Assembly (NCBI GenBank): GCA_024403795.1
Contig: JAKSRD010000003.1
Coordinates: forward strand, 1 to 64,000
Direction: 5' to 3'
Length of the DNA: 64,000 nucleotides
DNA from: Saccharofermentans sp.
Lineage (GTDB): Bacteria > Bacillota > Clostridia > Saccharofermentanales > Saccharofermentanaceae
Both the position numbers and the translations under genes were made by a program. This document shows, piece by piece, positions 1 to 64,000 of the stretch (position 1 is its first letter; every line of letters begins with the position of its first letter). Under the pieces are notes generated by a model, which searched no databases, was not told the origin of the DNA, and worked only from the letters and a program-made list of their open reading frames with translations.

Positions 1-290
1 CGTTCTGTTGCGAATTCTCGAAAAGTGCAACAGAAGGGGCTGCTATACCCGCATTCTGTTGCATCGATAATGCTCTGTTGCAAGTGGCGACGGTAAGTTG
101 GGATAATGCTCTGTTGCAAGTGCCGACGGTAAGTTGGGATAATGCTCTGTTGCAAGTGCCGATGGTAAGTTGCAACAGAAGGACTCAATTTTGGGGGCGT
201 TCTGTTGCGAATTCTCGAAAAGTGCAACAGAAGGGGCCGCTATCCCCGCATTCTGTTGCATCGATAATGTTCTGTTGCAAGTGTACCTTA
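1..290. repeat. CTGTTGC/GCAACAG palindrome array
   Basis: The word TTCTGTTGC and its complement GCAACAGAA alternate through this stretch. An 86-bp block at 1-86 recurs at about 198-283 with few changes; its first hairpin has TTCTGTTGC and GCAACAGAA arms around a GAATTCTCGAAAAGT spacer. Between the two blocks a 36-bp unit (starting ATAATGCTCTG) is repeated in tandem at 67, 103 and 139. Overlapping short reading frames here are repeats translated in several frames and look non-coding. Function unknown. Confidence 0.85.
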
Positions 291-396
291 GACAAGCAGA
301 ATCTTGAATTCCGGATACATTAATCAGTATATTCAAGGTATCTTTTGATCTGCCCCAAAAACATGTTTTTCGAGCTGCAGATTGATATTAAGCGAG

Positions 397-433
397 TTGA
401 CAATTATAATGTGATAGTTTCATAGCGAACTAT
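397..433 (+). promoter_or_regulatory. marR promoter with palindromic operator candidate
   Basis: A consensus -35 TTGACA lies at 397-402. A 17-nt spacer puts a weak -10 at 420-425. An imperfect 20-bp palindrome at 414-433 (ATAGTT..AACTAT arms, 8 of 10 positions symmetric) covers the -10. This is the usual layout for autorepression by a MarR dimer. The promoter and symmetry are seen; binding by the adjacent MarR protein is inferred. Confidence 0.55.
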
Positions 434-448
434 TATAAGGGAGGTTCC

Positions 449-880
449 ATGGAGACTAACGAGATAGTAATACCCGGATCGCAATTAAAGAAGCTATTCG
501 CCAAGAAGTATGAGCCGATCATCGAGAAGTATGATCTGCGTCCCGTCGAGATAGACATACTTGTTTTCCTGTATAAGCAGAAGAATGCCGATACTGCGAA
601 GGACATAATTCAGCGCAAGCATTTGTCGAAGGCGCATGTATCCAAGTCTGTGGATAACTTGAGAGAACGGGGCTTCATCAAGATCACCGAGGACGAAGAA
701 GACAGAAGGATCCTTCATATCTGTCTTACGGAGGAATCAGATGATGTGGTAGAGATGGCTCTTAGTGCTCTCAAAGAATGCCGGGATATCATGCAAAGTG
801 GTGTCAGCAGGGAGGATATCGAGACTACCAAACGCGTGCTGCACATAATGGCAGAAAACATAAGTAAGGAGTTGGAATAG
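449..880 (+). CDS. MarR family transcriptional regulator
   Basis: 143 residues, the normal MarR size. A winged helix-turn-helix spans about residues 35-105: a recognition-helix region LSKAHVSKSVDNL is followed by a wing with the typical D/E-x-R-R (EEDRR) motif. Start set by GGGAGGTT 7-8 nt before the ATG. It is the first gene of a probable three-gene operon with two ABC exporter half-transporters, 63 bp upstream of the first. MarR proteins beside exporters usually repress the operon and release DNA on binding a drug or metabolite. The ligand is unknown. A palindrome over its own -10 supports autoregulation. Confidence 0.88.
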   Translation: METNEIVIPGSQLKKLFAKKYEPIIEKYDLRPVEIDILVFLYKQKNADTAKDIIQRKHLSKAHVSKSVDNLRERGFIKITEDEEDRRILHICLTEESDDVVEMALSALKECRDIMQSGVSREDIETTKRVLHIMAENISKELE

Positions 881-943
881 ATTCGTGGATGAAGATCTGC
901 CGGCCGGATCTGCGAAGCTGGTAAAGTCAGTCGGAAAGAGGTT

Positions 944-2719
944 TTGAACATGATAAGGATAATGAAGTATTTACGGGCAAAAGAGTGGGGCATGATATTC
1001 CTGTCGATCCTGTGTATAGTCGCACAGGTTCAGCTTGATCTGAAACTGCCTGAATATATGTCTGAGATAACCAAGCTCGTTCAGACGGAAGGCAGTGCGA
1101 TAGAAGATGTCTGGAGTGCAGGCGGAAAGATGATGATCTGTGCTTTTGCATCTCTCATACTGGCTGTTATTCTGGGTTTTCTCTCCGCTCAGATAGCATC
1201 GAGATTCTCATACAGATTGAGAGAAGGCGTATACAAAAAGGTCTTATCCTTTACGGATGAAGAGATGAACCGTTTCTCAACCGCGAGCCTCATAACACGT
1301 TCAACCAATGATATTACACAGGTTCAGATGTTTGTGGTAATGGGCTTGGCGCTGCTGATCAAAGCGCCGATCACGGCTTTTATCGCCTTAAGGAAGATCA
1401 GCACCAAGAACTGGCAATGGACGGCGCTTACGGGCGGAGCCATATTTTTTATCTGCATCCTCCTTGCATTCGTGATGATATATGCGATCCCGAGATTCAA
1501 GAAGATGCAGGTGCTTACGGATAACCTGAACAGAGTAACCAGAGAGAACCTCACGGGATTACTCGTTGTCAGAGCATATAATGCGGAGAACTTCCAGGAA
1601 AATAAGTTCAGTGATGCCAACGAGGAACTCACACGTACACAACTTCAGGCACAGATCGCAATGACGGTAATGAGCCCCGGACTTAATCTTGCCATGAACG
1701 GTCTTACACTCGGTATCTACTGGATAGGCGCCGTGCTGATCGGAAACATCACGATCACAGATCAAGCAAGCTTGCTCGAGAGAGTCAACATATTCTCTGA
1801 TATGGTCGTGTTCATTAACTATGCCATGCAGGTGGTAATGGCATTCCTCATGCTGGTGGTCATATTTATCATGCTGCCGCGTGTGTCGGTATCCGCCAAT
1901 CGTTTGAACGAAGTGCTCCGTACCGATGTGCGTATGAAGGACGGCTCGAAAACCGAAGGGAAGCCGGACATGAGGGGTGAGATCGAATTCCAAAATGTCT
2001 CATTCCGCTATAAGGATTCTGCAGAAGACGTAATCCACAACATCAGTTTCAAAGCTCATCAGGGCGAGACTGTCGCACTGATCGGTGCCACGGGATCCGG
2101 TAAGAGTACGATAATCAATCTGATCCCCAGACTCTATGACACGACCGAAGGAACGGTGCTTTTTGACGGCGTCGATGTAAGGGAATATTCCACAAAAGCG
2201 CTTCGTGAGAAGATCGGTTTTGTTCCGCAGAAGGCGTTCCTGTTCTCCGGAACGGTTGCCGACAATATCGGTTACGGTGACGAGAACATCTCCGAAGACG
2301 GACTGAAGAAGGCAGCTTCCATTGCGCAGGCTTCAGAGTTTGTTGAGACAAATGAAGTCGGCTATGAAGGTCATGTCTCACAGAACGGAAGCAACTTCTC
2401 GGGCGGTCAGAAGCAGAGACTCTCGATCGCGAGGGCGATCGCCAAGGATGCTGAGGTATTTGTTTTCGATGACTCCTTCTCAGCATTGGATTACAGAACG
2501 GATAAGACTCTCAGAAGCGCACTTAAGAAAGAACTTAACGGCGTCACGAACATCATCGTTGCGCAGCGTATCGGAACGATCATGGATGCCGACAGGATCC
2601 TTGTAATAGAAGACGGAGAGATCGTCGGAAACGGTACACACAAAGAACTTATGCAGTCTTGTAACACTTATAAGGAGATTGCTTATTCGCAGCTTTCAAA
2701 GGAGGAACTTGGTGCATGA
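944..2719 (+). CDS. ABC exporter half-transporter, degenerate catalytic site (subunit A)
   Basis: 591-residue type IV ABC exporter: six transmembrane helices in about residues 1-310 and a nucleotide-binding domain in about 340-580. Walker A (GATGSGKST) is near residue 381 and the signature SGGQKQR near 486 is intact. Walker B ends FVFDDSFSALD, so Asp replaces the catalytic Glu. The next gene has the complementary defect (altered signature), the hallmark of heterodimeric exporters such as TM287/288, LmrCD and BmrCD. The stop overlaps the next start (ATGA), so translation is coupled. Likely exports a drug, lipid or peptide; substrate unknown. RBS AAAGAGG before the ATG. Confidence 0.9.
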   Translation: MNMIRIMKYLRAKEWGMIFLSILCIVAQVQLDLKLPEYMSEITKLVQTEGSAIEDVWSAGGKMMICAFASLILAVILGFLSAQIASRFSYRLREGVYKKVLSFTDEEMNRFSTASLITRSTNDITQVQMFVVMGLALLIKAPITAFIALRKISTKNWQWTALTGGAIFFICILLAFVMIYAIPRFKKMQVLTDNLNRVTRENLTGLLVVRAYNAENFQENKFSDANEELTRTQLQAQIAMTVMSPGLNLAMNGLTLGIYWIGAVLIGNITITDQASLLERVNIFSDMVVFINYAMQVVMAFLMLVVIFIMLPRVSVSANRLNEVLRTDVRMKDGSKTEGKPDMRGEIEFQNVSFRYKDSAEDVIHNISFKAHQGETVALIGATGSGKSTIINLIPRLYDTTEGTVLFDGVDVREYSTKALREKIGFVPQKAFLFSGTVADNIGYGDENISEDGLKKAASIAQASEFVETNEVGYEGHVSQNGSNFSGGQKQRLSIARAIAKDAEVFVFDDSFSALDYRTDKTLRSALKKELNGVTNIIVAQRIGTIMDADRILVIEDGEIVGNGTHKELMQSCNTYKEIAYSQLSKEELGA

Positions 2720-4527
2720 GTGAACGCAAAGAGACATTAAGAACGGGACCGAGAAGAGGACCCGGAAGAGTTGCGGAGAAGCCGAAGGATTTTAAGTCTG
2801 CAATGTTGAAGCTGATCGGTTATTGCAAGCCGTATATATTGGTTATCTGCATTGCTCTGGTATGTGATATGGCAGGCGTCATATTCCGCCTGATGGGACC
2901 GGACCAGCTTCGTAAGATCACCAATATCCTGACAGAAGGTCTTACGGGAACTATCGATATGCCGGGGATCATGTCTGTAATAAAGCTCCTTGCTGTTTTG
3001 TTTGCAGTAGGTGCTTTCCTCAGTTTTGTTACCGGACTCATCATGACCGTGATAACGCAAAAGGTCAACAAAGGCCTCAGAGAATCAATATCCGTAAAGA
3101 TAAACCGTTTGCCGGTATCGTATTTTCACAGCACGAGTACGGGTGATGTGTTGTCGCGTGTTACCAACGATGTCGATACGATCGGTCAGACACTCCATCA
3201 GAGCATATCCTCGCTTATCAGCGCAGTCACGATGTTCATCGGCTCCATCGTTTTGATGTTCTGTACGAACTGGATCATGGCTATCGTAGCGGTTGCAAGT
3301 TCTGTTATCGGCTTCTTCTTCATGAGCCTCATTATGGGCAGGACTCAGAAATTCTTCACCGCAAGACAGAAATGGCTCGGCGAGATGAACGGTCATGTTG
3401 AAGAGATCTACACCGGACAGAGAGTCGTTAAGCTCTTTAATGCCGAAGACAAAGAGAAAAAGAAGTTCGATTACATTAATGACAAAATGCGTGAGAATAA
3501 CTGGAAGTCGCAGTTCCTCTCAGGATTGATGCAGCCGCTTATGGGCTTTGTCGGTAACTTCGGATATGTGGCTGTCTGCGTAACGGGAGCTCTCCTTACC
3601 ATGAACGGTAAGACGGATTTCGGTGTCATTGTCGCATTCATGGTCTACATCCGTCAGTTCACGTCGCCGCTCTCGCAGCTTGCCCAGGCTGCTACGACAC
3701 TTCAGACAACGGCGGCAGCTTCGGAGAGAGTTTTCGAGTTCCTGGAAGCTGAAGAGATGAGTGATGAGTCCGCTAAATCCCGCAAGCTCGGAGAGGTTAA
3801 GGGAGACGTCGAGTTCGAGCATGTCCGCTTCGGTTATACTGCCGACAAGGAGATCATCCATGACTTCAGCGAGCATATCCTGCCCGGTCAGAAGGTCGCC
3901 ATCGTAGGACCTACGGGAGCTGGAAAAACGACTATGGTAAATCTCCTCATGCGTTTCTATGAGATCAACAGCGGAGCCATCCGCATAGACGGCATCGACA
4001 CATCAGAGATGACCCGTGAAGAGATACATGATCTGTTCGGAATGGTACTTCAGGACACATGGCTCTTTGAAGGTTCGGTACGCGAAAATCTTGCTTACGG
4101 CAAAGAAGAGATCACGGATGAACAGTTGATGAATGCCTGCAAGGCGGTAGGACTGGGTCACTTCATCAATTCGCTGCCTAATGGACTGGATACGGTGCTT
4201 GATGAATCCGTCAGTCTGTCCGTCGGTCAGAAGCAGCTCATGACCATTGCCAGAGCCATGATCGAGGATGCGCCGATGCTCATACTCGATGAAGCGACTT
4301 CATCGGTAGATACGAGAACGGAACTGCAGATACAGAAGGCTATGGAGGCTCTTACGGTCGGAAGGACTTCTTTTGTGATCGCACATCGTCTTTCTACGAT
4401 CAAGAACTCTGACAAGATCCTCGTAATGCGCGACGGCGATATCGTTGAATCCGGTACGCACGAAGAACTCTTAAGCCTGAACGGTTTCTATGCCCAGCTC
4501 TATAACAGCCAGTTTGAGGTGGCGTGA
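2716..4527 (+). CDS. ABC exporter half-transporter, consensus catalytic site (subunit B)
   Basis: 603 residues with a basic N-terminal tail, six transmembrane helices and an NBD. Walker A (GPTGAGKTT) is near residue 398 and Walker B (LILDEATSS, catalytic Glu present) near 521. The signature is LSVGQKQL instead of LSGGQ. Paired with the upstream subunit this gives one competent ATP site (this Walker B with subunit A's SGGQ) and one degenerate site. Overlaps subunit A by 4 nt. Membrane exporter, probably controlled by the MarR protein; substrate not predictable. The family assignment is secure and the heterodimer pairing is a strong inference. Confidence 0.9.
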   Translation: MSERKETLRTGPRRGPGRVAEKPKDFKSAMLKLIGYCKPYILVICIALVCDMAGVIFRLMGPDQLRKITNILTEGLTGTIDMPGIMSVIKLLAVLFAVGAFLSFVTGLIMTVITQKVNKGLRESISVKINRLPVSYFHSTSTGDVLSRVTNDVDTIGQTLHQSISSLISAVTMFIGSIVLMFCTNWIMAIVAVASSVIGFFFMSLIMGRTQKFFTARQKWLGEMNGHVEEIYTGQRVVKLFNAEDKEKKKFDYINDKMRENNWKSQFLSGLMQPLMGFVGNFGYVAVCVTGALLTMNGKTDFGVIVAFMVYIRQFTSPLSQLAQAATTLQTTAAASERVFEFLEAEEMSDESAKSRKLGEVKGDVEFEHVRFGYTADKEIIHDFSEHILPGQKVAIVGPTGAGKTTMVNLLMRFYEINSGAIRIDGIDTSEMTREEIHDLFGMVLQDTWLFEGSVRENLAYGKEEITDEQLMNACKAVGLGHFINSLPNGLDTVLDESVSLSVGQKQLMTIARAMIEDAPMLILDEATSSVDTRTELQIQKAMEALTVGRTSFVIAHRLSTIKNSDKILVMRDGDIVESGTHEELLSLNGFYAQLYNSQFEVA

Positions 4528-4530
4528 TCC

Positions 4531-4590
4531 TTGAGGCAGCACGATCCTTGAGGAAGCACGATCCTTGAGGCAACACGATCCTTGACTCGG
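4531..4590. repeat. 17-bp tandem direct repeats
   Basis: A 17-bp unit, GATCCTTGAGGCAGCAC with small variants, follows the ABC operon stop in three full copies, with the start of a fourth (GATCCTTGA). Non-coding. It differs from the palindrome arrays because the copies are direct repeats without inverted arms. Confidence 0.8.
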
Positions 4591-4633
4591 ATATCAGTCC
4601 GGCAGGAAGAGCATACAAATCAGTGATAAAATG

Positions 4634-4671
4634 AAGTTCATATCCGCTATCCGGATGTGGACTTTATTTTT
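4634..4671 (+). terminator. terminator-like hairpin between ABC operon and next gene
   Basis: Arms 4634-4646 and 4652-4664 pair over 13 positions, including G-U pairs, around a 5-nt loop and are followed by TATTTTT. It fits termination of the exporter operon. Unusually, the RBS of the next gene (GGAGAAGGG, 4672-4680) begins right after the T tract, so it could also act as a leader hairpin with readthrough. Confidence 0.55.
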
Positions 4672-4683
4672 GGAGAAGGGTTA

Positions 4684-5703
4684 ATGTTTGACAGATACAG
4701 AGAGAGTAAGCTTTCCAAGCTGATGATGAATATATTCGTGATAACCGCTACGGTTACCATGGTTGTGTCTGTACTGGGATTTACCGTCTCGCAGACGGTC
4801 TTGGATCCCGGACATATAAAGAAAGTCATCCTTACGGACGAGAGCGTTGAACTGACATCGCAGGCGCTCAACGGCATGGTGCTCTCATCGTTGGAATTGA
4901 GCGGCACCGATTATGATGAGAATTTCTTTGATGACGAATTCGTTGAGTTCTTCATGGAGGACATGCTCGACACTATCCTGTTCGGCAGAAGCGATATCGA
5001 TACGGCTTATTACGATGACTATATCAATAACGATCTGTTCCCGAGGATCCATGAGATCACCGGTGTGGACATAACCGAACAGGATAAGTTGGGCATACTT
5101 GAGAAGATCTCGGGTACACTTCAGAATGAGACACTTAACAAAGTCGGAAACTTCGCGCTCAGAAGGATCGCAAACGGCTTCAAGAAGATCCGCGGCATTG
5201 TCATGGGCATCTCGATCGGCGCATTCTGTACATGCTGTCAGCTATATATGTTCACGTTCTTCGCATTCAGGAACAGGTTCATTGCGATAAAGGATTTCTT
5301 CTTATCCTGTGTCATCTGCTTCTCGTCCAATCTTGTTTTCTTCCTGATCAATCAGGTGATACTTAACGGAGTGATCGGGAAGCTGTCGGGCGCCATAGAT
5401 GCGGATATCATCAAAAGTTTTGAACCCGGCATCAGAGCCACTTTCAGGGGCGCGATCATAATCCTGGGAGCGCTGACACTGTTCTCCGTCATAAGCTTTA
5501 TCATCTCCGTTAAGCTCATGCGTAAGAGAGTTTTCGTTGTTGCCAGACTTACCAAAGAAGAGAAAAAGCAGCGAAAGGCCGAGCGTAAAGAGAGACGCCG
5601 CGCGCGTAAGCAGAGAAAACGCGACCGTAAGATCGCCAAGCGCGAGAAGAAGAGAATGAAGGCAGAAAGAAAGCAGCAGAAACGCGAGGCAAAGAAGAAA
5701 TGA
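4684..5703 (+). CDS. membrane protein with highly basic C-terminal tail
   Basis: 339 residues, not a recognised family. The ATG at 4684 follows GGAGAAGGG; an in-frame GTG at 4657 lies inside the upstream hairpin and is less likely. One transmembrane helix lies near residues 12-30, then an acidic extracellular-looking segment (about 45-140), then three helices at about 170-285. The last 45 residues are almost entirely Lys, Arg, Glu and Ala, a long charged cytoplasmic helix that could bind RNA, lipid head groups or ribosomes. The stop overlaps the GH127 start (ATGA), so the two are translationally coupled although no functional link is obvious. Confidence 0.7.
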   Translation: MFDRYRESKLSKLMMNIFVITATVTMVVSVLGFTVSQTVLDPGHIKKVILTDESVELTSQALNGMVLSSLELSGTDYDENFFDDEFVEFFMEDMLDTILFGRSDIDTAYYDDYINNDLFPRIHEITGVDITEQDKLGILEKISGTLQNETLNKVGNFALRRIANGFKKIRGIVMGISIGAFCTCCQLYMFTFFAFRNRFIAIKDFFLSCVICFSSNLVFFLINQVILNGVIGKLSGAIDADIIKSFEPGIRATFRGAIIILGALTLFSVISFIISVKLMRKRVFVVARLTKEEKKQRKAERKERRRARKQRKRDRKIAKREKKRMKAERKQQKREAKKK

Positions 5704-7598
5704 GAAAACAACATCAGATCTCCGAGAAAGCCTATCAGGCTTCAGGCTTCATCGGAAAGTATCAGGATCTTGTGGCAGACGTGGTCATACCGTGGCAGGA
5801 GAAGATCCTTTGGGACGAGGCGCCCGATACTGAGAAGAGCCACGCTATCGCCAATTACATAAACGCAGGCAAGGTCTTGCGCGGTGAAGATGCGGGAGAC
5901 GGCTTCTATGGAATGGTTTTCCAGGACAGCGATGTTGCCAAGTGGATCGAAGCTGCTTCCTTCTCCTTGATGAATAAATACGATCCGGAGCTTGATAAGG
6001 AGCTCGAAAAAGTCATCGGCTACATCTCTGCAGCCCAGGACAAAGACGGTTATCTTAACACCTATTTCACGATCAAAGATAAGGATAAACGCTGGACCAA
6101 TCTTCATGAAGCACATGAACTTTATGTCGCAGGTCACCTCATTGAAGCGGCTTGCGCCAACTATGAAGCGACCGGAAAGCGGGTCCTGCTTGATTGCATG
6201 ATCCGTAACATGGAGCATATCTACGACCACTTCATCACCAATGGCAATCCCGGTGTATCGGGACATCCCGAGATCGAGCTTGCTCTCATGAAGCTTTATA
6301 AGATCACCGGGAATCAACATGCACTTGAATTGTGCAGCCATTTCCTGAACGTTCGCGGAACGGATACTGAGTACTTTATCCGTGAAGCAGATAACCGAGA
6401 CTGGAGCGTATGGGGTTCAAATCCGAGAGATGAAGGCGATCTCGAATACCGTCAGGCAGATAAGCCCCTCCGTCAGCTCGAGAAAGCTACGGGTCACGCA
6501 GTAAGAGCCGTCTATCTTTATTCCGGAATGGCCGACTATGCCATCGAGACGGAGGATGAGGAGCTTATGTCTTCCTGCAAGCGTCTGTGGAACAATATCA
6601 CTCAGTGCAAGATGTATGTCACGGGCGGCATCGGTTCCACCGTACTCGGAGAAGCATTCACGGTTGATTATGATCTTCCTTCGGATACGGCTTATGCCGA
6701 GACATGCGCCTCCGTCGGATTGATGTTCTTCGCTTCGCGCATGCTCGAATATGATGTCTCCGGCGAATACGCTGATGTAATGGAACGTGCATTCTATAAC
6801 ACCGTTCTTGCAGGAATGGCTTTGGACGGCAAGACTTTCTTCTACGTAAATCCCTTGGAGGTCGATCCCGGAATATCGGGTAAAGCTCCTACCCATAAAC
6901 ACGATCTTCCCGTACGACCCAAATGGTATCAGTGCGCCTGCTGCCCGCCGAACGTTGCAAGACTCATAGAATCCTTCGGTAAGTATGCATACGGGGAGAA
7001 TGAAGATACGGCATTCTGCCATATGTTCGCAGCCGGTAAAGTAACTTTCGGAAACGGTCTTTCTCTTGAGTGTGAGACTGACTATCCGCACGACATGCAT
7101 ATTGCATATTCGGTTACGGGAACAGGAAAAATCGCGATACGCATTCCTTCCTGGAGCCGAAATACTGAAGTTGCCGTCGACGGTAAGATCATCACACCGG
7201 AGATGATCAAAGGCTATATGTATCTGAATGTTAACGGACCTGTCCGTATCGAATTGCATCTGGATGATGCGCCGGCCTTCATCTATCCCTCTTCTCGCAT
7301 TCCTAAGCTATCCGGAATGACTGCATTGAGAAGAGGTCCTCTTGTCTATTGCTTTGAAGGAGTCGATAACGGAAGTGTGAAGGCCTTGAGAATAGACAGG
7401 GATTCATCTCCCGAAGTTGCTTCTTTCTCGGAGGAACTGCAGGCCAATGTGCTAAAGGTAAAAGCGTTGCGCGAGGAAGACAGCGCTGAGCTTTATTCTG
7501 AAGTTCCTCCTGCCGCAGCTCCTTGTGAGGCGACGGCAGTTCCGTATTATACCTGGGGCAACCGCGGCGAGACCGAGATGCGCGTCTGGATGCAGTGA
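5700..7598 (+). CDS. GH127 beta-L-arabinofuranosidase-like (DUF1680) protein
   Basis: 632 residues, normal GH127 length, no signal peptide, so probably cytoplasmic. Key residues align with Bifidobacterium HypBA1 at a nearly constant offset: E318 in GGIGSTVLGEAF (HypBA1 E322), E334 and C336 in AETCAS (E338, C340), C414 and C415 in YQCACCPPN (nucleophile C417 and C418). The zinc-thiolate catalytic site is therefore complete. The family releases beta-L-arabinofuranose from arabino-oligosaccharides or hydroxyproline-linked glycans; exact specificity is not predictable. It overlaps the upstream membrane-protein gene by 4 nt. A long repeat array follows. Confidence 0.9.
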   Translation: MRKQHQISEKAYQASGFIGKYQDLVADVVIPWQEKILWDEAPDTEKSHAIANYINAGKVLRGEDAGDGFYGMVFQDSDVAKWIEAASFSLMNKYDPELDKELEKVIGYISAAQDKDGYLNTYFTIKDKDKRWTNLHEAHELYVAGHLIEAACANYEATGKRVLLDCMIRNMEHIYDHFITNGNPGVSGHPEIELALMKLYKITGNQHALELCSHFLNVRGTDTEYFIREADNRDWSVWGSNPRDEGDLEYRQADKPLRQLEKATGHAVRAVYLYSGMADYAIETEDEELMSSCKRLWNNITQCKMYVTGGIGSTVLGEAFTVDYDLPSDTAYAETCASVGLMFFASRMLEYDVSGEYADVMERAFYNTVLAGMALDGKTFFYVNPLEVDPGISGKAPTHKHDLPVRPKWYQCACCPPNVARLIESFGKYAYGENEDTAFCHMFAAGKVTFGNGLSLECETDYPHDMHIAYSVTGTGKIAIRIPSWSRNTEVAVDGKIITPEMIKGYMYLNVNGPVRIELHLDDAPAFIYPSSRIPKLSGMTALRRGPLVYCFEGVDNGSVKALRIDRDSSPEVASFSEELQANVLKVKALREEDSAELYSEVPPAAAPCEATAVPYYTWGNRGETEMRVWMQ

Positions 7599-7689
7599 AT
7601 CTGCGGGGGCGTGGCGGCGGCGGAGTCGGCGTGTTTTCGAGCTGCTGTAACATCGGTGCACGGTGGTGGTTCTATACAACAGGAATGTG

Positions 7690-8345
7690 TCGACATCATG
7701 CAAAACATAATGCAGCAGCATGAGGGATTGCATGAGATTAGCCCTCGAAAGTGCTCGAAAGTCATGCAGAACATCACGCGATTTCATATTCTTATCCCAA
7801 ATCTCTCAGATCAGCAAAATGGGATAACTTTTAGCGGATTATTTATCCCAAACTTCTCAAATTCGTAATTTGGGATAAGATTTCACAGCATTTTTATCCC
7901 AAACTCGCAAAAATACAACTTTTGGGATAAAAAACGAGCTCATTTCTTATCCCATTTTCGAGAAATTATCAATTTGGGATAAATCAACCTCATATTCTTA
8001 TCCCAAACTCACAAAAAAACGCCGTTTGGGATAAATCGGTTCGATATCCTTATCCCAAACCTGCAAAAAATCACCGTTTGGGATAAATGAGCTTTGACCG
8101 AAAATCACGCAGAATCTCACGCAGTATAGCGTGATGTTTTGCATGAGATTTGGCGGCGAAATGCCCGAAAATCAGGTAAAACATACGGCAGTACCCTGAG
8201 GTTTTACCTGACTTTTGACGGAAATGGCGTGAATATCAGGTAAAACATGCGGCGTGTACCTGAGGTTTTACCTGACTTTTGGCCTAAAACACACAAATCT
8301 CAGGTAAAACATACGGCATGTACCCTGAGATTTTACCTGACTTCA
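7690..8345. repeat. multi-family palindrome array
   Basis: About 650 bp of nearly continuous inverted repeats. 7697-7740 is an ATGCA-AAACAT type palindrome. 7782-8088 holds seven TTATCCCAAA/TTTGGGATAA hairpins with 10-20 nt loops. 8100-8150 has CACGC/GCGTG and GCATGA words. 8175-8345 holds three units with the outer word CAGGTA and its complement TACCTG around AAACAT/ATGTTT-like cores. 7782-8088 is repeated in inverted orientation at 26957-27261. No convincing coding frame or terminator with a T tract was seen. Function unknown. Confidence 0.88.
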
Positions 8346-8385
8346 AAATCAAAACCGGCACACTTATTAAGAATATTTAAGCTTA

Positions 8386-8394
8386 TGTTATAAT
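8386..8394 (+). promoter_or_regulatory. extended -10 promoter for the FecR-cyclase operon
   Basis: TGTTATAAT (TGn plus perfect -10) lies 36 bp before the FecR-like start. No clear -35 is seen, which is normal for extended -10 promoters. The same 9-mer recurs before the tRNA-Gln, GH9 and AI-2E genes. Confidence 0.55.
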
Positions 8395-8430
8395 TTCAGT
8401 TGAGACAGCAGATTCAGTGGAGGACGTTAT

Positions 8431-9660
8431 ATGGGCATTACTGACAGGATTATGAACATGTCTCTCAAGATAAAGATCATTATCTCAGCAGTTGCGGTTG
8501 CAGTAATAGCCGCAGTCGTTGTAGCTGTCTTTATGACGAAGGGCGGTTATCTGGCAACCACCATGCGTCTTCTGAGAGTCGAAGGAACTGTAAATATCGA
8601 AGATGCGAACGGCGGGTCAAAGCCTGTGATCGATAATATCAGATTCCAATCCGGCGATGCCCTGAATACGGGTGCTGACGGAATTGCTTCCGTCGGGCTT
8701 GATGATACAAAGATAATTACTCTCCAGAATAACAGCAGAGCTGAATTCTCCAAAAACAGAAAGCAGCTGGAACTCAAACTTACACAGGGTTCCTTGTTCT
8801 TCGAGGTTACTCAACACCTCAAGGATGATGAGACTTTTGAGATCAAGACATCCACTATGACTGCCGGTATCAGAGGTACATCCGGATATGTATTTTGTGA
8901 TGAAGCAGGCTTCTGGTCGCTGGCTCTTACTGACGGTGTGGTTTCAATTACGGCCACCAATCCTAAGACAGGAGAGACGAAGACCGCAGAGGTTCACGGC
9001 GGTCAGTTATTGAAGGTATATACTTTCGACAGAGAGGTTGACAGTGTTGATTTTACGCTTGAGAATTATCAACCGAATGAGCTTCCTTCAGACGTTCTTG
9101 CCGGGCTGAAGAATAATGATGCGCTTGTTGACAAGATCTGTGCTGATACCGGTTGGGATAAGGATAGATTCAAGGCCCTTATCGACAAGGCAGCAGAAGG
9201 AATGATGCCTAAGTCAACTCCGACACCGAGTTCAACACCTGCTGATACTCCTACGACGACGCCTAAGACTACGTCAACGCCGAAGCCGACTATTACGGGA
9301 ATACCTACATTGACGGTTACACCTACACCTGAACCGACAGAGGCTGCTGAGGCTACGACGAACACAGAGGATACAGAGGATACAGAGGAAGATGAGCCTG
9401 CTTCAACGACTGCAGCACCGACGTCCACACCTGTACCGACATCGGTGCCTGCGACCCCTACGCCGGAACCGACTACAACTGAGGAGGAGCCGACAGAAGT
9501 TGAACCGGATATACCTGAAGGACATGATGAACCTGAAGAACCGGATACACCTGAAGGACATGATGAACCTGAAGAACCGGATACACCGGAAGGACATGAT
9601 GAGCCTGAAGAACCTGATATACCGGAAGGTTACGATAATAACGACTTTGATAAGGGTTAA
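8431..9660 (+). CDS. FecR-domain membrane protein with Thr/Pro-rich tail
   Basis: 409 residues. One transmembrane helix (about 13-33) anchors an extracellular FecR-like beta domain at about 45-165 (FQSGDALNTGADGIASVGL, QGSLFFEV, TMTAGIRGTSGYV motifs). A low-complexity stalk from about 265 is rich in Thr, Pro and Glu and ends in imperfect 12-residue repeats of the type EPEEPDTPEGHD. RBS GGAGGA precedes the ATG. It is followed by a CHASE2 cyclase and an MBL-GGDEF protein. FecR domains sense envelope signals in iron transport and also occur next to CHASE2 cyclases. Here it may be an extracellular sensor or scaffold for the cyclase (inference). No sigma factor is nearby, so FecA-type regulation is unlikely. 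Confidence 0.8.
   Translation: MGITDRIMNMSLKIKIIISAVAVAVIAAVVVAVFMTKGGYLATTMRLLRVEGTVNIEDANGGSKPVIDNIRFQSGDALNTGADGIASVGLDDTKIITLQNNSRAEFSKNRKQLELKLTQGSLFFEVTQHLKDDETFEIKTSTMTAGIRGTSGYVFCDEAGFWSLALTDGVVSITATNPKTGETKTAEVHGGQLLKVYTFDREVDSVDFTLENYQPNELPSDVLAGLKNNDALVDKICADTGWDKDRFKALIDKAAEGMMPKSTPTPSSTPADTPTTTPKTTSTPKPTITGIPTLTVTPTPEPTEAAEATTNTEDTEDTEEDEPASTTAAPTSTPVPTSVPATPTPEPTTTEEEPTEVEPDIPEGHDEPEEPDTPEGHDEPEEPDTPEGHDEPEEPDIPEGYDNNDFDKG
9500..9640. repeat. in-frame 36-bp tandem repeats in the FecR-like gene
   Basis: About three to four copies of a 36-bp unit (containing GAACCGGATACACCTGAAGG) encode the PEEPDTPEGHDE stalk repeats. Such arrays tend to vary in copy number between strains and lengthen or shorten the surface stalk. 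Confidence 0.8.
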
Positions 9661-9774
9661 TTATATGGTAGATGCGGTGCGGGATTCCTCTGTGACGGTG
9701 AGGAATACTATGTCAGATAGGACTGACACTGCAACCGGAAGCTTACAACAATAGCACATACAATTTGTAGCATT

Positions 9775-11580
9775 ATGAATGACCGGACTCGAAAATTGAT
9801 CACCGCATGCGTGTGGGCCACCTCGATTACAGTGCTGTGTGCACTGGGACTTTTCAGGCGTCCGGAGTTATGGCTCCAGGACGAATTGTTCCAGCAGGAG
9901 GAGTCTGTTGCAGGTGACGTAGTAATTATCGGAATTGATGAGAATGATATCCGCGAATTCGGTGCTTACAATTCATGGGACAGAAGCATCATGGCGAGAG
10001 CTCTTGAGGCGTTGGCTTCAGATCCTGACAATCTTCCTGCAGTGGTCGCCGTTGATGCCATGTATTCCGGTAATACCGATGCTGAGAATGATGCGAGACT
10101 TGCAGAAGCCGCAGCAAAGCTTCCGAATATCGTTATGGCTACTGAAGCTACTTTCGGTCAGAAGACTACTTTCGGAAGTGCATCGGTCATAATCGATGAT
10201 TTCGCGGTCCTTAATTACGAAGAACCATATGATGAACTGAAGGACGTTACGACTCAGGGACACATTAATGTGATGTATGACAGTGACGGTGTTGTACGTC
10301 ATGCAATCCTCTTCGTTGATCCTGAGAACGGACGAACATATTCCATGCAGTATGAAGCTGCAAGATTATATGCAGAGACCAAGGGTATGAATATAAAAAT
10401 GCCTCCGACGAATTCTCGCGGACAGTTTTATGTCTCTTATTCCGGCGGCCCGGGTGATTTCTATGACGGAATCAATCTGTCAGCTCTGATCAACGGAAGT
10501 GTTGATTCGAGTTATTTTGCAGGCAAGCTTGTTCTTATCGGACCTTATACGACCGGACTTCAGGATTCCTACAATACACCGATCGATAAAGGGCAGATGA
10601 TGTACGGCGTCGAATACCAGGCAAATGTCATTCAGTGCATCTTAGACGGTGACTACAAGGAAGATGCGCCGGATTATATCCAGATCGGGATCTTATGGAT
10701 CGTTTGTCTTGCGTTTTATCTTTTCTCCGGCAATCGAAAACTCAGATTCTCCATACCGCTTCTGCTTGCAGGAGAAGGTTTATCAATAGGTCTTTCACTC
10801 CTTCTTTATTCCGGCGGTCTTATCACACATGCATTGTGGATCCCGCTTGCACTTCTTGTTTTGTTTGTGGCAAGTGTTGCCGAGAACTATATCCGCGCGG
10901 CGATCGCAAGACAGAATGTTACCAAGACATTTGAGAGATATGTTGCTCCGAATGTTGTCGGGGAGATCCTTAAGGAAGGCACTGACAGCCTGAAGCTCGG
11001 AGGAAAAACAGTCGACATAGCCGTTCTGTTCGTGGATATCAGAGGTTTTACAACGATGTCCGAGAGACTTTCTCCTGAAGAAGTAGTACACATCCTGAAT
11101 CAATATCTCTCAATGACTAGTGCTTGCATCGAGAATCACGGAGGTACACTTGATAAGTTTATCGGTGATGCGACCATGGCTTTCTGGGGTGCGCCGATCG
11201 CCGATGAAGATTCTGTCTATCACGCTTGTCAGACTGCATTGGATATTGTTGCAGGTGCAGAGGCTCTGTCTGCCAAGTTAAAGGAAGAAATCAATGAGGA
11301 GATACATGTCGGTATAGGCGTCAATTACGGACCGGCAGTTGTCGGCAACATGGGTTCCGAGAGAAGAATGGATTACACAGCTATCGGTGATACCGTAAAT
11401 ACATCAGCAAGACTTGAAGCAAATGCTCCTGCAAGTACTGTATATATCAGTCGTGCGGTAGCTGACAAACTTGGTGACAGAATGAGATATGAGCCGTTGG
11501 ATAAGCCCATTAAGCTTAAGGGTAAAGCTGACGGATTTGAGATATTAAGACTTATCGGAACGGAGGAGCGGATATGCTAA
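9775..11580 (+). CDS. CHASE2-domain class III adenylate/guanylate cyclase
   Basis: 601 residues. An N-terminal transmembrane helix (about 9-27) precedes a CHASE2 extracellular sensor (about 30-300: VVIIGIDENDIREFG, VVAVDAMYS, GKLVLIGPYTTGLQD). Two or three helices lie at about 302-365 and the class III cyclase domain at about 385-590. Metal ligands are D421 (LFVDIRGF) and D465 (FIGDATMAFWG); YTAIGDTVNTSARLE matches adenylate-type family members. No strong RBS is visible and TACAAT lies 10 nt upstream, so the start or leader may be unusual. Probably makes cAMP in response to an outside signal; cAMP versus cGMP cannot be settled here. It overlaps the next gene by 7 nt. Confidence 0.9.
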   Translation: MNDRTRKLITACVWATSITVLCALGLFRRPELWLQDELFQQEESVAGDVVIIGIDENDIREFGAYNSWDRSIMARALEALASDPDNLPAVVAVDAMYSGNTDAENDARLAEAAAKLPNIVMATEATFGQKTTFGSASVIIDDFAVLNYEEPYDELKDVTTQGHINVMYDSDGVVRHAILFVDPENGRTYSMQYEAARLYAETKGMNIKMPPTNSRGQFYVSYSGGPGDFYDGINLSALINGSVDSSYFAGKLVLIGPYTTGLQDSYNTPIDKGQMMYGVEYQANVIQCILDGDYKEDAPDYIQIGILWIVCLAFYLFSGNRKLRFSIPLLLAGEGLSIGLSLLLYSGGLITHALWIPLALLVLFVASVAENYIRAAIARQNVTKTFERYVAPNVVGEILKEGTDSLKLGGKTVDIAVLFVDIRGFTTMSERLSPEEVVHILNQYLSMTSACIENHGGTLDKFIGDATMAFWGAPIADEDSVYHACQTALDIVAGAEALSAKLKEEINEEIHVGIGVNYGPAVVGNMGSERRMDYTAIGDTVNTSARLEANAPASTVYISRAVADKLGDRMRYEPLDKPIKLKGKADGFEILRLIGTEERIC

Positions 11581-13283
11581 AGTTTCTCGGAAGAGGCTCT
11601 GCATTCACGGATGAGCATAACAGTGCCTGCTTTGTGTCGAATGATGAATTAGTCATTATGGATTGTTCCATGACGACATTTAAGACTCTTAATGAGCTTA
11701 ATATGACTCTCTATGAGCGTGTATATGTGTTGGTTACCCATACTCACGGCGATCACGTGAGCGGTATCGGCATGCTGATCGATCTGCTGCACTTTTCAGT
11801 TAAGACTCCGATCACGATCGTTGCACCATCTTCGGAAGTTGAAGCAGATCTGTTCTATCTTCTCTCGAGGATAGAAGGCTGCAGAAGTGACTGGTACGAT
11901 CTTGTCTCGGCAGATGAACTGGATAAGGAATGGATGATCTGTCCGATACTTACCACGCATACCGAAGAATTGGCAGGGAAGTGTTTTGGTTACTGTCTTG
12001 AGATCAACGGCAACAGAGTCGTATTTACCGGTGACACCAATACGCTCTTGCCGTTTGAGAAATACTTGGGACGCGGAGCTTATCTTTATACGGAGATGTC
12101 GGCTTATAAGTCTCCGGTACATCTTTATTGCGTAGACATGAAAGACAAGATCAAGACGTTGTGTGATTCAGGTGTTCATGTGTATCTCATGCATCTTGAT
12201 GATGAGAAACGCATAGCTCAGACCATGGAAGGAACGGGTGCGGAATTGGCACCGCTTATGCAAGGAGGACTTATGATGGAAGATACAGAGAAGATGCTTA
12301 ACGGTATTTACGACATCACTGACAGCTTATACAAGAACATGTGCATGAACAGTACCTCAGATCACAATCTTTTATTTTCTTATCTGACCGATCTCGGAAA
12401 GACTATTGTTGATGCAGACAGAGCAAGCTTCTGGAAATGGGATAAGCGTAAGGGACAGATATGGACAATGTCTGCGACCGGTGTCGACAAGATCATCATT
12501 CCGGACGACAAAGGACTTGTAAGCAAAGCATTGAGAACAAAGAAGACTGTGGTTACGAACGATCCGTATAATGATCCCGATTTCAATAAGGAAGTAGATA
12601 TCAAGACAGGATATACAACAAAGTCAGTTCTTACTCTTCCCGTAGCTGACATTAACGGTGATTTTATCGGTGCACTTCAACTTATTAACAAAAACGATCC
12701 GGCAGGTTTTGATGAAGTCGAAGATCCCAAGAAACTCTCTCTTGCTGCACTTGTCTGCGGTATAGCGCTTGAGTCTGAGATGTTCCTGGAAGACTCTCAT
12801 CATGATAAGCTCACGGGTCTCAAGAACAGAATGGGATTCTACTATGACTTCAGTAAGAGATATAAAGATTATCTTGTTCCCGGCAGTGATAAGAGGATGT
12901 CTCTGTTCATCTGTGACATCGATAAATTCAAGCGTGTCAATGATACCTATGGTCACAATGCCGGCGATGATGTTCTCGCATTTACCGCACATCTGGTCGA
13001 GTCCTGCTGCGGCGAGAATGATATGGTCTACAGATGGGGCGGTGAAGAGTTTGTCATGGTAATGCGCGGTGCTGAACTTGATGAAGCGGTTCGAAAAGCG
13101 GAAGAGATCAGAGTCAAACTCGAAGGCTCAGATATCGATGCAGACGGAACCACGATCAGATGTACGCTCAGCTTCGGTTGTGCACTTTTCGATCCGTCAA
13201 AGACGATAGAGGAAAATGTCAGCTCAGCTGATGAGAAACTCTATACTGCCAAAGAGACCGGAAGAAACAAAGTTTGCTTCTGA
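11574..13283 (+). CDS. metallo-beta-lactamase fold - GAF - GGDEF protein
   Basis: 569 residues with three domains. An MBL-fold hydrolase (about 1-225) has the metal motif H56-x-H58-x-D60-H61 and a later FTGDTN. A GAF-like sensor spans about 260-405. A GGDEF domain spans about 415-569 with an intact G489-G-E-E-F493 site and FICDIDKFKRVNDTYGH. The inhibitory I-site (RxxD five residues before GGEEF) reads GEND, so the Arg is missing and product inhibition through that site is unlikely. Predicted diguanylate cyclase whose MBL domain may hydrolyse a phosphodiester or other ligand. Overlap with the cyclase gene suggests linked cAMP/c-di-GMP signalling. Confidence 0.88.
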   Translation: MLKFLGRGSAFTDEHNSACFVSNDELVIMDCSMTTFKTLNELNMTLYERVYVLVTHTHGDHVSGIGMLIDLLHFSVKTPITIVAPSSEVEADLFYLLSRIEGCRSDWYDLVSADELDKEWMICPILTTHTEELAGKCFGYCLEINGNRVVFTGDTNTLLPFEKYLGRGAYLYTEMSAYKSPVHLYCVDMKDKIKTLCDSGVHVYLMHLDDEKRIAQTMEGTGAELAPLMQGGLMMEDTEKMLNGIYDITDSLYKNMCMNSTSDHNLLFSYLTDLGKTIVDADRASFWKWDKRKGQIWTMSATGVDKIIIPDDKGLVSKALRTKKTVVTNDPYNDPDFNKEVDIKTGYTTKSVLTLPVADINGDFIGALQLINKNDPAGFDEVEDPKKLSLAALVCGIALESEMFLEDSHHDKLTGLKNRMGFYYDFSKRYKDYLVPGSDKRMSLFICDIDKFKRVNDTYGHNAGDDVLAFTAHLVESCCGENDMVYRWGGEEFVMVMRGAELDEAVRKAEEIRVKLEGSDIDADGTTIRCTLSFGCALFDPSKTIEENVSSADEKLYTAKETGRNKVCF

Positions 13284-13328
13284 TCTCGTTGAATTCTACA
13301 AAGCAATAATGTAAAATTATACCTGCTG

Positions 13329-13353
13329 AAACCTGCGTTCGCGCAGGTTTTTT
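13329..13353 (+). terminator. intrinsic terminator of signalling operon
   Basis: Perfect 9-bp stem AAACCTGCG / CGCAGGTTT around a TTCG tetraloop, followed by Ts. Lies 46 bp after the GGDEF gene stop. Confidence 0.92.
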
Positions 13354-13390
13354 ATTGAAGGAATAAGGATGGTTTTTAGGGGAGGAATCT

Positions 13391-14485
13391 ATGGCAATCT
13401 GGGATAACATGAATCCGATGGCGGATAGTGAAGATGAGTTGTTTGCGGACTTCGATGCGAAGGCTGCGGAAGAACGGAGAATTGCAGAAGAAGAGAAAGA
13501 GAAGGCGAAGAGGGATGCGTTCGGAACTTTCGGAGTAAAGCCGCAGGCAGCTGCGAATCCGTTCTTCGCTTCATATCGTTCTAATTACAGTAATGAATCA
13601 GCAGTCGGCTTCAAGGCTGAGGATTCCGGTGATTCTTCGGAAGAAGGTCAGGAATCCGGACTGAATCACATACTTATTTCGGGAGATGAACCCGTTTTGG
13701 ACAAGAACGTTGATACGGAGCAAAAGCTCGGTATGTCGCCGATGTTCGGTCTGCAGCAGAAAGTCGCTGCAGATACGAAGCCCGATCTGATCAGTGATCA
13801 TGGTGCAAGTCAAGCAGACGCTTCGGGAATTGATACCGGGAGTGCTCAGAGTGCGTCTCTCGGAAGTATTGGTATGAGTACTCTTTTTCAGGGAAGGGCA
13901 AATGATCCTCTGCTCATGAAGCTTAAGAGATATGTCGAGATGTTTGCCGAGTGTGAGACGTTGGCTACCATGATCAAGCCTGAGAATTCAATTCCGCAAG
14001 TAGACGGAATACCTGCCAGGAAAAGATCTTTTATCCGCTATTTTTGGCCTTTTTTGGCCGGAGCTATCGGTGGCGGTTTTTTTGTTTACTATGTGGGTGT
14101 CTTTTTGGTCGTGTTATCCAGACTTAATACTATCGCGGAGCAAGGTACGGATGTGGTTATAGGTGATACTCTGTTATCCTACGTAATCGCAATTCTCGTT
14201 GCAGTGATTATTGCGATCTTTGGTGTAAAGATCGCGAAGGCTAAGCAGAGTAAATATAACAGTGAAGTCGAGTATCAGAACACACAGGAAGAAGTGCTCC
14301 ATCAAAAAGCAGTCAACAATCAGAAGATGATCAGCCAATATCAGCAGAACATTCAGAAGATGAATGAATATGAGCAGCTTCTGCCTCCGCAGTATCGCAA
14401 TATAGATGCTATTACTGCCCTTGTAGAGATTTTCGAGAGCGGCAAAGCTGCCTCGCTCGATGAGGCCTGCGCGTTGCTCGCGTAA
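13391..14485 (+). CDS. uncharacterised two-helix membrane protein
   Basis: 364 residues, family not recognised. RBS GGGGAGGA precedes the ATG. Residues 1-200 are polar, low-complexity and probably disordered, beginning with an acidic patch and a charged EERRIAEEEKEKAKR helix. Two transmembrane segments lie at about 217-242 and 255-278, followed by a coiled-coil-like stretch (about 282-330, rich in Gln, Glu and Asn). The C-terminus (PPQYRNIDAITALVEIFESGKAASLDEACALL) resembles a short helical motif common in Firmicutes membrane proteins of unknown role, ending in a helix about gene-dosage of acidic residues. An SLC13-like permease starts 8 bp downstream, so they probably share a transcript. Confidence 0.7.
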   Translation: MAIWDNMNPMADSEDELFADFDAKAAEERRIAEEEKEKAKRDAFGTFGVKPQAAANPFFASYRSNYSNESAVGFKAEDSGDSSEEGQESGLNHILISGDEPVLDKNVDTEQKLGMSPMFGLQQKVAADTKPDLISDHGASQADASGIDTGSAQSASLGSIGMSTLFQGRANDPLLMKLKRYVEMFAECETLATMIKPENSIPQVDGIPARKRSFIRYFWPFLAGAIGGGFFVYYVGVFLVVLSRLNTIAEQGTDVVIGDTLLSYVIAILVAVIIAIFGVKIAKAKQSKYNSEVEYQNTQEEVLHQKAVNNQKMISQYQQNIQKMNEYEQLLPPQYRNIDAITALVEIFESGKAASLDEACALLA

Positions 14486-14493
14486 CGTGATAT

Positions 14494-15636
14494 ATGCAGG
14501 GACTGATCAGAAGCATCAAGAGTAACGCGATCCTGTACATCTCAGGACTGCTGGCGGTTATTTCCTGTTTTTTTGTTCATCCCGATAAAGCGTATTTCGG
14601 ATACATTAACTTCAGGGTTCTTGCCATACTGTTCTGTCTGATGCTGATAGTTGCGGCCTTAGGTCACATCGGAACATTTGACATACTTACGAATAAGCTT
14701 CTTACGAGAGTGAGATCATACAGAGGCATCAGTCTTCTTTTATCACTCCTGGCATTCTTCCTCAGCATGTTCCTTACAAACGATGTATCACTCGTGACTC
14801 TGGTTCCGTTCGCGATAATGGTCCTCGCTCCGTTCGGAGAGAACCGTAAGCTGATGTTTACGCTCATCATAATGACTGTCGCAGCCAATCTCGGCAGCAT
14901 GCTTACACCTATCGGCAACCCTCAGAATCTTTATCTTTACGATCACTACAAGGTGCCGATAGCTGATTTTCTGATGCTCATGCTTCCTTATTCTGCACTG
15001 GCACTTGCATCGGTTGTCATCTTAACTTTCGTTCTTGTCAGAGGAAGTGCTGAATTACCTCATTCGGGACGCGGTGAGCAGACGAGACTCTCTGCGGTTA
15101 GGCTGATCATTTATTTTGTGTTATTTGTGTTGAACATCTTAACCGTAGTCGGTTTTGTTCACTATCTGATCTCACTTGCCGTTACCGTGACGGTGATGCT
15201 CATCATGGATCGTAAAGCCTTCCGCAAGGCAGACTACAATCTTCTTCTTACGTTCATTTTCTTCTTTGTCCTCATAGGCAATATCGGACGTATCGATGTC
15301 ATCACAAATGCTCTCTCGGGACTAGTTACGAAGTATCCCGTTCCTGCAGCAGTATTGTCTTCGCAGATCATCAGTAACGTGCCCGCAGCCATGCTTCTGT
15401 CGGCTTTTACGGATGACGGAAAGTCCCTCATCATCGGCACGAATCTCGGCGGTCTCGGCACACTCATAGCAAGTATGGCGAGCCTTATCACGTACAGATT
15501 CCATGCCGCATTTGCAAAAGAGCAGGCAGACAGAGCCGAAGGAAAGAAAGAGAACTATCTTTTGCATTTCACGGTAATTAATGTGATCGTGTTGGTGATC
15601 CTTTTCGCGTTGTATCTGATACTGAGCAGAGGATAA
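14494..15636 (+). CDS. SLC13/ArsB-NhaD type anion permease
   Basis: 380 residues, about 10-11 hydrophobic helices throughout. Characteristic ion-transporter superfamily motifs are present: FLTNDVSLVTLVPFA in the first half, NLGSMLTPIGNPQNL before the middle and SQIISNVPAAMLLSAF plus TNLGGLGTLIASMASL in the second half. These are re-entrant loops that bind Na+ and anion in SLC13/ArsB-type carriers. Substrate could be a dicarboxylate, citrate, sulfate or arsenite. Clear RBS not seen; the start is 8 bp after the upstream stop. Confidence 0.82.
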   Translation: MQGLIRSIKSNAILYISGLLAVISCFFVHPDKAYFGYINFRVLAILFCLMLIVAALGHIGTFDILTNKLLTRVRSYRGISLLLSLLAFFLSMFLTNDVSLVTLVPFAIMVLAPFGENRKLMFTLIIMTVAANLGSMLTPIGNPQNLYLYDHYKVPIADFLMLMLPYSALALASVVILTFVLVRGSAELPHSGRGEQTRLSAVRLIIYFVLFVLNILTVVGFVHYLISLAVTVTVMLIMDRKAFRKADYNLLLTFIFFFVLIGNIGRIDVITNALSGLVTKYPVPAAVLSSQIISNVPAAMLLSAFTDDGKSLIIGTNLGGLGTLIASMASLITYRFHAAFAKEQADRAEGKKENYLLHFTVINVIVLVILFALYLILSRG

Positions 15637-15675
15637 GGGCTTAGCTGAATTGTTCCGGCAGAAGAGGACATAGTA

Positions 15676-16086
15676 ATGAAGAAGATCAATTCCATTCATT
15701 TCGGCGGCATCATGATCGCTGCATCTCTCGTTACCGGCATTGTCATTCCTGCCGTTATCTGGTTTCTGAAGGGGAAATGGTTTTGGCCGATCAGTGTTGC
15801 CGGTGCTCTGATCCTCCTTGTGTTTGCAGTCTTGTTTGCAATCGAGATGCATCAGGATAACGGAAAGATCCCGCACTATGTTAAGCATCTGAAAGAGACC
15901 GTACCTTACGATCCGGAGAAGCAGTATCCGGTCATCAGGAATTCGATCTGCACCGGCGAGAAGATCGCCGGATTCCGCGATAAGCAAGGGAACGGCTTCA
16001 CCGAAGTCATGGTGATACATAACGACGAAGAGAAGCGCCTGTTCATGAATATCTATGATCTCACTACGGTAAAGGATGAGTACTGA
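15676..16086 (+). CDS. small membrane protein, unknown function
   Basis: 136 residues, no recognised family. Two hydrophobic helices at about 10-31 and 36-56 are followed by a soluble tail of about 80 residues (KHLKETVPYDPEKQYPVIRNSIC...). RBS AGAGGA lies before the ATG. It starts 39 bp after the permease gene in the same direction and is probably the last gene of that transcript. Terminates in a region of convergence with the GntR gene. Confidence 0.7.
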   Translation: MKKINSIHFGGIMIAASLVTGIVIPAVIWFLKGKWFWPISVAGALILLVFAVLFAIEMHQDNGKIPHYVKHLKETVPYDPEKQYPVIRNSICTGEKIAGFRDKQGNGFTEVMVIHNDEEKRLFMNIYDLTTVKDEY

Positions 16087-16142
16087 TACATAGAATGACA
16101 CCTTGGTACCGATAATCTTTTTGCTCCCCGTTTTTTAGTAAA

Positions 16143-16178
16143 GAACAAAAAAGAACTGCTCCCGAAGAAGCAGTTCCC
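16143..16178 (-). terminator. intrinsic terminator of the GntR gene
   Basis: Arms GAACTGCT (16153-16160) and AGCAGTTC (16169-16176), followed in the minus direction by a T-rich run (A-rich on plus, 16143-16152). Orientation fits the minus-strand GntR gene ending at 16202. Confidence 0.85.
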
Positions 16179-16201
16179 AATAGTTACTTTGTTATGCAGA
16201 A

Positions 16202-16876
16202 TTACTCTGTGATGTATTCGTTGTAAGCCGTCTTAATGATATCCCAGTCGAGATCGAATCTAGACATGTGCTTAACGAAAGCAGCTTCTGCAGCATCCTT
16301 ATCGTGGCGGGCTATGGCGTCTGCAATTGCCTTGTGATCTGATACAAGCTTATTGTCCTTGATCGTCTTGAGTGAGAGTGATCTTACTCTATCGAAGTGA
16401 AGGCTCATGAGGCCGACCATGTAATAGCACTGCATCTTGTTACATGCTTCATAGATGTCCTTGTGGAACTCGTTATCGAGATCCAGGAACTTCGGAGGAT
16501 CGTTCTCGAGATAGAACTGCTGAAGCTTGATGTTGGCATAAAGCTTTTGGATATCCTCTTCGGTTGCAACATCGCATGCTTCTCTGATGAGTGATGTCTC
16601 AACGGCGACACGAAGGAATCTGGATTCCTTAATGAGCTCGTAGTCGATGAGTGAGACGCTGCATCCCTTCTGAGGAAGGATGTTGACGATCTTAGACTTC
16701 GACAATTCGAGGAAAGCCTCGTGAACGGGTGTTCTGGAGATTCCGAGCTGTGTTGCTATCTCCTGCTCGCCGATAAGGCTGCCGGGCTTGATCTCCATAT
16801 TGATGATGTTATCTTTTACTATTCGAAAAGCATATTCGCGGTTAGGCTCAAACGTGTTCTTTGGTGTAATGATCAT
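16202..16876 (-). CDS. GntR/FadR-type (FCD) regulator of glucuronate genes
   Basis: 224 residues. The N-terminal winged helix (about 10-80; GEQEIATQLGISRTPVHEAFLEL) is classic GntR. The all-helical FCD domain (about 85-215) keeps the metal/ligand residues in NEFHKDIYEAC, DHKAIADAIARHD and KHMSRFD. RBS AGGGGA is close to the ATG. It lies just downstream of uxuAB on the same strand. UxuR, ExuR and KdgR-like members of this subfamily repress hexuronate genes and release DNA on binding a sugar acid. A 14-bp palindrome of the family type (GTATAC core) is found before uxuA, kdgA, the ABC genes, the esterase/DUF624 pair and this gene, so it is very likely the regulon repressor. Confidence 0.87.
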   Translation of the reverse strand: MIITPKNTFEPNREYAFRIVKDNIINMEIKPGSLIGEQEIATQLGISRTPVHEAFLELSKSKIVNILPQKGCSVSLIDYELIKESRFLRVAVETSLIREACDVATEEDIQKLYANIKLQQFYLENDPPKFLDLDNEFHKDIYEACNKMQCYYMVGLMSLHFDRVRSLSLKTIKDNKLVSDHKAIADAIARHDKDAAEAAFVKHMSRFDLDWDIIKTAYNEYITE

Positions 16877-16944
16877 TATAGATTCCCCTTGAAAAATACG
16901 ATTTCCATAAAAAAAGTTAACATAAAAGAATGTTTGTGTCTAGC

Positions 16945-16958
16945 ACTTGCATACTAAT
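16945..16958. promoter_or_regulatory. operator candidate upstream of the GntR gene
   Basis: ACTTGCATACTAAT matches the palindrome ACTAGTATACTAGT at 11 of 14 positions. It overlaps the uxuB stop and lies about 70 bp before the GntR start, fitting autoregulation. It is the weakest of the five full sites. Confidence 0.45.
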
Positions 16959-18576
16959 CGGCAATTGCCGCGTGAAGTGTCTTTCTTACGTTTCCTTCCG
17001 CCTTGATCATGCTGTCGAGATATCTCTCGATCGCAGGGGTTAATCCTGTCTTGTTCAAGTCGATCCCGAATACTGTCTCGTTGGAAAGGATCTTGGTAAG
17101 CTTGCCTGCAACGCTCTCTTTCATGCCGAAGCAGATGCCTTCGGCTTTAAGTTCATTGCGGAAGAAATCAGCCATGGGATCTGAGCTGATCTCAAATGCT
17201 TTTCCGCTGTCATCGATCCCGAGAAGATAACGGAGCCATCCGGCAATTACGAGCGGAATGAGCTTTAACTCGGGAAGCTTCTCGGGTGCATCATTCATAT
17301 AAGAATTGATGGTGATGCCGAATCTGATGGGAAGCTTTTGGCTTGTATCCGTAGCGATCCTTTGAGGTGTGTCGGGAAGGAAAGGATTGGGGAAACGCTC
17401 CTCAAGCACTTCCTTAAGGAACTTCTCGGGATTAAGGATAACCGGGTCGCATACAACGGGCAGACACTCGTTGTAACCCATTTTTGTTACAAGTGTTTTC
17501 AAGTCTTCGTCGTTCATCTCTTCTGAGATCTTCGTAAATCCGAGAAGGCATCCGAAGAGTGCGAGTGCCGTGTGAAGAGGATTGAGGCATGCCGTAACCT
17601 TCATGCGCTCAGCCTTGTCGACTGTCTCTCTGTCGGTAAGGATCACGCCGCCTTTGGCGAGGTCGGGTCTTCCGTTAGGGAAGAGGTCTTCTACGACCAG
17701 ATACTCCGGAACTTCTGCGTTGACGAAAGGTGCGACAAATACACCGTTTGTCGTCTTTACGCTATTAAGATTATCGATGCCCAGATTGATAAGTTTGTTT
17801 AGAATCTCATCGGAAGGTCGCGGTGTGATCTTATCGATCATGCTCCAAGGGTAAGCTATTTTGTTCGGATCATTTATGTAATCTCGAAAATCAGCATCCG
17901 CAAATCCCTTATCTATCCAGGCATCGACTATCTCCGTAACTGATGATTTGAGTTTATCGCCGTTGTGACTGCAGTTGTCCATGCTGACCAATGCCAGCGG
18001 ATATTTACCGGCTCTAAATCTCTCGAGTAAAAGTGAAGCTATGAATCCCATGCAAGTAACAGGATGTGAAGGACCGTTCTCCATGTCCTTGGCAGCGGCA
18101 TCATATAACTTGCCGTCAGCATCTCTTAAGGCATAACCCTTCTCTGTGATGGTAAAAGATATCATCTGAAGCGAAGGATTCCTTGCTATCTCATTAAGTC
18201 TGTCGATCTTCTCCGGCATGCTGTAATCAGCTGCGATCGCCTCCGTGATATTACCGATGATCTCATAACCGGTGTTACCGTCAGGTCGCAGGTCGCAGAT
18301 GATGGAGAGGTTATCGAACGGCTTATATACACGCTCGAAGTTCTCATAATCCATTGTGCCGCAAGCTATGATTCCGGTATCGGTGAGCCCTTGATTCAGA
18401 AGTCTCTGATTGATCCTTGCGATAAATGCTCTGAAGATGTTACCTCCGCCTACATGAAGCCAGGTAGGGTTTGCCGTTGTTGCGGCAATGCAGGAGTCGA
18501 TATCATACTGCGGAAGGACAACATTGATGCAGTCCCAGAACTCAGTGTTCTTAAGATTAGCCTTTGAAAGATCCAT
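16954..18576 (-). CDS. uxuB: D-mannonate oxidoreductase / fructuronate reductase
   Basis: 540 residues, mannitol dehydrogenase family. The N-terminal Rossmann region (WLHVGGGNIFRAF, about 35-50) binds NAD(H). The C-terminal helical domain contains the family Lys and His residues around TNGVFVAPFV and TACLNPLHTALALFGCLLG. It interconverts D-fructuronate and D-mannonate with NADH. The gene follows uxuA by about 120 bp with an inverted repeat in the gap, and precedes the GntR gene. Tagaturonate reductase (UxaB) is the alternative, but uxuA next door and the absence of uxaA favour UxuB. Confidence 0.88.
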   Translation of the reverse strand: MDLSKANLKNTEFWDCINVVLPQYDIDSCIAATTANPTWLHVGGGNIFRAFIARINQRLLNQGLTDTGIIACGTMDYENFERVYKPFDNLSIICDLRPDGNTGYEIIGNITEAIAADYSMPEKIDRLNEIARNPSLQMISFTITEKGYALRDADGKLYDAAAKDMENGPSHPVTCMGFIASLLLERFRAGKYPLALVSMDNCSHNGDKLKSSVTEIVDAWIDKGFADADFRDYINDPNKIAYPWSMIDKITPRPSDEILNKLINLGIDNLNSVKTTNGVFVAPFVNAEVPEYLVVEDLFPNGRPDLAKGGVILTDRETVDKAERMKVTACLNPLHTALALFGCLLGFTKISEEMNDEDLKTLVTKMGYNECLPVVCDPVILNPEKFLKEVLEERFPNPFLPDTPQRIATDTSQKLPIRFGITINSYMNDAPEKLPELKLIPLVIAGWLRYLLGIDDSGKAFEISSDPMADFFRNELKAEGICFGMKESVAGKLTKILSNETVFGIDLNKTGLTPAIERYLDSMIKAEGNVRKTLHAAIAD

Positions 18577-18618
18577 GGTGATATATTCCTTTCTTTCAGT
18601 CGGATCGATCTCTATTCA

Positions 18619-18668
18619 GACAAAACCGATAACCTTATAAGTGTTTATAAGATTATCGGTTTTGCGCA
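18619..18668 (-). terminator. hairpin between uxuA and uxuB
   Basis: Strong inverted repeat with AAAACCGATAA and TTATCGGTTTT arms in the uxuA-uxuB gap. In the minus direction it is followed by a short T/G run. It could be a partial terminator or an RNA processing/stability hairpin that sets the uxuA:uxuB ratio. Confidence 0.6.
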
Positions 18669-18697
18669 AGGGAGGAGTCCTAAATGAAACAATTTAA

Positions 18698-19768
18698 TCA
18701 GCAAAGCTTTGTAACGGCTTCCCACAAGCCGTTGATATATGTTGCACCCAAAGCTCGGTCGTAAAGACCGTAACCGGGTCTTCCTGTCTCGCCCCAGATC
18801 ATTCGACCGTGATCCGGACGGATGTAACCGTCGAAGCCGCTCTCATAAAGAGCCTTAACGATTGCAAGCATGTCGAGATCTCCGCAAGAAGAGAGGTGAG
18901 CGGATTCGTGGAAATCCGTATCAGACTCATGCTTAACATTCCTCAAGTGAACGAAATGCACCTTGCCCTTCGCAGTGAATGTCTTGGCAATGTCTACTAC
19001 ATCGTTATGTACGCCCGCACCGAGACTTCCGGTGCAAAGCGTAAGTCCGTTACGTGATGATGTATTCAGATTCAGATATGTATCGATGGACTCTTTGCTG
19101 TTAACGACCTTGGGAAGGTTGAACAAAGGCATCGGAGGATCATCAGGGTGTACTGCAAAATTGATATCCAGTTCTTCTGCTGCAGGGATGATAGCATCGA
19201 GGAAATACTTGATGTTCCTGAAGTATTCTTCTGAAGAGACATTCTGATAGAACTGAATGTCCTCAGCCATCTTGCCGAATCTCTCGGGTTCCCAGCCGGG
19301 AAGTGAGAAATTATTTGCTCCGTCGATCATGGAAGCAGTTATCTTCTCGAGGGTGAGCTTAACTGCTTCGTCGTGGCTGTATGCCATTGCATTGGAACCG
19401 TCGGAAAGGACCTGAGCGAGATTACTTCTGTACCAGTCCATAACGGGCATGAAGTTATAGCAGATGCACTTAACGCCGGCCTTGGAAAGATTCTTCATGG
19501 ATTCGATATAGTTATCGATATACATGTCACGGGAAGGGAGTCCCTTCTTGATATCTTCGTGAATATTGAGGCTCTCGATGACTTCCATCTCGAGACCGTA
19601 AGAATTGACTTCGTCCTTGACGAGATTGATCTCGTCCATAGTCCAGACATCACCTACAGGGATTCTTGTCAGATGAGTGGCGACGCCTCTGACTCCGGGA
19701 ATCTGTCTGATGTTCTCGAGTGTTACGCTGTCATCACCATAAGGAAACCATCTTAATACCAACTTCAT
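18698..19768 (-). CDS. uxuA: mannonate dehydratase
   Basis: 356 residues from the ATG at 19768 (protein begins MKLVLRWFPYGDDSV). A longer frame with a Met 17 codons upstream exists, but the family start MK..RWY/F.. favours this one. UxuA dehydrates D-mannonate to 2-keto-3-deoxygluconate with a divalent metal. Family features are IPGVRGVATHLTRIPVGDVW near the N-terminus, FAVHPDDPP (metal/His, about 225), CTGSLGAG and FVHLRNVK, then RPDHGRMIWGE near the C-terminus. It has its own promoter with a near-perfect operator over the -10. Confidence 0.93.
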   Translation of the reverse strand: MKLVLRWFPYGDDSVTLENIRQIPGVRGVATHLTRIPVGDVWTMDEINLVKDEVNSYGLEMEVIESLNIHEDIKKGLPSRDMYIDNYIESMKNLSKAGVKCICYNFMPVMDWYRSNLAQVLSDGSNAMAYSHDEAVKLTLEKITASMIDGANNFSLPGWEPERFGKMAEDIQFYQNVSSEEYFRNIKYFLDAIIPAAEELDINFAVHPDDPPMPLFNLPKVVNSKESIDTYLNLNTSSRNGLTLCTGSLGAGVHNDVVDIAKTFTAKGKVHFVHLRNVKHESDTDFHESAHLSSCGDLDMLAIVKALYESGFDGYIRPDHGRMIWGETGRPGYGLYDRALGATYINGLWEAVTKLC

Positions 19769-19802
19769 ATGAAAACGCCCTTTGTCAAATACTAAAAGAG
19801 AC

Positions 19803-19816
19803 TTGGATATACTAAT
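19803..19816. promoter_or_regulatory. possible second half-site upstream of uxuA
   Basis: TTGGATATACTAAT shares only the right half (TATACTAAT) with the operator family and lies between the main site and the uxuA start. It may be a weak auxiliary site. Confidence 0.25.
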
Positions 19817-19833
19817 CAATTCTCATTCTGCCT

Positions 19834-19865
19834 ACTAGTATACTAGTGGACTTTGACCGTGTCAA
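19834..19865 (-). promoter_or_regulatory. uxuA promoter with perfect palindromic operator
   Basis: On the minus strand TTGACA (plus 19860-19865), a 17-nt spacer and TATACT (plus 19837-19842) form a near-consensus promoter. The perfect 14-bp palindrome ACTAGTATACTAGT at 19834-19847 covers the whole -10, so a bound repressor would block polymerase. It is the best operator copy in the window. Confidence 0.8.
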
Positions 19866-19879
19866 TAGATTATGACAAG

Positions 19880-19980
19880 TGAAATTGATGTTTTTCTTCT
19901 TTTCGAGAAGTGCTCGAAAAGCACATTTTAAGGCGTTTCCCTGATTGTCTGACACAACGGGGAAACAGGATAGATAATAT
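19880..19980. repeat. small inverted repeats in the uxuA-membrane gene gap
   Basis: Two short hairpins: GTGCT-CGAAA-AGCAC (about 19907-19921) preceded by TTTTCGAG, and GTTTCCC..GGGAAAC (about 19935-19966). The CGAAAA spacer word resembles the array elements elsewhere. Role unknown. Confidence 0.5.
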
Positions 19981-19996
19981 ATTTATATTAAGTATA

Positions 19997-20389
19997 TCAA
20001 TCTTCTGCTGATTCTTCGGAACAATCTTCATCGATAATGTCAGATTCTTCGTCATTTTTGTGCGACTTGGGCTTCATGAGTCTGAAGACAAGCGGAACGA
20101 AGCAGATAAATCCGAACATCTTAAATACTTCACCCAGTGATACCAGATATATCGTAGCGAGTTCATAGTGTTCCTCGGTTACAACCGTGAGATTCGTACA
20201 TGTCTTTGTTATTGCATAGATCAGGAGACCGCCGGCAACGAGGCATGTGGATATGACCGTCGTCTTAACGGGAACAGCGACATACTTCTCGGGATTGAGC
20301 TTCTTGGCACTCAAGAAGATGCCGGCGAAGACCAATGCAGCTGCGATCACACCTGAGATGATCTGTATGAGATTAAGATATTCAGCCAT
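19997..20389 (-). CDS. small membrane protein downstream of DUF624 gene
   Basis: 130 residues starting at MAEYLNLIQII. The upstream in-frame region is a shadow of the DUF624 protein's acidic tail. Three hydrophobic helices (about 5-24, 37-57, 75-100) and an acidic C-terminal tail (EESDIIDEDCSEESAED). The start ATGGCTGA overlaps the stop of the preceding gene, so the two are coupled. No family recognised; probably acts with the DUF624 protein in carbohydrate uptake or its regulation. Confidence 0.65.
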   Translation of the reverse strand: MAEYLNLIQIISGVIAAALVFAGIFLSAKKLNPEKYVAVPVKTTVISTCLVAGGLLIYAITKTCTNLTVVTEEHYELATIYLVSLGEVFKMFGFICFVPLVFRLMKPKSHKNDEESDIIDEDCSEESAED

Positions 20390-21155
20390 TTTCTTCGTCT
20401 TCTCCTTCTGAACTTTCCTGCTCTTCGTCGTCTTCGTCGTCTTCGGATCCTTCTTCGCGATCGGAATCTTCATCATCATCTTCTTCGCTATCGTCTTCGG
20501 AAGCTTCGCCTGATGTCTCGTCACTGTTGTTGCGGGCGCTCTCGACACTTATCGCAGAGCTGAATGCTTTCTCGGTGATCATCTGACAAAGCCTTGCAGC
20601 ACCGACCGGTGTAAGAAGTGCAGCAGGCGGGAAACAGACGCTTACGGCAAGGGTGATCAATATGATGAGCCAGATGAGAATGATCTGCGGGAGATTCATC
20701 AGGCAAAGCGTGAAGCTGTTCTTCAGAGTTGCTTTTATCCCGTTGCTGAATCTTGCGAGAAGCGCATATACAAAAGGAAGAGAGAAGATAACCAGTACAA
20801 GCGGTATCAGAGATACGAATCTGTACCAGCCCGGAAGCCTGATCTCTCCGAAGCCGAAGAAAGCAAAATAGATATTGAAGCCTGCGACGGCACTGTATAA
20901 AAGGTATCCGATGTTGATGATCGTTCCGTCCTTAAGATTATCCTTAAGTGAATGCATGAAGTCTTTTGATACATTATCGATCTTTTTGGTGTACTTACGA
21001 TATACGGTGTAATAGAGCGCCGTAACGGAAGGACCGATGGTAACGATCGGAAGGCAGAAGAGCAGGAAAAGCACGGAGATAATTACCGCATCTCCAATTG
21101 CTTTACAGGTTTTATACAGCCAACCGTTAGTGATGTGATCGAAAGAATTCTTCAT
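20382..21155 (-). CDS. DUF624 (YesL-like) membrane protein with acidic tail
   Basis: 257 residues. The N-terminus (ITNGWLYKTCKAIGDAVIISVLFLLFCLPIVTIGPSVTALYY, residues 8-49, one motif in the original split by commas here) matches YesL/DUF624 proteins. About four to five hydrophobic helices span 18-185. The last 60-odd residues are almost all Asp, Glu and Ser. YesL genes sit beside CUT1 carbohydrate importers (B. subtilis yes and lpl clusters) but the biochemical role is unknown. It is divergent from the esterase gene, with a shared operator (21218-21231) in between. Confidence 0.82.
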   Translation of the reverse strand: MKNSFDHITNGWLYKTCKAIGDAVIISVLFLLFCLPIVTIGPSVTALYYTVYRKYTKKIDNVSKDFMHSLKDNLKDGTIINIGYLLYSAVAGFNIYFAFFGFGEIRLPGWYRFVSLIPLVLVIFSLPFVYALLARFSNGIKATLKNSFTLCLMNLPQIILIWLIILITLAVSVCFPPAALLTPVGAARLCQMITEKAFSSAISVESARNNSDETSGEASEDDSEEDDDEDSDREEGSEDDEDDEEQESSEGEDEENG

Positions 21156-21217
21156 GTGATTTTATTTCCTCTGATGTCAGTATAGAATGGAAGGAGATAA
21201 AAATCAAACATTTGCCA

Positions 21218-21256
21218 ACTAGAATACTAGACAAAAATTATTGATATATATACAAT
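21218..21256. promoter_or_regulatory. operator and promoter between DUF624 and esterase genes
   Basis: ACTAGAATACTAGA (21218-21231) matches the uxuA palindrome at 12 of 14 positions. For the plus-strand esterase TAGACA (21228-21233), a 17-nt spacer and TACAAT (21251-21256) form a promoter whose -35 overlaps the operator. A minus-strand promoter is less clear. Confidence 0.65.
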
Positions 21257-21281
21257 ACCAAATTAAAGGCAGGTGAATACC

Positions 21282-22802
21282 ATGGCATCAACAAAATTGC
21301 TCGGAATCTATTCTGACGGAATGGTTCTTCAGAGAAATGCGGAGATAATCGTTGAAGGCATTGAGAGTGATAGATCAGAAGTTCAGGTAAGATTGGGCGG
21401 AGCAACCGTAACGGCAAAAGTCGCGGACGGTAAGTTCAAAGCGATCTTCCCTCCGATGGAGGCAGCAGTTGATATTGAACTCGTTGTTGAAGGCAGCGGA
21501 AAAGTTACGGTCAAAGATGTCTGCATAGGCGATGTCTATATGCTTACCGGTCAATCGAATATGGAGCTTCCCGTAGCGAGAACTTTTGATCTCAACAGGG
21601 AAGAGATCGAAGCTGAAGATTATCCTTATATCAGGCAATACCGTTTAACTCCTGATCTCGAGATCCCGATAAGAGGAGAAGATCCCGTTAATGCTTTACC
21701 TGAGTTTAATTGGGTTAAAGCATCGGGTACCGGTAAGAATGAGATAAGCGCAGTCGGCTTTTATGCAGCGAAGAGGATCTACGCTGAGAAGAATGTGCCG
21801 ATAGGACTTGTCTTAAGTGCTCAGGGCGGTTCAAATATTGAGTCCTGGATGTGTGAAGAAGATCTCTATGAGACCGGCACGAGCGAAGATTCCATTGCTC
21901 CCTTCAGAGGTGCGGGTGCGCTTAAGGCTTATGTTGCTGAGGGTAATCAGAAGACATGCACCTGGCGTGAGAATACCGTTGATAAGGATTTTGACTTGGA
22001 AGCCGCGATGGCATCTGCCCAAACTGTTGAACTTCCGGGAATCGTAATGACGGATTTCTCGGGAAGCGTATGGTTCCGTAAAGAGTTCTATGTCGATAAA
22101 GTGACAGAGGGTAAGTGCCTGCTGAGACTGGGTGATCTTATCGATGCGGATGTTACATATGTAAACGGTGTCGAGGTCGGACGTACCGAGTATCAGTATC
22201 CGCCCCGTAAGTATTCATTCGATGCTTCAATTCTTAAGCCGGGTAAGAATACAGTTACGACCAGATTGATCATCGAGAATAATGCCGGCGGCTTTGTCCC
22301 CGGACATCCATACAGACTTGAGACTTCTGCCGGAGACATCGATATGTCGGGTGAGTGGAAGATGGCTGTTGAGAAGAAGACCGAGAGGTTCATGCCTAAC
22401 ATGATGGCTCAGAATATTCCTTCAGCGCTTTACTATGCAAGTCTTCTGACAATGAGGAATTACAAGGTGTCGCAGATATGGTGGTATCAGGGTGAATCCA
22501 ATGCCGAAGATCCCGCCGGATACGATAAGAAGATGATCCTTACATTCAGAAAGATGAGAGAGTTGTTCGGTGATCTGCCGTTGATCCTCATCCGGATAGC
22601 TGATTACATCAATCCGCTTACATTCGCAACTGAAGTTCCGGAAGGTTGGAGAGGAATACAGAGACTGATCGATGAAGCACCTGAACATATTGCTGATGTT
22701 AAGGTGGTAAGAGCACCGGCGCCTGATCCGATCTACGAACTTCATCCGCAGAATAAGAGCGCGATCGGAGCAGACGTAGCCAAAGCTTCAATGGAATTCT
22801 GA
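21282..22802 (+). CDS. SGNH-type sialate/acetylxylan esterase
   Basis: 506 residues from the ATG at 21282; the AGGCAGGTGA RBS lies before it and an upstream in-frame GTG overlaps that RBS. The SASA/SGNH esterase is split by an inserted beta domain. The nucleophile Ser92 lies in VYMLTGQSNMEL and the catalytic Asp/His near the end in IYELHPQNKS. A jelly-roll insert is visible at about 245-360 (WFRKEFYVDKV, RLGDLIDADVTYVNGVEVG). WWYQGESNAEDP is also typical. No signal peptide. Probably removes acetyl groups from xylo-oligosaccharides or sialic acid; placed in the aldouronate regulon, acetylxylan fragments are more plausible. Confidence 0.85.
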   Translation: MASTKLLGIYSDGMVLQRNAEIIVEGIESDRSEVQVRLGGATVTAKVADGKFKAIFPPMEAAVDIELVVEGSGKVTVKDVCIGDVYMLTGQSNMELPVARTFDLNREEIEAEDYPYIRQYRLTPDLEIPIRGEDPVNALPEFNWVKASGTGKNEISAVGFYAAKRIYAEKNVPIGLVLSAQGGSNIESWMCEEDLYETGTSEDSIAPFRGAGALKAYVAEGNQKTCTWRENTVDKDFDLEAAMASAQTVELPGIVMTDFSGSVWFRKEFYVDKVTEGKCLLRLGDLIDADVTYVNGVEVGRTEYQYPPRKYSFDASILKPGKNTVTTRLIIENNAGGFVPGHPYRLETSAGDIDMSGEWKMAVEKKTERFMPNMMAQNIPSALYYASLLTMRNYKVSQIWWYQGESNAEDPAGYDKKMILTFRKMRELFGDLPLILIRIADYINPLTFATEVPEGWRGIQRLIDEAPEHIADVKVVRAPAPDPIYELHPQNKSAIGADVAKASMEF

Positions 22803-22830
22803 CGATTGAATCTCAGTAAAAATGCCCAGA

Positions 22831-22874
22831 GGGATATCTCCGCAGCATCGGAGGTATCCCTTATTTCTATTTTA
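22831..22874 (+). terminator. intrinsic terminator of the esterase gene
   Basis: 12-bp stem GGGATATCTCCG / CGGAGGTATCCC around CAGCAT (22831-22860, one G-U pair), then TTATTTCTATTTT. Confidence 0.85.
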
Positions 22875-22968
22875 GAGCGCGAAAAGCGTTATGGGCAATT
22901 TGCTGCAAAATTGTGGCACGGTGCATACACAATACACAAACAGACCACTGAATCATTGAACAGATGTA

Positions 22969-23031
22969 TTGACATTTCACAAATGAGGTGATAATCTCAT
23001 GTTGTTCGAACTTCCATGCAAGTATACAAGA
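22969..23031 (+). promoter_or_regulatory. ABC importer promoter with downstream operator
   Basis: TTGACA (22969-22974), a 17-nt spacer and TAATCT (22992-22997). GCAAGTATACAAGA (23018-23031) keeps the GTATAC core and outer symmetry of the uxuA palindrome and lies just downstream of the predicted start of transcription, about 58 bp before the gene. Confidence 0.65.
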
Positions 23032-23088
23032 ACGCTGAAAGGCTAACAATTTAGCCGTTTAGTAGGCAAGAATTTGAGGGGCAATCAA

Positions 23089-24060
23089 ATGGGCAAAAAG
23101 GAACAATTCATCGATAACACTTCTGAGTGGAGTCCGAGAGAGATCTCGCGTCGCGATAGACTCGCTAAAGACATCAGAGTTAATTGGCAGTTATATGCCA
23201 TGTTTGTAATTCCGGTTGTTTATTACGTCATCTTCAGATACATACCGATGTTCGGTAATATTCTGGCTTTCCGTAAGTACAATCCGGGCGGAAGTATCTT
23301 TGGTTCAGGTCCGCTTACGCTGAAATATTTCAAGCAGTTCATTACGGCTAAGCCGTTCTGGCAGGCATTCTCGAATACACTTATCCTTAACGGTCTGTAT
23401 CTGTTGTTCAGATTCCCGTTAACACTTATTTTCGCTTTGCTCATAAACGAGATCAGAAATCTCCATTGGAAGAAGTTCGTTCAGACGGTTTCTTATCTCC
23501 CGCACTTTATCTCAATGGTTATCGTATGCGGCATGATCAAGGAAGTCCTCTCAACAAAGGGCCCCGTCAATGAAGTAATCTCAATGCTCGGCGGTGAGAA
23601 GATAAGTTTCATCTCCATGGCTGAGTGGTTCAGAACGATCTTCGTAGCATCAGGAATCTGGCAGAGCCTCGGTTGGGGAACAATACTTTATCTTGCGGCA
23701 ATGTCCGGCATCAATCCTTCACTTTACGAAGCTGCTACAGTTGACGGTGCTTCACATTTCCAGCAGGTTATTCACGTTACGATCCCTTGCATCCTTCCTA
23801 CGATCGCAACACTTTTGATCCTCGATATCGGCGGACTTGTAGGTTCAGGCGGAGCATTCGAGAAGGTATATCTCCTTTACAGCCCTATGACATACGAGAC
23901 GAGCGACATTGTATCAACATACGTATTCCGTATGGGTGTCGAGTCCGGAAGCGTTAACTTTGCGTCAGCGGTTGGTTTGTTCGAAGGTCTCATCAATTTG
24001 ATCCTTCTAACGGCAGCTAACTTTGTCTCACGTAAAGTCGCGAAAACAAGTCTTTGGTAA
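23089..24060 (+). CDS. CUT1 sugar ABC permease (LplB-type)
   Basis: 323 residues. The start at ATG 23089 follows GAGGGG; the in-frame TTG at 23074 lies before the RBS. Six hydrophobic helices. The permease EAA loop is PSLYEAATVDGASHFQQVIHVTIP (about 215-238). LplB-type permeases pair with a YtcP-type partner, the next gene, in CUT1 importers for uronate-containing oligosaccharides (Paenibacillus aldouronate system). No ATPase gene is present, so a shared MsmX-like ATPase elsewhere is expected. Part of a three-gene operon: permease, permease, binding protein. Confidence 0.9.
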   Translation: MGKKEQFIDNTSEWSPREISRRDRLAKDIRVNWQLYAMFVIPVVYYVIFRYIPMFGNILAFRKYNPGGSIFGSGPLTLKYFKQFITAKPFWQAFSNTLILNGLYLLFRFPLTLIFALLINEIRNLHWKKFVQTVSYLPHFISMVIVCGMIKEVLSTKGPVNEVISMLGGEKISFISMAEWFRTIFVASGIWQSLGWGTILYLAAMSGINPSLYEAATVDGASHFQQVIHVTIPCILPTIATLLILDIGGLVGSGGAFEKVYLLYSPMTYETSDIVSTYVFRMGVESGSVNFASAVGLFEGLINLILLTAANFVSRKVAKTSLW

Positions 24061-24075
24061 GGAGGGTGGATCAAG

Positions 24076-24990
24076 ATGGCTACTAACGATACATCAACAC
24101 CTCAGATTCATATTCATAATCCCAAGAATAAGATCAAGGAATCCACAGGATACAGAGTATTTACGGTTTTCAACGCGATCCTGATGCTCCTGATATCGAT
24201 CGCAACATTGTATCCTTTCCTGTATCTTGTATCTCAGTCTTTCTCTTCTGAGCAGGCTATCATCGCAGGACATACAGGTCTTATTCCCGAAGGATTCAAC
24301 ATCGACACTTATATCTATGTAATTACCAGATATGACTGTGAGTTCCTTAAGTACTATCTCAATACGATCATTTACACGGTAGTCGGTACGGTTCTTTCTT
24401 TGTTGTTCTCTGCAATCCTGGCTTATCCGTTATCCAAGCCGAACCTTAAGATCAACAAGGTAATGTCACCATTCATCATCTTCACGATGTATTTCGGCGG
24501 CGGACTTATCGCAAATTACGTTTTGGTATTGAGACTCGGTCTTAAGAATTCAATGTGGGGATTCATTCTCCCGATGCTCATCAGCACATATTACGTAATC
24601 CTCATGAGATCTTTCTTCATGACGATCCCTAAGGATCTTGAAGAAGCAGGTGAGATCGACGGTCTCAACAAGTTCGGTGTTTTCTGGTATATCGCAAGAC
24701 CTCTTTCTACACCGATCATCGCGACAATGACATTGTTCTACGCAGTTATGTATTGGAATAACTGGTTCAATGCAAAGCTCTATTTGCAGGATAAGGCAAA
24801 GTGGCCTGTAGCTTACTTCCTACAGACGATCATCAGAGGCGGCGGCGCATCAGACCCGGATGCTCAGCAGATGTCAGCAAACATCAAATCATGTGCGATG
24901 GTGCTTACGGTCCTTCCGATCATCTGCATCTATCCGTTCATTCAGAAGTATTACGTTCAGGGCATGATGCTCGGCGGCGTAAAGGAGTAA
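24076..24990 (+). CDS. CUT1 sugar ABC permease (YtcP-type)
   Basis: 304 residues, six hydrophobic helices beginning about residue 31. The EAA loop is IPKDLEEAGEIDGLNKFGVFWYIARP (about 192-217), matching YtcP/CUT1 partners. RBS AAGGAGGGTGG lies before the ATG, 15 bp after the LplB-type gene. Works with that permease and the downstream lipoprotein; probable substrate is aldouronic or related oligosaccharides, from context and family precedent. Confidence 0.9.
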   Translation: MATNDTSTPQIHIHNPKNKIKESTGYRVFTVFNAILMLLISIATLYPFLYLVSQSFSSEQAIIAGHTGLIPEGFNIDTYIYVITRYDCEFLKYYLNTIIYTVVGTVLSLLFSAILAYPLSKPNLKINKVMSPFIIFTMYFGGGLIANYVLVLRLGLKNSMWGFILPMLISTYYVILMRSFFMTIPKDLEEAGEIDGLNKFGVFWYIARPLSTPIIATMTLFYAVMYWNNWFNAKLYLQDKAKWPVAYFLQTIIRGGGASDPDAQQMSANIKSCAMVLTVLPIICIYPFIQKYYVQGMMLGGVKE

Positions 24991-25054
24991 TCAATTTGTG
25001 CTTAAGGGGATAACCCGTGGCAATAGAAAAACAAAAACAAGAAAGGAAACAGTT

Positions 25055-26788
25055 ATGAAGACAACAATTAAAAAAGCATCATGCGTTGGTCTTGCTGTCA
25101 CAATGCTTTCAAGCTTAGCTGCTTGCGAGACAACTCAAACTGAAGCTACTGAGGCTACCACTATCCCCAGCCAGATTGAGACTACCGCTGCTACTGAAGA
25201 AGATCTTCCTTACGAATACGGTTTGGATAAGACTTTCCATGCAGATCAGCCGGTAACCTACACAATGTTCTTTAGTGATGCATCATGGTATCCGATGGTC
25301 GATACTTGGAAGACAGAGGGTATTTTCAAGAAGATCGAGGAACTCACAAACGTAACACTCGACATCAAGTCATACGATAGTAATGACTACATGGATCAGG
25401 TTACACTCGACATCAATGCAGGTAACTCAGCATACATCATTCCTAAGATCTATGATGATTCTGCATTCGTTGACGGTGGTGCCATCGTTCCGATCTCTGA
25501 CTATGTTCAGTACATGCCTTACTACACAGATTTCTACAACACGTATGATCTGTCAGGCGACATCAAGACGATCACAAGAGCTAACGGTAAGTACTACAAG
25601 CTCCCCGGCATGAAGGAATCCAATCTCATCAACTATTCTTTCGTAATCAGAAAGGATATCTGGGATGCAGCAGGCGTTGACGTTGAAGCAATCCAGAAGG
25701 ATTGGACATGGGCTGATCTTCTTGAAGCTTTGAAGAAGGTTAAGGCTTACATGGTTTCTCAGGGTATGTGTGCAGAGGGTGATTACATCTGGTCTGACCT
25801 CTGGTGCGGTAACGAATCCGGCCAGGGCAGCGGCGGAAACCTCCTCGGCGTTATGGCTTCTACATATGATGTAAATGCCGGCTGGAATATCGGCAACGGT
25901 ATGAGATACAACACAGAGCAGGATAAGTTCATCTTCTCACCTACGACAGATAACTATAAGGAATTCCTCAAGACAGCTAACAGCTTTATCGCAGCAGGAA
26001 TCCTTGATCCTGAGACATTCACACAGGATGACGCTACAGCTACAGCTCAGTACTACAACGGAAAGACAGCCATCATGTCTATCAACCAGGGTCAGTGGGC
26101 TAACTACGAAGAGAACATGACAGCACAGCTCGGTGCCGGCAACTATGAGAACTACGTAATCACAATGCCTATCGGTTCTACAAGAAATTCCACAGTTGAT
26201 CCTGCAAGACTTGAGTGCGGCGTTATGATCTCACAGAAGGCTCTCGATGAGCTCGGCGAAGAAGGCTTCATTCAGTTGATCAGATTCGTTGACTGGCTCT
26301 TCTATTCTCACGAAGCATACGATCTCACAAAGTGGGGCGTTGAGGGTGAGCACTATGTTGTTAATTCAGACGGTACAAAGTCCCTCAAGGATGGTTTCTG
26401 CTGCAGCGGTCTCGGCTATGGTAACGATGCTGAGAACTCCATGACAGACATCAGACTCCAGTGGGGTTACGCAGGTGGTAACTTCTGGTACGGCGGTACA
26501 GTTGCAGAGATGTCTGACAACCTCATTCCTCCGGTAGCTGATTACGTTAACCGTGACTACACAGACAGAGATGTACCTCCGCTCGCTCCCGGTATTGCTC
26601 CTACAGCAGATCAGAACGAAGAGATCAACCTCATCGCTACACCTCTCATCAGTAACGTTAATGCTTGGACATTGAAGTTCGTTACAGGTCAGGCTGATAT
26701 CGATGCACAGTGGGATGAATATGTTCAGTCCTGCAACGACCTCAACGTACAGGGTCTCGTAGATATCTACGCTGAGCTTTATAAATAA
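25055..26788 (+). CDS. CUT1 ABC solute-binding lipoprotein
   Basis: 577 residues from the ATG at 25055, preceded by GAAAGGAAAC; the frame is open upstream but without an RBS. A lipoprotein signal peptide ends at SLAAC, so Cys is lipidated and the protein is membrane-tethered on the outside. A Thr/Glu-rich linker is followed by a large type 1 binding fold (LplA-like). Size and genes fit binding of larger oligosaccharides. High use of frequent codons suggests strong expression. A strong terminator follows 30 bp after the stop. Confidence 0.9.
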   Translation: MKTTIKKASCVGLAVTMLSSLAACETTQTEATEATTIPSQIETTAATEEDLPYEYGLDKTFHADQPVTYTMFFSDASWYPMVDTWKTEGIFKKIEELTNVTLDIKSYDSNDYMDQVTLDINAGNSAYIIPKIYDDSAFVDGGAIVPISDYVQYMPYYTDFYNTYDLSGDIKTITRANGKYYKLPGMKESNLINYSFVIRKDIWDAAGVDVEAIQKDWTWADLLEALKKVKAYMVSQGMCAEGDYIWSDLWCGNESGQGSGGNLLGVMASTYDVNAGWNIGNGMRYNTEQDKFIFSPTTDNYKEFLKTANSFIAAGILDPETFTQDDATATAQYYNGKTAIMSINQGQWANYEENMTAQLGAGNYENYVITMPIGSTRNSTVDPARLECGVMISQKALDELGEEGFIQLIRFVDWLFYSHEAYDLTKWGVEGEHYVVNSDGTKSLKDGFCCSGLGYGNDAENSMTDIRLQWGYAGGNFWYGGTVAEMSDNLIPPVADYVNRDYTDRDVPPLAPGIAPTADQNEEINLIATPLISNVNAWTLKFVTGQADIDAQWDEYVQSCNDLNVQGLVDIYAELYK

Positions 26789-26820
26789 TAGGATACATCC
26801 CTATAATTAATAGCGAAAAG

Positions 26821-26852
26821 GGCATTCCGATGTAAATCGGAATGCCTTTTTT
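26821..26852 (+). terminator. intrinsic terminator of the ABC importer operon
   Basis: Perfect 11-bp stem GGCATTCCGAT / ATCGGAATGCC around GTAA, then TTTTTT. Confidence 0.95.
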
Positions 26853-26902
26853 ACGGATACGTGAAGACAGATTTTGGCGGGCTCGTATCAGGCCGGATCT
26901 CA

Positions 26903-27350
26903 CGCTAAACATCACGCTACTGCGTGATGTTTAGCGTGATTTTCGGGCAAGTCCTATTTATCCCAAACTGTGATTCTTTGCAGGTTTGGGATAAGAATAT
27001 GAGGCTGATTTATCCCAAACGGCGTTATTTTGCGAGTTTGGGATAAGAATATGAGGCTGATTTATCCCAAATTGATAATTTCTCGAAAATGGGATAAGAA
27101 ATGAGCTCGTTTTTTATCCCAAAAGTTGTATTTTTGCGAGTTTGGGATAAAAATGCTGTGAAATCTTATCCCAAATTGCGAATTTGAGAAGTTTGGGATA
27201 AATAATCCGCTAAAATTTATCCCATTTTGCTGATCTGTGAGATTTGGGATAAGAATATGAAATCGCGTGGGTTCTGCGTTATTTTCGTGCACTTTAGGCC
27301 AAATCTCACGCTAAGTATCACGCTACCGCGTGAGGTTCTGCGTGATGTTC
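26903..27350. repeat. palindrome array, partly an inverted copy of the 7.8-8.1 kb array
   Basis: 26903-26941 is a near-perfect nested palindrome (outer and inner word CACGC and complement GCGTG around AAACAT/ATGTTT). 26957-27261 is the reverse complement of 7782-8088 with only about a dozen differences and a 2-nt length change, again seven TTATCCCAAA/TTTGGGATAA hairpins. 27304-27345 has more CACGC/GCGTG words. Non-coding; it fills the space between convergent operons. Confidence 0.88.
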
Positions 27351-27808
27351 GAGCGTTTTAAGCCGGATCTCATACTGATTGTTCTTCAGAGCGGTCTTTT
27401 CAGCGGTTTGCGGATCTTCAACACAGGACGTATAACGATGAGTATCACAAAAGTCATTTTGCTTTCAATCAATTTCCAAGAAGCGGGAGAGTCCGCATAT
27501 TGCATAGAAAACAGATCGTTGTTGCCAGAATCCGCTTATTAGCTTAATTAAAGCAAGAATAGATAATGCCATTAGGCACAACGAGAGTGCTTATGGATTA
27601 TAGATGACATGCAAACATCTCGGAAGAAACATAAAATGTCGCGTGTTAATTATTACTGTGAATGACATGCAAACGGAAAGCTGTAAACGCTAAACTGAAA
27701 AGTCGGTTGTTTGGATGACATTGACGCCGATGTGTCATCTTCAATCTTCAAGATAGAGTTTGGGGATGACGCTTAATAGCGTGAAGAAAGACCGCAAATC
27801 TTGACTGA
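27351..27808. other. intergenic region without recognisable gene
   Basis: AT-rich stretch between the array and the convergent uxaC gene. I see no plausible ORF with an RBS, no tRNA and no strong terminator with a T tract. A GATGACATGCAAAC-like word occurs at about 27604 and, as AATGACATGCAAAC, at about 27660; otherwise nothing stands out. Confidence 0.6.
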
Positions 27809-29215
27809 TCACGTTTTGGTGAGCATGTCACGTGAGTTTTTGTAACAGACTCTCTCGATGATATCCTTGATAATTCGCTCATCCTTTGGGAATCTGCCGC
27901 GCTCGATGGCAGTGCCGAGATAGTTGCAGAAGATCCTTCTGAAGTATTCGTGTCTGGTGTAAGACAGGAAGCATCTTGAATCGGTAAGCATTCCGACGAA
28001 GCAGGGAAGAGGACTCTGAGCAGAGAGTGAGATAAGTTGTTCTTCCATACCGGCAAGATTGTCGTTGAACCACCAAGCCGCACCGTGCTGGATCTTTCCG
28101 GGAACACTTCCGTCGTTAAAGCATCCGCAAAGCGTGTCGATTACGGTGTTGTCAGAAGGATTCAGTGAATAGATGATCATGCGGGGAAGCATTCCTTCGG
28201 AATTAAGCTTATCCATGAAGCCTGCAAGTGGAGTTACAAAGTCAGACTGACCGGTGATCGTATCGCATCCGCAGTTGATCCCGATACTGTTCAACATTAC
28301 TGAATTAACATTGCGCTTGCAGCCGAAGTGGATCTGCATGGTCCAGCCTCTTCTTGCATATTCGCGTGCGAAGAAGAGCATGAGCTCAGTCTTATATACG
28401 GATATCTCTTCAGAAGTTAATGCTGCTTCGGAAGATAACCTCTTACTTAGTACTTCATCTGAAGATATCTTGCAGTTTGTATTGAAAACAATGTATTCCA
28501 TTCCGTGATCGGACAGAAGGCATCCGTGCTTATCAAAGTGATCGATCCTTGAGAGAAGGGCTGACTTAAGATCATCCATCGTTCTGACGGTGATCCCTGA
28601 TGCTGATTCGAGCTTGGACAGATACGTCGCGTAACTCTCCTTCTCTATATCTACTATGTTGTCCGGACGGAAGGCGGGAAGCACATCACACTCAAAGCCG
28701 GATCCCTTTATCTGTTCGTGATATATAAGTGAATCAACCGGGTCATCAGTTGTACAGATCTTCTCGACATTGGACATCTTCATGATCCTTTTGGCTGTGA
28801 GTGAACCGGAGTTCAAGATCTCATTAGTCTTGTTCCATACTATCTCTGCATTATGAGTTGTAAGCGGCTCATAAATATCAAAGTATCTTGCAAGCTCGAG
28901 GGTGGTCCAGTGATAGAGCGGATTGCCGAAAGCAGATTCGACGGCCTTGGCCCACATCATAAACTTCTCCTTGTCGGAAGCATCACCGGTGATGTATTTC
29001 TCTTCGATGCCCGAAGCTCTCATGAGACGCCACTTGTAGTGATCGCCTTTGAGCCAAAGGTCCGTAATGTTTGCGAAGCTGATGTCTTCAGCTATCTCTT
29101 TGGAATCGATGTGACAGTGATAGTCAACGATCGGAAGATCTTTGGCATAATCATTATAAAGATTGAGGGCTGTATTGTTCTCGAGAAGAAAGTTATCACT
29201 TACCAAATTTTTCAT
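27809..29215 (-). CDS. uxaC: glucuronate isomerase
   Basis: 468 residues, amidohydrolase-like TIM barrel typical of UxaC (usual length about 465-475). The N-terminal metal motif is VDYHCHIDSKEIAED. Other family motifs include NPLYHWTTLELARYF, TTDDPVDSLIYHEQ and MQIHFGCKRNVNSVM. It isomerises D-glucuronate to D-fructuronate, and galacturonate to tagaturonate. RBS GAGGTG is just before the ATG. It is transcribed divergently from kdgA, with a probable operator in the intergenic gap. Confidence 0.95.
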   Translation of the reverse strand: MKNLVSDNFLLENNTALNLYNDYAKDLPIVDYHCHIDSKEIAEDISFANITDLWLKGDHYKWRLMRASGIEEKYITGDASDKEKFMMWAKAVESAFGNPLYHWTTLELARYFDIYEPLTTHNAEIVWNKTNEILNSGSLTAKRIMKMSNVEKICTTDDPVDSLIYHEQIKGSGFECDVLPAFRPDNIVDIEKESYATYLSKLESASGITVRTMDDLKSALLSRIDHFDKHGCLLSDHGMEYIVFNTNCKISSDEVLSKRLSSEAALTSEEISVYKTELMLFFAREYARRGWTMQIHFGCKRNVNSVMLNSIGINCGCDTITGQSDFVTPLAGFMDKLNSEGMLPRMIIYSLNPSDNTVIDTLCGCFNDGSVPGKIQHGAAWWFNDNLAGMEEQLISLSAQSPLPCFVGMLTDSRCFLSYTRHEYFRRIFCNYLGTAIERGRFPKDERIIKDIIERVCYKNSRDMLTKT

Positions 29216-29257
29216 AGTGCACCTCGAAAAGGAATGTTCCTATAAAATAACTTATTT

Positions 29258-29296
29258 TTGCTGTAATCGCAAACAAAAATATGCTAGAATACTACC
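29258..29296 (+). promoter_or_regulatory. kdgAK promoter with overlapping operator
   Basis: TTGCTG (29258-29263), a 16-nt spacer and TATGCT (29280-29285). GCTAGAATACTACC (29283-29296) matches the uxuA palindrome at 10 of 14 positions and overlaps the -10. Confidence 0.6.
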
Positions 29297-29317
29297 TAAC
29301 GAATGCGAGGTATTTAT

Positions 29318-29953
29318 ATGGATTTTACAGAGAAAGTCATAAAGACCGGAATAGTGCCGGTAGTTGTATTGAATGATGTTAAGGATGCACTTCCGTTGGC
29401 CGATGCACTTCTTAAGGGCGGGATCGATCTTATGGAGATCACATTCAGGACGGAGTGTGCCGCAGAGTGCATATCCGTCATCAGCAAAGAGGTTCCCGAC
29501 ATGATCGTCGGTGCAGGCACCGTGATCAATGTGGAACAGGCTGAAAGAGCCGTTGAGAACGGCGCGAAGTTTATTGTCTCACCGGGCCTTGACGAGGATG
29601 TTGTCAGATGGGCGATCGATCATGAGATCCCCGTGATCCCCGGAACGGTTACTCCTTCCGAGATAATGAGAGCGATCGCTCTGGGCTTGAAAGTAGTAAA
29701 ATTCTTCCCGGCAGATGTATACGGCGGCAACAAAGCTATTAAAGCTTTGTCAGCTCCGTTCGGACAGATCAAGTTCCTTCCCACGGGTGGCGTATCCGAA
29801 GCTAACCTTAAGGAGTTCATTGAGAACAAGGCTGTTTGTGCCGTAGGCGGAAGCTGGATATGCAAGAAAGATGACATTGCCAACGGCGAATGGGATAAGA
29901 TCACGAGCATATCGAAGAATGCCATTGCGATCATCAAGGAGGCTAGAGGATGA
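29318..29953 (+). CDS. kdgA: KDPG/KHG aldolase
   Basis: 211 residues from ATG 29318, set by GCGAGG 7 nt upstream; a longer in-frame start at 29303 overlaps that RBS. Class I aldolase: the catalytic Glu lies in [10 protein letters not shown] and the Schiff-base Lys is K128 in [12 protein letters not shown]. Cleaves 2-keto-3-deoxy-6-phosphogluconate to pyruvate and glyceraldehyde-3-phosphate. Overlaps kdgK by 4 nt (ATGA). Last step of the glucuronate pathway. Confidence 0.94.
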
Positions 29954-30978
29954 GCAAGTATCTTACTTTCGGAGAATTGATGTTAAGACTGAAGAGTCCT
30001 GACAGGGAGCGCTTTTTGCAGTCGCCTTCTTTGGAGGCTACATTCGGAGGCGGCGAGGCAAATGTCGCTGTGTCTTTGGCTAACTACGGTCTTGATGCGG
30101 AATTCTTGTCGGTCATCCCATCAAATGCGATCGGAGATGCGGCTGTCGGCGAGCTGAGAAGGTTCAATGTAGGTACGGAGAAGATCATCAGAACGGAAGG
30201 CAGAATGGGTATTTACTATCTGGAGACAGGTGCAAACCAGCGCCCCAGTAAAGTTATCTACGACAGAGCATATTCTGCATTCTCACTTTTCGAGCCACAG
30301 GGGTACGATTGGGACAAGATCTACAGTGATGTTGAATGGCTTCATATATCAGGCATTACACCCGCCGTATCGGCAGAGACAAAGGATGCTTCGATAATGG
30401 CAGTCAAGGAGGCGAAGGTGCGCGGGATCACGATCTCGCTTGATCTCAATTACCGTAAGAACCTTTGGAAATACGGCGTAGACGCACAGGAAGTCATGAA
30501 GGTGCTTACTTCATATGCGGATATAGTCATTGCAAATGAAGAGGATTGCCAGAAGTCATTGGGACTTAAGTGCGAGAGCAATGTTACCGGCGGGTCGCTT
30601 GATCGTGATGACTACAAGAAGCTCAGTGACAGCCTTCTTGCAGAGTATCCGAACGTACAGAAAGTTGCGATCACTTTGAGAGAGAGCAAGAGCGCTGACA
30701 TTAATTTCTGGGCAGCAGCACTTAACAACGGTTCCGAATTCATTGTCAGCCGTAAGTACGAGATGTATGACATAGTTGACCGTGTCGGAGGCGGAGATTC
30801 CTTCGCAGGAGGTCTTATCTACGGTCTTAACGAACTCGACAGCGATAAGGAAGCACTTGAGTTCGCAGTTGCGGCAAGTTGCCTTAAGCATACGATCGAG
30901 GGCGATTTCAACAGGGTAACGCTCGATGAAGTAAAGAAACTGGCAGAGGGTGACGGCTCGGGCAGAGTTCAGAGATAA
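29950..30978 (+). CDS. kdgK: 2-dehydro-3-deoxygluconokinase
   Basis: 342 residues, PfkB family. The first PfkB motif region [16 protein letters not shown] is about residues 33-48 and the second motif [14 protein letters not shown], with the catalytic Asp, is about residues 279-292. Phosphorylates KDG to KDPG with ATP, feeding kdgA directly upstream. Context, with all other glucuronate genes nearby, rules out a general sugar kinase. Confidence 0.92.
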
Positions 30979-31050
30979 GTTTTTGCCTCAAAATATCGGT
31001 ACACAGATTCGTTTTGGCTTGCTACAATAAACAGTAAGGAGCAAGGCAAT

Positions 31051-32244
31051 ATGATCAAAGGTTTGAAGAAAATTGCCCTTCGGGCTTTAACCATACTGTT
31101 GGTGACCGTTTTCTCTGCGGGAGTTTTTTGTAGCTATTCCGAACCGACTGAAGTATTTGCCGATGAAGAGCTCTATAGTTCTCTATATGATGTATTTAAA
31201 GACAGAAGCGGTGATCCGGAGAATTTTATGTCTCCTGAGAGATTCGTCTGGAGATTGCTCTATTACTGCGAGATCCTGAACGAAGTTGATTATACATACG
31301 GTTCACAGGAGCATAATCTTGCATGTGACGGTTTTGTCAGTCTGGCATTGAGACTGACTTTCTGCACGGCTCATGAGTTTGCTCGAAGACCGCACGGCGA
31401 GTACGAATGCAAATTCTATTGGAGTGAAGAACATACCGTGGCTGCAAGTCCGGTCGATAAGTATGAGATCTTCCGACCCGGCGGAACCACAGTTACCTGG
31501 ATCTATAACAATTATGTTAATACTTTGGTTGACCCCATTGTTACCAGAGATTATGTTGCTGATTATGAGAATGGTGAATGGGTAGATTATCTGGCGATCC
31601 GCAATGTTCAGCCCGGAGATATCCTGATCTGGGATAATGACAACGATTCGACTTATTGGACACACATCGGGATATATGCAGGTAACATCGACGGCGTTGC
31701 GATGATGTGGCATGCGTCTGCGATAAGAGGTGAGGTATGTCTCCAGAGCCTGGAAGAGATAACGAGCGTTTTGTGCTGTCAGAATCACGTCTCCATTCTT
31801 CCTTCCACGAACAGACCTGCCAGAGTTAATCTCTCGGTCAGCACGAGTCTCATGGATGAGGATTCCCAATATACCGTCTACGGAGACTATCTCGAGAAGA
31901 CCGAATGCAAGGGAACGCTCTCGGCAGAGCAGATATCACTCGACAGACTGGCAATCTATCCGAACGATGCGAAGGACGGATACGAGCGAGTTTTCTTTAT
32001 CGTAAAAGAACCCGTCTCTGACGGCGAAGAGGGAGAAGAGGGCGAAGCGGATAATGAGAGCAAAAAGAGTAAACAGGAAGTCTTTAAGTTGATAGTTAAG
32101 ATCGAAAGCGGAACTGAAGATTCAGGCACTTTGACATATTCGATTTACGGAAATGAGGATGACAAATTGTACGGACGCGACACGATAGAGAACTTTGACT
32201 GTTACAAAGACATGCGTTTTGCTAATATCTCAAAATTCATTTGA
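31051..32244 (+). CDS. secreted NlpC/P60-like protein
   Basis: 397 residues. A signal peptide (about 1-38, hydrophobic core ALTILLVTVFSAGVF) is followed by a NlpC/P60-like fold: probable catalytic Cys92 in LACDGFVSLAL, His205 in WTHIGIYAG and a third polar residue His221 in MMWHAS. GDILIW before the His is also typical. This family cuts peptidoglycan peptides or related amide bonds. The C-terminal 140 residues have an acidic Glu/Gly/Lys patch and no recognised domain. RBS AAGGAGC lies before the ATG. Peptidoglycan target is inferred. Confidence 0.72.
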   Translation: MIKGLKKIALRALTILLVTVFSAGVFCSYSEPTEVFADEELYSSLYDVFKDRSGDPENFMSPERFVWRLLYYCEILNEVDYTYGSQEHNLACDGFVSLALRLTFCTAHEFARRPHGEYECKFYWSEEHTVAASPVDKYEIFRPGGTTVTWIYNNYVNTLVDPIVTRDYVADYENGEWVDYLAIRNVQPGDILIWDNDNDSTYWTHIGIYAGNIDGVAMMWHASAIRGEVCLQSLEEITSVLCCQNHVSILPSTNRPARVNLSVSTSLMDEDSQYTVYGDYLEKTECKGTLSAEQISLDRLAIYPNDAKDGYERVFFIVKEPVSDGEEGEEGEADNESKKSKQEVFKLIVKIESGTEDSGTLTYSIYGNEDDKLYGRDTIENFDCYKDMRFANISKFI

Positions 32245-32285
32245 CATCAGCAGATTATGGGACAGATTATTACCAATTTGTAATT

Positions 32286-32354
32286 TTGCGTAAAATCCTT
32301 TTTATATTATAATGACTCACGTATGCTGGATTATTATAGCCGACTGTGCGGCTA
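32286..32354 (+). promoter_or_regulatory. promoter and leader hairpin of the GH3 gene
   Basis: TTGCGT (32286-32291), a 16-nt spacer and TATAAT (32308-32313). A leader hairpin TAGCCG-ACTGTG-CGGCTA (32337-32354) lies just before the gene. Confidence 0.55.
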
Positions 32355-32384
32355 TGTTGATTAGTGGTATGGAAGGAGTTCATT

Positions 32385-34958
32385 ATGGATTTTCTTGCTA
32401 AAAGAGACGATGCGATTACTGAACTGGAAATCAGACATACAGTTACCGTAAGGGAGCTTGCCAGTGAGTGTTTGGTCCTTCTAGAGAACGACGGCACTCT
32501 GCCGATCGTTAATCCCTGCAGAGTCGCTTTATACGGCAACGGAGCAAGGCACACCGTAAAAGGCGGCGGCGGTTCCGGCGAAGTTAATACCAGATACAAC
32601 GTTTCTATCTGTGACGGTCTTGCTGAGGCAGGATTCGAGATAGCTTCTTCAGGCTGGCTCGACAGATACGATGAGAGCTATTATTCTGCACTTGATGCAT
32701 ATATGAGCAAGGTTGAGAACATAGCAGCCGAACGTGGTGTTCCTCAGACCAGTATTTATTTTGAGATTGCTTTTGAAGCTCCGACAATGCCTCTTATCAC
32801 TGATGAGGATCTTGCCGAGGCGGCATGCGATACGGCAATCTTCGTAATCTCACGTGATTCTACGGAGGGCAGAGACAGAACACCCACGAAGGGTGATTAC
32901 TATCTTACCGATGAAGAATCCTCAAATATTGACTTCCTTATTGCTCACTTTAAGAAGGTCATCGTCCTTCTTAATGTCGGCGGTGTCATTGATATGTCAG
33001 AGCTTAAATCACGTGCCGGCATCAATTCCATCCTTTTTGTAGGTCAGGTCGGTAACCTTACGGGCGATATCGTTGCTGATGTTATTACGGGCAAGGTTAA
33101 CCCTTCCGGTAAGCTTGTAGACACTTGGGCTGCATCATATGAAGATTATCCCTGTGCCGATGAGTATCCGGTAGTAAGCGGAAAGACAGATGACGTGTAC
33201 TACAGAGAAGGAATATATGTAGGTTACAGATATTTCGATTCCTTTGGCATTCAGCCTTTGTATCCGTTTGGTTATGGTAAGTCATACACGACATTTACGA
33301 TGGAGACTTTTGACTGTATTCAGGACGGCACTGACGTAAAGATTGCCGTAAGAGTTACAAATACGGGAACCGAATATGCCGGTAAAGAAGTAGTTCAGGT
33401 TTATTTCTCGGCGCCGGAAGGTGAGATCGACAGACCGTATCAGGAACTGGCAGCTTTTGCTAAGTCAGGTCTTATCGCTCCCGGTGAGAGTGAGACGGTT
33501 ATAGTTGCGATCCCTATCGAGAGTTTTACTTGTTTTGACAGCGAGTATACTGCCAAGGTCATTCCTGAAGGCGATTATCTGATCAGAGTAGGATCACATT
33601 CACGTGACACTAAGATCGGAATGGTTGTAAATGTTCCCGAGACTGTTATCAAAGAGAAGTACAGCAGGATCCTTGAAGATGATTTTGAACATCGCTTTGA
33701 GGATATGAAGAATCCCGGAATCGGAAAGCGAGACCGCGAAGCTGTTGATGCGGCTCAGCTTGCTGAGTGCACTTTGGGACTCACACTCAACCTTTCGCGT
33801 GTAAGAAGAGGGATCATCAGATACAGAGGACTTAACGAGACTCATGTTGACAGCAGACGTGATGAGACCCTTACTTTGGGTAATGTCATCGGACGTAATG
33901 CCGGTGTTGCTGAGTTTGTGGCGCAGTTAACACTTCACGAGCTTGCTGATCTTCTTGTCGGAGACTATATGAAGGAGGGATATGAGGATGTTATCTTCTC
34001 ATCTTCCATCAGAGTCCCCGGTGCTGCTGCAGAGACTTCATGGCGTTTGGAGAGAACAAGAAGATTTCCTGTTCTTATCATGGCTGACGGCCCTGCAGGA
34101 TTGAGACTCCAGCCTCATTTCAAGACAACTGCCCAGGGCGATCTCTTGAGAGGCGGCGAGACTTTCGGACTTATCGAGAATCCGTTCCCTGACGATACAC
34201 CTGAAGATGCAGTTGATTACTACCAGTACTGTACCATGATCCCTGTTGCCACATCGCTTGCTTCAAGTTGGAATCTCGGCATCATCGAGTCAATGGGAAG
34301 ACTTGTCGGCGAAGAGATGGAGGAATTCGGAGTTAATCTCTGGCTTGCTCCCGGAATGAATATTCACAGGAATCCTCTTTGCGGAAGAAACTTTGAGTAT
34401 TTCTCAGAGGATCCTCTTATCACGGGTCTGTTTGCAGCTGCAGACATCAAGGGCGTGCAGTCGGTTGACGGCAAGGGCGTAACGATCAAGCACTTTGCAT
34501 GCAATAACCACGAAGACAATAGAATGTTCTCGAATTCTCATGTATCCGTCAGGGCGTTGCGTGAGATATATCTCAAGGGATTTGAGATTGCCGTTAAGGT
34601 CGCTCAGCCGTTCTGCGTAATGGCTTCTTACAATCTTCTTAACGGAATACATACAGCTAATAATTTTGAACTGATACAGAACGTACTCAGAGATGAGTGG
34701 GACTTTGAAGGCGCTGTCATGACCGATTGGTTCTCTTCATTCGAAGATGTGGAATTCCTCGGCTATAACGAAGCTGATCTCAAGTATCCGCCGGCATTCT
34801 CGAGATTGTGCGTATATGCGGGTTGTGACATGCAGATGCCCGGTTGCGCCAAGAATGCGGAGGACATCGTTACCGCCGTTAATAACGGTAAGCTTTCGCT
34901 GAGTGATGTTCAGGCAGCTGCCATGAATATCGTGCGTCTTGCCATCAGGTGCATATAA
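32385..34958 (+). CDS. circularly permuted GH3 beta-glucosidase/xylosidase
   Basis: 857 residues from ATG 32385, after the RBS GGAAGGA; an in-frame GTG at 32364 lies before that RBS. Domain order is reversed relative to normal GH3. The alpha/beta sandwich comes first (about 15-265, ECLVLLENDGTLPI, GRDRTPTKGDYYLTDEE), then a fibronectin-III-like domain (about 300-430), then the TIM barrel (about 480-857) with the nucleophile Asp in GAVMTDWF near 784. This permuted order is known from rumen bacteria (Ruminococcus albus, Butyrivibrio). No signal peptide, so oligosaccharides are probably cleaved in the cytoplasm. Glucosidase versus xylosidase cannot be settled. Confidence 0.9.
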   Translation: MDFLAKRDDAITELEIRHTVTVRELASECLVLLENDGTLPIVNPCRVALYGNGARHTVKGGGGSGEVNTRYNVSICDGLAEAGFEIASSGWLDRYDESYYSALDAYMSKVENIAAERGVPQTSIYFEIAFEAPTMPLITDEDLAEAACDTAIFVISRDSTEGRDRTPTKGDYYLTDEESSNIDFLIAHFKKVIVLLNVGGVIDMSELKSRAGINSILFVGQVGNLTGDIVADVITGKVNPSGKLVDTWAASYEDYPCADEYPVVSGKTDDVYYREGIYVGYRYFDSFGIQPLYPFGYGKSYTTFTMETFDCIQDGTDVKIAVRVTNTGTEYAGKEVVQVYFSAPEGEIDRPYQELAAFAKSGLIAPGESETVIVAIPIESFTCFDSEYTAKVIPEGDYLIRVGSHSRDTKIGMVVNVPETVIKEKYSRILEDDFEHRFEDMKNPGIGKRDREAVDAAQLAECTLGLTLNLSRVRRGIIRYRGLNETHVDSRRDETLTLGNVIGRNAGVAEFVAQLTLHELADLLVGDYMKEGYEDVIFSSSIRVPGAAAETSWRLERTRRFPVLIMADGPAGLRLQPHFKTTAQGDLLRGGETFGLIENPFPDDTPEDAVDYYQYCTMIPVATSLASSWNLGIIESMGRLVGEEMEEFGVNLWLAPGMNIHRNPLCGRNFEYFSEDPLITGLFAAADIKGVQSVDGKGVTIKHFACNNHEDNRMFSNSHVSVRALREIYLKGFEIAVKVAQPFCVMASYNLLNGIHTANNFELIQNVLRDEWDFEGAVMTDWFSSFEDVEFLGYNEADLKYPPAFSRLCVYAGCDMQMPGCAKNAEDIVTAVNNGKLSLSDVQAAAMNIVRLAIRCI

Positions 34959-34970
34959 CTTAGGAGAGTA

Positions 34971-36332
34971 ATGAACGAAGTATTTGATTCGCAACAAATG
35001 AATGTTGAATACAGGAAGGACGATGGTATCGTCCTTGTTGTATTGAAGGGTAAAGTTTTAAGAGATGAATTCAGAACACCGATGATGCATGCTGCAGATA
35101 TGGTTCTCAGGCATTCGTGTAAGGCGTTGGCTGTGGATATCTGCGAAGATCTTGATCTTGATGAGATAGATGTTAATTGGTGTAAGAAGGTCTATCTTCC
35201 CAACTTGAAGGAGAGCGGCGTTGAGACGCTTATCTTCATTGACGGTAATAATCAGGCATCTGTCAGGAAGTACAAGGAATTCTTAGACGACAAGTTTAAG
35301 ACCGTGATCTGCAAGGATTACGAAGAGGCTAAGCTTGCAGTTAAGCCTTCGGATGAGGCACCGGAAACTGCCGAGGAAGACGGATTTGCTTCCATGACGC
35401 GTGATGAAGCTCTGAAATACATGGGCCTTGAGAAAGATGCCGATGTCAAGGAGATCGAAGACCGTTTTTGGCAGATGTCAAAGAAATACAGAGGCAAGGA
35501 TGATCCGGAATCCAAGAAGATGGAAGACGAGATCTCTGCGATCTATGATATTGCTTCGGGAAGACGTGACCGCAGATTGGAAGAAGAGAAGCGCGAGGCT
35601 TCGGAATCCAAGGTATTCGGTTATTCCAAGACCTGGTGGAAGAACTTTTTCCATTACAATTGGAAGAATATTATTCTCGGAATAGTGCTTGCCGTCTCGG
35701 TCACTCTGGTGGCTATCGGAATCGTGAAGGGCTCGGGTACCGATTGTTCGGTAGTCGTTTACGGAAATATGTTTTTCGATAACACCACGATGCGCGAAGC
35801 GTTAATGGCAAACGGGTTAAAGAAACCGTACGTCGGTTTTGCGGATCTGGTCGTTCCGAATAATGAAGGATTCGCGCAGGTTGAGTACGGAACGGAGACT
35901 CTGAATGCTTTGTTCTATACTAATCCTGACGTAATGATATCTGACAGTAGGTCGTATCCGTATTTCTTCATGACATACAAGGATCTGACACCGCTTTATG
36001 ACCGCATAATGGCCGGCCTCTCAGAAGAAGCCAAGGCCGGAGTTAAGCCTGTATATATGTCTGAAAGAGATTCAGTTATCTGTCAGAATGAGCAGCTCAT
36101 GAAGACGGGTTTGGGTGATGAAGAATTGGCCGATCCGTCCATGTATCCCAACGATCCGATTATGATCGGCATCGAGGTTACCGATCCTGCACTGGCAGCC
36201 AAGCTCGGTGCTGATCCTAAGTGGAAATCTCACGAGACGACTTTTGTTTACGGTTGGTGTACGAACAGTAAAGATGAGGAACAGACCATACTCATCATAA
36301 CAACACTGATCAACGCAGCTTACGAGCTCTGA
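34971..36332 (+). CDS. STAS-like / J-domain-like single-pass membrane protein
   Basis: 453 residues, not a named family. Residues about 5-125 look like an STAS/SpoIIAA-type domain. About 140-215 resemble a J-like helical region (DEALKYMGLEKDADVKEIEDRFWQMSKKYRG) without a confident HPD motif. One transmembrane helix lies at about 229-250, followed by an outside domain of about 200 residues (SVVVYGNMFFDNTTMREALMANG) of unknown kind. Start ATG at 34971, preceded by TTAGGAGAG. Convergent with the rsuA-type gene: the two stop codons abut (TGATCA). The domain guesses are by eye and need HMM confirmation. Confidence 0.6.
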   Translation: MNEVFDSQQMNVEYRKDDGIVLVVLKGKVLRDEFRTPMMHAADMVLRHSCKALAVDICEDLDLDEIDVNWCKKVYLPNLKESGVETLIFIDGNNQASVRKYKEFLDDKFKTVICKDYEEAKLAVKPSDEAPETAEEDGFASMTRDEALKYMGLEKDADVKEIEDRFWQMSKKYRGKDDPESKKMEDEISAIYDIASGRRDRRLEEEKREASESKVFGYSKTWWKNFFHYNWKNIILGIVLAVSVTLVAIGIVKGSGTDCSVVVYGNMFFDNTTMREALMANGLKKPYVGFADLVVPNNEGFAQVEYGTETLNALFYTNPDVMISDSRSYPYFFMTYKDLTPLYDRIMAGLSEEAKAGVKPVYMSERDSVICQNEQLMKTGLGDEELADPSMYPNDPIMIGIEVTDPALAAKLGADPKWKSHETTFVYGWCTNSKDEEQTILIITTLINAAYEL

Positions 36333-37058
36333 TCAAGCCATTCCCGTTGCTTTAAGGAGAAGGTTGAGCTCGTCTTCGGTGAGCTCTCTGAATGAACCGC
36401 AATTACCGGTTCCTTCCGTGACTTTTACGCCTGCAAGTTCGATCCTTCTGAGTTCCAGCACTTCTTTGTTGAAGTGCGCGAAAATCCTTCTTACCTCATG
36501 AGTCTTTCCCTCGCGGAGCGTCAGATACGCGTGCTCTTGATCGATCGTCTTCAGTTCTGCAGGCGAGATCTCTTCGGCATAACCTTTGTCCCTTATGGTA
36601 AAACCGGAAGCAACGACAGCTGTCTCATCATCAGTCCAGGCAAGACCTCTGTAGGTTGCCAGATAGATCTTCGGGACCTGATATTTGGGTGACTGAAGAC
36701 GGTGCGACAACTCGCCGTCGTTGGTAACGATAAGGAGACCTGACGTATGGTAGTCGAGTCTTCCTACGGGCGAGAGCTTCTTGGTCTTGAGTTCGTCCGG
36801 GATGTAATCCGCAATGCATGGAAGTCGTTTGTCTTCCATGGCGGTAAGTACGCCGTCGGGTTTGTCGAACAAGAAATAGAGATTGTTTTTGCAGTTGATG
36901 TCCTGACCGTCCAAAGTGATGGAATCAGTCTCGGATACGTGGAAAGAACTGTCCGTGATGACAGTGCCGTTAACGCTGACACTGCCGTGGGAGATCTTAT
37001 CGCGAAGCTGGGATCTTGTTCCCAAGCCGCTGTTTGCAAGTAATCTGTCAAGTCTCAT
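36333..37058 (-). CDS. 16S rRNA pseudouridine synthase, RsuA family
   Basis: 241 residues. N-terminal S4 RNA-binding domain (about 1-55, MRLDRLLANSGLGTRSQLRDKI) and the RsuA/RluB/E/F catalytic domain with Asp in GRLDYHTSGLLIVTNDGEL (about 101-119), then TLREGKTHEVRRIF near residue 180. Usual RsuA length. Modifies uridine in 16S rRNA (U516 in E. coli RsuA), although RluB-like specificity for 23S cannot be excluded by eye. Cytoplasmic. It ends directly against the convergent upstream gene. Confidence 0.85.
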   Translation of the reverse strand: MRLDRLLANSGLGTRSQLRDKISHGSVSVNGTVITDSSFHVSETDSITLDGQDINCKNNLYFLFDKPDGVLTAMEDKRLPCIADYIPDELKTKKLSPVGRLDYHTSGLLIVTNDGELSHRLQSPKYQVPKIYLATYRGLAWTDDETAVVASGFTIRDKGYAEEISPAELKTIDQEHAYLTLREGKTHEVRRIFAHFNKEVLELRRIELAGVKVTEGTGNCGSFRELTEDELNLLLKATGMA

Positions 37059-37111
37059 GACATAATTATATCCAATAAAGGTATAATTGAAGTGTTTTTC
37101 GAGAGGTGAAA

Positions 37112-37450
37112 ATGGAAATAATCAATATTGAACAGGGTCATCCCAATGTGCAGCAGGCGATGGCAAAGCTCCAGAACGGTATTTACCGGGCGAGAGCAAC
37201 GGGGAAACCTTTTGCAAAGATCGTACACGGCTACGGTTCTTCCGGAACGGGAGGCGCCATTAAGCAGGCGGTGGGAGTTGAGCTGCGCAAGTACATATCA
37301 CGCGGCATGATCAAGTCGTATTGTGCCGGCGAGGATTTCGGACCGTTCTCCTCTGAAGGGCGCGACATGAGCGCGAAGCATCCCGAAGTGACCCGTGACA
37401 GGGACTGGGGATTACAAAATGACGGTATTACGGTCATCATGTTTAAGTGA
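37112..37450 (+). CDS. Smr-domain protein
   Basis: 112 residues from ATG 37112; the RBS GAGAGGTG precedes it, and an upstream in-frame GTG at 37106 is less likely. The Smr nuclease-type motif AKIVHGYGSSGTGGAIK (HGxG type, about 37-53) is intact. Small stand-alone Smr proteins resemble the C-terminal domain of MutS2 and may nick nucleic acid or act in ribosome rescue. The next gene, a uracil-DNA glycosylase, starts 9 bp later and probably shares the transcript, hinting at DNA repair. Confidence 0.8.
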   Translation: MEIINIEQGHPNVQQAMAKLQNGIYRARATGKPFAKIVHGYGSSGTGGAIKQAVGVELRKYISRGMIKSYCAGEDFGPFSSEGRDMSAKHPEVTRDRDWGLQNDGITVIMFK

Positions 37451-37459
37451 GAGTGTATT

Positions 37460-38059
37460 ATGGCAGATGAGTTAGAGAAGAAGTGGTCGGTGTTTGAAGC
37501 AAAGTGCAGGAACTGCAGGAATTGCGGACTCAGAGACGGTGCCACAAATGTTGTTATATACAGAGGCAGCAGAAATGCGCCTCTCATGATCATCGGTGAG
37601 GCACCGGGTGAGAACGAGGACATCCAGGGTCTTCCTTTTGTCGGAAGATCAGGCCAGCTCCTGCAGAATCTTCTCGGCAGTTACGGCTTTACTAATAACG
37701 ATTACCATATCTGCAATATTGCCAAATGCCGTCCTCCGCAAAACAGACGTCCTACGCCTGAGGAGATCCATGCATGCAAGCCTTTGCTCGCTGAACAGTT
37801 TATGCTCGTTAAGCCGAAGGTCATACTTCTCTGCGGTTCGACAGCATACGAAGGGTTCTTCGGCACGAAGCCCGTCATGCGTGATGTAAGAGGACAGTTC
37901 ATTGAGAAGAACGGATATTATATCCTGACGACATACCATCCGGCCTATGCTTTGCGTAATCCGGCCAATAAGGTCCCGATATACGAGGACATGGGTAAAG
38001 TCAGGCAGAAACTGACCGAGATCGGTGCCATGCCGCCGCTTGAATCAATAGAAGAATAA
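37460..38059 (+). CDS. uracil-DNA glycosylase family 4 (4Fe-4S)
   Basis: 199 residues, typical for family-4 UDG. Cys in CRNCRNCGL (about 14-21) and the pair in NIAKCRPPQNRRPTPEEIHACKPLL can hold the [4Fe-4S] cluster. The catalytic motif GEAPGENEDIQGLPFVGRSGQLL (about 48-70) and the C-terminal TYHPAYALRNP (about 155-165) are classic. Removes uracil arising from cytosine deamination. It follows the Smr gene by 9 bp. Confidence 0.9.
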   Translation: MADELEKKWSVFEAKCRNCRNCGLRDGATNVVIYRGSRNAPLMIIGEAPGENEDIQGLPFVGRSGQLLQNLLGSYGFTNNDYHICNIAKCRPPQNRRPTPEEIHACKPLLAEQFMLVKPKVILLCGSTAYEGFFGTKPVMRDVRGQFIEKNGYYILTTYHPAYALRNPANKVPIYEDMGKVRQKLTEIGAMPPLESIEE

Positions 38060-38073
38060 TTCGTGATTATCTA

Positions 38074-38102
38074 TTGATTTTGGGAAATCACTTTGTTATA
38101 AT
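38074..38102 (+). promoter_or_regulatory. tRNA-Gln promoter
   Basis: TTGATT (38074-38079), a 17-nt spacer and TATAAT (38097-38102) preceded by TGT, an extended -10. Transcription would begin about 12 nt before the tRNA. Confidence 0.8.
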
Positions 38103-38121
38103 TCGTTGCGTTGTAAGAAAT

Positions 38122-38195
38122 TGCCGAATTGTGTAACGGTAGCACACCGGTCTCTGACACCGTTTGTCAAGGTTCGAATCCTTGTTCGGCAGCCA
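38122..38195 (+). tRNA. tRNA-Gln (anticodon CUG)
   Basis: Full cloverleaf by hand: acceptor TGCCGAA/TTCGGCA plus G73 and encoded CCA; D stem GTGT/GCAC with loop AACGGTA; anticodon stem CCGGT/ACCGT with loop CTCTGAC reading CUG for CAG; T stem CAAGG/CCTTG with TTCGAAT. The outermost anticodon pair is a C-U mismatch. A terminator follows. Confidence 0.95.
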
Positions 38196-38204
38196 ACGAA
38201 TAAG

Positions 38205-38247
38205 CCGCAGATGCCAATGGATATGGCGTTTGCGGTTTTTCTTTTTG
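38205..38247 (+). terminator. tRNA-Gln terminator
   Basis: 12-bp stem CCGCAGATGCCA with TGGCGTTTGCGG (two G-U pairs), loop ATGGATA-like, then TTTTTCTTTTT. Confidence 0.9.
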
Positions 38248-38552
38248 TCACTTTTTCTATTTTCCACGCAATGACGTAATTGGTTGACTTAACTGCTTTT
38301 ACGGCTTGTAAATAAACCGCTGGTTCAATTAAGTAAGCCCGGCGAAAATGTTTTGGAGAGCGTTTGCATATGGCAAGAAGAAAAAAGCTCCACAGAGCGA
38401 ATATCTCAGCGGTGCGGGTGAGAAATGAGGCAGTTGAACAGTGCAGGGTTGAAATATATATATGAAATGTGGTATTTTTCATTCTCGGAGTAGCAATTTA
38501 CTTCTTTCGTTCGTATATACAGGTACAAACGAATTTTGACGGAGATGTAAAC
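38248..38552. other. intergenic region after tRNA-Gln
   Basis: No gene is convincing. A TTGACT..TGTAAA pair with a 17-nt spacer (about 38284-38312) could be a promoter for the small gene at 38553. A 31-codon frame (38370-38465) with GGAG 12 nt upstream is possible but unsupported. Confidence 0.5.
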
Positions 38553-38771
38553 ATGGAAGATATGTTGAGACAGTTGTTCGATTATCAGCACTTTGAGCAG
38601 AATTCCAAGCTTGGTGCGGTGATATCAGAATCAAAAGCACGCTACGAAAGTGCGCTTTCCGACGATGAGCTTGATTGCGTAAGCGCCGCAGGCGATATTA
38701 CCTGGTTGAAGGAAGAGTCAGTCGATACTACTGCGTATTACGGTATTGAGAATCCGAATAGCGAGAAGTAA
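38553..38771 (+). CDS. small peptide with leader-like LSDDEL motif
   Basis: 72 residues from ATG 38553 (RBS GGAGATG); a longer in-frame start from 38469 lacks a good RBS. Acidic, no transmembrane helix. The segment ALSDDELDCVSAAGDI (about 38-53) resembles the conserved ending of RiPP leader peptides (L-S-x-E-E-L-x-x-V-x-G/A-G), and MEDMLRQLFDYQHFEQN is a conserved-looking start of many short Clostridia peptides of unknown function. It lies next to two further leader-like zinc-ribbon peptides. No maturase is present in the window. Confidence 0.55.
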   Translation: MEDMLRQLFDYQHFEQNSKLGAVISESKARYESALSDDELDCVSAAGDITWLKEESVDTTAYYGIENPNSEK

Positions 38772-38793
38772 TTGATTCATTTGATCTAAGCGT

Positions 38794-38833
38794 AAACTGT
38801 TCCGTAAGAGATCCATACGGGACAGTTTTTGTT
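38794..38833 (+). terminator. terminator of the 38553 peptide gene
   Basis: 13-bp stem AAACTGTTCCGTA / TACGGGACAGTTT (38794-38828, one G-U pair), then TTTTG. Confidence 0.85.
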
Positions 38834-38913
38834 TGGGCAGATATTAGAGGTCGGTGATCTTGTTTGTCCTGTGGAGTAGACGGAAGTTGATGCTTAGTAA
38901 TGACCGAGCTGTA

Positions 38914-38946
38914 AAAAAGAGGTTGCCCCTGCAGGGACAACCTCTT
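38914..38946 (-). terminator. terminator of the 38971-39264 gene
   Basis: On the minus strand an AAGAGGTTG/CAACCTCTT stem with a short loop is followed by TTTTTT. Fits the minus-strand zinc-ribbon gene upstream. Confidence 0.85.
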
Positions 38947-38970
38947 GATTGTAAATGTGATATATCAGTC

Positions 38971-39264
38971 TTAAGACTCTTTCTTTTCCTTGAGCTTTTC
39001 CTCAGCCTCTTTTACCTTTCTGAGTGCGTCGATGGCGTTATTGTTCTTTGTCTTGTCAATAGGCAGGCAAAGATTGCAGTTCGGACATGTGATGCTGTCT
39101 TTTGTGATAATGTCCTGAATGGTAACCGGGATGTGAGCACCGCAATTAGGGCACTTGATTCCGTTTGCGCTTCCTGTATCAGGTTCCCGGCCGCCGTTTG
39201 CGAATTCAAGATTAATATCGTTGAGTTCGATCTTCTGGGTATCGTTGTTGTTTTCCATGATCAT
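38971..39264 (-). CDS. zinc-ribbon peptide with GG-leader-like N-terminus
   Basis: 97 residues. The N-terminus KIELNDINLEFANGGREPD ends in a GG motif like the leaders of double-glycine RiPPs. Then two CxxC pairs, IKCPNCG and TCPNCNLCLPI (about 38-70), form a probable zinc ribbon, followed by a Lys/Glu helix. RBS AAGGAGG lies just upstream. Divergent from a second GG/zinc-ribbon peptide at 39456, with a hairpin between. Could be a small regulatory or structural zinc protein instead of a precursor peptide. Confidence 0.6.
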   Translation of the reverse strand: MIMENNNDTQKIELNDINLEFANGGREPDTGSANGIKCPNCGAHIPVTIQDIITKDSITCPNCNLCLPIDKTKNNNAIDALRKVKEAEEKLKEKKES

Positions 39265-39342
39265 TGCCTCCTTGTTGTTGCGTGACGGCTGTTTTGCCGC
39301 CGTTTTGTTTGTGTTTGCTTATTTATACGATGAATGATCGTG

Positions 39343-39398
39343 AAGTGCTACTGATTTTCGAGAAATCATTAATTTATTATTGCATCGGCAGTAGCACT
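39343..39398. repeat. inverted repeat between divergent peptide genes
   Basis: AGTGCTACTG (39343-39352) and CAGTAGCACT (39389-39398) flank an AT-rich spacer beginning ATTTTCGAGAAATC. The architecture equals the array hairpins elsewhere but occurs once. It sits in the shared regulatory gap of the divergent genes. Confidence 0.65.
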
Positions 39399-39455
39399 AT
39401 TCCCGGCTGATTCGTATAAACAGACAAACACACATCACAGAAAAGGAGAAACATC

Positions 39456-39719
39456 ATGGAAAACGATATCAACAAAGGTTTCAAAGAGTTCACCGAAGAA
39501 GAGCTTCAGAAGATCAACGGCGGCATCAGTAACGAAGAACTCGTAAAGCAGTATCTTCAGCCGGACGGCACATATAAGTATGTCTGTCCTGTATGCGGTG
39601 ATGTAATCGTTGCAAAGACTGCGGATGAGATGGTCGAAAAGCTGATGCAGGATATGGATAAACACTTAGGCGGCGGTTTTAATCCGAATATTCCTGTTCC
39701 TAATCCTTATAAGGGCTGA
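39456..39719 (+). CDS. GG-leader zinc-ribbon peptide
   Basis: 87 residues. RBS AAAAGGAGAA lies before the ATG. FTEEELQKINGGISNEEL (about 12-29) has the classic E-E-L-x-x-I-x-G-G cleavage-type motif of RiPP leaders. A core-like region KYVCPVCGDVIVAKTADEM has one CxxC pair, and the end (GGGFNPNIPVPNPYKG) is Gly/Pro/Asn-rich. No modification enzyme or peptidase-ABC transporter lies in the window, although the GG motif would suit one. Terminator follows. Confidence 0.6.
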   Translation: MENDINKGFKEFTEEELQKINGGISNEELVKQYLQPDGTYKYVCPVCGDVIVAKTADEMVEKLMQDMDKHLGGGFNPNIPVPNPYKG

Positions 39720-39756
39720 ACTTGATCCCGCAATAATTCATTATTCAACTGAACAA

Positions 39757-39800
39757 ACGGCGGTGCTGTAAAAGGCACCGCTATTCTTTTATTTATTCTC
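39757..39800 (+). terminator. terminator of the 39456 peptide gene
   Basis: GCGGTGC / GCACCGC stem around TGTAAAAG, then a T-rich tail (TATTCTTTTATTT). Confidence 0.75.
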
Positions 39801-39803
39801 TGA

Positions 39804-39812
39804 TGTTATAAT
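39804..39812 (+). promoter_or_regulatory. GH9 promoter (extended -10)
   Basis: TGTTATAAT 40 bp before the GH9 start. No clear -35. Confidence 0.55.
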
Positions 39813-39851
39813 CGCACTGTTGTAGAAACAATCCATTTTTGGAGGCATTTT

Positions 39852-42116
39852 ATGAAGCGAAAAGTAATAAGCGTGATCTTGGCTTCTGCCATGATCATGG
39901 GGGTAGCATCCTGCGATAAGTTGCCGATGGCTTCGGAGACTTCATCCACCGATGAACCCGTAGAGACTACTGAAGCTCCGGTTGAGACCACGTTAGATCC
40001 GAATTCCATCATGGGATTCAACATGATCAACAACGGCGACTTTACTTCGGGCGATTTTACCTGGATAACTTACTTTGAGACCGGCGACGGTGTTCTCTCT
40101 GTAAACGACAAGGGTGAGATGCAGTTCGATGTCAAAGTGATCGGAACAAAGGACTATGCAAATCAGATTTCTTATGACGGTTTTGCACTTTACAAGAATT
40201 GTAAGTACGAGATGCAGTTCGATTGCTATTCTACGATAGAGCGCGATCTCGAATACAGGATCCAGCTCAACGGCGGTGACTATCACGCATATAACATAGA
40301 CGTGATCCATGTTACTCCGGAGGTTCAGCATTTTGATTTTGTTTTCATGATGGAAGAGGACAGCGATCCCGCACCGCGTCTTTGCTTCAACATGGGACTT
40401 TTCGACGGCCTTAAGGATGCAGGTCCGCACTCCGTCATGTTCGATAACGTCGATCTAAGATGCATCGATGATTCCGGCTATGATCCCAATTCGACAGGTG
40501 TAAGTTCTGACGCACGTAACATCAATCTTAATCAGATCGGTTATCTTACAAACGCCTCGAAAACAGCTGTCCTGAGCGGCGACGCCATTGCTGCCAAGGC
40601 ACACGTTGTTGATGTTGCTTCAGGCGAGACAGTATACGAAGGCGATGTAGGTGCCGCATCCGTTAATGCAAGCACAGGCAGGGAAGAAGCAATCTTCGAC
40701 TTCTCGAGCGTAACTGCAGCCGGAACCTACAAGGTAGTCGTCGGCGAACACGAGTCATTCGAATTCGCGATCGGTGATGATGTATACGATGAAGCTTTCA
40801 AGGCTTCTCTCCGTATGTTCTACATGCAGAGATGCGGCTGTGAATTGACGGAAGATCTCGCCGGCGAATATGCACATGCCGTTTGTCACACCGGTGAGGC
40901 AAAGATCTATGGAACTGACACGACGATCGATGTATCCGGCGGCTGGCACGATGCAGGTGACTACGGAAGATACGTCGTATCCGGAGCAAAGGCTGCTGCA
41001 GACCTCATGCTCGCATACAGCCTCTATCCTTCTGCATTTGATGACGCACTTGATATTCCCGAGTCAGGCAACGGTGTTCCCGATGTCCTAGATGAAGTAA
41101 GATTCGAACTCGACTGGCTGTTCAAGATGCAGGCGGCTGACGGCGGTGTTTATCACAAAGTAACATGTGCAAATTTCCCCAGCACTGTAATGCCTGAGGA
41201 AGAGACGGAAGAACTCATCGTTTGCCCTGTATCCACAACGGCAACGGGTGATTTCGCGGCAGTAATGGCAATGGCTTCTTACGTCTATGCTGATGTTGAT
41301 TCCGAGTTTGCCGCAAAGTGCCTTGACGCTGCAGTTAAGGCTGCTGAGTACCTTGATGCACATGCTGATCTCGAGGGCGCCGTAAATCCTTCCGATATCG
41401 TAACAGGCGAATACCCTGATACTAACGATGCTGACGAGAGAGTCTGGGCTTATGCCGAGCTCTTCAAGGCAACAGGCGATTCAAAGTACGACGAAGCATT
41501 CTGCAACCTTATCAGCGCAGGCGTTCCTTGCGCAACCGATCTCGGCTGGCAGGGCGTAGGTGCGTACGCAGGATATGCTTACCTTTCTGCAGAGAAGGCA
41601 AAGGGTAAGTTCTATGACGCAGTAGTCGTAGGCTTCATGGGCGGAATCCCCAAGATCGAAGCTGCTGCAGCAGGCGATGCTTACGGTTCATCACTTACCG
41701 AGTATCCTTGGGGCAGTAACATGACTGTTGCTAACAACGGTATGTACATCCTCCTTTATAACGACATCAAGGGCGGAACGGAAGATGTTTCCGTTGCTAC
41801 GACACAGCTCAATTATCTGCTTGGTACAAACGGTACAGGTTACTGTTTCCTCTCAGGCTTCGGTTCATTGTCTCCTGAGAATCCTCACCACAGACCTTCA
41901 CAGGCTCAGGGTGAAGCTGTACCCGGCATGCTCGCAGGAGGTCCTAACCAGAATATTGAAGATCCGTATGCACAGAATGTCTTTACAGATATCGCTCCCA
42001 ATGCCCCTGCGCTCTGCTATGCGGATAACGATCAGGCATACTCACTGAACGAGGTAGCCATCTATTGGAATTCACCGGTTGTATTCCTTTTCGCTTACGT
42101 TGAGAGCTTAGGCTGA
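39852..42116 (+). CDS. GH9 endoglucanase lipoprotein with CBM4-like domain
   Basis: 754 residues. Lipoprotein signal with lipobox GVASC (Cys21), so the enzyme is anchored outside the membrane. A carbohydrate-binding-like jelly roll spans about 45-215, a cellulase N-terminal Ig-like domain about 220-310 (NINLNQIGYLTNASKTAVLS), then GH9 at about 318-750. The catalytic motif is SGGWHDAGDYGRYV; PHHRPSQ and LNEVAIYWNSPVVF mark the C-terminal active-site part. No dockerin. Hydrolyses beta-1,4-glucan such as cellulose or mixed-linkage glucan. RBS TGGAGG and an extended -10 promoter precede it. Confidence 0.93.
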   Translation: MKRKVISVILASAMIMGVASCDKLPMASETSSTDEPVETTEAPVETTLDPNSIMGFNMINNGDFTSGDFTWITYFETGDGVLSVNDKGEMQFDVKVIGTKDYANQISYDGFALYKNCKYEMQFDCYSTIERDLEYRIQLNGGDYHAYNIDVIHVTPEVQHFDFVFMMEEDSDPAPRLCFNMGLFDGLKDAGPHSVMFDNVDLRCIDDSGYDPNSTGVSSDARNINLNQIGYLTNASKTAVLSGDAIAAKAHVVDVASGETVYEGDVGAASVNASTGREEAIFDFSSVTAAGTYKVVVGEHESFEFAIGDDVYDEAFKASLRMFYMQRCGCELTEDLAGEYAHAVCHTGEAKIYGTDTTIDVSGGWHDAGDYGRYVVSGAKAAADLMLAYSLYPSAFDDALDIPESGNGVPDVLDEVRFELDWLFKMQAADGGVYHKVTCANFPSTVMPEEETEELIVCPVSTTATGDFAAVMAMASYVYADVDSEFAAKCLDAAVKAAEYLDAHADLEGAVNPSDIVTGEYPDTNDADERVWAYAELFKATGDSKYDEAFCNLISAGVPCATDLGWQGVGAYAGYAYLSAEKAKGKFYDAVVVGFMGGIPKIEAAAAGDAYGSSLTEYPWGSNMTVANNGMYILLYNDIKGGTEDVSVATTQLNYLLGTNGTGYCFLSGFGSLSPENPHHRPSQAQGEAVPGMLAGGPNQNIEDPYAQNVFTDIAPNAPALCYADNDQAYSLNEVAIYWNSPVVFLFAYVESLG

Positions 42117-42144
42117 TCGGAAAACTTCGATTAAGATCAAATGG

Positions 42145-42183
42145 ACCTGTCCGGACTTACGGTTCGGGCAGGTCTTTTTTGTG
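42145..42183 (+). terminator. terminator of the GH9 gene
   Basis: GACCTGTCCG / CGGGCAGGTC stem (one G-U pair) around ACTTACGGTT-like loop, then TTTTTT. Confidence 0.9.
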
Positions 42184-42268
42184 TGTATGAGAGTGTGTGT
42201 GATCTTTGGGCATTGAAGCGGTGGATAACTATGGTTGTATCCGGTTGTGTCGCGCTTATCAACCCGCC

Positions 42269-43999
42269 TTACTCGTTCCACTTATAAAGTGAAGCGTAAA
42301 TGCCGTTTGTGTTCATGAGCTCGTCGTGAGTGCCGCTTTCTTCAATGCCGTTCTCCGTTAGGACGAGGATCTTCTCGGCATTGCGGATGGTGGAAAGGCG
42401 GTGAGCGATGACGAGAGTAGTCCTGTTCTTGGCGAGACGCTCGAGTGATTCCTTTACGATGTTCTCACTCTCATTGTCGAGCGCGCTTGTGGCTTCGTCG
42501 AAGATGAGGATCGGAGGGTTCTTGAGGAAGACTCGTGCGATCGAGATGCGCTGCTTTTGACCGCCGGAAAGCTTAACGCCTCTTTGTCCGATGTCGGTCT
42601 CGTAGCCTTGTGGAAGTGACATGATGAAGTCGTGCGCATTGGCGTTCTTTGCAGCTTCGATGATCTCTTCCTTTGTAGCGCCGGGTTTACCGTAGCTGAT
42701 GTTGTCGTAGATGGTTCCTGCGAACATGTAGACATCCTGCTGAACGATGCCGATATTGTCGCGAAGACTCTTCAGCGTAACATCGCGAATGTCCTTGCCG
42801 TCGATCTTGATCGAGCCGTTTGTAACATCATAGAATCTCGGGATGAGACTGCAGAGAGTGGTCTTTCCGCCGCCGGATGAACCTACCAGAGCGATGTAGG
42901 CACCGGCAGGTACATTGAGATCGATATGGCGCAATACTCTGTGTGCTCCGTCCTTGTATTTGAAGGAGACATCGCTGAATTCTATGTCGCCTTTTACATC
43001 GGTGAGTGATACGGCATCCTCTTTGTCCTTTATGTCGGGTTCGATGCTGATCATCTCGACAAAGCGCTCGAAGCCTGTGTAGCCGTTCTGGAACTGCTCG
43101 GTAAAGTCGATGAGTACGCGAACCGGTTCCGTGAAGATGTTGATGTAGAGCAGGAATGCCGTGAAGTCAGGGAACTCGACAATGCCTTTGGTAAGGAGTA
43201 TTCCGCCTGCGACGATAACGATGATGTTTATGAGAAGTGTGAAGGCGGTCATTCCGGAATGGAAGATTCCCATGTTAAGGTAGCTGGCTTTTTTGGCTGT
43301 GAGGAAGCCGTCATTGCCGATCTTGAATTTGTCATTCTCGATGTCTTCGTTTGCAAATGATTTGACGACACGTATGCCGGAGAGATTGTCTTCGATCTGC
43401 GTGTTGATCTCGGCGATCTTAACTCTGTTCTGTTTGAACGCATTGCGCATCTTCTTGTTGAGGAAGAACGCGAAAACAAACATGATCGGCAGCATGATGA
43501 ACGCGGCCAACGTGAGATAGCCGCTGATGCCTGCAAGTATGAAGAAGGCTCCGAATATCTTGATGAGCGAGATGACGATATTCTCAGGTCCGTGGTGAAG
43601 GAGTTCGGTGATCTCAAAAAGATCGCTCGTGATGCGGCTCATGAGCTGTCCGACCTTCTGGTCATCGTAGAAAGAGAAGGAGAGTTTCTGGTAGTGCGCG
43701 AAAAGTTCCGCTCTCATGTCGTATTCCATCTTGGCACCCATGACATGCCCGAAATACGATATGTAGTAATTCGCGAAGAATTGTATGACTACAAGGACGA
43801 GAAGGATGCTTCCGATGATGATGATCTCACGCATTCCTTCCTCGGGACTGAGCTCCGGAATGTCGGTAGTTACGGTCCTTACCGCAAGAGGTATTACCAA
43901 TGCGATCGCCGATGACACGATCGCGAAAAACATATCCAGACAGAATGTTCCCAGGTAGGGCTTGTAGTAGCTGACCATGCGCTTGAGATTGCTTCCCAT
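42269..43999 (-). CDS. ABC exporter half-transporter (probably homodimeric)
   Basis: 576 residues. Six transmembrane helices in about 1-310 and an NBD with all consensus elements: Walker A GSSGGGKTT (about 371-379), signature VKLSGGQKQR (about 475) and Walker B ILIFDEATSALD with catalytic Glu (about 497). Intact sites suggest a homodimer, unlike the pair at 0.9-4.5 kb. Member of the MsbA/BmrA-like exporters; substrate unknown. Stands alone, convergent with the GH9 gene and divergent from surE. Confidence 0.9.
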   Translation of the reverse strand: MGSNLKRMVSYYKPYLGTFCLDMFFAIVSSAIALVIPLAVRTVTTDIPELSPEEGMREIIIIGSILLVLVVIQFFANYYISYFGHVMGAKMEYDMRAELFAHYQKLSFSFYDDQKVGQLMSRITSDLFEITELLHHGPENIVISLIKIFGAFFILAGISGYLTLAAFIMLPIMFVFAFFLNKKMRNAFKQNRVKIAEINTQIEDNLSGIRVVKSFANEDIENDKFKIGNDGFLTAKKASYLNMGIFHSGMTAFTLLINIIVIVAGGILLTKGIVEFPDFTAFLLYINIFTEPVRVLIDFTEQFQNGYTGFERFVEMISIEPDIKDKEDAVSLTDVKGDIEFSDVSFKYKDGAHRVLRHIDLNVPAGAYIALVGSSGGGKTTLCSLIPRFYDVTNGSIKIDGKDIRDVTLKSLRDNIGIVQQDVYMFAGTIYDNISYGKPGATKEEIIEAAKNANAHDFIMSLPQGYETDIGQRGVKLSGGQKQRISIARVFLKNPPILIFDEATSALDNESENIVKESLERLAKNRTTLVIAHRLSTIRNAEKILVLTENGIEESGTHDELMNTNGIYASLYKWNE

Positions 44000-44142
44000 A
44001 TTAGGTTCCGATCCTTCCGATGAAATAATTCTAGAAATGATACCACTTATGTACCGCTAATTGTGGGTGTGTTTTTTTCTTAAAAAGAATTTTATATAAT
44101 ATACAAAATGTTATGGTAATTATTTGAAAGGGATCCCTGCTG

Positions 44143-44859
44143 ATGAGAAAGATATTGGTCTCAAATGATGACGGTATAACGGCTGACGGCATTGCAAGGC
44201 TTGCGTCGGTTGCAAAGAGATTTGGCGAAGTCTGGGTCGTGTCACCTGACAGACAGTACAGTGCAATGTCTCATGCGGCTATGTTTTGGGATCCTCTTAC
44301 GGTTACGGAGTGTGATTTCCCGATCGAAGGAGTTCATGCTTTCTCGGCGTCCGGAACACCTTCCGATTGTGTCTACCTCGGGATCAATGCCATCGTTCCC
44401 GGCGGACCGGATGTTGTTTTCTGCGGAATAAACCAGGGGATCAATGTCGGCAAGGATGTTCAATATTCAGGCACGATAGGTGCTGCCATGGAAGCGGCAT
44501 CCCGCAGTATCCTGACGATCGCGGTATCCGAGGATGATTGCAGGAATCACGGAATAACCGACAGATATCTTGAGCAGCTTATCGGAGAACTCATAGATGA
44601 GCCGTTGAAGAAGAATGAGATCTGGAACATAAATTTCCCTTCAGGCAGTTCTGAAGAGGGCAAAGGCGTTCTCTATGATCGCACATTGTCTTCGGATGAT
44701 GTCTATGCCGGCGGTTGCAGAGTTATCTCGCAGGATGGCAACACAACTGTTTACAAGTGCGGCAGCGAACGCGGCTGCAATGAGCCGGAGGGTACAGACT
44801 ATGGTGCCATAGTATCCGGTTATGTGTCGGTCGGAAAAGTCAGAAATTACAGTTGCTGA
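44143..44859 (+). CDS. surE: 5'/3'-nucleotidase SurE
   Basis: 238 residues, SurE fold. The metal-binding N-terminus ILVSNDDGITADGI, WVVSPDRQYSAMSHA and CGINQGINVGKDVQYSGTIGAAMEA give the Asp-Asp-Ser-Asn metal site. Dephosphorylates nucleoside monophosphates and short polyphosphates. RBS AAAGGGA precedes the ATG. Slightly short at the C-terminus compared with E. coli (253). A CPBP protease gene starts 21 bp downstream with a strong RBS. Confidence 0.93.
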   Translation: MRKILVSNDDGITADGIARLASVAKRFGEVWVVSPDRQYSAMSHAAMFWDPLTVTECDFPIEGVHAFSASGTPSDCVYLGINAIVPGGPDVVFCGINQGINVGKDVQYSGTIGAAMEAASRSILTIAVSEDDCRNHGITDRYLEQLIGELIDEPLKKNEIWNINFPSGSSEEGKGVLYDRTLSSDDVYAGGCRVISQDGNTTVYKCGSERGCNEPEGTDYGAIVSGYVSVGKVRNYSC

Positions 44860-44880
44860 TCACGAAGGAGGTGGGTTTCT

Positions 44881-45957
44881 ATGGAAAAAGATTTTACGCA
44901 GGTCGATAAGAAGAGGCTGATCCTTTTCGCTCTGGTGGCATACGGAATCACATTCCTTATGATGATTCCGATGTATATCGGCAAGGGGATGGGACTGGAT
45001 CTTAACCAGGTCGTAACGGCCCAGATGTTATCTCCTGCCGCCGCTGTCGCTTTGGGCTATCTGATCTTCCTTAAGGATGAGAAGCTCGTTCCGAAGCTCT
45101 TTATGAGAGTGCTTGTAATTAATTATCTGATAATGCTTGCAACTGCACTCTTGAGTATCTTTGCCGTTCCATTCAGAGTATCAACTGTATATGGTGGCCA
45201 GACTGCCGGAAACATATATATGCGTATCCTGCAGTTCTCGACTTATTTTTGTTCCTTGCTGATATGGATATCTTATTTTGTGTCACGCAGGAAGAAACGT
45301 AAATTCGCGGGACTTAGCAGAAGAAAAGAACTTAAGGGGATCATCCTGGTGCTGATCTTTGCGGTCCTCGACATATTGTGTGCGGCAGGTCCGGTCTATA
45401 TTAAGGGACTTTTCGGCGGGTTGCTGACTTCATACCGCAATCAGATCGGAAGAGCTTTTGAATTCTTGGATCTCAAGCGCACGGTCTTACTGTTGCCTGT
45501 AAGTTATCTTGTATCGGTTGCATTGTTCATCGGAGAGGAATACGGATGGAGATTCTACCTTCAGCCGCTGCTCCAGAAGAGATTCGGAAAGAGGCTCGGA
45601 ATAATCCTTCTCGGTCTTGCATGGAGTCTTTGGCATATCCCCGTTGATATCTTAACCGTATCAGGTCCTTCAATTCCACAGCTGATCGTTCTCCGTGTCA
45701 TCTCATGTGTTTTCGGAGGGATAATACTCGGATGGGCTTACATGAAGACCGGGAATATCTGGGTGACTGTATGCATGCATTTCCTGAATAATACGATCAG
45801 ACCTATCGTTGATTGGATCATCTCTTTTATTCCCAATTCCGCGCCGAAAGACTCGTGGCTTTCAGTTGCTCTTGCTTTTGTGGTAGAATTCTTGTTCTTC
45901 GGGTTGTTTATCTTTACAAAGGAATTTAGAGAACCCGGCAAAGCGAGAAAGAGGTAA
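44881..45957 (+). CDS. CPBP family intramembrane metalloprotease
   Basis: 358 residues, about eight hydrophobic helices. The CPBP signature EEYGWRFYLQPLL (about 219-231, EExxxR motif) and a second SLWHIPVD (about 256-263) hold the metal-binding Glu and His residues of Abi/Rce1-like proteases. These can process lipidated or bacteriocin-related peptides; no immunity link is shown here. Strong RBS AAGGAGGTGG. Confidence 0.85.
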   Translation: MEKDFTQVDKKRLILFALVAYGITFLMMIPMYIGKGMGLDLNQVVTAQMLSPAAAVALGYLIFLKDEKLVPKLFMRVLVINYLIMLATALLSIFAVPFRVSTVYGGQTAGNIYMRILQFSTYFCSLLIWISYFVSRRKKRKFAGLSRRKELKGIILVLIFAVLDILCAAGPVYIKGLFGGLLTSYRNQIGRAFEFLDLKRTVLLLPVSYLVSVALFIGEEYGWRFYLQPLLQKRFGKRLGIILLGLAWSLWHIPVDILTVSGPSIPQLIVLRVISCVFGGIILGWAYMKTGNIWVTVCMHFLNNTIRPIVDWIISFIPNSAPKDSWLSVALAFVVEFLFFGLFIFTKEFREPGKARKR

Positions 45958-45960
45958 CAG

Positions 45961-46941
45961 ATGCGCAAGTTTACGGTAAGTCAATCCCAGGAAGGACTTC
46001 ATGTAGTCAAAGCTTCTCAGGAGGCCTTTCCGCAGCTTAAGTCAGCGGATCTTTTCCATGCGCTTAAAAGGCGCGATATCAGGATCGACGGCAAGAAGGT
46101 TAATAAAGACATCGCGGTGAAGGCAGGAAACGAAGTCGAGATTTGGCTTCCGGATGAGCTTTTCGATTCGTCACGCAAGGCAGCGCCCGCCGGATCTCAG
46201 GAGAAGATGTTTGAGATCGTGGCTGAGACAAAGGGACTTCTTATTGTCAATAAATCGCAGGGGATCGCCGTTCATTCGGGCAAGAGTGATATCGAAGATA
46301 CGCTCATTGATCTTGTAAGGCAGACGACAAAGTACAGAGATGCCGAGCTGTGCCACAGGATCGATATGAATACAGGCGGACTTGTTCTTATTGCAAAGAA
46401 TAAAGCTGCATTGGCAGACTGTGTTGAGTTGTTCAAGAACGGACTCGTCACGAAGAGGTACCGTGCACTTGTTCTCGGAGAACCCGTTGTCGGTGATCCT
46501 GCGGTAGGAGAAGACGGAACGATCTACAAGGAAGTCAAAGGCTATCTTGAGAAGACCAAGGCGGGCAAAGTCTATATCCACGACGAGAAACAGCCCGGTG
46601 ATCTGGATATCGCTACCAAGTACAGGATACTTAAGACTTTCGCAAATGCGGGACCTGACGGTGAGAGTGTATCGGATCTTGAACTGGAGCTCGTTACCGG
46701 AAGGACGCACCAGATCAGAGCGCAGTTTGCGCATTTGGGACATCCGGTTATCGGCGACGGTAATTACGGTAGGAACAAGGTCAATATGTTTTTCGAGACT
46801 CCTGACGGCAAGAAGGTCAAGTACCAGCAGTTGTTCTCGTGCCGGATAATCTTCGGCCGGGTTCCTAAGGATAACATGCACGTTGACGTGTCGGGCAAAA
46901 CCTATAAAATATTACCTGATTATAATGTCCGTCTTTCCTGA
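45961..46941 (+). CDS. RluA family pseudouridine synthase
   Basis: 326 residues. N-terminal S4 domain (about 15-70), then the RluA catalytic motif HRIDMNTGGLVLIAKN (about 132-147, catalytic Asp135) and VTGRTHQIRAQFAHLGHPVIGDGNYG (about 238-263). Modifies uridines in 23S rRNA (RluC/D-like) or tRNA; precise target unknown. Begins 3 bp after the CPBP stop. Confidence 0.88.
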   Translation: MRKFTVSQSQEGLHVVKASQEAFPQLKSADLFHALKRRDIRIDGKKVNKDIAVKAGNEVEIWLPDELFDSSRKAAPAGSQEKMFEIVAETKGLLIVNKSQGIAVHSGKSDIEDTLIDLVRQTTKYRDAELCHRIDMNTGGLVLIAKNKAALADCVELFKNGLVTKRYRALVLGEPVVGDPAVGEDGTIYKEVKGYLEKTKAGKVYIHDEKQPGDLDIATKYRILKTFANAGPDGESVSDLELELVTGRTHQIRAQFAHLGHPVIGDGNYGRNKVNMFFETPDGKKVKYQQLFSCRIIFGRVPKDNMHVDVSGKTYKILPDYNVRLS

Positions 46942-46971
46942 GACGGAACTTATTGTGGAAGAAGGTTGTAC

Positions 46972-47814
46972 ATGACCGATAACAGACCCATCGGAGTTTT
47001 TGATTCAGGTATCGGAGGCCTCACGGTGCTTCGTGAGATCTGGAACGCGGTACCGGAAGAGAGCACGGTTTATTTCGGCGACAATTCCAGAACTCCCTAC
47101 GGTACAAAATCCAGGAGCACGGTCATCCGTTATTCTCTTCAGAACATGAAGTTCCTTGAGAGCAAGGATGTCAAGATGATCGTCATTGCATGCAATACGG
47201 CAAGTGCATACGCTTATGAGGAACTTAAGACAAGATCCAAAGTGCCCGTAGTGGAAGTGGTAACGCCGGGTGCAGATGAAGCATGCCGTGCCACAAAGAA
47301 CGGCAGGATCGGCATCATCGCCACAAAGGGAACGGTATCGACCGGAGTCTACAAGAAAGCTGTTGAAGACAAAGCTGAAGAACGCGGCATGAAGAATATT
47401 GAGATCTTCCAGCAGGCATGTCCCTTGTTCGTCTCGCTTGCCGAAGAAGGCTGGTGGGATAACGAGATCGCGAAGCTCACGGCCGAAGAGTATCTGAAGT
47501 CGCTCAAGGAAGCAGGCGTTGATACGCTCGTCATGGCATGCACGCACTATCCTTTGCTCTCAAAGGTGATCGGAGAAGTAATGGGTGACGGTGTCACGCT
47601 CGTAAATACGGGTGTTGCAACGGCAAAAGTAGTAAGAGATATTCTTAATAAAGAAAGCATAGCTTCTGAAGAGAGCTCTTCGAAGCCGTTAAGAGAATTC
47701 TACACGAGTGATGAGCCTGAGCTCTTTGAGCAGGTCGCAATGCCGTTTCTCGGCGAGGGACTGCCTTCAGGCACGAAGCATTTCTCGACTGACAGATATG
47801 AGGTGACGATCTGA
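46972..47814 (+). CDS. murI: glutamate racemase
   Basis: 280 residues from ATG 46972 (RBS AGAAGG); the in-frame TTG at 46966 is less likely. Active-site Cys in VIACNTASA (about 72-80) and the second Cys in MACTHYPLL (about 187-195), with FDSGIGGLTVLREIWN at the N-terminus. Makes D-glutamate for peptidoglycan. Its stop overlaps the next start (TGATG). Confidence 0.93.
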   Translation: MTDNRPIGVFDSGIGGLTVLREIWNAVPEESTVYFGDNSRTPYGTKSRSTVIRYSLQNMKFLESKDVKMIVIACNTASAYAYEELKTRSKVPVVEVVTPGADEACRATKNGRIGIIATKGTVSTGVYKKAVEDKAEERGMKNIEIFQQACPLFVSLAEEGWWDNEIAKLTAEEYLKSLKEAGVDTLVMACTHYPLLSKVIGEVMGDGVTLVNTGVATAKVVRDILNKESIASEESSSKPLREFYTSDEPELFEQVAMPFLGEGLPSGTKHFSTDRYEVTI

Positions 47815-48242
47815 TGGAAAATCCGATTGAAGAGCAGTGCCTGTTTGAGATCAGGTCCGGTATGTACGGTGAGCCGCTTACCACAAAGGGCTCGAAAACA
47901 GATGACGGTGTCAGGCTCGTCTACGAATGGACCGAGAAGCATAACGAGAATGAGAAAGAGACTCACTTTATTATGACGCTCATAAAAGAAGAGTCCAAAG
48001 CAATCGTAGTGCGTAACGGTGATGTTACGTCGAGAATGGTCTTCGAGGCCGGGAAAAAGACGACAAGCACCATGAATACGGCTTTCGGACCTATTGAAGT
48101 TGTCATTGATACGGATTATATTAACTTCCCGGGAGGCCTTGTTGACGGGGCAGAGATCAGTTACACACTGGATCCTGACAGCGGAGATCCGATAAGGAAC
48201 ATCTTTTCCATAAAAAGGCTATTGCAAAATCAAAAACTATAA
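47814..48242 (+). CDS. DUF1934 protein (YwiB-like)
   Basis: 142 residues, calycin-like beta-barrel family DUF1934, of unknown biochemical role. It starts at the overlap with murI. C-terminus VDGAEISYTLDPDSGD is typical. rpmF follows. Confidence 0.82.
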   Translation: MENPIEEQCLFEIRSGMYGEPLTTKGSKTDDGVRLVYEWTEKHNENEKETHFIMTLIKEESKAIVVRNGDVTSRMVFEAGKKTTSTMNTAFGPIEVVIDTDYINFPGGLVDGAEISYTLDPDSGDPIRNIFSIKRLLQNQKL

Positions 48243-48291
48243 TGTATTATCTTTAAGCATTGTTGAAGAAAGGTATTGGAGGTGAAGATAA

Positions 48292-48477
48292 GTGGCACAT
48301 CCGAAGCGTAAATGGTCGAAGGCAAGGACAGCTCGTCACAGAAGCGCATGGAAACTTAACATGCCGGGTCTCGTTGAATGTCCCCAGTGTCATGCTAAGA
48401 TGCTTCGCCGCACGGTCTGTAAGAACTGCGGTTACCTGGATGGAAAACAGGTTATCAAGGTCGACGAAGAGATCTGA
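48292..48477 (+). CDS. rpmF: 50S ribosomal protein L32
   Basis: 61 residues starting at GTG 48292 (MAHPKRKWSKARTARHR). Zinc-ribbon L32 with CPQCHAK and CKNCGY. RBS GGAGGTG upstream. The zinc-binding (C+) paralogue form is seen. Confidence 0.96.
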   Translation: MAHPKRKWSKARTARHRSAWKLNMPGLVECPQCHAKMLRRTVCKNCGYLDGKQVIKVDEEI

Positions 48478-48559
48478 TATATATAGAAGTATTTAGTTAA
48501 CGAGGCGGTGTTTGGAATAAAGGCATCGCCTCTTTTTATGCAAAGGAAGGATCAAAGGC

Positions 48560-49891
48560 ATGAGCAAACCGGTCGTGGCAATAGTGGGAAGACCTAATGT
48601 AGGTAAGTCCTCGCTGTTCAACACTATCTACGGAGAACGTATCTCTATCGTTCATGACACCCCGGGTGTCACGAGAGATCGTATTTATGCCGAGACTTCC
48701 TGGTGCGGAAGAGATTTTATAATGATCGATACGGGCGGAATCGAGCCCGACACGGGGGATGACATTATCCTGCAGCAGATGCGTATCCAGGCGGAGATCG
48801 CGATCGAGACAGCGGATGTCATTCTTTTTATGTGTGATCTCAAGGCGGGACTTACCGCAGCAGATGAGGAGATTGCCGTAATGCTCCGTAAAGCAGGCCG
48901 TCCCGTAGTCCTCTGCGTTAATAAATCCGATTATGTCGGTGATCCGCCGCCGGAATTCTATGAATTCTATAATCTCGGTCTTGAGGATGTCTGCGCGATC
49001 TCGGCTGCTCATAAACTCGGTCTGGGCGAGATGCTCGACCTGATCGTCGCAAAATTTCCTCCGGTTGAAGAGAATGCCGAAGAAGACGAGAGCATCAGAG
49101 TTGCCATTATCGGCAGACCTAATGCCGGCAAATCTTCTTTGTCCAACAGACTTACAGGTGCCGAGCGAAGCATAGTATCCGACATTGCCGGTACTACGCG
49201 TGATACGATCGACTCCGAGATCGAGAATCAATATGGTTCCTTTACGATCGTAGATACTGCCGGCATGCGTAAGAAGGGCAAGATCGAAGACGTCATTGAG
49301 CGTTATTCGATGGTAAGAGCCCTTGCGGCAGTAGACAGAAGTGATGTCTGCGTCATCCTTATCGATGCCGAAGCAGGTGTTACCGAACAGGATACGAGGA
49401 TCGCAGGTCTTGCGCACGATTCCGGCAAGGCTTCGGTAATAGTTATCAACAAGTGGGATCTCATCGATAAAGATACCGGAACACTTGAGGAGATGACCAA
49501 GATAGTCAAGCAGCGTCTGCCTTTTATGGACTATGCTCCGGTGCTGTTCATCTCAGCAAAGACGGGTCAGCGTGTTGATAAGCTTTTCGCGCTGATAAAG
49601 ACCGTATACGACAATTCCAAGAAGCGCCTTACTACAAGCGTTCTTAACCGCATGATCTCCGAAGCGGTTACTCAGGTGCCCACTCCTCAGGACAAGGGAA
49701 GACATCTCCGTATTTACTATGGAACACAGGTCTCGGTACAGCCGCCGACGTTCGCGCTCTTTGTTAACGATAAGGAATTGTCGCATTTCTCATATGAGAG
49801 ATATCTCGAGAATCAGTTAAGACGTAACTTCGGATTCGAAGGCGTTCCGCTGCGTCTCCTTTTGCGTAATAAGAACGGCGAAGAAGACTGA
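48560..49891 (+). CDS. der: GTPase Der (EngA)
   Basis: 443 residues with two GTPase domains: G1 motifs GRPNVGKSS (about 8-16) and GRPNAGKSS (about 188-196), each with DTGG / DTAG and NKSD / NKWD. C-terminal KH-like domain. Essential for 50S ribosome maturation. RBS AAAGGAAGG nearby. Confidence 0.96.
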   Translation: MSKPVVAIVGRPNVGKSSLFNTIYGERISIVHDTPGVTRDRIYAETSWCGRDFIMIDTGGIEPDTGDDIILQQMRIQAEIAIETADVILFMCDLKAGLTAADEEIAVMLRKAGRPVVLCVNKSDYVGDPPPEFYEFYNLGLEDVCAISAAHKLGLGEMLDLIVAKFPPVEENAEEDESIRVAIIGRPNAGKSSLSNRLTGAERSIVSDIAGTTRDTIDSEIENQYGSFTIVDTAGMRKKGKIEDVIERYSMVRALAAVDRSDVCVILIDAEAGVTEQDTRIAGLAHDSGKASVIVINKWDLIDKDTGTLEEMTKIVKQRLPFMDYAPVLFISAKTGQRVDKLFALIKTVYDNSKKRLTTSVLNRMISEAVTQVPTPQDKGRHLRIYYGTQVSVQPPTFALFVNDKELSHFSYERYLENQLRRNFGFEGVPLRLLLRNKNGEED

Positions 49892-50014
49892 TATTTTGTG
49901 GAATTTCACAGTGACAACAACAGCCGATTAAGTAGTTAAATATTACTCGGTTTAATTTAGCATTATTAGGTTTATAGGCATTGCATTCAACCTGTTATAT
50001 TGGAGAAAGATATT

Positions 50015-51865
50015 ATGGCAGTCACATCTATTGAGAACTTAAGAAACATTGCAATTATCGCTCACGTAGACCACGGTAAGACAACGATCGTCGATTCCAT
50101 GCTTAAGCAGGCAGGCGTATATCGTGAGAACGAGACTGTCGTAGAGCAGGTAATGGACAGTAATGACCTTGAGAGAGAGAGAGGTATCACGATCCTCGCT
50201 AAGAATACGGCCATCGATTACAAGGGCATCCGCATCAACGTTGTTGATACTCCCGGCCACGCTGACTTCGGCGGTGAGGTTGAGCGTGTACTCAAGATGG
50301 TTGACTCGGTCCTTCTCGTTGTAGATTCATACGACGGACCGATGCCCCAGACAAGATTCGTTCTTCACAAGGCTCTTGAATTAGGTCTTAAGCCCATCGT
50401 CTGCATCAACAAGATCGACCGTCCCGACGGAAGACCTCTTGAAGTCGTAGACATGGTACTTGACCTCTTTATCGAGCTCGGTGCCGATGATGAACAGCTT
50501 GAATTCCCTATCGTATATACATCAGGTAAGACAGGTGTTGCTACCCTTGACCTCAATGAGTTCATTGAAGGAAAGGAACTTGATTTCACACCGCTTCTCG
50601 ACACAGTCGTAGAGCATACTCCTTGCCCGGTAGGCGATCCTGAAGGTCCCATGCAGCTTCTCGTATCCAATATCGATTCAGATCCTTACATCGGAAGGAT
50701 CGGTGTAGGAAGAGTCGAGAGAGGTACGGTAAAGCAGGGCGAGCCTGTTACACTTGTTACTTACGGCTCAGACGGAAAGAGAAATGCCAGAGTCGTTAAG
50801 CTCATGAGATTCCACAATCTCGGCCGTGAGGAAGTAGCTTCCGCATCCATCGGTGAGATTGTTTGTGTTGCAGGTATTGCCGACATCAATATCGGAGATA
50901 CTCTTTGTGATATCAATACTCCTGAAGCTTTGCCCTTCGTTAAGATCGACGAACCGACGATTGCAATGACTTTCTGCGTTAACGACAGCCCGTTTGCAGG
51001 TCAGGAGGGTAAGTTCGTTACTTCCCGTCACTTGAGAGAAAGACTCTTCAAGGAGATCGAGACAAACGTCTCTATGAGAGTAGAAGAGACAGATACTACC
51101 GAAGCATTCATCGTAAAGGGCAGAGGTGAGCTCCATCTTTCAGTCCTCATCGAGACAATGCGCCGTGAAGGTTATGAGTTCCAGGTAAGTAAGCCGAAGG
51201 TCATCATGAAGGAGATCGACGGCGTGCTTTCAGAGCCTGTTGAGACACTTGTCATTGACGTTCCTGAGGACTTCGTAGGTCCTGTCATGGAGAAGATCGG
51301 CAAGCGTAAGGGTGAGCTCATTAACATGCTCCCGCCTACAAAGGGTTATACACGTCTTGAGTTCACGATCCCTTCAAGAGGACTCCTCGGATATCGTACG
51401 GAGTTTTTGACCGACACTAAGGGCAATGGTATAATGAACAGCATTATCTCGGGATTTATACCCTTCGCAGGTGAGATCGAGACCAGAGGTCAGGGCGTTC
51501 TTGTCGCCTTTGAGACAGGTACTGCGGTAACTTACGGATTGTATAATGCCCAGGATAGAGGAGCACTCTTCATCGGATCAGGCACACCGGTATACGAGGG
51601 CATGATCGTAGGTATTAACCCTAAGCCCGACGACATCACCGTTAATGTCTGCAAGAAGAAGCATGTAACCAACATGCGTTCTGCAGGAGCCGACGACGCA
51701 ATGCGTCTTACACCGCCTCTTGTTTACTCGCTTGAGCAGTGCTTGGAATTTGTCGAAGATGATGAGCTTTGCGAGGTTACTCCTCAGAGCATCAGACTTC
51801 GTAAGAAGATACTTAATAATGATTTGCGCGCCAAGACTTTGGCAAAACAGAGGAATAACGCGTAA
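50015..51865 (+). CDS. typA: translational GTPase TypA/BipA
   Basis: 616 residues from ATG 50015; the in-frame TTG at 50000 lies before the RBS GGAGAAAG. Elongation-factor-like: [48 protein letters not shown], then EF-G-like domains III and V and a C-terminal BipA domain. Acts on ribosome assembly and stress adaptation. High expression suggested by codon choice. Confidence 0.96.
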
Positions 51866-51897
51866 AGATAAATCTAACTCGGGGGTGTATTTTACTG

Positions 51898-53118
51898 ATG
51901 TTGTCTAACAAAGTCAGAGTCGCTCTCAGAATAATGTTAGTTCTGACATTATTATTCGGATTTGCAATAGCCGGCGTTTACGTCGGCTATAACTATGTCA
52001 TCTCGCAGGATAAGAGATTCAGTGCTCTTAAGTCTGACATAGATGCAGGCAAGTATTCCGAGATAAAGGCCGATACACAAGGTGCCGTGACCGTAGTCAT
52101 AAAGAGCGGAGATTCCACATCGGATATAGCAGATCAATTGTTTGAGAAGGGACTTATCACAAATAAGTTTCTGTTCTCCATTATCAGTAAGCTCAACGGT
52201 TTTGACGGTGCATATGTTGCCGGAACGCATTATCTGTTGAAGGGCTTCTCATATGATGAACTTATGTATTTCCTTACTCTGGAGCCTGCGACTGTCAAGA
52301 TAACGATTCCTGAAGGTACTACTTACTATGAGATCAAGAAGATCCTTCATGAAGCAGGTCTTACATTCGATGACGATGAGATGGATAAGTGTATGAATTC
52401 TCCGAATCTGTTTGTCGATTATGAATTCGTATCCAAGATCGAGATCAAAGAGGGAAGAGACTTTATCCTCTCAGGTTATCTCTATCCTGATACATATTAC
52501 TTCGACATTAATGCAAGTCCGGAGACCATCATCAGAAGATTCCTTAACAATACGCAGAGTAAGCTCTATGACGAATACTATGTAAGAGCAGAAAGACTCG
52601 GCATGACGATGGATGAGGTCATCACTCTGGCATCCGTTATCCAGATGGAGACAGGTAAGCCTGCTGATATGAGTCTGGTATCTGCCGTATTCCATAACCG
52701 TCTTAACAGTGACGACGAGGCAGACCGTTTCCTCGGTTCTTCCGCGACGATCAATTATCTCGTTCAGATCAACGGAGGAAAGTCTTCTATCCTTCATACG
52801 GATGAGCAGCTCTCGATTGACAGCCCTTATAACACATATTCTCATCCCGGCTTACCTCCGGGACCCATATGTATGCCGGGCCTTGATGCCATCTCTGCCG
52901 CTCTGTATCCTGAGCCGAATTGTAATTATTGGTATTTCTGTGCTACCGGTGTTGACGGCGGTACGGCCTTTGCTTCAACACTCTCACAGCATGAAGAGAA
53001 TGTCGAGAAGTACAGAGAGAACTGGATTGCCGCAGATAATGCCGCTAATGAAGAGACAACGGCTACTTCTGAGACATCAGAGTCTTCAACGGATCTGGTA
53101 TTGGTTCCGACCAATTGA
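51898..53118 (+). CDS. mltG: endolytic transglycosylase MltG
   Basis: 406 residues. N-terminal TM helix (about 9-30) anchors a YceG/MltG domain. Family landmarks are DIADQLFEKGLI (LysM-like), SGYLYPDTYYF, LASVIQMETGK, SAVFHNRL and YNTYSHPGLPPGPICMPG. The usual EKET motif reads QMET, see findings. Cuts nascent peptidoglycan to terminate glycan strands. The Thr/Ser-rich C-terminal tail may be disordered. Confidence 0.9.
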   Translation: MLSNKVRVALRIMLVLTLLFGFAIAGVYVGYNYVISQDKRFSALKSDIDAGKYSEIKADTQGAVTVVIKSGDSTSDIADQLFEKGLITNKFLFSIISKLNGFDGAYVAGTHYLLKGFSYDELMYFLTLEPATVKITIPEGTTYYEIKKILHEAGLTFDDDEMDKCMNSPNLFVDYEFVSKIEIKEGRDFILSGYLYPDTYYFDINASPETIIRRFLNNTQSKLYDEYYVRAERLGMTMDEVITLASVIQMETGKPADMSLVSAVFHNRLNSDDEADRFLGSSATINYLVQINGGKSSILHTDEQLSIDSPYNTYSHPGLPPGPICMPGLDAISAALYPEPNCNYWYFCATGVDGGTAFASTLSQHEENVEKYRENWIAADNAANEETTATSETSESSTDLVLVPTN

Positions 53119-53164
53119 TGTTATTAACGGCGGAATATTTTCGAGATATTTGTAAGGAAGTTTT

Positions 53165-54454
53165 ATGGGTTACGAGCGTTCACGATATGAGATCCTGAGT
53201 CCGGCAGGCAATCCGGAGAAGCTCCGTGCGGCAGTTGAGTACGGTGCCGATGCCGTTTATCTTTCCGGAACAAGCTACGGTCTTCGTGCGTTCAGTGATA
53301 ACTTCAATGAAGAGGAGATGAAGGCGAGCATTGCCTTCGCTCATGAGCACGGCGTTAAGTGCTATGTAACATTGAATGTCATGCCCACTGAAGAGGATCT
53401 CGCCGGTCTCGAGCATGCGATCAGATTCGTGGGCAATGAGAGCGGTGCCGATGCGGTACTTGTCTCGGATCCCGGTGTGTTCACAATGGTGCGCACGCTT
53501 TGTCCGAACCTTGACATACACATCTCGACTCAGGCAAGCGTTACTAACAGCGCAGCTTGTAATTTTTGGGCTGCGCAGGGAGCGAAGCGAATCGTTCTTG
53601 CACGCGAGGTCTCTCTTGATCAGATCAGGAAGATAAGGGCAGCCATTCCTTCTGATGTCGAATTAGAGTGCTTCATTCATGGTGCGATGTGCGTCTCGTA
53701 TTCAGGAAGATGTCTTTTATCCAATTACTTCACGGGCAGAAGATCCAACGGCGGTGCCTGCGCACAGCCTTGCAGATGGGGATATACGGTAGTCGAGGAG
53801 AAGCGTCCCGACATTCCGCTTCCGGTTGAAGAGGATCAGAGAGGAACTTATATATTCGGCAGCCGTGACATCTGCATGATAGATCACATTCCCGAGCTCG
53901 TTGAAGCGGGCATCAATTCCTTCAAGATCGAGGGAAGGATCAAGGGCGCATACTATGCGGCTGCGGTTACAAAGGTCTACAGGGAAGCAGTCGATCAGTT
54001 CTGTGCCGATCCTGAGAATTACAAGGTCGATCCTCATTGGAAAGAGATCCTCGATAAGGTTGTCCACAGAGATTACGATACCGGTTTCTTCTTCGATTCG
54101 CCCTGTGACGATGCGAAGATCGACATGGAGAAATCCTACAACAAACCTGCTTTTATCGTCGGAGTCACCTCCGGCACTGATCCTGATTCCGGTCTCATAA
54201 AAGTTACTCAGAAGAATAAGCTCTACAAGGGTGACACATTGAATGTGCTCATGCCTGACGGCTATATGGCTCCCGTTGTCGTAACTGAGCTTTACGATTC
54301 CAAGATGAAGCCGATAGAAGATTGTCCTCATCCGGAGATGGAGTTCTACATGAAGGCGGAATCTTCCGTTGACGGAAGTCCTGTCGAGCTTCCTTCGCTG
54401 TGCTTTATCTCACGTGACGGTGACAAGGATTTTGGAATCCCGGCACCTAAGTGA
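53165..54454 (+). CDS. peptidase U32 family protein (TrhP-like)
   Basis: 429 residues. U32 motif FIHGAMCVSYSGRCLLSNYFTGRRSNGGACAQPCRWGY with several Cys (about 165-205, quoted pieces FIHGAMCVSYSG and GGACAQPCRW) and KIEGRIKGAYYAA near residue 260. Homologues (TrhP/YrrO) act in tRNA U34 hydroxylation, not in proteolysis. Often near mltG, as here (46 bp downstream). Confidence 0.9.
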   Translation: MGYERSRYEILSPAGNPEKLRAAVEYGADAVYLSGTSYGLRAFSDNFNEEEMKASIAFAHEHGVKCYVTLNVMPTEEDLAGLEHAIRFVGNESGADAVLVSDPGVFTMVRTLCPNLDIHISTQASVTNSAACNFWAAQGAKRIVLAREVSLDQIRKIRAAIPSDVELECFIHGAMCVSYSGRCLLSNYFTGRRSNGGACAQPCRWGYTVVEEKRPDIPLPVEEDQRGTYIFGSRDICMIDHIPELVEAGINSFKIEGRIKGAYYAAAVTKVYREAVDQFCADPENYKVDPHWKEILDKVVHRDYDTGFFFDSPCDDAKIDMEKSYNKPAFIVGVTSGTDPDSGLIKVTQKNKLYKGDTLNVLMPDGYMAPVVVTELYDSKMKPIEDCPHPEMEFYMKAESSVDGSPVELPSLCFISRDGDKDFGIPAPK

Positions 54455-54460
54455 AGAGGT

Positions 54461-54800
54461 TGTGTCGCCAATGCCGATTTTTGAGGTCGGGCGACACAGT
54501 ATTCCGGATACTTTTACATTGTCTCTACCGGAAGGAACGTTCAGGTGCTTTTTGTAGTAGAATCCGTTTTTTCTCCTGAGAAATCCCAAAACGCGGCACT
54601 CCGGGACTTTTTTTGCTGTAAAAAATGTATTTTGTCCCTGAAAAGTCCCGCAATGCTTCAATCACTTCCACATTGTAGTTGTAATCACTTCTGAATAGTT
54701 GAGTGACCGATTAGTGACTGTTTGAGCTGAAATTCGACAACAAATACTCACTTTTGGCTGAAAATGACTATTTGTTGCACTTTTGAGAGGAATTTTGTCA
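54461..54800. repeat. mixed palindrome array downstream of the U32 gene
   Basis: Three stem words follow one another: TGTGTCGCC/GGGCGACACA (54462-54502), GGGAC/GTCCC (about 54590-54652) and GTGAC/GTCAC with CAACAAATACTCA/TGACTATTTGTTG (about 54700-54810). Same arrangement (stem, short spacer, inverted stem) as the other arrays, again with different words. No coding frame with an RBS. Confidence 0.75.
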
Positions 54801-54819
54801 ACATTTAGTCACCTGACAA

Positions 54820-55060
54820 TCTCGGTTCGGGTTCTCCGCGACTTTCGGCGTGGATTGTTTCCGGGCTCTCCTCATTCGGTCCGGGTTCTCCGCGACCATC
54901 AGTAAAGATCGGCCTCCGTTTGTCTCCAAGAAAACGTGAAGAACATCTTTTGTCTCCCCAATGAATCTGAGCTCCAACGGCTCTATTCTCGGTAACTTGC
55001 AGGATCCGGCAGAAAGCAAGATTTGCAGATTGCGTCAGCATTGTGAAATTTATGGCATCC
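54820..55060. repeat. degenerate direct repeats
   Basis: CGGGTTCTCCGCGAC occurs near 54831 and 54885, with further CTCC-rich repeats. An 85-codon minus frame crosses it but has no RBS and looks like repeat translation. Confidence 0.5.
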
Positions 55061-55107
55061 ATGTCAGAAAACGTTCACTTATTTGTAATATAATCTGACA
55101 TTTGTTG

Positions 55108-55116
55108 TGTTATACT
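55108..55116 (+). promoter_or_regulatory. extended -10 promoter of the leader-RNA candidate
   Basis: TGTTATACT. Transcription would run through the 20-codon peptide to the terminator at 55321-55368. Confidence 0.45.
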
Positions 55117-55162
55117 CAAGCCATAAGAGAAAGGAACTTACAGTTCACAGGAGGTGAGACCA

Positions 55163-55225
55163 ATGGGTAGTGAAGCAGAGCAGGTCAGACGATTGGTCTT
55201 TCTTGCACCCACTCTTCTTAAGTAA
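55163..55225 (+). CDS. 20-residue peptide / leader RNA candidate
   Basis: ATG 55163 to TAA 55225, too short for normal ORF finding. GGAGGTG 7-8 nt upstream is one of the strongest RBS sites in the window. Peptide MGSEAEQVRRLVFLAPTLLK. The start codon lies inside an 8-bp inverted repeat (AGACCAAT/ATTGGTCT) that could hide it. Not a family I recognise. Its neighbours are an intrinsic terminator and mutually exclusive hairpins downstream, so it may be a leader peptide or a small RNA; translation is unproven. Confidence 0.4.
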   Translation: MGSEAEQVRRLVFLAPTLLK

Positions 55226-55307
55226 GTTGTAAACTTAGCTTTGGGTTAATCTCAAGAATCGAACCAAGAAACCGATCGTCGCTTGCATTACAACTGAATA
55301 TTTTGTA

Positions 55308-55368
55308 ACAGTTAACATCTGAACTGTCTCACACGTGAATAGGAGCACTGCGAGACAGTTCTTTTTTT
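55308..55368 (+). terminator. intrinsic terminator with competing hairpin (attenuator-like)
   Basis: GAACTGTCTC (55321-55330) pairs with GAGACAGTTC (55352-55361), then TTTTTTT. ACAGTT at 55308-55313 can instead pair with AACTGT (55322-55327), which would break the terminator. The two hairpins are mutually exclusive. Confidence 0.7.
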
Positions 55369-55395
55369 GTAGTTTCCCTTATCGGCTTTCTTATT

Positions 55396-55404
55396 TGTTA
55401 TAAT
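55396..55404 (+). promoter_or_regulatory. extended -10 promoter immediately before the AI-2E gene
   Basis: TGTTATAAT ends 6 nt before the ATG at 55411 and no RBS is present, so the transcript may begin at or within a base of the start codon (leaderless). Confidence 0.5.
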
Positions 55405-55410
55405 ACGTGC

Positions 55411-56712
55411 ATGGAAAAATACAAAGAACGCTTCAACAAATATGAGAAGAACAGATGGTCCGGACTTACGATATCGCTTTGTGTCGTGGTCCTGTTTTAT
55501 GTATTGCTGACAAATATCGGCAACGTAAAGATCTTTTTAAGTTCTTTCCTTACGATAACCTCCACGGTAATAATCGGTGCTTTGATCGCCTATGCGGTAA
55601 ATCCGTTGGCGGTATTTATCTATGAGCATCTCAAGAGGCTGGTCAAGAAGAAAGAGAATGCCGTATGGCTTTTCTCTGCAATGGTCTCGCTTATTTTTGT
55701 CCTCGGAGTCTTTGTTGCACTCGGTATCCTGATATTTCCTATGCTCATTGAGAACATTACGAATTTTGCGTCAAGACTGTCGGGTTACATAGACAGTCTC
55801 AAGGCATTGGTAATGTCGAGGGAGTTCGATGAAGATATCAAGCTCAGCATAGTTAACTTTATTGATGAGCAAAGTGATCTTTCTACGGTTATCAACAACT
55901 TTATCCTTAAAAACGGCATAACTCCTTCGGGAGTTTTGGAATTTTCCGCCAATGTCGGATCCGGAGCGTTTAATTTCATCATCGGCGTGATACTCGCTTT
56001 CTATTTCCTGATAGAGAAGAAGAAGCTTGTTGAGCTTCTCGGCGAATTCTTTGTGCTGGTGATCCCTACGAGATACTACGATGATTGCCGCAATGTCTGG
56101 AATAAACTGAACAGTATTTTCTCCAGATTCATCGTATGCGAGATCGTTGATTCACTTATCGTCGGTATAGCCAATGCGATCTTCATGCTGATAATGGGAA
56201 TGCCGTATCCGATCTTCTGTTCGGTTATCGTGGGACTTACAAATCTGGCGCCGACATTCGGACCTTTTGTCGGTGCATTTATCGGAGGCGTCATCCTTAT
56301 TCTTGCAAAGCCTGAGGCAGTTATCCCGTTTCTGATTTTCACTCTTGCTCTCCAGCTGGTTGACGGTTATTTGATCAAGCCGAGGCTCTTCGGAACGGCA
56401 CTCAAGGTTCCGTCATTCCTGGTGCTTGTTTTCCTTGTTGTCGGCGGAAAGATCTGGGGTGTTCCGGGCGTGCTTTTGGCAATTCCGCTTGCTGCCATCA
56501 TCTCTTATATATACAGAGAGATCGCAGTGCCGTGGCTTACTGCCAGAAAGAAGGTAAAGGATGCTGCAGCAGCACTTGAAGACGCAGAGGCCGAAGCCGC
56601 CGGCGAGACAAACGGATCCGCAGCAGTAAAGAACGCGAAAAATGCATCTGCAGCCGACAAGGCTTCCGAAGCAGATGTCAAAACTAAGAGACATAAGAAC
56701 GGCAAAGCGTGA
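55411..56712 (+). CDS. AI-2E family transporter
   Basis: 433 residues, about 7-8 hydrophobic helices. The family motif VGLTNLAPTFGPFVGAFIGG is about residues 275-294. Despite the name, members may be Na+/H+ or lipid transporters; substrate unknown. The C-terminal 60 residues are Ala/Lys/Asp-rich and probably disordered. Overlaps the next gene's GTG by 4 nt. Shares the transcript with an O-antigen ligase-like and a Wzz-like gene. Confidence 0.85.
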   Translation: MEKYKERFNKYEKNRWSGLTISLCVVVLFYVLLTNIGNVKIFLSSFLTITSTVIIGALIAYAVNPLAVFIYEHLKRLVKKKENAVWLFSAMVSLIFVLGVFVALGILIFPMLIENITNFASRLSGYIDSLKALVMSREFDEDIKLSIVNFIDEQSDLSTVINNFILKNGITPSGVLEFSANVGSGAFNFIIGVILAFYFLIEKKKLVELLGEFFVLVIPTRYYDDCRNVWNKLNSIFSRFIVCEIVDSLIVGIANAIFMLIMGMPYPIFCSVIVGLTNLAPTFGPFVGAFIGGVILILAKPEAVIPFLIFTLALQLVDGYLIKPRLFGTALKVPSFLVLVFLVVGGKIWGVPGVLLAIPLAAIISYIYREIAVPWLTARKKVKDAAAALEDAEAEAAGETNGSAAVKNAKNASAADKASEADVKTKRHKNGKA

Positions 56713-56717
56713 ACCGG

Positions 56718-57950
56718 ATGAATAGAGCTGATGCAATTGAGGAGAATTCAAAGGTCAGGATCAGCACGTTGATCCTGGTACTGTATCTGATATTCCTTCC
56801 GATAAGCACGGCGATGTCGGGTTTTCTCATAAGCTCGTCGATCCAGTCGGTCGTAGCGGTAGTTTTCATTGCCGTATCGGTTCTTGAAGTTCTCATCTCG
56901 CGTAAGCTTACATTCGATAAGAGGTTAACTCCGGTATATCTCTTCTTTATGTTCATGCTGCTTACTTCACTTTGGAATAAGTATTTTGAACTTGACTGGT
57001 ATCTGCTTCAGTTTGCTGTTACTTTCCTGATAATAGTCTGCGTAAGCATCCGAAGTTATTCAGATGCGGAACTGAAGTTCATCGAGATAGCTTTCTATTG
57101 CAGCATATTGTCGGCAATATTCAGTTCGCTCTTCTTCAGCTATATGAACGGCGGAAGAATGTATATTAGGATCTTCAGCAGAATGGATCCGAATGATTTT
57201 GCTTGCGGTCTTGCCATTGCTTTCGCTTTGTGTCTTTCCACATTGAAGAAGTCGAAGCGTGCGATCCTTAACGGCATATGCCTCGTTGCGATACTTGTCA
57301 TCGTGTACTTTACGGGTTCCAGAGGCGGACTCCTTACGATGCTTGCCATAATCTTTGTCTGGGTATTAAGCATCAAGGGCAGACTTAAGTATCAGCTCCT
57401 GGTATTGATGTTTGCTGCCGTAGCGTTATTGCTGTTCTGTGCCGAGTACGGAATAGGTCCGTCACTTATCAGAAGATTCAGCATCACTTCATTGATTGCA
57501 AGCGGCGGTACCGGAAGACTCGATATCTGGAAGGCCGCGTTCAATTGCTTTAAGTCACAGGATCCGTTCCATATCCTGTTCGGCAACGGTTACGGATCTT
57601 TCTTCCAGACGGTCAGATATGTTGCCATAGGTAACAATTATCAGTACGCATCTCATAACATGTACGTAAACACCTTGATCGAGGGCGGTATATTCGGACT
57701 CGGTCTCATGATGTCATGTTTTATCACGTTATATGTCTATGCCATCAAGCACAAGAATCTGTTCGGCGTGCTTGCGATAACGGGATTTATCGTCAGCGGT
57801 GTGTCCCTGGATACACAGGCATACAGAACTTTTGCGATAGCAGTTGCCGTCGCGATAATCTGGCGCAAGTCTGACTATGCTATACTAAATCGGGACAAGG
57901 ATCCCTCATCTAAGGAGCTTCTCGGAAATGAAATCACCCAACGTCGTTAA
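56718..57950 (+). CDS. O-antigen ligase/polymerase-like membrane protein
   Basis: About 410 residues; start at ATG 56718 or GTG 56709, no strong RBS. About ten hydrophobic helices and the Wzy/WaaL signature segments DPNDFACGLAIAFALCL, TGSRGG, GTGRLDIWKAAF and SHNMYVNTLIEGGIFGLG. Polymerises or ligates a surface polysaccharide. The next gene overlaps it by 23 nt and encodes a chain-length-type protein, supporting a capsule/exopolysaccharide role. Confidence 0.82.
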   Translation: MNRADAIEENSKVRISTLILVLYLIFLPISTAMSGFLISSSIQSVVAVVFIAVSVLEVLISRKLTFDKRLTPVYLFFMFMLLTSLWNKYFELDWYLLQFAVTFLIIVCVSIRSYSDAELKFIEIAFYCSILSAIFSSLFFSYMNGGRMYIRIFSRMDPNDFACGLAIAFALCLSTLKKSKRAILNGICLVAILVIVYFTGSRGGLLTMLAIIFVWVLSIKGRLKYQLLVLMFAAVALLLFCAEYGIGPSLIRRFSITSLIASGGTGRLDIWKAAFNCFKSQDPFHILFGNGYGSFFQTVRYVAIGNNYQYASHNMYVNTLIEGGIFGLGLMMSCFITLYVYAIKHKNLFGVLAITGFIVSGVSLDTQAYRTFAIAVAVAIIWRKSDYAILNRDKDPSSKELLGNEITQRR

Positions 57951-59304
57951 CATTGACCTTTATGTGTTTTTCCGCTCTTTGCTGGAGCAGTGGAAATGTG
58001 TTGCAGCGGTAGCAGTTATTACGGCTATCCTTATTCCGGTCGCGCTTTCTCTGAAAGATAACCGCGATGCCAAGAGCGAAGCAGATAACCTCGTCGGACT
58101 TGCTTCCCTGAGCGATGAGGAGAAGCTGGACAGATTGTCAGAATCTCAGAGAGAAAAGGTCGTATATGCGCTTAACCAGGCGCGTCTCATTGAAGCTCAG
58201 GAAAACTACGATGCTAATTCGCTCGTGGCGGCAATGGATGAAGGTAATCTTCCGGTACTTCATTACAGTTGGGTAGTAAGCGGCACGTCAGATACGGTCG
58301 CCGTAAGTGCGGCATACCGTTTGCTCCTCGAAGCTCCTGAGACTTCAGATGTCGTAAGAACAGCACTAGCTCCTTCATGTCAGGACATTGAAGATGTTTA
58401 TGTTGATGAACTGATCAACGTTGAATCGAATGATGCAGTTGACATGTATGTCATTCTTCCCGAAGGAACGGATGTTGAAGCTTTGAAGACCGGAATCGAT
58501 GAAAGGATCAAGGATATTCAGAAGAGCCTTGAAGCTGAGTTCGGAAAACATGAAGTTCATCTTATCAGTTCGGAGGAAGCTTTTGTCACAGATGCCGACA
58601 GGATCGCCGAGAGGATCCTTACGGACGACAATCTGAAGACACTTAAGAATAATTATGATTCATTGAGACAGGCGATGTCTGATGAACAGCTGACGATCCT
58701 TGATATCATGCTTACGGGTTCGAGCGACGTTCAGCCCTACGTTGATCCCGGGATCAGTTTCTCTGCTGGCAGGGCTGCCATCGGATTCGGCGTAGGCCTG
58801 ATCTTGTACATATTCTGCTACTTCGTCTTTTTCGTGTTCTCATCGAAAATGCGCAGCTCGGCTGTATTGTCCGAGACATACGGAATCAGAGAACTCGGCA
58901 CGACAAGCAAGTACACGTTCAAGGGCCTTGTATTCTTTGCTCATTGCATGCTCATCTATAAAGCGTTCCGTAAGGATACCGTCGACGGCAAGTCTCTTGA
59001 TGCCATAGCCGATGCGATAAACACTTCCGTAAAGCATAACGACTGCAGCAAGGTTTTGTTTGTCAGAGCGGGCATTTCAAAGAACTATTACGATCTTGCC
59101 GATAAGCTCGTCTCCAAGATCAAGAAGTCCGGCGCTCAGGTTAAGTGCATCGATATACTTCCGAAGGACAGCGACATCGCTGATCATGATTCAGTCGTAG
59201 TATGCGCAGGATACGCTCAGACTAAGTATTCTGACATCTCAGCCATTGCTTCTGTTTGCGATCATTATGGCAAAAAGATCATCGGCGGAGTTTGGTTTGA
59301 CTGA
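57928..59304 (+). CDS. Wzz/CapA-type polysaccharide copolymerase with degenerate kinase domain
   Basis: 458 residues. TM1 at about 22-40 and TM2 at about 280-303 flank an outside helical domain (about 45-275). The cytoplasmic C-terminal domain (about 310-458) resembles a BY-kinase-type fold end (SVVVCAGYAQTKYSDISAIASVCDHYGKKIIGGVW) but I see no Walker A P-loop, so no kinase activity is expected from it. Overlaps the O-antigen ligase-like gene. Probably regulates chain length of a surface polysaccharide. Confidence 0.75.
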   Translation: MKSPNVVNIDLYVFFRSLLEQWKCVAAVAVITAILIPVALSLKDNRDAKSEADNLVGLASLSDEEKLDRLSESQREKVVYALNQARLIEAQENYDANSLVAAMDEGNLPVLHYSWVVSGTSDTVAVSAAYRLLLEAPETSDVVRTALAPSCQDIEDVYVDELINVESNDAVDMYVILPEGTDVEALKTGIDERIKDIQKSLEAEFGKHEVHLISSEEAFVTDADRIAERILTDDNLKTLKNNYDSLRQAMSDEQLTILDIMLTGSSDVQPYVDPGISFSAGRAAIGFGVGLILYIFCYFVFFVFSSKMRSSAVLSETYGIRELGTTSKYTFKGLVFFAHCMLIYKAFRKDTVDGKSLDAIADAINTSVKHNDCSKVLFVRAGISKNYYDLADKLVSKIKKSGAQVKCIDILPKDSDIADHDSVVVCAGYAQTKYSDISAIASVCDHYGKKIIGGVWFD

Positions 59305-59359
59305 ATTTTACGGTTGACTTTTTGGGGATACAGGTTTATTTTTGTGTCATAACATCAAA

Positions 59360-59612
59360 CCGTTGAAGCGGAGATAAAGATAGTTACAGGCCCTACAGAG
59401 AGCTTCCGATGCTGAGAGTGAAGCGGGAACCGGATTATCAAATGGACCGCGGAGGGTGCATTAAATGTGCAACGTAAGACTCGCGTAAGAAGTCCGGGAT
59501 ATGTTGGTATCTTTTGAGTGTGCGTCTCACAAACGCAAAGCCAGGGTGGCACCGCGGATTAGTTTTTAATTCGTCCCCGGCAGGAAGATAAGTTCCTGTC
59601 GGGGATTTTTTA
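59360..59612 (+). promoter_or_regulatory. T-box riboswitch (Trp) before trpBA
   Basis: The T-box sequence AGGGTGGCACCGCGG (59543-59557) is intact. Stem I region includes AGAGAGCTTCCGATGCTGAGAG-like text and the specifier UGG at 59443-59445 in AAATGGACC, matching trp genes downstream. An intrinsic terminator with TCCCCGGCAGGAA/TTCCTGTCGGGGA arms (59574-59606) and a T run ends it. Uncharged tRNA-Trp would stabilise the antiterminator and allow trpBA expression. Confidence 0.93.
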
Positions 59613-59659
59613 TTTCCGGCGGAAAGACAACATGAAGAATGAATTGCATGGAGGTAACT

Positions 59660-60850
59660 ATGGCAGATTCAAAAGGAAGATTCGGAATCCACGGCGGACA
59701 GTATATCCCCGAGACTCTGATGAATGCGGTCAACGAGCTGGAAGTAGCATATAACCGCTACAAGGATGATCCTGAGTTCAACAGGGAACTTAAGGATCTT
59801 TTGGACAATTATGCAGGACGTCCGTCCATTCTCTACTATGCGGAGAAGATGACCAAGGATCTTGGCGGCGCTAAGATCTATCTCAAGAGAGAGGACCTCA
59901 ATCACACAGGTTCACACAAGATCAACAACGTACTCGGTCAGGCACTTCTTGCGAAGAAAATGGGCAAGACAAGACTTATCGCTGAGACGGGTGCAGGTCA
60001 GCACGGTGTTGCTACTGCAACTGCGGCAGCGCTCCTGGGTATGGAGTGCGTTATCTTCATGGGCAAGGTAGACACCGAGCGTCAGGCTCTGAATGTTTAC
60101 AGAATGAAGCTCCTCGGTGCTGATGTTGTCTCTGTAACAACAGGTACGGCCACACTCAAGGATGCCGTTAATGCCTGCATGGGCGAATGGACAACAAGAC
60201 TTGATGATACTCATTACTGCTTAGGATCCGTAATGGGTCCTCATCCTTTCCCGACAATAGTAAGAGATTTCCAGGCTGTCATCTCACGTGAGTCACGTGC
60301 ACAGATCCTGGAAGCAGAAGGAAGACTTCCTGATTATGTTCTCGCATGCTGCGGCGGCGGTTCGAATGCGATCGGTTCTTTCTATCACTACATTAATGAT
60401 GAGGGCGTAGGCCTTATCGGTTGTGAGGCTGCAGGCAGAGGCATCGACACCTTTGAGACGGCAGCTACGATCAATACCGGCAAGCTCGGAATCTTCCACG
60501 GCATGAAGTCTTATTTCTGCCAGGATGAATACGGTCAGATCGCACCTGTATATTCGATCTCTGCAGGACTTGATTATCCGGGTATCGGACCTGAGCACGC
60601 AATGCTTCACGATTCAGGCAGAGCTCAGTATGTTGCGGTAACCGATGACGAGGCTGTTGATGCATTCGAATATCTGTCACGCATGGAGGGCATCATTCCC
60701 GCGATCGAGTCAGCTCACGCAGTAGCATATGCAAAGAAGCTTGCTCCGACACTGGATAAGGATAAGATCATGATCGTTACGATCTCCGGCCGTGGCGATA
60801 AGGACTGTGCAGCTATCGCACGTTACAGAGGGGAGGAAATCTATGAGTAA
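59660..60850 (+). CDS. trpB: tryptophan synthase beta chain
   Basis: 396 residues from ATG 59660, preceded by GGAGGT; longer in-frame starts are upstream of the RBS. PLP Lys in [19 protein letters not shown] (about 80-98), GGGSNAIG phosphate loop and [15 protein letters not shown] typical. Joins indole with serine. trpA overlaps by 8 nt. Confidence 0.96.
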
Positions 60851-61619
60851 TATATATAAAGCATTCGAGAACGGTAAGGCGTTCATACCTTTTATCCTTT
60901 GCGGAGATCCCGACATTGAGACAACCGCAGGATGCATCGTTGAGATGGAGAAGGCAGGCGCTTCAATGATTGAGCTCGAGATCCCTTTCTCAGACGCGAC
61001 CGCTGAAGGTCCGGTGATCATGGAGTGCAGTATCAGAGCGCTCGAAAAGGGTATCACTACCGACAAGATTTTCGAGATGGTAAAGAGTCTTAGAGAAGAA
61101 AAGAACGTTAAGATCCCGTTCGTCTTCATGACATATGCCAACGTCGTATTCTCATACGGCATCGAGAGATTCTGCAAGAGAGCTTCCGAGCTCGGCGTAG
61201 AAGGTCTTATCCTGGCTGATGTCCCTTACGAGGAGAAGGATGAGTTCGACGGCATCTGCAAGGAAAACGGCATCGATCTGATCTCCATGATCACGCCTAC
61301 TTCCTGCGAGAGAACACCCATGATCGTATCTTCCGCTTCAGGCATGATCTACATCGGAACGAGCTTTGACAGTAACGGCGTTGAGGACGCGATCAAGACT
61401 GAGATCCCCAAGCTTTGTGCTTCCGTAAGAGAAGTTGCCGACATTCCCTGCGTAACCGGCTTCGGAATCTCGACTCCCGAGCAGGCAGCAGAAGCAGCCA
61501 AGAGCGCTGACGGTATCCTGTGCGGCACCGGTATCATCGAGCTTATCGCCAAGTACAAAGAGGACGCGCCTGCCCATATCGGCGATTATGTGAAGTCCAT
61601 GGTAAGTGCGATTAAGTGA
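60843..61619 (+). CDS. trpA: tryptophan synthase alpha chain
   Basis: 258 residues from ATG 60843; the upstream in-frame extension overlaps trpB. The catalytic Glu lies in [10 protein letters not shown]. The second catalytic Asp of the ADGP motif is Glu here (TAEGPVIM). Other motifs include [12 protein letters not shown] and phosphate loop CGTGIIEL. Makes indole from indole-3-glycerol phosphate. No other trp genes lie nearby. Confidence 0.94.
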
Positions 61620-61652
61620 ACATTCTTTAAATCTTTTAAATTTATTAATTAT

Positions 61653-61696
61653 AAGGGTTCTTTTCGGTTGAAAAGGACCCTTTGCTTTTATATAAT
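61653..61696 (+). terminator. trpBA terminator overlapping promoter of the next operon
   Basis: 13-bp stem (arms 61653-61665 and 61670-61682, loop GGTT, G-U pair) followed by a weak T tract. A promoter TTGAAA (61668-61673), 17-nt spacer and TATAAT (61691-61696) begins inside the hairpin. Confidence 0.8.
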
Positions 61697-61760
61697 TACT
61701 CCTTGGAAACTTGTATTAATTCCAGCAAGAAAATTCCTTGAAAGGAAAGGAGAAATAGAC

Positions 61761-62453
61761 ATGATTTATTCTACAGAGATCAAGAACATGTGCTCTGTTC
61801 ATCAGGGCGCTAAGCACGGTGCCGCACCGATCCCTGAGGAAGCAAAGTGGGTCAGTGCTAAGGAGATCAAGGACATCTCCGGTTACACACACGGTATCGG
61901 CTGGTGCGCTCCTCAGCAGGGTTGCTGCAAGCTGTCTCTTAACGTTAAGGACGGTATTATCCAGGAGGCACTCGTTGAGACACTCGGCTGCTCAGGTATG
62001 ACACATTCCGCAGCTATGGCTTCTGAGATCCTTCCGGGTCTCACGATCCTCGAAGCTCTCAACACAGACCTCGTTTGCGATGCTATCAACACAGCAATGA
62101 GAGAGCTCTTCCTCCAGATCGTTTACGGAAGAACACAGAGTGCTTTCTCTGAAGAGGGACTTCAGATCGGCGCAGGCCTTGAGGACCTTGGTAAGGGAAC
62201 ACGTTCAATGATCGGTACAACATACGGTACACTCGCTAAGGGTCCCCGTTACCTCGAGCTCACAGACGGTTATATCACAGACCTCGCTATCGACGAGAAC
62301 GACGAGATCATCGGATACAAGTACGTTAACTTCGGTAAGATGATGGACTTCATCAAGAAGGGTGACGAGCCTGCAGAAGCTCTTAAGAAGGCTTCCGGTA
62401 AGTACGGACGTTGCGATGATGCTGTTAAGTTCATCGACCCGCGTAAGGAATAA
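61761..62453 (+). CDS. NifU-like scaffold partner of GGGtGRT protein
   Basis: 230 residues from ATG 61761, set by AAAGGAGAA; an upstream frame exists but lacks an RBS. Cys motifs GWCAPQQGCCKLS (about 45-57), LVETLGCSGMTHSAAMA (about 69-85) and a C-terminal Cys (KYGRCDDAVKF) suggest NifU/IscU-like iron-sulfur or metal binding. The gene is found next to GGGtGRT genes in gut Firmicutes; exact function is unknown. Codon choice suggests very high expression. Confidence 0.78.
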   Translation: MIYSTEIKNMCSVHQGAKHGAAPIPEEAKWVSAKEIKDISGYTHGIGWCAPQQGCCKLSLNVKDGIIQEALVETLGCSGMTHSAAMASEILPGLTILEALNTDLVCDAINTAMRELFLQIVYGRTQSAFSEEGLQIGAGLEDLGKGTRSMIGTTYGTLAKGPRYLELTDGYITDLAIDENDEIIGYKYVNFGKMMDFIKKGDEPAEALKKASGKYGRCDDAVKFIDPRKE

Positions 62454-62466
62454 GGAGGAATGACAA

Positions 62467-63489
62467 ATGGCAGATTTATTTGAATCATACGAGAGAAGAA
62501 TCCCCCAGATCAACGCTAAGCTTGCTGAGTATGGAATCGCTTCCATCGAAGAGGCTGAGAAGATCACAAAGGATGCAGGTCTTGATGTTTATCACCTCAT
62601 CGAAGGCATTCAGCCTATCTGCTTCGAGAATGCTAAGTGGGCTTACACAGTAGGTGCTGCTATCGCAATCAAGAAGAACTGCCGCAAGGCTTCAGAAGCT
62701 GCTGCAGCTATCGGTGAAGGTCTCCAGGCTTTCTGCATTCCCGGTTCAGTTGCTGACAGACGTAAGGTTGGTCTTGGTCACGGTAACCTCGGTAAGATGC
62801 TCCTCGAAGAGGATACAGAGTGCTTCGCATTCCTCGCAGGCCACGAGTCTTTCGCTGCTGCTGAGGGTGCCATCGGTATCGCTGAGAAGGCTAACAAGGT
62901 TAGAAACAAGCCTTTGAGAGTTATCCTTAACGGTCTCGGTAAGGACGCTGCAAAGATCATCTCCAGAATCAACGGCTTCACATACGTTGAGACTCAGTAC
63001 GACTACTTCACAGGCGAGCTCAAGGAGCTCTCCAGAACATGCTACTCCAAGGATCCCGCATCCCCGAGAGCAAAGGTTAACTGCTATGGTGCAGACGATG
63101 TTCAGGAAGGTGTTGCTATCATGTGGAAGGAGAACGTTGACGTCTCCATCACAGGTAACTCAACCAACCCTACAAGATTCCAGCACCCTGTTGCAGGTAC
63201 ATACAAGAAGGAGCGTATCGAGGCTGGTAAGAAGTACTTCTCAGTTGCTTCCGGCGGTGGTACAGGCAGAACACTTCACCCTGATAACATGGCTGCAGGT
63301 CCGGCTTCTTACGGTATGACAGATACTATGGGCCGTATGCACTCTGACGCTCAGTTCGCAGGTTCTTCTTCAGTTCCTGCACACGTTGAGATGATGGGTC
63401 TCATCGGTGCCGGTAACAACCCGATGGTTGGTATGACTGTTTCTACAGCAGTATCCGTTGAGGAAGCTGCTAAGGCAGGTAAGTTCTGA
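62467..63489 (+). CDS. GGGtGRT family protein
   Basis: 340 residues with the name-giving motif SGGGTGRTLHPDNMAAGPASYG (pieces GGGTGRTLHPDN and GPASYG, about 260-281). Other conserved segments are GLGHGNLGKMLLEEDT and FAFLAGHESFAAAEGAIGIA. Function unknown. RBS AAGGAGG lies 13 bp after the partner gene. Highly biased codons (frequent GCT, AAG, CTC) suggest strong expression. A terminator follows at 63520. Confidence 0.82.
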   Translation: MADLFESYERRIPQINAKLAEYGIASIEEAEKITKDAGLDVYHLIEGIQPICFENAKWAYTVGAAIAIKKNCRKASEAAAAIGEGLQAFCIPGSVADRRKVGLGHGNLGKMLLEEDTECFAFLAGHESFAAAEGAIGIAEKANKVRNKPLRVILNGLGKDAAKIISRINGFTYVETQYDYFTGELKELSRTCYSKDPASPRAKVNCYGADDVQEGVAIMWKENVDVSITGNSTNPTRFQHPVAGTYKKERIEAGKKYFSVASGGGTGRTLHPDNMAAGPASYGMTDTMGRMHSDAQFAGSSSVPAHVEMMGLIGAGNNPMVGMTVSTAVSVEEAAKAGKF

Positions 63490-63519
63490 TAGAACTGACT
63501 TAAGTCGATAATTTTTTAA

Positions 63520-63563
63520 GTTGCCTCACAAGTGATTGATTCACTGTGAGGCAACTTTTTTTC
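63520..63563 (+). terminator. terminator after the GGGtGRT gene
   Basis: Long stem AAGTTGCCTCACA / TGTGAGGCAACTT with TTCACT/AGTGA-type interior pairing, then TTTTTTT. Confidence 0.93.
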
Positions 63564-63607
63564 TGCGGAGAAAGGGCCGGAAGTGGGGAGAGCGGTGTGT
63601 GTGGAAT

Positions 63608-64000
63608 ATCAGGTAAAACATGCGGCATGTACCTGATGTTTTACCTGACTTTTGGCTGGAAAGGCCCGAACATCATGCAAAACATGCTGCACCTGCATTA
63701 TGTTTGGCATGAATTTAGCTCCCCAACGCCGAAAAATGATGCAAAACCTGCTGCACCTGCATTATGTTTAGCATGAATTTAGCTCCCCAACGCCGAAAAA
63801 TAATGCAGAACCTGCTGCACCTGCATGATGTTTTGCATGAGGTTTGCACGACCGTCTCCCTTAAGCATCTGCCAAATATACCATCAAGTACCGCCGAGAA
63901 GCTTTTTTCGAAGCCTCTGCCCAATACACCATCATGAACCGCCCTGAGCTTTCTCCGCGAGCCTCGACCAAATACTTCCTCAAGAACCGCCGGCAGGTAC
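63608..64000. repeat. palindromic and tandem repeats at the right edge
   Basis: 63608-63650 is a CAGGTAAAACAT..ATGTTTTACCTG unit like those at 8175-8345. 63672-63845 contains three units of an ATGCA/TGCAT palindrome (AAACAT..ATGTTT-like core) separated by a spacer AGCTCCCCAACGCCGAAAAA, period about 66 bp. 63868-64000 has a degenerate 50-bp unit (CCAAATA-ACCATCAAG-ACCGCCG) in three copies. The array continues past the window. Confidence 0.8.

Follow-up and report, generated by a model that had tools for sequence, protein, structure and literature searches.

Regularly spaced intergenic repeats of alternating orientation are known from enterobacteria and Stenotrophomonas as BIME-2/REP arrays, and BIMEs form hybrid arrays, carry species-specific words, lie mostly between co-directional or convergent genes and are, like REPs, known to be bound by IHF, gyrase and Pol I (PMC2817692, PMC3733652). 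The REPs themselves are palindromes of 20-40 bp. Many bear a GTAG or CGTC tag, their stems show complementary changes, and many accompany RAYT genes (PMC2817692, PMC3733652). The arrays that we describe here are likewise regularly spaced intergenic repeats of alternating orientation, and BIMEs, with which they have both the layout and the hybrid arrays in common, are the closest known kind. Unlike REPs, however, they are built from half-sites that are non-palindromic words of 8-10 bp, with near-fixed spacers and whole-turn spacing: TTATCCCA, GCAACAGA, TTACTTAC and ACCGTCC are palindromic only as pairs, and the 8-mer of TTACGTAC, though it contains GTAC, is no palindrome either. We looked for GTAG or CGTC tags up to 8 nt from the arms and found them in 1 of 49 TTATCCC, 0 of 10 CAGGTA and 2 of 25 GCAACAG units. 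In a further difference from REPs, TTATCC arms vary independently, whereas the words of a second class of units with a 64-bp period (see below) do change in both arms together.

Other known systems share fewer of these features. The dRS3 arrays of Neisseria (NIME) likewise string together short inverted repeats with variable sequence in the gaps, but they use one word and many longer spacers, in contrast to the many words and fixed short spacers found here. Plasmid centromeres such as sopC consist of tandem units of ~43 bp, each an inverted-repeat site that is bound cooperatively; these occupy one locus per replicon, whereas the present arrays occupy dozens of chromosomal loci with many words. 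CRISPR arrays differ in that the repeats studied here alternate in orientation and their spacers reappear from copy to copy in an unchanged order. An apparent intergenic CRISPR-type direct repeat does exist in the source genome, distinct from the array repeats: the 36-mer GTTTTAGCTCTCGGACATTCATTGGTAGAATAAGAC, which we pieced together by eye from overlapping 10-mers, each present in 33-37 copies in the examined part. None of the papers that we searched describes arrays like those reported here.

The window, a stretch of 64,000 nucleotides, comes from contig C23 of the source genome (G000; 1.72 Mb, 64% complete), which belongs to a rumen-type gut bacterium. Alternating inverted words run across its intergenic region 7690-8345, which is flanked by plus-strand genes at 5700-7598 and 8431-9660. 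Six TTATCCC palindromes of 36-37 bp (7792-7827, 7843-7878, 7894-7930, 7947-7982, 7998-8034 and 8050-8086) make up an array at 7792-8086 with a period of 51-53 bp and one half-site per 26 bp in alternating orientation, and three CAGGTA palindromes (8172-8211, 8236-8275 and 8300-8340) follow with a period of 64 bp and a word step of 32 bp. A preliminary description of the region had counted seven copies of one word next to three of another; the three were recovered, and the seven are six. Units of the 64-bp class, which hold up to four word copies that all change word together, lie on either side of the TTATCCC array: a CATGC unit at 7694-7739, a CATGC/CACGC half unit at 7756-7785 that is cut where the array begins, a hybrid unit at 8099-8152 with CACGC on the left and CATG as the outer right arm, and CAGGT units at 8166-8217, 8231-8281 and 8294-8343. 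Another hybrid unit is found at C23:75084.

Several further arrays lie in the window. The region 26897-27308 is 91% identical to the inverted block around 7792-8086; it begins with a unit carrying four copies of CACGC (26897-26945) and contains a TTATCCC array (26958-27252) that is an inverted copy of the first one, with a second CACGC unit at 27300-27351. The intrinsic terminator of the upstream gene (26821-26846, plus strand) precedes it, just as a terminator hairpin (63518-63557) precedes a 64-bp-class array at 63604-63846 that has CAGGT once and then CATGC three times. At 3-279, TTCTGTTGC/GCAACAGAA half-sites form an alternating, partly direct, array with a step of ~26 bp and copies at C20, C24 and C26. 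Two palindromes stand alone here and recur as arrays elsewhere in the genome, namely a 36-bp ACCGATA...TTATCGGT palindrome at 18625-18660 (74-bp arrays at C4 and C22) and a GGGACTTTT/AAAAGTCCC palindrome at 54602-54650 (61-bp arrays at C4, C5, C6 and C16). We place the 64-bp and 61-bp classes with the other arrays provisionally, by layout and spacing only. Among the words listed in the preliminary description, CTGTTGC (1-283), ATGCA/CACGC and GGGAC are indeed repeat families, while TGTGTCGCC proved to be a single hairpin (54461-54498) and GTGAC palindromes form no arrays; taken as one family, the list mixes TTATCCC/GCAACAG, the 64-bp CAGGT/CATGC/CACGC class and unrelated single hairpins.

Using alternating octamers and no prior word, we searched 1.08 Mb of G000 and ~1 Mb of its relatives, partial metagenome-assembled genomes, for lattices of a word W and its reverse complement (W, rcW, W, rcW at near-even steps), and the word families reported here were found by this lattice-seeking method. 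The examined part of G000 contained 39 loci with at least three alternating words, compared with 1-2 in second-order Markov sequence, and 26 loci with at least four, compared with none in Markov sequence of the same length; a search for the reversed pattern gave no matches. Three of the 39 loci overlap open reading frames, and several are weak, having just three words. The arrays are real, and chance falls far short of accounting for them. The principal families of G000 are TTATCCC, GCAACAG, CAGGT/CATGC/CACGC, AAAGTCCC and ACCGATA, and many of the arrays are at contig ends, as expected because they are repeats. A broad distribution was rejected: only three of 115 genomes of the family had more than one match (48 in G000, 27 in G051 and 5 in G034); real TTATCCC lattices among 60 loci from the genome collection were confined to RUG12201 (G034), of the same genus, and among 59 genomes of the genus CAGGTA and CTGTTGC were seen in G000 alone. 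Phages were rejected as carriers, as none of the viral loci that matched the pattern contains a lattice of this kind.

The layout itself consists of a word, an AT-rich spacer of near-fixed length, in which an A/T tract usually occupies the dyad, and the inverted word. It carries ten words across several genomes of the genus, all with near-fixed palindrome length and whole-turn spacing. These are TTATCCC, GCAACAGA, TTACTTAC, TTACGTAC, ACCGATA, ACCGTCC (in G054, G026 and G045), ATATCGTT (in G051), TTACTTGC and ACCGACTA (both in G054) and CGACGGAC (in G031), with TTACTTAC and TTACGTAC adjoining within one array in G045 and G026. The suggestion of one scaffold with swappable words gains support, and the comparison of species favors it more strongly than the window does: searching related genomes for the layout brought up new words in G051, G045, G026, G054 and G031. 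For most words, the dyad-aligned consensus runs from the word, often through AAA, to an A/T tract close to the dyad and on, often through TTT, to the inverted word. Because units are oriented by their A/T tract in this consensus, we tested the tract with units not oriented, against dinucleotide shuffles of the spacers, for eight of the ten words (TTACTTGC and CGACGGAC have too few units). Seven of the eight were enriched: TTACGTAC (22/23 versus 6.5 in shuffles), ACCGTCC (21/22 versus 8.1), TTACTTAC (60/77 versus 24.5), TTATCCC (41/73 versus 20.5), GCAACAGA (17/34 versus 3.3), ATATCGTT and ACCGACTA; the excess for ACCGATA (6/10 versus 4.1) was not significant. The CAGGT/CATGC/CACGC class lacks the tract altogether (0/26), so that there are two scaffolds.

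Palindrome length is nearly invariant within most families. With spacers of 16-30 allowed, each of the 76 distinct TTACTTAC units measures 39 bp, all 22-23 TTACGTAC units are 40 bp, and TTATCC palindromes are 36 bp in 15 of 15 cases in G034 and 37 bp in 27 of 28 in G051; GCAACAG units, at 33-37 bp, are the exception. Mean spacer identity is just 0.44-0.58 in most families, and TTACTTAC spacers differ at a mean of 10.4 of 23 positions. Minimum spanning trees of units contained 276 + 108 substitutions and no indels, where 6-12 length changes would be expected from the intergenic indel:substitution ratio of 0.03 between G045 and G026 (3:100, a small sample).

The distances between palindromes are in phase with the DNA helix. 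With 10.5 bp taken as one turn, 99.6% of the 239 spacings, which cover 13 words, deviate from a whole number of turns by no more than a quarter turn (R 0.91 at 10.5 bp, phase near 0). As array units are related by duplication, these spacing counts are not independent and per-family tests, which cover few families chosen for forming lattices, are safer: one period per family gave R 0.84 (12 families, p ~2e-4), and one vote per word and distance gave R 0.88 (n=27, phase 0.00, p 8e-10), the votes being not fully independent. Within one word, spacings also jump by one or two whole turns, from 63 to 74 to 84 bp for TTACGTAC and from 63-64 to 73-74 bp for ACCGTCC, with none between.

Compared base by base within word families, the two arms of a palindrome show no covariation. 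The arms of TTATCC units are complementary at positions 7-13 as often as expected of independent arms (for example, 8 versus 7.8 expected at position 7 in G034 and 1 versus 6.9 at position 10 in G051); in TTACTTAC units, position 10 alone covaries (66 versus 40.8), extending the word, and positions 9 and 11-17 do not. It had been proposed that the shared scaffold would fail if stem words did not covary, but this lack of base-by-base covariation argues against a paired stem and not against the scaffold. RNA stems were rejected on these grounds, and the idea of an RNA-binding family finds no support. Fixed length, non-covarying arms and phasing all favor a DNA-protein over an RNA reading.

Words are also better conserved than the DNA between them. 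In G045 and G026, which are ~96% identical and have arrays at the same places that differ by whole units, we compared six orthologous array pairs and found 3/448 substitutions in words and 52/1326 in spacers (Fisher p 2e-4), with 208/4120 in the flanks. This measurement on one species pair could reflect either purifying selection or recombinational homogenization, as either could yield the substitution pattern. Outside arrays, the words are neither avoided nor clearly enriched. Most arrays are downstream of genes, and divergent gene pairs flank only 2 of 25, compared with 56 of 233 control gaps >150 bp. By eye, the neighboring genes are of no common type, many of them appearing housekeeping-like by translation; a factor gene adjoining the arrays was considered and rejected, as the neighbors look unrelated when their translations are judged by eye.

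Taken together, length, arms, phase, word conservation and the position of arrays behind terminators point to double-stranded DNA that is read by protein. We believe, with a probability of about 0.6, that each array is a row of sites on double-stranded DNA for putative symmetric word-reading proteins. A symmetric, sequence-specific protein, either a dimer or a larger assembly, would bind each palindrome of 35-40 bp and read its two words with two domains. The intervening duplex, which in most cases has an A/T tract at its dyad and is otherwise unconstrained in sequence, would be bent or spanned and not read. Palindromes whole turns apart would place the complexes on the same helix face, where they may stack cooperatively; this would explain why none of the 49 TTATCC palindromes in the examined part of G000 is solitary. 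Different words would then belong to related proteins with an altered recognition surface, with the word of an array following a change in recognition as units are duplicated in tandem, lost and exchanged. A role in structuring the chromosome or operon ends, or in restraining supercoils or read-through, is a guess. We suggest only tentatively that phased, fixed-length, A/T-centered palindromes and a fast-diversifying DNA-binding family, with its own word per species or array, constitute a new class of chromosomal element, which would be a bacterial analogue of satellite DNA coevolving with its binding protein. The usual explanations for intergenic repeats of bacteria are hairpins and transposase substrates; the constraint here is on the DNA helix, and words are swapped on a constant layout from one close species to the next. 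Two questions become testable: the identity of the protein family that reads the words, together with how its specificity keeps pace with dozens of sites, and the effect of such a phased row on the chromosome.

It is less probable, though worth serious consideration, that the arrays are non-autonomous mobile DNA resembling BIMEs or REPINs, with words serving as transposase or recombinase sites and different words belonging to different enzymes. This would still imply word-specific DNA binding, with the benefit going to the element. Whole blocks have been copied: a ~400-bp block, comprising a TTATCCC array with CACGC flanks, occurs at C1, C17 (two) and C23 (two) in copies that are 91-95% alike and keep the unit order, with a diverged version at C6. 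At several loci of G000 (C10:33989-34266, C14:38909, C15:1-136, C2:11-193 and C3:21278-21420), CAGGT palindromes enclose a GCAACAG array at the same point, and the seemingly identical junction looks like one insertion followed by composite copying. Intergenic placement and hybrid arrays are also as in BIMEs (PMC2817692). However, the ends of the ~400-bp block vary among copies with no clear target duplication, there are no solitary units, half-sites are not palindromic, and arrays keep their orthologous positions in G045 and G026. A comparison of these two genomes yielded no clean empty site, the arrays being common to both or the region rearranged. RAYT-driven REPINs were rejected because the Y1 transposase (Y1_Tnp, PF01797) was not found in four of five genomes, namely G000 (at 64% completeness), G051, G031 (100%) and G045 (98%); one is present in G034 (G034:C114:6976-7332). 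If the word-reading protein is itself a transposase, the BIME-like and binding-site readings merge.

We consider it improbable that the arrays are neutral satellite DNA, in which template switching, slippage and gene conversion keep palindromes and words alike with no binding factor. Units have been gained and lost between G045 and G026, the words of the 64-bp class change in concert and blocks are wholly shared, all as this explanation would have it, but it also predicts arms corrected to complementarity, which are not seen, and it does not account for the fixed spacer length, the whole-turn spacing or the A/T tract at the dyad. Least credible are RNA hairpins at operon ends acting as terminators, mRNA stabilizers or RNA-protein sites, for despite a very stable predicted fold of the array RNA (z -10.4) and the scarcity of divergent gene pairs around arrays, the arms do not covary, fixed length and helical phasing would be meaningless for RNA, the layout is strand-symmetric, the arrays at 26897 and 63604 are already behind a terminator hairpin and no array in the window matched Rfam 15 at the gathering score (the only match being a tRNA at 38122). 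The palindromes, with loops of 16-24 nt, also lack the short-loop GC-rich stem and T run of an intrinsic terminator, and terminator-like sites in 7500-8500 number 1 versus 1.2 in shuffles.

The spacer motif TTCTCGAAAA, which the preliminary description had noted in many spacers, is present in some units, but it was rejected as sole evidence for a scaffold because the octamer CTCGAAAA that it contains is enriched genome-wide on both strands, being over-represented about fivefold in G000 (367 seen versus 72 expected). Per 100 kb, CTCGAAAA is found 84 times in intergenic DNA outside arrays and 210 times inside arrays; one reading frame largely accounts for the genic copies, but not for the intergenic ones, and the octamer, of which one example lies at 19899-19921 of the window, has no extended conserved context. 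A further small lattice of GACTGAAC, with spacings of 24, 12 and 28, is common to G045 and G026 (L287:12720-12832 and L288:9866-10032). Next to the TTATCCC and CAGGTA palindromes of the window, the gene at 8431-9660 encodes a FecR/Lsa33-like protein, and near it 11574-13283 encodes a protein that joins an RNase Z-like metallo-beta-lactamase N-terminus to a GGDEF C-terminus.
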